From the NCBI GenBank assembly GCA_030648005.1, contig JAUSIP010000006.1:1-32619 (forward strand): a stretch of DNA of 32,619 nt, read 5' to 3'. Made by a program: the position numbers and the translations under genes. Numbering within the stretch: position 1 is the stretch's first letter; the number at the start of each line of letters is the position of its first letter. The stretch comes from a bacterium (GTDB lineage: Bacteria; Patescibacteriota; Minisyncoccia; Phycocordibacterales; UBA12445). A model generated the notes under the pieces. The model ran no database searches. It saw only the letters and a list, made by a program, of their open reading frames with translations, and had not been told where the DNA came from. Below are positions 1 to 32,619 of this stretch, piece after piece.

Positions 1-1814
1 GTCGCGGTTAAGATATTCTTGCTTGTTGATGTGCTGAAACTAAAGGCAGACAGCGTGATCCCGCCACTTAAGGTGATGTTGCTCGAAGTGAAAGTACTAA
101 GATCCATTCCACCTTGATTAAACTCAATGGCTATCTTCGATATGTTTCTAGGGATGTTCGAGCTTCCTCGGAAGGGGCTTGTTCCGACAACTGAAGGTGG
201 AGTCACATTGGCCATCGTCTGTCCGGCTACGCCAGTAGTAAAGGTTATGGAGTAAGCCTGATTACCGGCTGTAAATCCGTTCTGATCTAGGAAGTTACCC
301 GAAAGATCCCTGACTCCCGACACAGTGAAGGTGTGCACAGTACTTGGAGCTAAACTAGCCGAAAGATTACATTTGGCCTGCGGTTCAAAGTTAGTCGGCG
401 GGAATGGATTATAGGACACACTTGTACAAAGATTCGTCACTGAACCGGCAGCAGTCAACGTTACTGTTGTAGTGGCGGTTGCAGATACAATCGTTGTGGT
501 TGTGGCGGTCTTATTAAGCATGAATCCAATGAATGACATGTCAAGCGAGACGTTAGTCTGCCCACTACCCGGGAAGGAACCCTGCACTGTTAAGGAAGAA
601 AGATCCGCGCCACCGCCGCCGAATGAAAACTCCTTGGAACTTGCAGAATTCTGCGGAGCAGATGTTGTCTGAACTATAAAATCTGCTGAGTTGTCATTCT
701 TATCGAAGCCATTACCCTTGCCAGCATCAATCCCGCCTGAAGTCATCGTGCTAGCGGTTGAAGTGGCTGTAGGATAACCCTGGGCAATACGCTCCATACT
801 TGTACCATCTTGAAGATTTAGCGGGGCACCTGAAGTGCTTGTGGTATCGGTATCCTCACAATTAGCCGTCGGCTGCGTACCCCAACAAACCAGATCTATT
901 TTAGAAGAAGTAGCATTGGCAAGAGTTGAAGATGTAGCGATTGATAATCCGCCATTCACTACCAAAGTAAACTGACCGGCGGTAATAGTGTCATAGGTGG
1001 CATCAAGCGACACTGACCCACTATAGTTGGTAGCTGAACCGATCAGAAAGAAGCCGTTGCCGGGGATAACCTTCTTAATGTAGGTCAAGGTTTTCTTTTG
1101 AGCGGCACCGGCGGAATTGAATAAGTAAAGATTCAGAGGAACATCTGAGACGTTAATATCTGTTGCACCTGTATTATACAGTTCTATAAATTCATCCTCG
1201 GTGTTACCTGTCGCACCGAGTTTAATCTCGCTTACCTTAAGAGGGGCACTCTGGGTTAAAACCACCTTTTTGTTCGAGGCGAAGGCGGTACCGACTGCGG
1301 TACCGCTAGTACTAGCATAATTCGCTTGAAAAGCTACGTTGAAGGCGTGAGTGTTGGTTATACCGGAAGCAGCCGTAGTGGAAGCAATAACATAAAACTG
1401 CACCCCGGATGAGGTAACAGAAACGGCGGTCGACGGAGTTAAGGTAATCTGTGCACCGTCAGTCATCGGCGAAGTTGAAGCCGCGCCCGCAACAAACGTA
1501 TCCTGATCAAGCTGGAAACCGAAAGAGGCGCCGGACTCCTTCCAAAGAGTAACTCTGGAGATCTCGCCGTTGGCTAAAGTGGAAGAGGCAATGATCTGAA
1601 CTCCTACCTTGGTTAGCGTGTCCGAACCGGATGACTGGGTCAGCCGAAATTGAGCTAAGGGTATAATAGCCCCTGCACCAACATTAATAGTCGGCTCGAA
1701 AAGCACATCTATCGGAGGGGCTTCCTCTGTAATTGCCGCGAAAGCCAGTGGCGTACTTGCGATTAAAGCAAAAAAGGCGGTCAATACCGATAAGAGAAAT
1801 TTTTTAAAATCCAT
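1..1814 (-). CDS. Partial secreted surface protein with lamin-tail-like domain and bacterial Ig-like domain (3' end outside window)
   Basis: Manual reverse translation from ATG at 1814 stays open to position 1: MDFKKFLLSVLTAFFALIASTPLAFA signal peptide, ...LKVSEIKLGATGNTEDEFIELYNTGATDINVSDVPLNLY... (lamin-tail style), ...SPFRGSSNIPRNISKIAIEFNQGGMDLSTFTSSNITLSGG... (SbsA/Big_5 Ig-like style). Missing from the ORF track because the stop lies outside the window. Confidence 0.85.
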   Translation of the reverse strand, partial: MDFKKFLLSVLTAFFALIASTPLAFAAITEEAPPIDVLFEPTINVGAGAIIPLAQFRLTQSSGSDTLTKVGVQIIASSTLANGEISRVTLWKESGASFGFQLDQDTFVAGAASTSPMTDGAQITLTPSTAVSVTSSGVQFYVIASTTAASGITNTHAFNVAFQANYASTSGTAVGTAFASNKKVVLTQSAPLKVSEIKLGATGNTEDEFIELYNTGATDINVSDVPLNLYLFNSAGAAQKKTLTYIKKVIPGNGFFLIGSATNYSGSVSLDATYDTITAGQFTLVVNGGLSIATSSTLANATSSKIDLVCWGTQPTANCEDTDTTSTSGAPLNLQDGTSMERIAQGYPTATSTASTMTSGGIDAGKGNGFDKNDNSADFIVQTTSAPQNSASSKEFSFGGGGADLSSLTVQGSFPGSGQTNVSLDMSFIGFMLNKTATTTTIVSATATTTVTLTAAGSVTNLCTSVSYNPFPPTNFEPQAKCNLSASLAPSTVHTFTVSGVRDLSGNFLDQNGFTAGNQAYSITFTTGVAGQTMANVTPPSVVGTSPFRGSSNIPRNISKIAIEFNQGGMDLSTFTSSNITLSGGITLSAFSFSTSTSKNILTA

Positions 1815-1963
1815 TACTTAAAAATTATTCTGATAATATCTTTTTAACAATCTATTGTTATAATACACCCGCCCCCACATACTTTTCCAAAAAAACTGTT
1901 GATAACTCAGTAATTATTGATTTTTTTTACGGAAATGTTATTATGCCTCTACCGTATAAACAT

Positions 1964-2036
1964 GCGCCCATAGCTCAGCTGGTAGAGCACTCGCCTCTTA
2001 AGCGATTGGTCATTGGTTCGAATCCAATTGGGCGCA
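1964..2036 (+). tRNA. tRNA-Lys (anticodon CTT)
   Basis: Cloverleaf by eye: acceptor GCGCCCA/TGGGCGC, D arm GCTC..GAGC, anticodon loop CTCTTAA, T arm ATTGG-TTCGAAT-CCAAT, discriminator A; CCA not encoded. Confidence 0.93.
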
Positions 2037-2086
2037 CAGAAGGATCGGGTTCGAGTCTTTCTTAATATTATAATAATCAAACGACA

Positions 2087-2284
2087 ATGACAGGAACAAT
2101 AAAGAAGATTACAGACAAAGGTTTCGGTTTCATCACTGCCGAGGGTCTTGCCAAGGATCTCTTCTTCCACAGCAACTCTCTGGTTGGTGTGCGATTTGCT
2201 GAGCTCCGAGAGGGCGACACTGTCTCTTTCGAGACAGAGCAGTCACCTAAGGGACCGGCTGCCGTAAACGTACAAAGAGCGTAA
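2087..2284 (+). CDS. csp: Cold-shock domain protein (CspA family)
   Basis: MTGTIKKITDKGFGFITAEGLAKDLFFHSNSL...GDTVSFETEQSPKGPAAVNVQ; RNP1 KGFGFI and RNP2-like LFFH motifs. Confidence 0.92.
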   Translation: MTGTIKKITDKGFGFITAEGLAKDLFFHSNSLVGVRFAELREGDTVSFETEQSPKGPAAVNVQRA

Positions 2285-2310
2285 AAGTCTGTAAGTTTTA
2301 GCATAAAAAT

Positions 2311-2339
2311 GCCCCCACTTAAGGTGGGGGTGTTTTTTT
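2311..2339 (+). terminator. Rho-independent terminator after csp
   Basis: CCCCCACTTAAGGTGGGGG hairpin followed by TGTTTTTTT. Confidence 0.88.
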
Positions 2340-2340
2340 G

Positions 2341-2829
2341 TTATAGCATATACCCATCATCATATGACGGTTCTTCTTTGTGTGATTCATCCACTTCTTC
2401 TTCCGGCAAATTAGTATACTTCGGTGGTACTGATATGACGGCCGGACAATCCTTGTCAAAACCCTCAGGATGATCGAGATAGCGGTAACCTCGATAATAC
2501 TCGTTAGCCTCAAAATTGAAATATAGATATTCTACATACTGTTGATTTTCGTCCCCCCAACTGCAATAAATTGTCCCCCAGAAGAAAATGGTTTTACCGT
2601 CAAACCACCTAGGTATCTGGGACTTATCAATCTTAAACAGAAGCACTAGATGTTCGAGTAGTTGGACACCCATTACCGGCTGTCCCTCAAGCTCTACTCT
2701 CAAGTTTCTGCCAGTCATAATCTTATCGCGCTTCTGATGTTTAGAATAGTAGGAACCCATCCTGCTTGGCATGAAAAACCAGTAACCCCTGACGCGCGAC
2801 CTGATCTGAATCTTAGGATCTATAGACAA
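2341..2829 (-). CDS. Hypothetical protein (162 aa), acidic C-terminus
   Basis: Open ORF; only a TTG start is available in frame. No family recognised. Confidence 0.5.
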   Translation of the reverse strand: MSIDPKIQIRSRVRGYWFFMPSRMGSYYSKHQKRDKIMTGRNLRVELEGQPVMGVQLLEHLVLLFKIDKSQIPRWFDGKTIFFWGTIYCSWGDENQQYVEYLYFNFEANEYYRGYRYLDHPEGFDKDCPAVISVPPKYTNLPEEEVDESHKEEPSYDDGYML

Positions 2830-3006
2830 ATCTAAGGATATCTTCTCTACACGGGCCTCAAAATTTATATTCTCATTTCCAAAAGGTATCTAGAATCAGC
2901 CTCCCGTCGGTTGATAATTTAAAGAACCCTTTTATTTCTTGGGTCATTATGGCATAATCACCACCAGATAATCAATAGAAACGTAGAAAAAAGGTGGTGT
3001 GCATTC

Positions 3007-3609
3007 ATGCGTTTGCCATATATTATAGAAGAGGTCATTGTCCTAGTGTTAAGTGTCAACAAGCTTATAGAGGCTATTCTAGAAAGAAGGTCGATCATAC
3101 GTGTTCATCGCGATCAGAGAATGGATGACAGATGCTGGCTTGATGACTATCCGGTATGGCTAATGCTTAACGACACGCCGGAGGAACCGGCGAAACTTCC
3201 GGTCCACGAAGAGATGATGAATCTTTGTAAGAATTTCTATGTGTTCCGTAGGGAACCGAAGGCGGATAAAATCCCACCGCGGGCTATTAGAGACCGACGC
3301 CTATGGGACAAGGATCTTTATGCCCCTACTTTGATCAGAACTAACCTGATCAAAGAGCTCTTTAAAATACAGGTGTCTATTAAGAATCATCGCGACATAA
3401 GTTACCGTCATCGTACAACTGAAGATGATCGGATGCTTTATTCAATCCTCCCAGAAAAGATGCCAGCCGACTTCAGGCTTCCGCCACGTAAAGATTTCCT
3501 GGAAGATGGCAAGGCTCCGATTGCCGGCTGCCCGGCCTTCCACAAAAGCCATGACTCGTGTCCTAAAGATATTCCATGTAACACTCATGCATGGGGTCCA
3601 TGTACTTGA
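3007..3609 (+). CDS. Hypothetical protein (200 aa)
   Basis: Open ORF with AAGGTGGTG Shine-Dalgarno-like sequence upstream and a candidate terminator downstream; no family recognised. Confidence 0.55.
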   Translation: MRLPYIIEEVIVLVLSVNKLIEAILERRSIIRVHRDQRMDDRCWLDDYPVWLMLNDTPEEPAKLPVHEEMMNLCKNFYVFRREPKADKIPPRAIRDRRLWDKDLYAPTLIRTNLIKELFKIQVSIKNHRDISYRHRTTEDDRMLYSILPEKMPADFRLPPRKDFLEDGKAPIAGCPAFHKSHDSCPKDIPCNTHAWGPCT

Positions 3610-3620
3610 TGAATTCACAT

Positions 3621-3652
3621 ATCCCTGCAAAGTGGCGGGGATTTTATTTTTT
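3621..3652 (+). terminator. Candidate terminator
   Basis: Imperfect hairpin ATCCCTGC-aaagt-GGCGGGGAT followed by TTTATTTTTT. Confidence 0.55.
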
Positions 3653-5095
3653 AGACCTGCCGATGTGAAATAGTTTTTTATCAATATCTCGAATTTGACT
3701 CTCCAGATAGGTCTCAGCAACACTGAGATGGTTGAGAAGCACCTTTCTAATAGCTTTCTCCTCGTGAGTTAGCTCCCTCTTAGTATGGGCATGATCCAAC
3801 TTTTCCATCTGCTCTTCGATATCTTCCTTCAACTCACGAAAGACTGCGTGCAAGCCCGTCTCACTTTCCCGGATCTCTTTATTAAGCTCCTTCCTAAGAG
3901 CCCTAAACTTGTGCCAGCCATAGAACATTATGAATATCAAGATGCCGGATAAGGCAAGCAGTGAGATTATCAAGGTCAGCATGTTTACAACAACAGTGCC
4001 GATACGAATTATGGCCAGCTCATTGACGGCTATCGGTAATTTATCTGTTGATTCACTTTTTGCACCTCGGCTATCTTGAACCTCTACAGAGAATTTGTAT
4101 ATTCCTCCGGAAACCTGCTTGTCATAAACGAAAGCGAATTCTCCCGACTTATCAACCTTTATACTATAGTCAACCGGCTGATCAATATCTTTCTGCAGAT
4201 GCAGAGTTACGGTCGAATTTGGATATGTCTTGCCTTTGATTATCAAATTCTCTCCGTAATTCAACTGCCTCGGGTACTCAGTGATCTCTGGCTTATCTAA
4301 CGGAGTGATATTTAACTCAATTGATGATTCGAGGAATTTATTGGAATCATAGAATGCCCTGGCTGTTATCGTATGCTTGCCCGGGTCTAATAACGGTAGG
4401 GTGTACTCCTTAGCATCGTCATCAGACCATATGTTGAAATCGCCCTGATCCGCCCGCACCTCATAATGATCTATGGGTGATTTAAGATTTTTAACTTCAA
4501 ATCTTAATTTTGGGCGCGGATTGTCTGATACTGATCCACCCACAGGAATTACAATGAATTTCACCTCTGGAGTCGGAAAGTAGGGCGAAGAAACCTGTTG
4601 TTCCAGTAGATAACCACCCTTGTCTAATTTAGCAAGTATATTAGTACCCTGTCCGTCATTCGCAAGAATAGAAGCGGATGTCAGCGAAACTGACGCCAAC
4701 CCAGGAGCCTTAACCTTAAAGATAACCTGCAGAATTCGTCCATCCGAGCCGATAAAACCAGGGTTTAAAACCACACCCTCGAAGCTCACCTGGCCGGCGC
4801 TGTTGTCAAAAACCGGATCCTGAACCCAGAGATTCACCTCAGACCCATTTTTAGACAATCCAACTACTGATAGCTTCTCAGATGGAAAGAGGAGAATGCC
4901 TTGCACTGCATTCATAGCCTGATCTGCACTCGATACCACAACAGAGACAGTGAAGGTCTTACCTACAACGTAAGTACCCTGCGCCGGAGAGATAGACATG
5001 GAGGCGGCCGAGGCCTGACTGCTTAAAAATAAGATGTTAAAAAATATATTTAAGAAAATCGCAAAAAGAAGTTTTCTAAAATATTTTTTTTCCAT
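3644..5095 (-). CDS. Membrane-anchored cohesin-like domain protein with Ig-like modules and cytoplasmic coiled-coil tail
   Basis: Signal peptide; SMSISPAQGTYVVGKTFTVSVVVSSADQAMNAVQGILLFPSEKLSVVGL...VSFEGVVLNPGFIGSDGRILQVIFKVKAPG.. cohesin-like pattern; TM VVNMLTLIISLLALSGILIFIMFYGW; charged helical tail KELNKEIRESETGLHAVFRELKEDIEEQMEKL. Confidence 0.8.
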   Translation of the reverse strand: MEKKYFRKLLFAIFLNIFFNILFLSSQASAASMSISPAQGTYVVGKTFTVSVVVSSADQAMNAVQGILLFPSEKLSVVGLSKNGSEVNLWVQDPVFDNSAGQVSFEGVVLNPGFIGSDGRILQVIFKVKAPGLASVSLTSASILANDGQGTNILAKLDKGGYLLEQQVSSPYFPTPEVKFIVIPVGGSVSDNPRPKLRFEVKNLKSPIDHYEVRADQGDFNIWSDDDAKEYTLPLLDPGKHTITARAFYDSNKFLESSIELNITPLDKPEITEYPRQLNYGENLIIKGKTYPNSTVTLHLQKDIDQPVDYSIKVDKSGEFAFVYDKQVSGGIYKFSVEVQDSRGAKSESTDKLPIAVNELAIIRIGTVVVNMLTLIISLLALSGILIFIMFYGWHKFRALRKELNKEIRESETGLHAVFRELKEDIEEQMEKLDHAHTKRELTHEEKAIRKVLLNHLSVAETYLESQIRDIDKKLFHIGRSKK

Positions 5096-5963
5096 AATAT
5101 CTTGCTATTGATAATAGTAGCAGGAAAAATAGAATAATACACGTGATAACTACGAATATTGACTGTTGATAAAAAGGGATATTTGAAGGCGACAAGAACG
5201 CAATCTTCTCGTTACCATTCTTATCTACGGCCATAACAAAGATCCAGCTCTTTAAATCTTGATCTCGCAAAACAAAAGGAGATCCGGCAACAATCCAATT
5301 ATCAGGCTTAGGCTTGAATATTCCTCGGTCTTCCGACACTTCATAATGATCAACCCCACTCCCCTTATCTTGAGTTGCAAAAACCAGAAAATGTTTGTTG
5401 TCCAGAAGATTTGGATCCCTAGAAATAATGGGGAGAAAATCCTCCGGTGCCGTTTCATCTTCAATATTTGAGCTGTTCGTTTTTAAATCCCCAGCTGTAT
5501 CTATACTTAATTCATCAAATTTAAGTGCTGCTGATGTACCCCTTCCGTCATTCAAGAGAGCTTGAGTAGTCTTCTCAAAAGTAACAGTGCCAGAGCCCCT
5601 ACTGATAACTTCAAAGTTTAATGTCAGTAACAAACCCTTCGCGCCTTGATAACCACCAGGAATAACCCCCTGGAAAATGACGGCGCCCTTCTCTGTCTTT
5701 GGAGCCTGGATCCATAAATTTATAATAGAATTCCCATCGTTCCAATCCTTGAGTCTTAGTACTCCGCTCGGATATTTAACAGCCACTTCTAGGGCATTGA
5801 TCTTCTCACTGGAAGAGTCTAGAAGCACTTGCACCTTAACAACGGACCCGACTCCGGCCGAAATTGAAGCTGGTTCAAAATATAATCTCGATGCCTCTGT
5901 CTTAAATGGAGAAACAACCACCAGTAGTATCAAAATTTTAAGGATTATATTTTTATTTTTCAT
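5076..5963 (-). CDS. Membrane-anchored cohesin-like domain protein
   Basis: Signal peptide; LYFEPASISAGVGSVVKVQVLLDSSSEKINALEVAVKYPSGVLRL...AVIFQGVIPGGYQGAKGLLLTLNFEVISRGSGTV; C-terminal TM SIFVVITCIILFFLLLLSIARYYGKK. Overlaps the next gene by 20 bp. Confidence 0.82.
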   Translation of the reverse strand: MKNKNIILKILILLVVVSPFKTEASRLYFEPASISAGVGSVVKVQVLLDSSSEKINALEVAVKYPSGVLRLKDWNDGNSIINLWIQAPKTEKGAVIFQGVIPGGYQGAKGLLLTLNFEVISRGSGTVTFEKTTQALLNDGRGTSAALKFDELSIDTAGDLKTNSSNIEDETAPEDFLPIISRDPNLLDNKHFLVFATQDKGSGVDHYEVSEDRGIFKPKPDNWIVAGSPFVLRDQDLKSWIFVMAVDKNGNEKIAFLSPSNIPFYQQSIFVVITCIILFFLLLLSIARYYGKKIF

Positions 5964-5978
5964 TTTTAATTTTTTATT

Positions 5979-6056
5979 GTCATTGCGAGGAATTTTTATG
6001 ACGAAGCAATCTCTTGTTGCGACAGGATTTGAGATTGCTTCGTACCTCGCAATGAC
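5979..6056. repeat. Nested palindromic repeat (GTCATTGCGAGG ... CCTCGCAATGAC)
   Basis: Outer arms GTCATTGCGAGG/CCTCGCAATGAC and inner arms ACGAAGCAATCTC/GAGATTGCTTCGT in an intergenic gap. Confidence 0.88.
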
Positions 6057-6065
6057 GACAGTGGC

Positions 6066-7460
6066 CTAGCCTGTCCAGTAGAACGCCATAATACTAAAAT
6101 CTCTCAGGGTTATACTGCCATCCGGCCAAAGTTTGCTATCTATATTATTCTTCACGTCCACCGGCAATACCCGCTTCCACCAAAAAGCCACGATTGAAAA
6201 GTCGACCAAATTCACCTTGCCATCTCCATTGACATCACCCTTAGCGGGAAGTTGTTTTATCGCCCCCTTTAAAAGATTTTTAGTTCCAACCTTGAATCCA
6301 ACCGCCTGACCAAAAGAGGATATCAGCCCCTCTGACGCAGACTTAGACTTCGCCGTGTGATCACCGATCTCAAGCGGACTGGTATCCAAGTTATAAAGAT
6401 AGGCTCCATCTTTATCTGCATTTGTTTTAGCAAAAAGTTCAATCTCAGAATTAATGGCTATTACAACCTCTGACTTCGGAATAGACTGGCCCAAGATAGC
6501 AATGTTGTCCCCGCGTTTTACCTCAAGTTTATCTACATCAATAGTCGGTGTAATAAAAATGCCGGAGATCACAGCCGATGCTCCATCGGTAATAAAAATA
6601 GGGAATGTAAATATAGATGATTTGCGGTTGCTATTGTCTGCGCTGTAAATACCAAAGACATAGTTGCCTGTATTCAAATTACTTAAGGTAACTTCGAAGT
6701 TGGCATCCGGCCCGGCAATGGTAGTGATGGCTATCTGCCCATCCTTCAGAACTGTTACCTTACTTAAGGGGTATGCCCTACCCTTAAATGTAGCTTTGGC
6801 AAGCGTTGCGGTTGCCGGCGTAGGACTGGGACTAACACCAGAACCTCCTCCCCCACCACCACTACTCCCCCCTCCACTAGCGGCACCAGGTGAAGGAGAT
6901 GGTGAAGGGGGCGGGGGTGTTGGTGAGGGGGCTGGAGAAGTCGGGGTGGCTGATACTTCACTTGAGGTTGCGATAGTATCATTCAACGAATCAAGCGCCT
7001 TAACTATAAAAAAGTATTCTGTGCCTCCCGTAAGGCTTGTTCGCGAAGAAGTTAAGACATTGCCCACATTAGTCAGGGTGTAAGGTCCACCAGAGACAAG
7101 CGATTGCCCAACACTATAAGTAGATGGTGTCAATCCCAAGAATCCATCGGAGCCTGTCCACGTCAAGTCAACCTTCTCGACTCCGGCTGTAGCAGAAAGT
7201 ACAGGAGAAGTTACAAAGGGGAAATATAAAAATCCCGTATTCAATCCAAAACTGGTCGCAGTACTAGTGCCAATAGCCACTTGCGAAATAGTGCTTAACA
7301 ATCGGAAACTACCGGAAGAAGAGAATGCTGCCGGAGCCAAAACAGGATGGGAAGATATGAAACTTGCCGACGTAAATTCATCGGCATGAACAGAGATGAC
7401 CGCAAAGAAAAATATCGCGATAAAAGCGGAAATTTTAAATTTATAGTTTAGGCGTTTCAT
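6066..7460 (-). CDS. Secreted fibronectin-III/Ig-like protein with C-terminal type I dockerin-like domain
   Basis: Signal peptide; FN3-like SATAGVEKVDLTWTGSDGF..; Pro/Ser/Gly linker; C-terminus GDVNGDGKVNLVDFSIVAFWWKR...WPDGSITLRDFSIMAFYWTG. Confidence 0.83.
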   Translation of the reverse strand: MKRLNYKFKISAFIAIFFFAVISVHADEFTSASFISSHPVLAPAAFSSSGSFRLLSTISQVAIGTSTATSFGLNTGFLYFPFVTSPVLSATAGVEKVDLTWTGSDGFLGLTPSTYSVGQSLVSGGPYTLTNVGNVLTSSRTSLTGGTEYFFIVKALDSLNDTIATSSEVSATPTSPAPSPTPPPPSPSPSPGAASGGGSSGGGGGGSGVSPSPTPATATLAKATFKGRAYPLSKVTVLKDGQIAITTIAGPDANFEVTLSNLNTGNYVFGIYSADNSNRKSSIFTFPIFITDGASAVISGIFITPTIDVDKLEVKRGDNIAILGQSIPKSEVVIAINSEIELFAKTNADKDGAYLYNLDTSPLEIGDHTAKSKSASEGLISSFGQAVGFKVGTKNLLKGAIKQLPAKGDVNGDGKVNLVDFSIVAFWWKRVLPVDVKNNIDSKLWPDGSITLRDFSIMAFYWTG

Positions 7461-8772
7461 TGTCTTTTGATTGTTCGATTTCCGGCATTTTTACTTCTGG
7501 AATATTTTCATGAATCTCAACCGGTGTCACACTACCATATTCCTGCTCCTCCTCTTTCTTCCACAGAGCCATGAATCTCCTTGCATGAGCAACCAAGTGA
7601 TGACGGAAGAAATAGTGGAACACACCAAGTCCCAACATTATCAAACTTAACAGCCATATTAAATATGTATTGTCTTGCAGATACATATTTAAAGATATTC
7701 TAACAGGTATCGTTACATCTTTAACGTTGCCTGCGCGATCGATCGCTCTAACAACGACATTAGCATTGCCGGGAACCTTCGGAAGTTGATAAGGACTCTC
7801 TGCTGGAACGAACGCTGGCGATTCTATGGCAGGTTGTGACCTATCTATAACCCCCACCTCATAACTACTAACACCAGAAAGTATATCGGTGGTGAAGTAA
7901 GATATCAGTACATGATTAGCATCAATAATCTGCGCTTCGGGGCGAAAGTCCGCCGGTGGAGCCGTATCTATGTGAAGCGCAAAATGAGTAGCTGACCCCC
8001 AGACCCCATTTTTAAAAGCCTTGATGTGAAAGTACCAAACGCCATCTTTCCGCTTCGGAAAGGCGACGGTATTGCCACTAGTCGTACTAGAGCCATCCGG
8101 AACAGTAGCGGGCTCTGTATCAATGGTATAAGCAAAGCTAGTTACCCCCACATCCTGATCCCAAGTTACAACTGGATTGTTGTTGTTGTACCATCGATCT
8201 TGAATGGGGTGAGTCTCGGAGAAAACAGTAACACCCTCCGGTGGCTTCGGCACTAGAGTATAAGAACTACGTCCCAAATCAGTGATAGCCTCTGTCCCAA
8301 CGCCATCATTTATCAGAACCTTTGAGTTGTTCAATATCTTAACCGTAGCCTGACCCGGCGCCATAGCCCTGAAAGTCAAGGTGCCGATAAGGCCGTTCGT
8401 AGTTTTGATCCCATTAGGAATAATGCCATTAAACTCGGCAGTGCCAGAAGTATTGGAATATTTAGGTGGCTCGAGCCAGACACCGATGATAGATCTATCT
8501 CCAAGAGGCTTGATGAGGGCCAGTTTATCGGGTGGGAAAGAGATGTGAAGTTCTACTGTATTCATAGTACCTCCACGAGTATCTAGGAAAATTCCAACAT
8601 CGAAGGTTGAACCTTCTTGGAAAGAACCGGTTATTGGGGATAGAGATAATGCCGCCTTCTGCTGAAGCGCCTGCGCGTCAAAATTAATAGTTGTTTCGTC
8701 GGCGATGACAGCTGGTGAATACAGCAAGAGAGTTACGGAGATGATTAATGCAGGTGTCAAAAAAGATTTCAT
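7441..8772 (-). CDS. Membrane-anchored cohesin-like domain protein
   Basis: Signal peptide; LSLSPITGSFQEGSTFDVGIFLDTRGGTMNTVELHISFPPDKLALIKP...AEFNGIIPNGIKTTNGLIGTLTFRAMAPGQATVKI cohesin-like pattern; TM YLIWLLSLIMLGLGVFHYFF. Confidence 0.82.
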   Translation of the reverse strand: MKSFLTPALIISVTLLLYSPAVIADETTINFDAQALQQKAALSLSPITGSFQEGSTFDVGIFLDTRGGTMNTVELHISFPPDKLALIKPLGDRSIIGVWLEPPKYSNTSGTAEFNGIIPNGIKTTNGLIGTLTFRAMAPGQATVKILNNSKVLINDGVGTEAITDLGRSSYTLVPKPPEGVTVFSETHPIQDRWYNNNNPVVTWDQDVGVTSFAYTIDTEPATVPDGSSTTSGNTVAFPKRKDGVWYFHIKAFKNGVWGSATHFALHIDTAPPADFRPEAQIIDANHVLISYFTTDILSGVSSYEVGVIDRSQPAIESPAFVPAESPYQLPKVPGNANVVVRAIDRAGNVKDVTIPVRISLNMYLQDNTYLIWLLSLIMLGLGVFHYFFRHHLVAHARRFMALWKKEEEQEYGSVTPVEIHENIPEVKMPEIEQSKDNETPKL

Positions 8773-8815
8773 GTTTTATGACTACATTATACACCGAACT
8801 ACTTTTGGATTAAAG

Positions 8816-9394
8816 CTAATTATTTGGATAACGGCATGGCTTGTTTGCTGCAACCATTATAGCGATCTGCTCGCAAACATTAGATCTTGAAGCCATCAAC
8901 TCTAATATATCATCCTCGCTTAGTTGTCCGTTCTGCATTTGGGATTGCCAAGGATCGCATAAATCATATCGTATTTTTGCCAGAGAAAAGTCAATTCCAC
9001 ACTGAAGGCCGAGCTTCGTCTCGGCTCCGTTAATGCGGAGATTCTCCATGTTACGTTCTTGATCGAACATACCTACTCCTATTGGGGTGATAGCACGAAC
9101 ATGTGTAGGATCGTGCACAAAGTTATCATGCCTCCAATGAGGAACGGTTATCTCTACGACCCCGCCGTTGCATAATACTCGCCACATCTCCTTCCAGATA
9201 GAGAGATACTTTTCTGTTGTTTCTCCTAAATGCTCAAGAGTGTGAGTAAGAACAATATGATCAATGGTTCCATCTTCCCATGGCCACGGTGTCTGTTCTA
9301 GATTCCAAAGAAGATCCGGCTTGGCGCGTGAGTCGCTGTCGACATTGACAAAACCGGGCATTTTCTTATATCCGCATCCAAGATTTAACTTCAT
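8816..9394 (-). CDS. SAM-dependent methyltransferase
   Basis: KLNLGCGYKKMPGFVNVDSD motif I plus IDHIVLTHTLEHL and WRVLCNGGVVEITVP motifs. Confidence 0.85.
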   Translation of the reverse strand: MKLNLGCGYKKMPGFVNVDSDSRAKPDLLWNLEQTPWPWEDGTIDHIVLTHTLEHLGETTEKYLSIWKEMWRVLCNGGVVEITVPHWRHDNFVHDPTHVRAITPIGVGMFDQERNMENLRINGAETKLGLQCGIDFSLAKIRYDLCDPWQSQMQNGQLSEDDILELMASRSNVCEQIAIMVAANKPCRYPNN

Positions 9395-9423
9395 ATATTT
9401 TTTTTGTTATAGTATTAGTCTAT

Positions 9424-10998
9424 ATGAATGAAGGGAATTTTACCATGAACGACAACAATATCTACGAAGCACTGCTGAAGGAGGCGCGTGGGCATTATAT
9501 CCAGGGGGATCTCAATAAAGCCGCTGATTACCTACTACTCGCCATCGACCTCAATAATGACGATGCAGAAAACTATTCAAATCTTGGTATGATCAGAATG
9601 ATGCAGGGTCGTTTCAAGGAATCTATCAAGGCATGCGAGGAATCTATCAAGAAAAATCCTAGAAATTCCAGGATAATCGCAAATATGGCCGGAATCTACA
9701 TAAAACTCGGCGAGCCGGAGACCGCACTTCATCTTTTTAAAAAAGCTAGAGATATAGAGCCAATGAATGAGAAAAACCATAATGACCTGCTCTTCTCGCT
9801 TCACTGTGCCGACATCCCCGAAGACGCTATCTTCCTTGAGCACCGACGTTTCGGTCTGCTTTTTGAGAAAGGTCAGATCGACAAGATGATACTGCCGCCA
9901 CATCAAAAAGAGGGCGAGAAGATCCGGCTCGGTTACATTCTGACCGACATACCAGAACATGCTGTATGGCATATTCTACGAGCTATCTTACCCAATCACA
10001 ATCGAGAAAAATTTGAATTATATATCTACTGGGCAAACGAAGCTTCTAGTAAATCAGCAGAAGGAATGAAGGGCAACACTGATATATGGCGTGAAGTATC
10101 AGGGGCTGATAATGAGACGCTCTCTGCGATAATTAAAGGAGATAAGATAGATATTTTATTTGATCTTTCAGGTCATACGGGGGGCAATCGTCTTCCGGTA
10201 TTTGCCATGCGATCAGCGCCAATCCAAATATCCTGGTTCGGATATATGGACACAAGTGGACTCATGAACATGGATTATAGACTGACAGATAAATTTCGCG
10301 TACCGGAAGAGCGTAAACATCTGTATACAGAAAAGCTTGTTTACCTGCCCGAATCTTATACTTTCGATCCTATTATGACTCCTGCGCCAGACCAACGGGA
10401 TCTTCCTGCGAATAAAAATGGGTGCATCACCTTCGGCTCCTTCAATACGATAAAGAAGTTAAACAAACAAATCCTCAGTATCTGGGGGCAGATATTGAAA
10501 ATTCTTCCGGCTTCAAACCTCATCTTGGTAGCTGATCCAAGTGAAGAGAGGCAGAAGGAGATAAAATCCATACTTGTTGAAGCCGGAGCCAGAGAAGAGC
10601 AGATAAGAATTGTAGATACTCTCCCTCTTCAAAACTTCCTTTTATTGCTTCGCCAGGAGATAGATATCGCACTGGATACTTATCCATATTCGGGAGGGGC
10701 TACTGTACAACATGCTCTATCTCAAGGCGTACCATCTATCACCCTCTGCGGAAAAAAAGAATTCGAACGCAATGGAAGTGCGATCATGGCTGCTGCCGGC
10801 TTTCCTGAATTTATCACCCAGTCGCCTGAAGAATATATCGATAAAGCTATTATACTTTCGAGCAATACAGAATTACTTACAAGAGTGCGCCTTGAAGCTC
10901 CAGACAAGATCGGCACGAATAAGAAAGATGTTGTGCTGTCTGTCGAGAACGCACTGGAAGATATCGCAAAAAAACACCGAGATTTTATCGTAAAATGA
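9424..10998 (+). CDS. TPR protein with SPINDLY/OGT-like (GT41) glycosyltransferase domain, copy 1
   Basis: N-terminal TPRs (AADYLLLAIDLNNDDAENYSNLGMI..); IRLGYILTDIPEHAVWH, IDILFDLSGHTGGNRLPVFAMRSAPIQISWFGYMDTSGL, ITFGSFNTIKKLNKQILSIW, IALDTYPYSGGATVQHALSQGVPSI. Confidence 0.93.
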   Translation: MNEGNFTMNDNNIYEALLKEARGHYIQGDLNKAADYLLLAIDLNNDDAENYSNLGMIRMMQGRFKESIKACEESIKKNPRNSRIIANMAGIYIKLGEPETALHLFKKARDIEPMNEKNHNDLLFSLHCADIPEDAIFLEHRRFGLLFEKGQIDKMILPPHQKEGEKIRLGYILTDIPEHAVWHILRAILPNHNREKFELYIYWANEASSKSAEGMKGNTDIWREVSGADNETLSAIIKGDKIDILFDLSGHTGGNRLPVFAMRSAPIQISWFGYMDTSGLMNMDYRLTDKFRVPEERKHLYTEKLVYLPESYTFDPIMTPAPDQRDLPANKNGCITFGSFNTIKKLNKQILSIWGQILKILPASNLILVADPSEERQKEIKSILVEAGAREEQIRIVDTLPLQNFLLLLRQEIDIALDTYPYSGGATVQHALSQGVPSITLCGKKEFERNGSAIMAAAGFPEFITQSPEEYIDKAIILSSNTELLTRVRLEAPDKIGTNKKDVVLSVENALEDIAKKHRDFIVK

Positions 10999-12305
10999 AA
11001 GCTGAAGATCTGGCAAGGAAATATCTAGAATTCGGGGAACCGAATAAGGCGCTTGTGCTATTGAAGGAAATAGCACGCCTTGATCCGAAGAATAGTGACA
11101 AGAGAAGTGCTTACCTATACGCTATGCACTTCGCTAATATACCTCAAGAAGAAATCTTCCGGGAGCATCTGATGTTCAGTCGAGATTTTGAAACTCGAAG
11201 TGAGTCTCCGAGTTTTGAGGCGCACAGCAAAAAGATCCGCATAGGATACATCTCTCCCGACCTCTGCGCTCAAGCCTCAAGATACTGTCTTGAGCCAATA
11301 ACAACGCACCACAATAAAGAGATATTTGAAATATTTTTCTACTGCAATAGTCCGTATCATGATATTTATACCGATAAATTCAGGTCGCATGCGGATGGCT
11401 GGCGCGAGATCCAAGGAATGAACACGTATGATATAGTGAGCGGAATTCGTAGTGATAAAATAGATATTCTAGTAGACCTGGCTGGGCACACGAGTCTAAA
11501 CAATCTTCCGGTTTTCATGAGTCGAGTCGCACCCATACAAGTATCCTGGTTTGGATATATGGACACAACTGGTCTAGTAAATATGGATTATAGACTTACA
11601 GACGAATGGCGGACCCCACGAGATAGAGAGAAATTCTACACTGAGAAGCTTGTCTATATACCAAACTCTTACACATTCAAATCATATGAGAACTTGCCAC
11701 CAATAACACCTCCGCCAATGACCACAAACGGATATATCACCTTCGGATCATTCAACAGTTCGCAAAAAATAAATATAGAGGTGATCAACCTCTGGGCAGA
11801 AATTCTACATTCGATTCCGAACGCCAAACTGCTCTTTGTCACTCCCAGAGATGAAAGCTATGTTGAGGCTTTGCTTAAAAATTTTAATGCAAGAGGCATC
11901 GATACAAATAGAATTGTGATCCGCGAACGATCTTCAATGCCTAACTTTCTTTCATATATAAATGATGTAGACGTGGGACTTGATCCCTTCCCTTATACCG
12001 GCGGGGTCACGACATATCACGCACTTTCCCTCGGAGTGCCGACAATTACGTTGGAAGGCGATGTGGAATTCGCACGTAACTGCGGAGCTATCATGCGTGA
12101 GGCTGGAATATCGGCCTTAACGGTCTGTAAAACAAAAGATGAATATGTGACTAAAGCCATCGAATTTTCAAAAAATCCCGAGCTGCTCTTAAAATTACGT
12201 AAAAAACTTCCGCAAGAACTTCGATCAAGAGAGAAGGATACAGTAAAATACGTCGAAGAAGCCTTCCTTAAGATGTTCGAAGACCGACTTCGAACATCTG
12301 TCTAA
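10995..12305 (+). CDS. SPINDLY/OGT-like (GT41) glycosyltransferase, copy 2; C-terminus encoded by a REP element
   Basis: IDILVDLAGHTSLNNLPVFMSRVAPIQVSWFGYMDTTGLVNMDYRLTD...ITFGSFNSSQKINIEVINLW...VGLDPFPYTGGVTTYHALSLGVPTITLEG. Starts 4 bp inside the preceding gene. Confidence 0.92.
   Translation: MKAEDLARKYLEFGEPNKALVLLKEIARLDPKNSDKRSAYLYAMHFANIPQEEIFREHLMFSRDFETRSESPSFEAHSKKIRIGYISPDLCAQASRYCLEPITTHHNKEIFEIFFYCNSPYHDIYTDKFRSHADGWREIQGMNTYDIVSGIRSDKIDILVDLAGHTSLNNLPVFMSRVAPIQVSWFGYMDTTGLVNMDYRLTDEWRTPRDREKFYTEKLVYIPNSYTFKSYENLPPITPPPMTTNGYITFGSFNSSQKINIEVINLWAEILHSIPNAKLLFVTPRDESYVEALLKNFNARGIDTNRIVIRERSSMPNFLSYINDVDVGLDPFPYTGGVTTYHALSLGVPTITLEGDVEFARNCGAIMREAGISALTVCKTKDEYVTKAIEFSKNPELLLKLRKKLPQELRSREKDTVKYVEEAFLKMFEDRLRTSV
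12271..12299 (+). repeat. REP-like palindrome, copy 1 (inside GT41 copy 2 CDS)
   Basis: AGATGTTCGAAG-ACCGA-CTTCGAACATCT, perfect 12-nt arms. Confidence 0.92.
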
Positions 12306-12913
12306 TCTGGGATCTGCCCGCTAGCGAGTGTCTTAAGCACTTCGCCATCAAGATAACCCTTCGATGCGACCACCCACATTTCATAAGACGAAGGTCTACG
12401 CTTTCCTATTACAGAGGGAAATCCGACAGCTTCAAGACTGCGTATCATAACAGGCAAAGTGAATCCTGTTCTGTGTGACATCGACTCACGCCTGTCTCTT
12501 CGCACAGAGAGTATCCCGCGATAACCATAGATAATATCGATCGGGGTAATAGGCCCCTCTTCGGACTCATACAGTTTATCAAGCAATCTTCCTTCTGCTA
12601 GATGATTACCGATACTCTGCAGATCAGGACACGACATAACCAAAAATCCGTCCGGCTTGAGTACACGAAGACACTCTTCCATTGCGATCTTCACGTCATC
12701 CGGATACAAATGTTCGATTGTGTGCGATGTAAAAATGGCGTCAATACTGTTATCCTGAATACTCTTCATGTCCGTCATATTCTCCAGAATATCAGGAAAA
12801 ACAGCGGGATCAACGTCAAGCCGTATCTCCTGCCATTCATCACCCTGGAATCCCGGGCCTAAGTAAGATTTCCCCTTCTTTTTTGCCGGGCCTATGTGGA
12901 GAAGTTTTTTCAT
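12302..12913 (-). CDS. SAM-dependent methyltransferase
   Basis: LHIGPAKKKGKSYLGPGFQGDEWQEIRLDVDPAVFPDILENMTDM..SIDAIFTSHTIEHLYPDDVKIAMEECLRVLKPDGFLVMSCPD. Confidence 0.86.
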   Translation of the reverse strand: MKKLLHIGPAKKKGKSYLGPGFQGDEWQEIRLDVDPAVFPDILENMTDMKSIQDNSIDAIFTSHTIEHLYPDDVKIAMEECLRVLKPDGFLVMSCPDLQSIGNHLAEGRLLDKLYESEEGPITPIDIIYGYRGILSVRRDRRESMSHRTGFTLPVMIRSLEAVGFPSVIGKRRPSSYEMWVVASKGYLDGEVLKTLASGQIPD

Positions 12914-13941
12914 CTATTTAAGGCTAATTTTTTTATAAGTTCCTGTCTTATTCTTACAAGAGGCTCCGTCCAGTCTCCGAACTGCGTCTGGCGGAAGAGT
13001 CGGACATTATCATACCACGGTGAACTATCCCCTGGTATAGCCCATATATAGTATGGCAAGATCGGAACTATTACCCATGTCTCCTTACCCAACGCAGCCG
13101 ACATGTGTGCTACTGATGTGCAAGATGTTATCACAAGATCCATATGAGAGAGCGACGCAGCCGTATCTTCCCAACTATCTAAAAAAAGCTGGAGATCAGT
13201 AACCGAACTCGGCAATTGCCTAAGATCAGAGTCGCGTTGAAAACTGTATAATTTTACACCGGAAATATTTGATAGCTCAAATATTCCTGTCGGATCAAAC
13301 CTGCGATTCTGTTCATGTTCAAATTGTGGATTGCCGGACCAGCGTATTCCTACCTTGAAATTATCCCCCTTAACTATCCCCCGCCACAAAGAGAACATAT
13401 TATCGTCCGGTGTAAGAAACGGTTTACTTGGTAGAGTCTGATATGTATGCCCGAGATGGAGAACCGCACTCATACCGGCAACCCAATAATCATGGTAAGC
13501 CGCTAACTCTTGCCCACTCTGGATAACCGCACCAACACCTTTCATTCGCGCGAAGACCGGCGCCAGTCCAGGATCGCAACTCACAATAACCTTCGCTCCC
13601 CGCTCTGCAAAGTCATTAGCAAAACGTGCATTAATAATCTCATCTCCTAATCCACCCTCACTCCTAAAAAGAACAGTCTTACCGACCAGACTATGCCGGC
13701 TTGGATCATAATGGGGCTTAAGCGAGGGAAGCGGCTTAGATCCAAAAACGGAAATTTGTCTGCCTCTATCTATAAGCCTCATTCCTTCTTGCAAGTCACC
13801 TTGCGCCATTATGTGCCAGCCACGATTAAAGGCTAGGCGATCATTATGTGGCTCTCTCTGCCACATATCCTCGCACAACTTCCATGCGGTCTCAAAATCA
13901 CCGCGAATACTAGCGGCGAGCTGTTGATCAAGAAGATGCAT
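12910..13941 (-). CDS. TPR protein with glycosyltransferase family 9-like domain
   Basis: TPR-like N-terminus; GKTVLFRSEGGLGDEIINARFANDFAERGAKVIVSCDPGLAPVF; KVGIRWSGNPQFEHEQNRRF; DLVITSCTSVAHMSAALGKETWVIVPILPYYIW. Confidence 0.78.
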   Translation of the reverse strand: MHLLDQQLAASIRGDFETAWKLCEDMWQREPHNDRLAFNRGWHIMAQGDLQEGMRLIDRGRQISVFGSKPLPSLKPHYDPSRHSLVGKTVLFRSEGGLGDEIINARFANDFAERGAKVIVSCDPGLAPVFARMKGVGAVIQSGQELAAYHDYWVAGMSAVLHLGHTYQTLPSKPFLTPDDNMFSLWRGIVKGDNFKVGIRWSGNPQFEHEQNRRFDPTGIFELSNISGVKLYSFQRDSDLRQLPSSVTDLQLFLDSWEDTAASLSHMDLVITSCTSVAHMSAALGKETWVIVPILPYYIWAIPGDSSPWYDNVRLFRQTQFGDWTEPLVRIRQELIKKLALNR

Positions 13942-14710
13942 GGCTGTAATTATCCCACCATTTCCGCCAATCCGTAAACGGAGGAATATTCTCCTGAAAC
14001 TGCATGTGAATGGCTAATGTGGGAATAGGAGAGAACATAAAATTATTCTCCTCTTTCCAGATCTTATTTAAAGTTGTACCTTCATAGATCTCCGGAGCAA
14101 GACCGTACAGAGAGAAGCCTAAAAAATTATACCAGCATTTTAATAATAATTTTTTTGAAACCAGAATAGTTCCTGTTGTGTAGTTAGTGGTTCGCCAATG
14201 TCTATGCTCACCTAGAACAAGCCTTGCTGGAGAGATTATGTCGGGTAGATAAACATCGGGATAGTCAACAGGGAAAAAACCAACCTCGGAACCAGCTAGC
14301 CGTTTTTGAAAATCCACATAAGCCGAGAGCATTTCACTTATCGCATTTTTAGCGTGAAGATAATCATCTTCGACAAAATATATCAACTCTTTGGCATTAT
14401 TTCGCGCGTATTCGTATACAGCAGAGAGCGAAGCTCTATTACCAGTCCCCTCTAGATCAACAAGAGTGACTGGGACAGCGCTTGCTGCAACCATTAACCT
14501 CATTGAAGACTTGGCTGTCGGCACAGAGTGATCGTCTATTATAGTGAGATGTATATTAGCCAAACCGTGTGCCTCTTTAATTGTTTCAAGGAGAGAGTAC
14601 AGACACCCGAGAAGCAAAGTCTCTTTATTAAAAGTCACAAATCTCTTACCCATATGCACATTCGGCCCAGTGGACGTCCGCAAAATTACCTCCAGTTCTG
14701 GTAGCTGCAT
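13928..14710 (-). CDS. Glycosyltransferase family 2-like protein
   Basis: RTSTGPNVHMGKRFVTFNKETLLLGCLYSLLETI..IHLTIIDDHSVP...ELIYFVEDDYLHAKNAISEML; DD and EDDY motifs. Confidence 0.65.
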   Translation of the reverse strand: MQLPELEVILRTSTGPNVHMGKRFVTFNKETLLLGCLYSLLETIKEAHGLANIHLTIIDDHSVPTAKSSMRLMVAASAVPVTLVDLEGTGNRASLSAVYEYARNNAKELIYFVEDDYLHAKNAISEMLSAYVDFQKRLAGSEVGFFPVDYPDVYLPDIISPARLVLGEHRHWRTTNYTTGTILVSKKLLLKCWYNFLGFSLYGLAPEIYEGTTLNKIWKEENNFMFSPIPTLAIHMQFQENIPPFTDWRKWWDNYSHASS

Positions 14711-14746
14711 GATAAAACTATCGTAGCAAAAAAATATAAAAAATGC

Positions 14747-14752
14747 TATAAA
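14747..14752 (+). promoter_or_regulatory. Candidate extended -10 element (TGC-TATAAA) 7 nt before ATG
   Basis: TGCTATAAATTATAACATG; spacing predicts a leaderless transcript. Confidence 0.5.
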
Positions 14753-14759
14753 TTATAAC

Positions 14760-16199
14760 ATGCAAAATGATCCTCTATGGCAAGATGCTAACAAATATTT
14801 CCAGAGTGGCGAGATCAAGAGAACATCCATAGTCCTGCAAAATATCTTAGCGAAAGATCGATACGACATGAGTGCTCGTATCAACTTGCTTAACTGCTTC
14901 AGCGCCCTCAATGAACTCATACTTCTAATGGGTCTCATCAAAGAATCGATCGATCTCTACCCAGATAGTCTTCGTTTTATCAGTAACTATCTTTTCTGTC
15001 TCAACTACTTCGAAATAAATAGGGGTATACACTTCAATGAACACAAGCGGGTGTTCGAAAACTATTTAAAACTGCAGGGGCCAGGAGATTTTATCCTACC
15101 CAACTTACCCAAAAACAGATCTATCGACTCACAAAGGATACGCGTAGGCTATGTATCCGGAGACCTTCATGAACACTCATGCACCTATCTTACAATACCA
15201 CTACTGCGACACCACAATAAGAATGACTTTGAAATATTCGTTTATTCTAATCTTTCTCACAACGACAAGATCACCGATGATCTAAAATCGCTCGGGGTAA
15301 CCTGGGTAGATATAAGCAACATGACAAACAGAGAGGCCGCGGAAGTTATGGCAAAAGACTCAATAGATATTCTTGTGGATCTATCAGGTCATACTGTAGC
15401 CAATAGGCTCGGAATCTTTCTATATCGTCCGGCGCCAATTCAGATGAGCTGGTACGGATATCTGAATACTACAGGAGTCCCTCAGATAGATTATCGCATT
15501 ACAGATCCAATGCTTTCTCCAGAAGGAATGGGGAATGAAAAATATTATACGGAGAAGTTACTAAGAATTCCAAGGTGCTTCTTATATGAACCCCCGGCCA
15601 CAGTCCCACCTGTTGCTCTTCCGGCGTATAAAAAAAACGGTTATTTCACCTTCGGCGCACTTCATGATATGAAGAAGATTAGCAACACAACACTTGATCT
15701 TTGGAGCTCGATCTTAAAACAATTACCCTCATCGAAACTGATGTTCAGTATCGAAAAGGAGGGCGATATTGCTTCTGTGATTGAGGCACGTTTTACATCA
15801 AGAGGAATTCCAAAATCACAGCTTATACTCATACCGCGTGTGCCAATCGAACAATTCTTCTACTTATTCAAAGATATAGACATAATGCTTGATACCTTTC
15901 CATATACATCAGGCGTCTCTGCTATGCACGCGCTCTGGATGGGTGTCCCTACGCTGACAATTGAAGGAGAGACGGAGCTATTCCGCAATTGTGCCGCAGT
16001 GATGAAATGGAGTGGATATCCTGAATTCATAGCCCAAGACGCATCTCAATTTATAAACAAAGCCGTTTATTATCATAATAATCCGGCACGTCTTGCTGAG
16101 ATCAGGCGTATTTGCCGAGAGAAACCACTAGTAGACAACAAAGCGGTCGTCGCAAGCATCGAAAATAAATATAAAGAAATAATAAAAAACTCGAAGTAA
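14760..16199 (+). CDS. SPINDLY/OGT-like (GT41) glycosyltransferase, copy 3
   Basis: IRVGYVSGDLHEHSCTYLTIPLLRHHN...IDILVDLSGHTVANRLGIFLYRPAPIQMSWYGYLNTTGVPQIDYRITD...FTFGALHDMKKISN...IMLDTFPYTSGVSAMHALWMGVPTLTIEGETE. Confidence 0.92.
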   Translation: MQNDPLWQDANKYFQSGEIKRTSIVLQNILAKDRYDMSARINLLNCFSALNELILLMGLIKESIDLYPDSLRFISNYLFCLNYFEINRGIHFNEHKRVFENYLKLQGPGDFILPNLPKNRSIDSQRIRVGYVSGDLHEHSCTYLTIPLLRHHNKNDFEIFVYSNLSHNDKITDDLKSLGVTWVDISNMTNREAAEVMAKDSIDILVDLSGHTVANRLGIFLYRPAPIQMSWYGYLNTTGVPQIDYRITDPMLSPEGMGNEKYYTEKLLRIPRCFLYEPPATVPPVALPAYKKNGYFTFGALHDMKKISNTTLDLWSSILKQLPSSKLMFSIEKEGDIASVIEARFTSRGIPKSQLILIPRVPIEQFFYLFKDIDIMLDTFPYTSGVSAMHALWMGVPTLTIEGETELFRNCAAVMKWSGYPEFIAQDASQFINKAVYYHNNPARLAEIRRICREKPLVDNKAVVASIENKYKEIIKNSK

Positions 16200-16212
16200 A
16201 CTTCGAGTTTTG
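16188..16212 (+). terminator. Terminator hairpin overlapping the GT41 copy 3 stop codon
   Basis: AACTCGAAG-TAAA-CTTCGAGTT followed by TT; A-rich 5' flank suggests bidirectional use. Confidence 0.75.
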
Positions 16213-16214
16213 CC

Positions 16215-16406
16215 TTAATCGTGCCCTCGACGCCGGATCCACAGAGCGTGAACGATCGTACGAACAACATTCGAGAGGCTGGTAAGCCCGACTGAAAACG
16301 TGAATAGACCCGTAACAGCGTATGAAATGGTGAAGTCGATCAAGAGTGCAACGACGCGCCATTCAATCGCCCTCGCCAGAGCAACCCGATAACTCATCTG
16401 GTCCAT
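16215..16406 (-). CDS. Small membrane protein resembling DUF2061
   Basis: RVALARAIEWRVVALLIDFTISYAVTGLFTFSVGLTSLSNVVRTIVHALWIRRR; GGAGGTG Shine-Dalgarno upstream. Family call from memory. Confidence 0.6.
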   Translation of the reverse strand: MDQMSYRVALARAIEWRVVALLIDFTISYAVTGLFTFSVGLTSLSNVVRTIVHALWIRRRGHD

Positions 16407-16443
16407 AGATATACACCTCCGAAGTTACTCTATCATTTCCAAA

Positions 16444-17256
16444 CTATGAACACCAGAACTCCCCGCCTTGATAATTATTAAAAATCTCTTCGCCCAAAAC
16501 AACCCTTGGATCAGGTGCCGTCTTTTTTAATACCGGCCTTATCGCATGCATACCCGGCAAATTATATGCCACCTCGTCATTTTCCGGCACAACATTTATA
16601 ATATTCTCGATATCATGTGAGAATGGCGCTATTTCTAAAAAACTATATATACGTGCCAGCTCTTTCGCGGGAGAAATCATCAATTTATCGTACTCAATAA
16701 TTAAAATATTTTGCGGATACAACTCATATCCTTTTTTTAGTACATCCCATGACTGATAGACATGTCCGCCTTCGCCCATAAGCAGACGGCAACGATTTAA
16801 ATCTGTTAATTCTTGACCGCTCGCCAAAAGCTCTTTGTCTATAAATGAAACGGATTGAGAATTTTTGCGAATCAGCGAGATGAACGAAGCGAGGATAGGT
16901 GCAATAGGACGCACAGTGGCAATAATCTTCGGTTCCCGTGCCAGAGATATTCGTAACATATCCTGCTTATCCGGATTTGACCAGGCGCGATTTTTGTCTA
17001 TCACTATAGACTTATCTGTATGCGAATAAAATGATTCGGCCATTCCACCAAGGACACGCTCTATCTGTCCAGAAACAGCGTGAGCCTTTATATGTTCCGC
17101 CGTATCCCACATATGCTTCGCTCCATGCATAAGACCGACAAGTGGAGAAGTTGCTGAAACATATATGTCAGGATTCTGCGAAAGAAGCGCCGCAAGCACC
17201 GTCGAACCACTCCTCGGCAAACCAGATAAAAAATGAAATGTTTTACTCATACACAA
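16444..17256 (-). CDS. Sulfotransferase family protein
   Basis: FHFLSGLPRSGSTVLAALLSQNPDIYVSATSP 5'-PSB loop-like motif; later PQNILIIEYDKLMISPAKELARIYSFL 3'-region pattern. Confidence 0.85.
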   Translation of the reverse strand: MCMSKTFHFLSGLPRSGSTVLAALLSQNPDIYVSATSPLVGLMHGAKHMWDTAEHIKAHAVSGQIERVLGGMAESFYSHTDKSIVIDKNRAWSNPDKQDMLRISLAREPKIIATVRPIAPILASFISLIRKNSQSVSFIDKELLASGQELTDLNRCRLLMGEGGHVYQSWDVLKKGYELYPQNILIIEYDKLMISPAKELARIYSFLEIAPFSHDIENIINVVPENDEVAYNLPGMHAIRPVLKKTAPDPRVVLGEEIFNNYQGGEFWCS

Positions 17257-17273
17257 AGACTAACCCATTAAAA

Positions 17274-17386
17274 GAGAATTTTCAATTTACAATTTTTAAT
17301 TTTCAATGAATGTCACAATGAACCAATGTTTAAAACATTGAAACATTAAAAAATGATTGAAAATTAAAAATTAGAAATTGAAAATT
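17274..17386. repeat. AT-rich MITE-like repeat, copy 1
   Basis: GAGAATTTTCAATTTACAATTTTTAATTTTCAAT...CAATGTTTAAAACATTG...AAATTAGAAATTGAAAATT; terminal inverted arms. Confidence 0.82.
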
Positions 17387-17802
17387 CCGGCGATGATTTT
17401 CTTCATTAGAATAGTATTCTTTTTAAGATCCTCATCCCCATCTATACAATAATGCGGCCTCTTCGGCTCTTCATAAAAGTGCCCCTTGCGCGTAGGTAAT
17501 GTCCTCCTAACGTAAATCCAAATAGGATCGCATATATCAGAAATTTCCCTCCTTACTTTTTCCATCGGCGCGATGACCGCGACAACTACATTTGTCTGTT
17601 TTGATAAAACCTTAGCAAGACGCGCCACTCGTAAATTATGCTCTTTTCTATCTTTTTTTGAAAATCCGGCACCCAAGGAGATACTCTCTCTCATCTCATC
17701 ACCATCAAGTATAATACAGTCGATCATAGACCCGATCATCTTTGCAAATGTGGTTTTGCCCGCACCCGACTGACCTGTTAGCCAAATTATCTTATTTTTC
17801 AT
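17371..17802 (-). CDS. cysC: Adenylylsulfate kinase (CysC-like), short
   Basis: IIWLTGQSGAGKTTFAKMIG P-loop; IILDGDEMRESISLGAGFSKKDRKEHNLRVARLAKVLSKQTNVVVAVIAPMEKVRREI; adjacent to cysN. Confidence 0.85.
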   Translation of the reverse strand: MKNKIIWLTGQSGAGKTTFAKMIGSMIDCIILDGDEMRESISLGAGFSKKDRKEHNLRVARLAKVLSKQTNVVVAVIAPMEKVRREISDICDPIWIYVRRTLPTRKGHFYEEPKRPHYCIDGDEDLKKNTILMKKIIAGIFNF

Positions 17803-19049
17803 ACAATCATTCCTGCACCAACTGTCTCATTAGTATTCTCATCTATTAGAATAATACTGCCTGTTACGCGATTCTCACTATACTTATCATAAACCAAAGG
17901 TTTGGTCGTTTTAATAGAGACTCGTGCGATATCATTCATGCCGATCTGTTTGTTATCCTCAATCTGTTGAAAGGTGGCGATATCGATCTTATGTTTTATA
18001 TCTTGCACAATACATCTCGCGTCATTAGTTGCGTGTCTTATACTATAGGTTCCACCAACTCTAAGTTCACGGCTATTTAACCAACACAGAACGATCTCTA
18101 ACTCTTGACCAACAACCGGCTTTTTATCATCCTGTTTAACTATCATAGATCCCCTACCGACATCAATATCATCTTCTAAGGTTATGGTGATAGACATTGG
18201 CGCCAATGCCTCAACAACATCCATAGAGAATGTATCAATAGACTTAATTTTTGTAGAAATACCTGACGGTAAAATAGTGACCAAATCTCCAGACTTAAAA
18301 GATCCGCCCGCGACCCTTCCCGCATAACCCCGATAATCCCCATGCTCCGCAGACTGCGGCCGGATAACCATCTGCACAGGGAAACGAGCGTCCACATGAC
18401 TGTGGTCATCGCTTATATCAATATTCTCTAATATCTGCATAAGCGTATCACCTTTATACCATGGCATTTTATCAGATCCGTTCACAATATTATCTCCCAA
18501 CAATGCAGAAGTTGGCACGAAATATAGATCAGCCTTGGTTATCTCTTCCGAAAGTTTAGTAAGACCAGATTTAATATTCTCAAAAACTTCTTCAGCATAA
18601 TCTACAAGGTCCATCTTATTAATACAAAAAACTATGTGCGGTATGCCGAGCAAAGAGGCTATAAAAAAATGTCGCCGAGTCTGTTCCACGACACCATGTC
18701 GAGCGTCAACTAAGATCACTGACACATTAGACGTCGAAGATCCTGTCACCATATTTCGAGTATATTCAATATGTCCCGGCGTATCCGCAAGAATAAATTT
18801 CCTTTTTGGAGTCGCAAAGTATCTATACGCTACATCGATCGTTATCCCCTGCTCGCGTTCCGCGCGCAGACCATCGGTCAACATAGCCAGATCAATGCCA
18901 TCTTGTCCTCTACGTCGAGACAGTTCCTCAAGAGCTTCATACTGATCGGCAAAGATTGCCTTCGAATCATAAAGCAATCTACCAATCAAAGTACTCTTGC
19001 CATCATCAACACTTCCGGCAGTAGAAATTCTTATTATAGTATTTTTCAT
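17799..19049 (-). CDS. cysN: Sulfate adenylyltransferase subunit 1 (CysN)
   Basis: RISTAGSVDDGKSTLIGRLLYDSKAIFADQYEAL...DLAMLTDGLRAEREQGITIDVAYRYFATPKRKFILADTPGHIEYTRNMVTGSS...NKMDLV. Confidence 0.97.
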   Translation of the reverse strand: MKNTIIRISTAGSVDDGKSTLIGRLLYDSKAIFADQYEALEELSRRRGQDGIDLAMLTDGLRAEREQGITIDVAYRYFATPKRKFILADTPGHIEYTRNMVTGSSTSNVSVILVDARHGVVEQTRRHFFIASLLGIPHIVFCINKMDLVDYAEEVFENIKSGLTKLSEEITKADLYFVPTSALLGDNIVNGSDKMPWYKGDTLMQILENIDISDDHSHVDARFPVQMVIRPQSAEHGDYRGYAGRVAGGSFKSGDLVTILPSGISTKIKSIDTFSMDVVEALAPMSITITLEDDIDVGRGSMIVKQDDKKPVVGQELEIVLCWLNSRELRVGGTYSIRHATNDARCIVQDIKHKIDIATFQQIEDNKQIGMNDIARVSIKTTKPLVYDKYSENRVTGSIILIDENTNETVGAGMIV

Positions 19050-19055
19050 GACATA

Positions 19056-19961
19056 TTAGAAATAACCGGTTCTTTTACGATCCTCCATGGCCGTTTCAGA
19101 CCGCTTATCGTCCGCTCGAGTCCCTCTTTCTGTCGTCCTTAGACCTGCCACCTCTTCTATTACTCTCGCAACTGTATCGGCTAATGACTCGATTGCTCCT
19201 GTGCAAGTAGCATCGCCAACGGTGCGAAATCGAATCTTCTTCCTAGTGACTGGCTCATCAGCAAGTTGTTTAATAAAATCTGTTACTGCCATCAACACTC
19301 CATCACGCACGAAGACATCTCGCTCATGTGCGAAGTAGATCGATGGCACTTCGATCTTCTCCTGCTCAATATAATTCCAAACATCAAGCTCTGTCCAGTT
19401 ACTTATTGGAAAAACGCGAAAATGTTCACCCAAATTTTTTCTTCCATTAAAAATATTCCACAATTCCGGTCGCTGTTTCTTCGGATCCCACTGGCCGAAT
19501 TCATCACGGTGAGAAAATATACGTTCTTTAGCCCGAGCCTTCTCCTCATCTCGTCGAGCTCCGCCGACCATGCAATCAAATTTATTTTCTCGGATCATAT
19601 CAAGCAGAGTAACTGTCTGCAAAACATTTCGGCTGGCGTTACGACCCACCTCTTCAGTGACCCGACCAGAGTCAATACTTTCCTGTACAGAGCCGACTGA
19701 TAAATCAACATCCATCTTATTGACAAAGTCATCTCTAAACAAAATAGTCTCCGGAAAATTATGACCAGTGTCAATATGAACAAGTGGAAAAGGTATCCTA
19801 GCCGGGTAAAAAGCCCTTTTAGCAAGATGAGACACGACTATCGAATCTTTCCCGCCGGAAAACAAGATCGCCGGCCTTTCAAACTGGGCCACAACTTCAC
19901 GTAATATATATATCGACTCTGATTCGAGCTCCTTTAAGTGTTGTAAACTATGGGTATTCAC
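19056..19961 (-). CDS. cysD: Sulfate adenylyltransferase subunit 2 (CysD)
   Basis: LESESIYILREVVAQFERPAILFSGGKDSIVVSHLAKRAFYPARIPFPLVHIDTGHNFPE...MVGGARRDEEKARAKERIFSHRDEFGQWDPKKQRPELWN...MEDRKRTGYF; GTG start. Confidence 0.97.
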   Translation of the reverse strand: MNTHSLQHLKELESESIYILREVVAQFERPAILFSGGKDSIVVSHLAKRAFYPARIPFPLVHIDTGHNFPETILFRDDFVNKMDVDLSVGSVQESIDSGRVTEEVGRNASRNVLQTVTLLDMIRENKFDCMVGGARRDEEKARAKERIFSHRDEFGQWDPKKQRPELWNIFNGRKNLGEHFRVFPISNWTELDVWNYIEQEKIEVPSIYFAHERDVFVRDGVLMAVTDFIKQLADEPVTRKKIRFRTVGDATCTGAIESLADTVARVIEEVAGLRTTERGTRADDKRSETAMEDRKRTGYF

Positions 19962-20005
19962 TACCCCTAACTTATATCATATCTAACCAGCTTCGTCACT
20001 TATAA

Positions 20006-20032
20006 AATGTTCGAAGACCGACTTCGAACATT
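20006..20032 (+). repeat. REP-like palindrome, copy 2
   Basis: AATGTTCGAAG-ACCGA-CTTCGAACATT. Confidence 0.9.
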
Positions 20033-20052
20033 AGTGAGCAGATACAAAAACT

Positions 20053-20084
20053 AAAAAATCTGTAAGCGTTAGCGCTTACAGATT
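20053..20084 (-). terminator. Terminator for 20093-20497
   Basis: AATCTGTAAGCG-TTAG-CGCTTACAGATT hairpin; on the minus strand followed by TTTT. Confidence 0.8.
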
Positions 20085-20092
20085 ACTCTTCG

Positions 20093-20497
20093 TTATGGTT
20101 CCGGTTCCCATCTTCGAAACACACTATAATTGTACTTTCTACAGAGCCACTGCATGGCTTCCGCCTGACTTGAGAAGGGTTTAATGATGCTGTTGTTCTG
20201 ACACCAAATAGTACCTTTATAGTACAAAAACGTAACCCTGTGCACCCTTGCAGGCAAGGGCCTAGCATCCGGATCATGAAGACGTAGATATTCGAGATCG
20301 TCGCAATTCGGATACCTCCTGCAGATCTGAACAAATTTCTCTGCCCATCTAACGCACGGCGAATCACCCTTAAGTTTCTGGCCTTTATATAGATCAAGAA
20401 ATTCCTTTACGGCTGGCGGGGTTTCTTGCGCTAAACCTCCGGTTGCGCACAAACAAAACAGAAAGATACCAGAGAAAAGCAGTGTCTTCATCTTCAA
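20093..20497 (-). CDS. Hypothetical secreted Cys-rich protein
   Basis: Signal peptide MKMKTLLFSGIFLFCLCATGGLAQ; several Cys in the mature part; terminator downstream. Confidence 0.65.
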   Translation of the reverse strand: MKMKTLLFSGIFLFCLCATGGLAQETPPAVKEFLDLYKGQKLKGDSPCVRWAEKFVQICRRYPNCDDLEYLRLHDPDARPLPARVHRVTFLYYKGTIWCQNNSIIKPFSSQAEAMQWLCRKYNYSVFRRWEPEP

Positions 20498-20643
20498 ACT
20501 CCTTCCTACTTAATACTACCAGGATTTTATCCGCCAAATCAAGTTGCTTGTTATTATCTACTCCCCTTGCTAGAATTATTACAGATAGACATTGGATATC
20601 TGAGTATGATGTCCAAAACGATCTTGAAAGCAAGGTAAGAATC

Positions 20644-20988
20644 ATGAGAATTCTGACAACGGTGCTGGTGTTCCTGTTCCTGATCGCAATCCCAAATGAG
20701 CTTCTTGCTCGAAAGAGACATAAGGCCCCCGCAGCCCCAACCGCAACTGTCGTTCACAACGATGACGATGTGCTGTTTCGCCCGGAGTCTCCCGAGAACT
20801 TCGACGTTAACATGGATAGCGGACTGGCTAACTCCGGCCATCAGGGTCTCAGCAGTAACGCAACCCACAACCTCAGCAGGTACGTGACCAAGTTCGATCC
20901 GCCGGACACGATGCTGATCGAAGTGCGAACGACGTTCGACGGAATGTTCGAAGAGGCCACCGAGCTCCCGCGACATCTCTCTCGTTAA
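20644..20988 (+). CDS. Hypothetical small secreted protein
   Basis: Internal start in the 20443-20988 ORF gives a signal peptide MRILTTVLVFLFLIAIPNELLA; terminator downstream. Confidence 0.62.
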   Translation: MRILTTVLVFLFLIAIPNELLARKRHKAPAAPTATVVHNDDDVLFRPESPENFDVNMDSGLANSGHQGLSSNATHNLSRYVTKFDPPDTMLIEVRTTFDGMFEEATELPRHLSR

Positions 20989-21012
20989 AATTAGAAGGCT
21001 CTCCTGTCTGCC

Positions 21013-21042
21013 GTCCGTCCCCTCCACGGGACGGACTTTTTT
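21013..21042 (+). terminator. Rho-independent terminator
   Basis: GTCCGTCCC-ctccac-GGGACGGAC followed by TTTTTT. Confidence 0.85.
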
Positions 21043-21074
21043 AATACAAATAGGCGAAGAAGTGAAATTTATGA

Positions 21075-21080
21075 TATATT
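21075..21080 (+). promoter_or_regulatory. Candidate extended -10 element (TGA-TATATT) 7 nt before ATG
   Basis: TGATATATTTTCAGGCATG; spacing predicts a leaderless transcript. Confidence 0.5.
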
Positions 21081-21087
21081 TTCAGGC

Positions 21088-22023
21088 ATGGACTCAAAAG
21101 AGAAGATCATTGTAAGTGTGGAATGCGGACTTGGCGACCATATCACAGCTGAACCGTCAATTCGTTATCTTATAGAGAAGGTTTATCCCGACAAAGACAT
21201 CCATATTTTCTGTGGGTGGCCGCGTGTTTTCTCGCACTTAAATGCAACGATTCACAAACATAATGGGCTCAAAGATCCACTCGGCGAAGGCGTCAGGAAG
21301 CTTCACACATTCCCGGCAACTGGCCCCCTACCGCAATCACTCTGCTTTCTAGTAACTCACATCTCTGACTTTCATTCAGCTTCTCTATTGTGTCGAACAT
21401 TGCCACTAGATGACAAGACCATTAAGCTTGTCGTGAACTCTGAAGACAAAGTATCGCTTGCGCTTGTACTGGGCGATGCAGATCCAAAAAATCTTGTGTT
21501 GGTACATGCAGGTAAAAGCTGGAAGAGCAAAACATTTCCAGCTAGCTGGTGGCTAGAAACTATCAATGCTCTTATAGGAAAAGGAATGCGAGTTTGTCTT
21601 GTTGGCAAGAGATCGTCTGATATATCGGCAGACAGCACGGGAATAGTAGAATTTGATGCCCCGCTAGGAGTTCTCGATCTGCGAGACAAGCTTGATATAG
21701 GCACCCTCTTCGCACTCGTCTCTGAAGCTCCTGTGCTTCTTTCAAACGACAGTTCGCTTATACAAATAGCGGGAGCATTCGACAACTGGATCGCCATGAT
21801 CGCCACATGCAAGCACCCCGACCTTGTTTTCCCTTATCGCAACAGCACTCCGAGACACAAAACTCTCGCACTTTATAAACGCCTTCTTGTGGACGATTGG
21901 AGATACGAGCCCATACGCGACCAGAGATTGCAAGTTAATGTGCCGGTTCTAGACTGGACGCCGTATCTTCCTGATCCGGAGGAGGTAGCGAGGGAGATTA
22001 ATAAGAGAATTTTCAATTTTTAA
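21088..22023 (+). CDS. Glycosyltransferase family 9 (heptosyltransferase-like); C-terminus encoded by the AT-rich repeat
   Basis: VSVECGLGDHITAEPSIRYLIEKVYPDKDIHIFCGWP; LVLVHAGKSWKSKTFPASWWLETINAL; PVLLSNDSSLIQIAGAFDNW. Confidence 0.8.
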   Translation: MDSKEKIIVSVECGLGDHITAEPSIRYLIEKVYPDKDIHIFCGWPRVFSHLNATIHKHNGLKDPLGEGVRKLHTFPATGPLPQSLCFLVTHISDFHSASLLCRTLPLDDKTIKLVVNSEDKVSLALVLGDADPKNLVLVHAGKSWKSKTFPASWWLETINALIGKGMRVCLVGKRSSDISADSTGIVEFDAPLGVLDLRDKLDIGTLFALVSEAPVLLSNDSSLIQIAGAFDNWIAMIATCKHPDLVFPYRNSTPRHKTLALYKRLLVDDWRYEPIRDQRLQVNVPVLDWTPYLPDPEEVAREINKRIFNF

Positions 22024-22118
22024 TTTGCAATTTTCAATAGATGTCACATTGAATCAATGTTTAAAACATTGAAGCATTGAAAATTCACTGGAAATTAGAA
22101 ATTGTAAATTAAAAATTA
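22005..22118. repeat. AT-rich MITE-like repeat, copy 2
   Basis: GAGAATTTTCAATTTTTAATTTGCAATTTTCAAT...CAATGTTTAAAACATTG...AAATTAGAAATTGTAAATTAAAAATTA. Confidence 0.85.
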
Positions 22119-22130
22119 AGCCAACTAGTT

Positions 22131-22724
22131 ATGCAAGAAACATCTAAATGCAGAAAAATTAGAGAATCAAACGGCGATTTCAATAAATATTTACGAGGAA
22201 GTGGTATTGATATCGGCGCGGGCGACGATCCGCTTGTTATACCAAATGGCATAGTCACTCCCTGGGACAAAAATTCCGGAGATGCAGAAGTGATGTCCGG
22301 AGTATCAGACAATTCATACGACTTCGTATATTCCTCCCACTGCCTTGAGCACATGCGGAGCGTCCCGAGAGCGCTTCAGAATTGGGCGCGAATCCTTCGT
22401 CCGGATGGATTTTTATATATCGTAATACCAGATTATATTTTGTATGAGAAGATGCGCTGGCCTTCACTCTTTAATCCCGACCACAAACAATCATTCTCGC
22501 CCATAATCACCCGCGATATGACAGGCAGGGAAAATCACCATCACCTCGAACAAGATCTCGCACCAATCCTTAATAGCCTAGCTTTCCGTATTATAGAGCG
22601 CAGAGTGGAAGATTATGGTTTTGATTACAACAAAGGAGTTGAAGACCAAACACTTGGAGAAGCAACGGCACAACTCTGCCTCATCGCCCAAAAAAATGTT
22701 CGAAGACCGACTTCGAACATCTAA
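22131..22724 (+). CDS. SAM-dependent methyltransferase (type 11-like); C-terminus encoded by a REP element
   Basis: YLRGSGIDIGAGDDPLVIPNGIVTPWD...YDFVYSSHCLEHMRSVPRALQNWARILRPDGFLYIVIPD. Confidence 0.87.
   Translation: MQETSKCRKIRESNGDFNKYLRGSGIDIGAGDDPLVIPNGIVTPWDKNSGDAEVMSGVSDNSYDFVYSSHCLEHMRSVPRALQNWARILRPDGFLYIVIPDYILYEKMRWPSLFNPDHKQSFSPIITRDMTGRENHHHLEQDLAPILNSLAFRIIERRVEDYGFDYNKGVEDQTLGEATAQLCLIAQKNVRRPTSNI
22696..22720 (+). repeat. REP-like palindrome, copy 3 (inside methyltransferase CDS, flanks RAYT)
   Basis: ATGTTCGAAG-ACCGA-CTTCGAACAT. Confidence 0.92.
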
Positions 22725-23422
22725 TCAAGAAGAATATTTTGGATCTCAGTATCACTTCCTTCTTTGAGCCATTCAATAACCTCCTGACGATATATGTCCG
22801 GAGATTTAAATATATCGCTTATAAAACTCTGTTCAATAAGCGAGGGAAAATTCTTTTTTCCACAATAATCCTGAAAACTGCTCCAACGGTATGAATCAAG
22901 AAACGCAAGAAGCTCCTTGTTGTTGGTGTCTGGCACCAAATCACATGGATTAAGGTGAATATAATGCGGAAGATATAAAAAATGTTCTTCACGACTCACA
23001 TGTTTAAATTTATAAACACCTTGGAACAAGGGGCCAACTCGGTCTCGAGCCAAATTAAAAGCATTTACATAGCCGGTTCCAACTTTCCGCATAAAAGTAG
23101 GGATGCCATTATCTACAAGTTGACGCAACATAAGGTGAAAATGATTGGGCATCAAACACCATGCCAAAATTTCCACCAATTTTGCCCTCTTTTTCACACC
23201 CGATGTTCCTGATGTTCGAAGTCGGTCTTCGAACTTATCGGTTAATTTATCATAACGAGGAAGACGGCGCTCGGTATTAGCAGCAGGCTTACTATCATTA
23301 AACTCCCAAAGACAGTGGGCAAAACGCGCATAGTCTCCTGTATCCAGAAAAATAACGCGCTTTTCCACGCCACGATTATAGACATGATAGATCTCGCCGG
23401 TTACCGGCTTTTCCCGTTCCAT
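22721..23422 (-). mobile_element. REP-associated tyrosine transposase (RAYT, Y1_Tnp/IS200-like)
   Basis: MEREKPVTGEIYHVYNRGVEKRVIF...EILAWCLMPNHFHLMLRQL (HUH motif) ...TFMRKVGTGYVNAFNLARDRVGPLFQGVYKFKHV..EEHFLYLPHYIHLNP. ORF track starts at 23488, but MFEVGLRTY there is REP sequence; Met at 23422 is the likelier start. Confidence 0.93.
23212..23236 (-). repeat. REP-like palindrome, copy 4 (inside the RAYT coding sequence)
   Basis: ATGTTCGAAG-TCGGT-CTTCGAACTT on plus; in frame on minus as KFEDRLRTSG. Confidence 0.9.
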
Positions 23423-23463
23423 GTCGGTGAGTATATAGTAAACGGATCTTAGTGTATATAGAT

Positions 23464-23488
23464 ATGTTCGAAGACCGACTTCGAACAT
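23464..23488 (+). repeat. REP-like palindrome, copy 5 (flanks RAYT, next to RCC1 stop)
   Basis: ATGTTCGAAG-ACCGA-CTTCGAACAT. Confidence 0.92.
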
Positions 23489-23502
23489 AGTGAAAGGCGG
23501 TT

Positions 23503-26500
23503 TTATGCAGTATCTAGGATGCCGGTTGTGTGGACAGCCCCGCCGGAGATAGAGATCCAGTTGGCCTTTGCGCCGATTTGAACAGGAGAGGATCTGTTGG
23601 TAGTACTAGAGTCACCGAGTTGTCCGGAGGCGTTTAGCCCCCATGCCCAAGCCTGGCTGTTAGTCTTTAATGCCAATGAATGAGACTGGCCACTTGCTAC
23701 AGATGCCCAGGTGGTCAAGGTGCCGATCTGGACTGGAGAAGATTTATTGACAACGGTGCCATCGCCGAGTTGTCCGACATCATTCTTCCCCCACGACCAA
23801 ACAGTGGAGTCAGTTTTACGCGCTAATGAGTGGTAGCGACCTCCTGCAACGCTAGCCCAATCGGTCAGGGTGCCGATCTTGACAGGTGAGGAACCAGGAG
23901 TGACATCGCCGAGTGCACCAGAGGTGTTATTACCCCATGCCCACAAAGTAGAGTCGGTTTTGGTAGCAAGAGCGTGGCAATGGCCAGCTGACACACTAGC
24001 CCAGTCAGTCAAAGTGCCGATCTTAACAGGAGAAGAACGGACTGTGGCGGAATTATCGCCAACTTGACCATGAGTGTTCTGGCCCCAGGCCCAGATAGTA
24101 GAATCTGTCTTGCGAGCGATAGAAAAATACAGCCCCCCAGCCACGCTTGCCCAGTCGGTCAGGGTGCCGACTTGAGTGGGAGAAGATCTGTTTGCAGTAT
24201 TACCAACACCGAGCATACCTACACTATTATATCCCCACGTCCAAAGAGTAGAGTCGGTTTTGACAGCCATAGAGTGATTGACTCCGGCCGCAACACTAGC
24301 CCAGTCGGTCAAAGTCCCAACCTGAACAGGCGAGGATTTAGCGACAGTAGTGCCGTCACCTATATGTCCCAAGTCATTCCTTCCCCATACCCAAATAGTA
24401 GAATCGGTCTTGCGAGCGATAGAGTGGTAAATTCCTCCGTCCACGCTTGCCCAATCGGTCAGAGTACCAACCTGAACAGGAGAAGATTTACCGACGGTGG
24501 TGCCGATACCGAGCTGGCCAGAGCCGTTGGATCCCCAAGTCCAGAGAGTGGAGTCAGTTTTAACGGCTAGAGAGTGGGAATAACCCGTTCCAATATTACT
24601 AGCCCAGTCGGTCAATGTGCCAATCTGAACTGGAGAGGAACTGTTAGCAGCTGTGCCATCACCACGCTGGCCGGATGCGCCGGCGCCCCATGCCCAGATG
24701 GTGGAGTCGGTTTTGGTGGCGAGGGAGTAGTAAATACCCGCTGTCAGACTGGCCCAGGTGGTCAGAGTGCCGATCTGGATGGGGGAAGATTTGTTGACAG
24801 TAGTGCCGTCACCAATCTGACCAAAATTATTCTTGCCCCATGCCCAGATGGTGGAGTCGGTTTTGCGGGCGAGGGAGTGTAGCTGACCACCAGAAACATT
24901 GGCCCATGTCGTTAAGACGCCAATCTGAACAGGAGAAGACCTGACGGAAATAAGTTCTGTTATCCTTGAGTCTCCCAACGCGCCACAGATGTTAGAACCC
25001 CACGACCAGATGGTGGAATCGGTTTTGGTAGCAAGGGAGTGACAATTACCCCCCGCTGCGCTAGCCCAGTCTGTCAAGGTGCCAACTTGAACAGGAGAAG
25101 ACCTGTCTGTAAGGGTACCGTCCCCAAGTTGACCGGAAGCATTCTTTCCCCACGACCAAAGAGTAGAGTCGGTTTTCAGGGCAAGAGAGTGGCAAAACCC
25201 ACCCGACACACTGGCCCAGTCGGTTAGGGTGCCGACCTGTACTGGAGAGGACTTGTTAACAGTGGTACCATCACCCATCTGTCCCGAACTGTTCAGCCCC
25301 CAAGACCAAATGGTGGAGTCGGTTTTACGAGCGAGGGAATGAAGGCCTCCGGCCGACACGCTGGCCCAGGTGGTCAGAGTGCCGATCTGGACAGGAGAAT
25401 TTTTGTCAACAGTTGTACCATCACCAAGCTGACCGGAAGCATTCAGACCCCACGACCAGATGGTGGAGTCGGTTTTACGGGCGAGATCATGGAAATTAAA
25501 AGTTGATACAGTTGACCAGTCGGTTAATGTACCAACTTGAAGTGGGGAGAAGCCAGGGATGACATCGCCGATCTGGCCGGAGCTGTTAAGTCCCCATGCC
25601 CAGAGAGTGGCATCGGTTTTAGCGGCGAGAGAATGGTAGTTACCACCCGCGACACTGGCCCAGGTGGTCAGGGTGCCAACCTTGACAGGAGACGACTTGT
25701 TGACAGTTGTGCCGTCGCCGAGCTGACCTGAGGTATTTAATCCCCAGGTCCAGATAGTAGAATCGGTTTTGTGGGCGAGAGAATGTGATATACCAGCAGC
25801 AAGAACAGACCAGTCAGTGAGTGTCCCTATTTGTCGTGGTGATGTGATGGCACCGAGGAAAATATTACCGAGTTGACCGACACTGTTCGATCCCCACAAC
25901 CAGATGGTGGAGTCGGTTTTTATAGCCAAGGAGTGATGCCACCCCGCAGCCACATTGGCCCAGGTGGTCAGAGTGCCGATCTGGACGGGAGAGGACTTAT
26001 TGACGGTTGTACCGTCGCCGAGTTGTCCAAGATTACTCGCTCCCCACGCCCAGAGAGTGGAATCAGTTTTTGTAGCAAGAGATTGATAACGCCCAGCTGC
26101 TATATTGGCCCAGTCGGTCAAAGTACCAATCTTAACAGGAGAAGAACGAACGGTAGCAGTGCCATCACCGAGCTGTCCAGAAACATTCTGTCCCCACGCC
26201 CAGAGGGTGGAGTCAGTTTTGCGGGCAAGGGAGTAACGAATCCCCGGTACGACAATAGCCCAGTCGGTCAGAGTACCGATCTGTACAGGAGAGGACTTAC
26301 CGACAGCAGTACCGATGCCGAGTTGACCTTCAGCATTCCTCCCCCACGCCCATGCAGTGGAATCAGTTTTGCGAGCAAGGGAGAAGTAACGCCCTCCTGC
26401 TATATCAGCCCAAGTGGTCAAAGTTCCGATCTGAATGGGGGAGGATTTGTTAACAGTGGTGCCGTCGCCGAGCTCACCCTGGGCATTCGCTCCCCACGAC

Positions 26501-27789
26501 CAGATGGTAGAGTCGGTTTTACGGGCAACGGAAGAAAAATAATATCCCGCCGCTACACTGGCCCAATCGGTCAAGGTGCCGATCTGAATAGGAGAAGACT
26601 TATTGACAGTGGTGCCGTCGCCTAGCTGGCCAATATTATTTCTACCCCACGACCAGATAGTGGAATCAGTTTTATGAGCTATAGAGTGAGATGACCCAGA
26701 CACACTAGCCCAGTCAGCCAAGGTACCGATCTGGGTGGGAGAGGATTTGTTCGCCGTGGTGCCATCACCTAGTTGGCCGACAGTATTCGACCCCCACGTC
26801 CAGATAGTTGAATCCGTTTTACGGGCAATAGAGTGGTAAACTCCTCCCGCTATATTGGCCCAAGTGGTCAAGAGGCCAACCTGACCTGGAGAAGATGTAT
26901 TAGCAGTAGTGGTCACAACAGGCACTGTCGGATCTCCCAGCTGACCAACACTAGTACTCCCCCACCCCCAGATTGTACTGTCTGTCTTAACCGCTAGAGA
27001 GTGCGATCCGCCGGCATATATTGCAGCCCAGGTGGTCAAAGTACCGATCTGCACAGGAGAAGATTTATTAACAGTAGTACCATCACCAAGTTCACCCGAA
27101 GCGTTCAGTCCCCACGACCAGATAGTGGCATCAGTTTTACGGGCGAGGGAGTGTGAGCCTCCTCCCGACACACTAGCCCAGTCTGTCAGAGTACCGATCT
27201 GAACTGGAGATGACTTAGCTACAGTAGTGCCGTCACCAAGTGGGCCAACAACGTTCCTTCCCCACGACCATATGGTGGAGTCAGTCTTGCGAGCAAGAGA
27301 GTGATAAAATCCACCATCCACACTGGCCCAAGTGGTTAGAGTGCCAATCTGCACAGGAGAGGATTTGTTGACGGTTGTACCGTCACCCAGTGTACCGGAG
27401 CTGTTCCTACCCCACGACCAGATGGTGGAGTCGGTTTTGCGGGCGAGAGAGTGAGAACTACCCGCCCACACACTAGCCCAGGTGACCAAAGCACCGATCT
27501 GAACAGGAGAGGATTTATTGACAGTGGTGCCATCACCGAGCTGGCCGCAATTATTCTGCCCCCATGACCAGATAGTGGAATCAGTTTTGGTAGCGAGTGA
27601 ATAACGAGCCCCTCCCGCCGCACTGGCCCAATTGGTCAAAGTTCCGACTTGAACAGGAGAAGATCTGTTTGCAGCATCTACTGTAGTCGCAATTCCCAAC
27701 TGCCCCGACAAGTTTGATCCCCAGGAGAAAAGACCTTCGACTGCTGCCACCACGGCCGACACCATCATCATTAACCTGTTGCTTAACAT
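23503..27789 (-). CDS. Giant RCC1-repeat (beta-propeller) protein, 28 repeats
   Basis: 28 tandem copies of a unit like TIWSWGxNxxGQLGDGTTVNKSSPVQIGTLTxWASVxGGxxHSLARKTDS; N-terminal MLSNRLMMMVSAVVAAVEG. Confidence 0.95.
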   Translation of the reverse strand: MLSNRLMMMVSAVVAAVEGLFSWGSNLSGQLGIATTVDAANRSSPVQVGTLTNWASAAGGARYSLATKTDSTIWSWGQNNCGQLGDGTTVNKSSPVQIGALVTWASVWAGSSHSLARKTDSTIWSWGRNSSGTLGDGTTVNKSSPVQIGTLTTWASVDGGFYHSLARKTDSTIWSWGRNVVGPLGDGTTVAKSSPVQIGTLTDWASVSGGGSHSLARKTDATIWSWGLNASGELGDGTTVNKSSPVQIGTLTTWAAIYAGGSHSLAVKTDSTIWGWGSTSVGQLGDPTVPVVTTTANTSSPGQVGLLTTWANIAGGVYHSIARKTDSTIWTWGSNTVGQLGDGTTANKSSPTQIGTLADWASVSGSSHSIAHKTDSTIWSWGRNNIGQLGDGTTVNKSSPIQIGTLTDWASVAAGYYFSSVARKTDSTIWSWGANAQGELGDGTTVNKSSPIQIGTLTTWADIAGGRYFSLARKTDSTAWAWGRNAEGQLGIGTAVGKSSPVQIGTLTDWAIVVPGIRYSLARKTDSTLWAWGQNVSGQLGDGTATVRSSPVKIGTLTDWANIAAGRYQSLATKTDSTLWAWGASNLGQLGDGTTVNKSSPVQIGTLTTWANVAAGWHHSLAIKTDSTIWLWGSNSVGQLGNIFLGAITSPRQIGTLTDWSVLAAGISHSLAHKTDSTIWTWGLNTSGQLGDGTTVNKSSPVKVGTLTTWASVAGGNYHSLAAKTDATLWAWGLNSSGQIGDVIPGFSPLQVGTLTDWSTVSTFNFHDLARKTDSTIWSWGLNASGQLGDGTTVDKNSPVQIGTLTTWASVSAGGLHSLARKTDSTIWSWGLNSSGQMGDGTTVNKSSPVQVGTLTDWASVSGGFCHSLALKTDSTLWSWGKNASGQLGDGTLTDRSSPVQVGTLTDWASAAGGNCHSLATKTDSTIWSWGSNICGALGDSRITELISVRSSPVQIGVLTTWANVSGGQLHSLARKTDSTIWAWGKNNFGQIGDGTTVNKSSPIQIGTLTTWASLTAGIYYSLATKTDSTIWAWGAGASGQRGDGTAANSSSPVQIGTLTDWASNIGTGYSHSLAVKTDSTLWTWGSNGSGQLGIGTTVGKSSPVQVGTLTDWASVDGGIYHSIARKTDSTIWVWGRNDLGHIGDGTTVAKSSPVQVGTLTDWASVAAGVNHSMAVKTDSTLWTWGYNSVGMLGVGNTANRSSPTQVGTLTDWASVAGGLYFSIARKTDSTIWAWGQNTHGQVGDNSATVRSSPVKIGTLTDWASVSAGHCHALATKTDSTLWAWGNNTSGALGDVTPGSSPVKIGTLTDWASVAGGRYHSLARKTDSTVWSWGKNDVGQLGDGTVVNKSSPVQIGTLTTWASVASGQSHSLALKTNSQAWAWGLNASGQLGDSSTTNRSSPVQIGAKANWISISGGAVHTTGILDTA

Positions 27790-27856
27790 AGTTTGATTTA
27801 ATTATATCTCTCTATTTATACAAATCAAAATATAATCTGTGCACAGCACGAAGTTA

Positions 27857-27942
27857 GAGAATTTTCAATTTTTAATTTGCAATTTTCAATCAATTTTTAA
27901 TGTTTCAATGAATAAATTTTTAAACGTTAGAATTGAAAATTA
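27857..27942. repeat. AT-rich MITE-like repeat, copy 3
   Basis: GAGAATTTTCAATTTTTAATTTGCAATTTTCAATCAATTTTTAATGTTTCAATG...AATTGAAAATTA. Confidence 0.82.
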
Positions 27943-27951
27943 CTTATCAAT

Positions 27952-28323
27952 GTGGTAGCTTCAGAAGTTATGGATGGGATAAAATACGATCTTGAAGAAA
28001 GAACGGCTATGTATGGAGAGGGAATAATTAAGTTCTGTAGGGGTATCATAAAAGACACTATTAATTCGCCTCTTATAAGCCAACTCATTCGTTCTGGAAC
28101 AAGTGTAGGCGCTAACTATATGGAAGCAAACGGTGCCAGTTCTAAAAAAGACTTCAGAAACAAAATATTTATTTGTAAAAAAGAAGCACAAGAAACAAAA
28201 CATTGGCTTCGAATGATCTCAACGGCAAGTCCAGAATACAGCGATCCAGCAAGGAAATTATGGAAGGAAACACAAGAATTAACCCTTATTTTTCAAAAGA
28301 TATTAACATCGTGTAGAGAATAA
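27952..28323 (+). CDS. Four-helix bundle protein (23S rRNA IVP-like family)
   Basis: FCRGIIKDTINSPLISQLIRSGTSVGANYMEANGASSKKDFRNKIFICKKEAQETKHWLRMI; GTG start, or ATG slightly downstream. Confidence 0.9.
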   Translation: MVASEVMDGIKYDLEERTAMYGEGIIKFCRGIIKDTINSPLISQLIRSGTSVGANYMEANGASSKKDFRNKIFICKKEAQETKHWLRMISTASPEYSDPARKLWKETQELTLIFQKILTSCRE

Positions 28324-28326
28324 GGA

Positions 28327-28444
28327 GAGAATTTTCAATTTTTAATTTGCAATTTTTAATCAATTTTTAATGTTTCAATGTTTAAAACATTGGTTCATTG
28401 GGACATTCACTGAAAATTAAAAATTGTAAATTGAAAATTCTCTC
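28327..28444. repeat. AT-rich MITE-like repeat, copy 4
   Basis: GAGAATTTTCAATTTTTAATTT...CAATGTTTAAAACATTGG...AAATTGTAAATTGAAAATTCTCTC; the most complete inverted ends. Confidence 0.87.
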
Positions 28445-28445
28445 T

Positions 28446-28859
28446 TTACGCCGGAACAGCCATAGCAAGTCCCGCAGGAAAGCCGTACCAAGTTGTACCG
28501 GCATCAACGGTAAAAAATGTAAGGACATCTGTGCCGGTAGTGGCGGTAGTTGTAAGGGTTGGTTTTGTTCCCGCAGGGAACCTGACTGAAGTCGGCCAAG
28601 TGGCGAGACGACTTCCAGTGCCGTCTTGGATTAAAAGAAGGGTGAAGCTTCCCGCTATACCAGTCGCCGGAGGATTTGAAAAGGTGAAGGTGCAATTACC
28701 TGTCATGGTGATCTTAAGTACATTCCCGGCTTCGAGGTCGACTGTGTATGCAGTTGTTGAGTTAGCGGTTACGAGCGTCTCACCATAATCCTTAATAACA
28801 GGACGCTCCAGCCGTGCGTCTTCAAGTGAAACTCTATTTTTTGAAATTTTAATAGTCAT
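28446..28859 (-). CDS. Hypothetical protein, phage tail/virion-accessory-like
   Basis: SLEDARLERPVIKDYGETLVTANSTTAYTVDLEAGNVLKITMTGNCTFTFSNPPATGIAGSFTLLLIQDGTGSRLATWPTSVRFPAGTKPTLTTTATTGTDVLTFFTVDAGTTWYGF; resembles proteins seen in phage tail regions. Confidence 0.65.
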   Translation of the reverse strand: MTIKISKNRVSLEDARLERPVIKDYGETLVTANSTTAYTVDLEAGNVLKITMTGNCTFTFSNPPATGIAGSFTLLLIQDGTGSRLATWPTSVRFPAGTKPTLTTTATTGTDVLTFFTVDAGTTWYGFPAGLAMAVPA

Positions 28860-28866
28860 GGTCTAT

Positions 28867-29103
28867 TTATATTCCATCCTTATCAATAATCAATATTTCG
28901 GCACCTTCCTCGTCAGAAAACTTAAGTTCCTTACCTGTCTCTACCATCTTAAAATTTTTAAAATCGGTTTCAGAAATGATTCTGTTTTGGGTAAAAAAAT
29001 TATATATCTTGCCTATCGCCAACACCCCCCCACCCATAGCAAGTATTTTTAAAAAGCGTCTTCTATCTATATTTAACAACTCATTATCCCACTTTTTCAT
29101 CAT
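28867..29103 (-). CDS. Small twin-arginine signal protein (candidate Tat substrate)
   Basis: NIDRRRFLKILAMGGGVLAIGKIYNFF Tat-type signal followed by about 45 residues; next to tatA and tatC. Confidence 0.72.
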   Translation of the reverse strand: MMKKWDNELLNIDRRRFLKILAMGGGVLAIGKIYNFFTQNRIISETDFKNFKMVETGKELKFSDEEGAEILIIDKDGI

Positions 29104-29117
29104 TATCTATTAAGGAA

Positions 29118-29227
29118 GCAATTTTTAATTTTACAATTTCCAATGAATTTTTAATGTTTCAATGTTTTAAACATTGGTTCATTGCGACATTGACTGAAAA
29201 TTAAAAATTGTAAATTTAAAATTCTCT
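29118..29227. repeat. AT-rich MITE-like repeat, copy 5
   Basis: GCAATTTTTAATTTTACAATTTCCAATGAATTTTTAATGTTTCAATGTTTTAAACATTGG...AAATTAAAAATTGTAAATTTAAAATTCTCT. Confidence 0.85.
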
Positions 29228-29236
29228 ATAATGCTC

Positions 29237-29422
29237 TTACTTCTTGCTCGGCCCGCTATTTTTGAGGTTTTTTAACTCCTCCTCGATCTCCATCTGGCCC
29301 TTCTTGAACTCCCCACCCAATCTGCCGGCTGTTTTGGCGAAACCAAGAAGATTTTTACCTCCAAAAAGAAGGCCGAACACAACCACAAGCAAGACTATTT
29401 CCGGTGTTCCTAATCCAAACAT
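29237..29422 (-). CDS. tatA: Sec-independent translocase TatA/E family
   Basis: MFGLGTPEIVLLVVVFGLLFGGKNLLGFAKTAGRLGGEFKKGQMEIEEELKNL. Confidence 0.92.
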   Translation of the reverse strand: MFGLGTPEIVLLVVVFGLLFGGKNLLGFAKTAGRLGGEFKKGQMEIEEELKNLKNSGPSKK

Positions 29423-29435
29423 ATTTTTATAATTA

Positions 29436-30152
29436 TTAATATCGCTTACTAAGTCCCCAACCCACTAAGTACAATAATATCATGGGAGTAGTGAAAATCA
29501 ACATAGTTATCCCCGTGCCATCGGGTGTGATAACAGCAGAAAAAGCAAAGAATGCAAAGAATGCGTGGCGCCAATACTCTCCCCATGTAGCTTTATCTAC
29601 AAAACCAGTAATATTGAGCGTCAACATTATAATAGGCAGGAGAAATATGATTCCGGAGATGATCATCAACATAACAACAGTACCCACAAAATCACTGACG
29701 TCAATTAACGGCTTAACACCAAGTCGCTCGGCAAATCTATACATTATGGAGAAGGTTGGAGATATAAAAAAATAATAAGCGAACATAGCTCCAGACAAAA
29801 AGAGTATGAACGATGGCGCTAAAACCTTCGCAAAAGTACGACGTTCATGCTCATATAATCCGGGGGAGAAGTAGCGGAATGCCATCCAAGCAAACCACGG
29901 AAAAACACAAAAGAAACCCAGGGCAAAAGCTATCTCCATATCAGAAATAGCCGAACTCCATATTGAGAGTGACACCAGTTCTACACCTTCTGGCACAAGA
30001 TCGACACTCATTTTTCTAAAAATTCTCGAAGATATACTCTGCGAAGAAGGAAATGATAAGAAGAAGGTCGCTAATATTAGAGAAAATAACAAACCTAGTG
30101 CAACTCTTTTTGCTATATTAGAAAATTCCTGAAATTCATGGAGGTAGGACAT
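29436..30152 (-). CDS. tatC: Sec-independent translocase TatC
   Basis: SYLHEFQEFSNIAKRVALGLLFSLILATFFLSFP...EIAFALGFFCVFPWFAWMAFRYFSPGLYEHERRTF...FFAFFAFSAVITPDGTGITMLIFTTPMILLYLVG. Confidence 0.93.
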   Translation of the reverse strand: MSYLHEFQEFSNIAKRVALGLLFSLILATFFLSFPSSQSISSRIFRKMSVDLVPEGVELVSLSIWSSAISDMEIAFALGFFCVFPWFAWMAFRYFSPGLYEHERRTFAKVLAPSFILFLSGAMFAYYFFISPTFSIMYRFAERLGVKPLIDVSDFVGTVVMLMIISGIIFLLPIIMLTLNITGFVDKATWGEYWRHAFFAFFAFSAVITPDGTGITMLIFTTPMILLYLVGWGLSKRY

Positions 30153-30178
30153 CTTTAAATACTAAGATATTTAAAGAT

Positions 30179-30272
30179 AATTTTCAATTTTACAATTCTT
30201 AATTTTCAATCAATTTTTAATGTTTCAATGTTTTAAAAATTGGTTCATTGTGACATTGACTGAAAATTGGAA
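30179..30272. repeat. AT-rich MITE-like repeat, copy 6
   Basis: AATTTTCAATTTTACAATTCTTAATTTTCAATCAATTTTTAATGTTTCAATGTTTTAAAAATTGGTTCATTGTGACATTGACTGAAAATT. Confidence 0.82.
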
Positions 30273-30279
30273 AACCAAT

Positions 30280-30308
30280 AGATGTTTGAAGACCGACTTC
30301 GAACATCT
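30280..30308 (+). repeat. REP-like palindrome, copy 6
   Basis: AGATGTTTGAAG-ACCGA-CTTCGAACATCT, one mismatch. Confidence 0.88.
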
Positions 30309-31630
30309 TATGGAGCCGGTTCAGGATCTGGCGGCGGTGTCGGAGCAACCGGTTCCGGTGTTGGAGCTACAATCGGTGGAGGTGTGGGTTCAGGAGCTGG
30401 TTCTGATGTTGGAGCTATGATTGGCTCAGGTGTAGGTTCTGGAACTGGTTCCGTAGTGGGAGCCGACTCTTCCACTGGAGCTTCTTCTGCTGGCTGTTCG
30501 ATGATAGGTTCTGGTGTCAGCTCTGGAGCTGGCTCTGGCGTTGGCGTCGGTTCTGCAGGTGTCGATGTTGCCTCTAAAACAGGTTCCGGTGTAGGCGCAG
30601 GCTCCGGGGCTGGCTCTGGGGCTGGTGCAGATGGTGTCGATGTCGCCATCTCCAAAAGAGCTTCTTCAACCATCTGCTGTATGGATTCTGGATCTTGACT
30701 AAGCATAGGAGCTGGCTCCGGTTCCGGTGTTGGGGTTATGACCGGCGGAGGGATTGGCTCTGTGGCTGGTTCTAGCTCGGGTTCCGGCATTAGTACTGAT
30801 TCTGGGGTCGGAATAGGCTCCGGAGCTGGCGCAGGTTCAGGATTTGGAGTTGGTGTGAAGTCCAGTAATGGAGTAGAAGGAGTTATCGATTCTATAATAC
30901 TAGCTAAATTTATAACCGGTTCTGGAGTAGGTTCTTGGGCTTCTTCTGTTGGCTGCTCGACAACTGGTTCTGGCGTCACTACTGCCGGTTCCGGTAAACT
31001 CGGAGACTCACTTCGAGTTTTTTCAGTAACTTTCTCTGGTTCTGGTGTAAGCTCCGGATGGAGAATGACAATCTTCACCGGTGGTGGAGGTGGCGGAAGT
31101 ACAACCGGACTATATCCTGGGAATTCCTCTTCTTTTGGATCTAGGAATCTACCGATCAAGCCTGAATATTCGGTCGCAATAATTTTATATGAAATTCCAG
31201 CCCTTGTCTCCTTACCTTGAATCTCCTTATAGTATGCCAACTTCTCATTGATAATTTGCCCCAGCTGATTAGCCAGGAACAAACCAAGATCTCTACCGTC
31301 TACATCTGACTTGGCTATTTTAAAGTTTGTCTTCGTCGATACATCCTTCCAAACAAAGTCGATAAGGTTAAGCTCCTTATAGCTGAAATCAACATAATAA
31401 TTCTTTTCATCCTGTGTAATACCGTCTATTTTTAAACCCATGTCATATTTGCTTAAATCCAAACTCAGCAAGTATGAATTGTCCACAGAACTAACCGTCT
31501 GACTTTCGCCTAATATTGCATGGCGCGCATCCGGCGAAGCAGCGAAGGTGAGACTTACACTACCAAAAACTGCCATTATTATGATAGTGAAGGCGTTATT
31601 ATATTTTATGAAATGCAAAAACTTTTTCAT
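30308..31630 (-). CDS. Secreted protein with long Pro/Glu/Thr-rich (PAPEPTPEP) C-terminal region
   Basis: Signal peptide MKKFLHFIKYNNAFTIIIMAVFGSVSLTFA, a folded N-terminal region of about 150 residues, then about 260 residues of PxPEP repeats. Confidence 0.78.
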   Translation of the reverse strand: MKKFLHFIKYNNAFTIIIMAVFGSVSLTFAASPDARHAILGESQTVSSVDNSYLLSLDLSKYDMGLKIDGITQDEKNYYVDFSYKELNLIDFVWKDVSTKTNFKIAKSDVDGRDLGLFLANQLGQIINEKLAYYKEIQGKETRAGISYKIIATEYSGLIGRFLDPKEEEFPGYSPVVLPPPPPPVKIVILHPELTPEPEKVTEKTRSESPSLPEPAVVTPEPVVEQPTEEAQEPTPEPVINLASIIESITPSTPLLDFTPTPNPEPAPAPEPIPTPESVLMPEPELEPATEPIPPPVITPTPEPEPAPMLSQDPESIQQMVEEALLEMATSTPSAPAPEPAPEPAPTPEPVLEATSTPAEPTPTPEPAPELTPEPIIEQPAEEAPVEESAPTTEPVPEPTPEPIIAPTSEPAPEPTPPPIVAPTPEPVAPTPPPDPEPAP

Positions 31631-31637
31631 ATTATTA

Positions 31638-31643
31638 ATTATA
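31638..31643 (-). promoter_or_regulatory. Candidate extended -10 element (TGA-TATAAT) 7 nt before ATG
   Basis: Minus strand TGATATAATTAATAATATG; spacing predicts a leaderless transcript. Confidence 0.5.
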
Positions 31644-31647
31644 TCAT

Positions 31648-32619
31648 TTATATCCCCTCATCTATCAGTATGATCAACTGGGAAGCCGAACCGAAGATGC
31701 CTAACTCTGTGGCTGAGAACTGTTTGATCTTGAAGTCGTTGCCGAAAACAACGGAATTCTCCACAAAAACATTTCCCGCAGTAGAAGATGCAGTGAGCGA
31801 AGGACATGCGGCGACATCGCAGATCCACAAATTTTCACTCTTAGCAGCTATATCCCCTCCGGTTGCTGAGAAAAGCAGGTCTCCGGTGCTGTCAACGTTT
31901 AATTCAGAATAATCAGTAGCTGACTTAGATAGTCTCATCTGTGGAAGATTGGTACCCCCCTCTGTAACATCAAGTCTTCTTTGTGGCGAAGATGATCCGA
32001 TGCCAACATAACCACGATTAGTAACAACAAAATTAGTGTTAGTGGATGAACCAATAGCAAAAGAAGGTGTAGTTATATTGTTCGAATCTATTGAGAATTG
32101 TGCCCAAGGAGTAGTAGTGCCGATACCGACGTTGCCCTTACCGTCTATCATGAAGCGTGTTGCCGTAGTAGAACCGACGACAAACTCAGGCACTCCGGAG
32201 CCGAGAGCGTTCGGATTAACTGATAGTAAGCCCCAAGGAGTAGTAGTACCGATACCTACTAGACCGCCGGTTGTGGCTAAAAAGGCGGCGGTAGTAACAG
32301 TGATAGCGGTAGTGGAAGCGTAAGGAATAGTCAGAGTTCCAGTAGCTGTTAAATTAGCCGCTGTAAGATTCCCCGAGAACAGAGCATTACCTTGAAGAGC
32401 GAGCTTAGCAGCAGGTGTGGTGGTACCGATACCGACTGTACCGGTGGCAGTGACTATTAAGTTAGTAGCAGTAGATGAACCAACAACAAAAGATGGGCCG
32501 ATGATGCCGTTAGGGTTGATTGACAGCAATCCAAAAGGAGAGGTGGTAGATATACCGACAGAACCGTTGGTGGTAGCGAAGAAGGCTGAACCTGAGGAAG
32601 AGAGTGCGGTGGTGGAGGC
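31648..32619 (-). CDS. Partial surface/tail-fibre-like repeat protein (VGIGTTTPWGLLSIN repeats), start outside window
   Basis: Frame stays open upstream of the listed Met to the window edge (ASTTALSSSGSAFFATTNGSVGISTTSPFGLLSIN..); repeated GxVGIGTTTPxxxLSxxP and FVVGSSTATNLIV units. Confidence 0.88.
   Translation of the reverse strand, partial: ASTTALSSSGSAFFATTNGSVGISTTSPFGLLSINPNGIIGPSFVVGSSTATNLIVTATGTVGIGTTTPAAKLALQGNALFSGNLTAANLTATGTLTIPYASTTAITVTTAAFLATTGGLVGIGTTTPWGLLSVNPNALGSGVPEFVVGSTTATRFMIDGKGNVGIGTTTPWAQFSIDSNNITTPSFAIGSSTNTNFVVTNRGYVGIGSSSPQRRLDVTEGGTNLPQMRLSKSATDYSELNVDSTGDLLFSATGGDIAAKSENLWICDVAACPSLTASSTAGNVFVENSVVFGNDFKIKQFSATELGIFGSASQLIILIDEGI

Follow-up and report, generated by a model that had tools for sequence, protein, structure and literature searches.

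A palindrome inside the gene of a putative RAYT-type transposase of Patescibacteria matches the palindromes that flank the gene

REP-associated tyrosine transposases (RAYTs, TnpA-REP) and REPtrons have been described in E. coli, Pseudomonas, and Stenotrophomonas. The proteins contain an HUH motif and a Y---NP motif, the latter being the signature of class 2 (TnpA-REP) proteins (PMC6006769), and have the fold of the structure 4ER8. In REPtrons cognate palindromes flank the gene, further copies are dispersed, and each RAYT has a palindrome of its own (PMC3686654, PMC8266576). The mechanisms of REP dissemination are poorly understood (PMC8266576); Nunvar and colleagues proposed that RAYTs prefer the REPs that adjoin their own gene (PMC3686654). 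REPs within genes are already known: according to the accessible part of PMC3733652, GTAG/CGTC REPs lie in frame and often as dimers inside unrelated genes, including genes for DNA replication and repair and for tRNA synthetases. The elements IS200/IS605 comprise a Y1/HUH transposase bounded by hairpins. Rickettsia palindromic elements (RPE) are in-frame palindromes in protein genes of small genomes, and these elements are not known to have a RAYT partner. RPE-1 elements are longer than the palindromes treated here (PMC3733652, accessible part).

The locus analyzed here lies in the window, i.e., the whole stretch of 32,619 nucleotides of DNA from a patescibacterial genome. Judged from its sequence, it belongs to a patescibacterial RAYT lineage and constitutes a REPtron, with a Y1/HUH transposase gene and cognate flanking palindromes. 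It has the motifs, the fold, the flanking and dispersed palindromes, and the individual palindrome of each RAYT in common with the described REPtrons. In contrast to these, the lineage has a third cognate palindrome in the coding sequence, no GTAG/GTGG guide, perfectly symmetric dyads with random loop orientation, and a weak match to the NCBIfam RAYT family. In-frame palindromes within unrelated genes are shared with the intragenic GTAG/CGTC REPs and with RPE; however, the sites of the former are mostly unrelated between species (PMC3733652, accessible part), whereas the palindrome described here has a fixed place, is conserved, and is cognate. Unlike IS200/IS605, near-identical copies of the element are absent from its own genome. 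The literature searched, including the accessible parts of PMC6006769, PMC8266576, PMC3686654, and PMC3733652, yielded no description of a conserved, co-evolving REP within a RAYT gene, and the paper of Bertels and colleagues on domesticated transposases may mention it. A pairing of RAYT/REP with Patescibacteria was likewise not found in the literature searched, and thus RAYT/REP systems are extended to this group.

A RAYT-type transposase gene and its palindromes

The open frame at 22721–23488 (minus strand) encodes a RAYT-type Y1 transposase. The start typical of the family is the inner ATG at 23422, resulting in a protein of 233 aa (22721–23422); the frame is open up to 23488, and the upstream flanking palindrome provides an alternative ATG. 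In the HUH motif N93-H94-F95-H96 (23135–23146, minus strand) both histidines were invariant in alignments of 15 and 53 sequences. The predicted catalytic tyrosine is Y154 in the sequence Y154-I-H-L-N-P (22946–22963, minus strand), which represents the Y---NP motif; in the homologue alignment Y154 and N158 were invariant and P159 nearly so. The best Foldseek match was 4er8_A (E 1.2e-6, TM 0.69 on the target). 4ER8, an E. coli REP-associated tyrosine transposase with a bound REP hairpin, is thus the nearest solved structure; it came from the fold search, and a sequence profile search of the PDB with the protein yielded no match. The score for NCBIfam NF047646 (REP_Tyr_transpos) was 37.7 bits and did not reach the curated cut-off of 80, and therefore the protein is regarded as a diverged RAYT. 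The score for PF01797 was 22.0–23.2 bits at a cut-off of 23. With both motifs and 4ER8 as nearest structure, the identification as a RAYT made in a preliminary description of this DNA was upheld.

Three diverged RAYTs are encoded in the genome, each with a different palindrome, and the other two are about 35–41% identical to that of the window. One of them (L010, C4:28540-29106) has an internal copy of its palindrome at nt 189, the other (L011, C8:817-1464) has copies at the flanks only. A 1428-aa open frame with RCC1/alpha-tubulin-suppressor-like repeats (23503–27789, minus strand) begins beside the upstream palindrome region.

As had been reported before, the transposase gene is flanked by two identical 25-mers, ATGTTCGAAG-ACCGA-CTTCGAACAT. 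The upstream copy (23464–23488, plus strand) has perfect 11-bp arms (23463–23489) and ends 41 bp upstream of the ATG at 23422. The downstream copy (22696–22720, plus strand) abuts the stop codon and also encodes the C-terminus NVRRPTSNI of a convergent methyltransferase gene (22131–22724). The internal copy (23212–23236, minus strand; ATGTTCGAAGTCGGTCTTCGAACTT on the plus strand) is inverted relative to the flanks and matches them at 24 of 25 bases, the mismatch being at an outer position. It is translated in frame as KFEDRLRTSG between residue 63 and the HUH motif. The earlier account had placed it correctly in the coding sequence and had given this peptide. The perfect dyad of this copy has arms of 8 bp (23214–23234) rather than 10 bp. 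As single-stranded DNA it folds with −9 kcal/mol (z −4.6). The copy is located in a linker (codons 51–75, 23198–23272, minus strand) between the helix 28–40 and the strand 83–90 of the AlphaFold2 model, in which the pLDDT was 51–65 at these residues versus >90 in the core. According to the model, the linker is floppy and able to absorb changing peptides.

The window contains five exact copies of the core and one variant, while no match was expected from shuffled sequences, and thus a chance palindrome was ruled out. Apart from the three copies at the RAYT gene, these are located at 12273–12297 (plus strand; 3′-end of a TPR/O-GlcNAc-transferase-like gene, C-terminus MFEDRLRTSV), at 20007–20031 (plus strand; intergenic), and at 30282–30306 (plus strand; one mismatch, 3′-end of a minus-strand open frame of 440 aa). 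In the 757-kb genome (20 contigs), which is probably that of a patescibacterium of the Parcubacteria type, 11 copies with at most two mismatches were found and none of the reversed pattern, so that the palindrome is enriched elsewhere in the genome. The copies at both flanks and the 11 dispersed copies agree with its earlier designation as the probable cognate REP. The majority of the copies lie at gene ends or just beyond, and one lies in frame within a DHFR gene. Six of the 11 are on the 32.6-kb RAYT contig; without the three RAYT copies, 3 of 8 fell on 4.3% of the genome (p = 0.004 in a post hoc test).

In the orientation ACCGA, the loop and the 3′ arm (GACCGACTTCGAACAT) were invariant in all 11 copies and changes were confined to the 5′ arm (AAGTTC, ATGTTT, ATGCAC), as if one end had stayed fixed during copying. 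A GT(A/G)G tetranucleotide was absent from the hairpin foot, and the 11 copies had no common sequence outside the dyad. Two AT-rich intergenic stretches at 22020–22120 and about 30150–30280, adjoining two palindrome sites, are alike (AATTTTCAAT.., CAATGTTTAAAACATTG). The palindrome, loop variants included, was not found in other species in an exact-core scan of the GTDB species collection, which may leave out the window's own genome. In a second genome, G054, identical arms with a different loop stand on both sides of and within a RAYT gene, a first indication of a recurrent architecture.

The internal palindrome in the RAYT lineage

The homologue set comprised 158 distinct RAYT genes from a sample of 286 genomes of the class and from named contigs. 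A homologue was present in 172 of the 286 genomes; the named relatives were mainly Azam-, Giovannoni-, Portnoy-, Wolfe- and Yanofskybacteria. Each coding sequence was compared without gaps with the 130-nt flanks of its gene on both strands, and the best match was taken as score, with a threshold of ≥17. It was revealed that 129 of the 158 genes (82%) have an internal palindrome that matches their own flanks, a figure for the lineage of the window only, because the sampling favors window-like genes and the relatives are not independent. When coding sequences and flanks were mismatched, 1.3% of 1,487 draws reached 17. An oddity of this one genome was thus ruled out, and the statement that a REP inside a RAYT gene is unusual does not hold for these relatives, which mostly have it at the same linker.

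In 107 genes the copy was found at site A (nt 130–235), which is the linker just upstream of the HUH motif where the window's copy is also located, and in 15 genes at site B (nt 440–530), a second linker after the tyrosine. A few further copies were at the extreme 3′-end of the gene, and none was at nt 240–440, the catalytic core. Two or three internal copies were present in 22 genes, and the clean dyad was gone in 25 of the 107 site-A copies. The 29 genes without an internal copy were scattered on a tree made without the linker columns, and the supported branches forced at least seven changes. Of 23 genes sampled from the phylum outside the class, about 9 had an internal copy. Nine canonical RAYTs, plasmid-borne or from E. 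coli, served as controls from other phyla (E. coli, Pseudomonas, Chromobacterium, cyanobacteria, Chloroflexota, Methylomonas); none reached 17, the highest score being 16 for one Chromobacterium gene, and several have matching flanks. RAYTs of the lineage, several of them with inner palindromes, were also encountered in bins of Spirochaetia, Omnitrophota, Thermodesulfovibrionia, Nitrospiraceae, Gastranaerophilales, and Nanoarchaeota (L141, L148, L167, L175, L176, L179, L182, L189, L200, L213), due to either transfer or mis-binning.

A search for REP-less homologues that share KFEDRLRTS revealed that the peptide is not shared and that the homologues have their own palindromes there instead, which differ in sequence and in some cases also in frame. 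Palindromes vary between RAYT genes, including paralogues in the same genome. The inner copy matched its own flanks better than those of its paralogues in 51 of the 54 genes that came from 23 multi-RAYT genomes (median 23 versus 10.5, Wilcoxon p = 1.5e-10), and this same-genome control ruled out low-complexity or compositional matching. In 88 pairs of RAYTs with 60–86% protein identity and the same site, the inner copies differed from each other at a mean of 4.8 of 19 positions, while an inner copy differed from its own flank at only 0.39 positions, a value that is skewed downwards, since an inner-flank difference of ≤4 was the condition for inclusion. The two genes L088 and L097 of one genome, for example, are 72% identical; their inner copies differ at seven positions from one another and at none from their own flanks, except for the loop orientation.

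The codon frame of the palindrome center at site A was 0, 1, and 2 in 67, 10, and 4 of 81 scored genes, respectively, and at site B it was frame 1 in 15 of 15 genes. The bias at site A points to what may have been one old insertion with some resets. The encoded peptides in homologues are unrelated or only loosely similar. In pairs among the upstream, internal, and downstream copies the loop orientation was the same in 72 and inverted in 76 cases. Because the reading frame varies and the loop orientation is 50:50, it is the DNA that persists and not the peptide; conservation at the peptide level was ruled out by the variation of frames and peptides. On the comparative evidence, this patescibacterial RAYT lineage is characterized by an inner palindrome that is conserved, cognate, and subject to concerted evolution. 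The initial observation was correct, and its interpretation was understated.

Possible origins of the internal palindrome

To be explained are the observed presence and place of the inner copy, its cognate match, its stepwise turnover together with the flanks, and the variability of its frame and loop orientation. The dyads reach outwards into sequence that is locus-specific and yet self-complementary, by a mean of 1.88 bp compared with 0.51 bp for a left and a right flank drawn from different copies; extensions of ≥5 bp occurred in 43 versus 3 cases. In the window's own genome the values were 1.57 versus 0.52 (p = 0.018). The copies at L030, L049, L081, L085, L091, L099, L174, and L203 sit within longer perfect dyads with locus-specific outer arms of up to 24 bp, as if adjoining DNA had been copied inverted. 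Template switching is reported to homogenize the arms of inverted repeats and to invert the spacer (PMC8604942, accessible part), and the outward extension together with the mixed loop orientation suggest that such switching takes place inside the individual palindromes during replication. This process can hold a dyad within a gene perfect without selection. That three separate copies change together is beyond template switching, and therefore copying between loci is needed, for which the RAYT is the obvious candidate agent.

The explanation that we consider probable, by a modest measure, is that the inner copy is a by-product of palindrome copying in cis and not a protein motif. An ancient insertion into the linker would have been tolerated and then inherited, and the RAYT would continually replace older palindromes at its locus by copies of the current one, with the result that the inner and the outer copies would change together. 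Template switching during replication would keep the arms complementary, lengthen them into locus-specific sequence, and flip the loop. Several points stand against it: no copying event was seen, the orthologous family loci being too diverged for clean empty sites; the retention of 82%, which extends to relatives of only about 37% identity, is more than a by-product would lead one to expect; and the palindromes, on which the RAYT is a putative agent, are devoid of the GTAG-type guide tetranucleotide of known REPs. The scattered losses fit a by-product and a functional element alike. In this lineage a cognate copy occupies a constant position, which can be aligned, within a protein gene for which trees can be made, and two flanking copies lie beside it. 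With more than 100 natural replicates of the joint change of target and enzyme, the overwriting of palindromes in cis by RAYTs can be tested directly.

Alternatively, the internal palindrome might be a functional cis-element, a possibility that we regard as doubtful. The RAYT would bind the hairpin of its own gene, either in the mRNA or in DNA that is single-stranded at the fork or within the transcription bubble, and would thereby limit its own expression or activity. Because of this binding, the inner copy would have to stay cognate as the specificity of the protein drifts. The high retention at two preferred sites, the cognate match and concerted change, the maintenance as nucleic acid while the frame varies, and the stable hairpin are in accordance with such a role. 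However, the element is missing from 29 genes, including clades with intact flanking palindromes, nearly a quarter of the site-A copies have lost the clean dyad, RAYTs of other phyla are devoid of it, and the upstream copy, usually 20–50 nt from the start codon, could already act as an operator. It is conceivable, though rather unlikely, that the lineage must carry its current DNA target within its own gene for self-recognition or autoregulation; if true, the specificity of the protein and the target in gene and flanks would change locked together.

Frequent fresh insertion, with linkers as the sites at which the protein would survive an in-frame insertion and with descent playing a minor role, is improbable. 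All three frames, two sites, several copies in some genes, and palindromes within many other genes would be expected from it, but there is a strong frame bias at site A although all frames of GAAGTCSGACTTC, the commonest core, are free of stop codons. Furthermore, site-specific outer arms were kept in some close relatives (L025/L028), and other surface loops are almost never used. That the encoded peptide itself is selected, as an extra DNA-contacting loop of the transposase, is hardly credible: the frame bias at site A and the vicinity of the linker to the HUH strand speak for it, but peptides and frames vary widely among homologues, the segment is predicted to be disordered, and the DNA tracks the flanks, which are untranslated.

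Palindromes in other genes and genomes

Palindromes were found within many further genes. In the window's own genome, the DHFR gene (L020:1224-1718, minus strand; C19 near 23838–23858) has an in-frame copy, ..TRKMFEVGLRTFRVA.., and is no longer than the DHFRs of two family genomes (53–57% identical) or solved DHFRs. When the 11 copies were compared with family genomes in search of empty sites, only DHFR could be aligned across a copy. In-frame palindromes or inverted pairs are also present in core genes of other Patescibacteria (L247, L252, L237, L250, L249), which encode threonyl-tRNA synthetase, the CCA enzyme, MiaA, DnaX, and a 656-aa protein. The net length compared with solved homologues was 0 for DHFR and MiaA, +1 for DnaX, about +12 for ThrS, and +9 residues for the CCA enzyme, with palindromes of 7–12 codons in these five genes. 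Both insertion and replacement thus occur, and in view of this mixed result an overwriting rule suggested by the length-neutral DHFR was dropped. For the explanation by re-copying in cis, a single copying mechanism is unproven, because the intragenic copies in DHFR, MiaA, and DnaX are length-neutral and those in ThrS and the CCA enzyme are insertions.

The core GAAGTCSGACTTC was present in 69 of 172 RAYT-bearing versus 17 of 114 RAYT-free genomes of the class, an association with an odds ratio of 3.8 (p = 4e-6, kinship ignored). It occurred in up to 38 copies, with frequent REPIN-like inverted pairs 18–24 nt apart.
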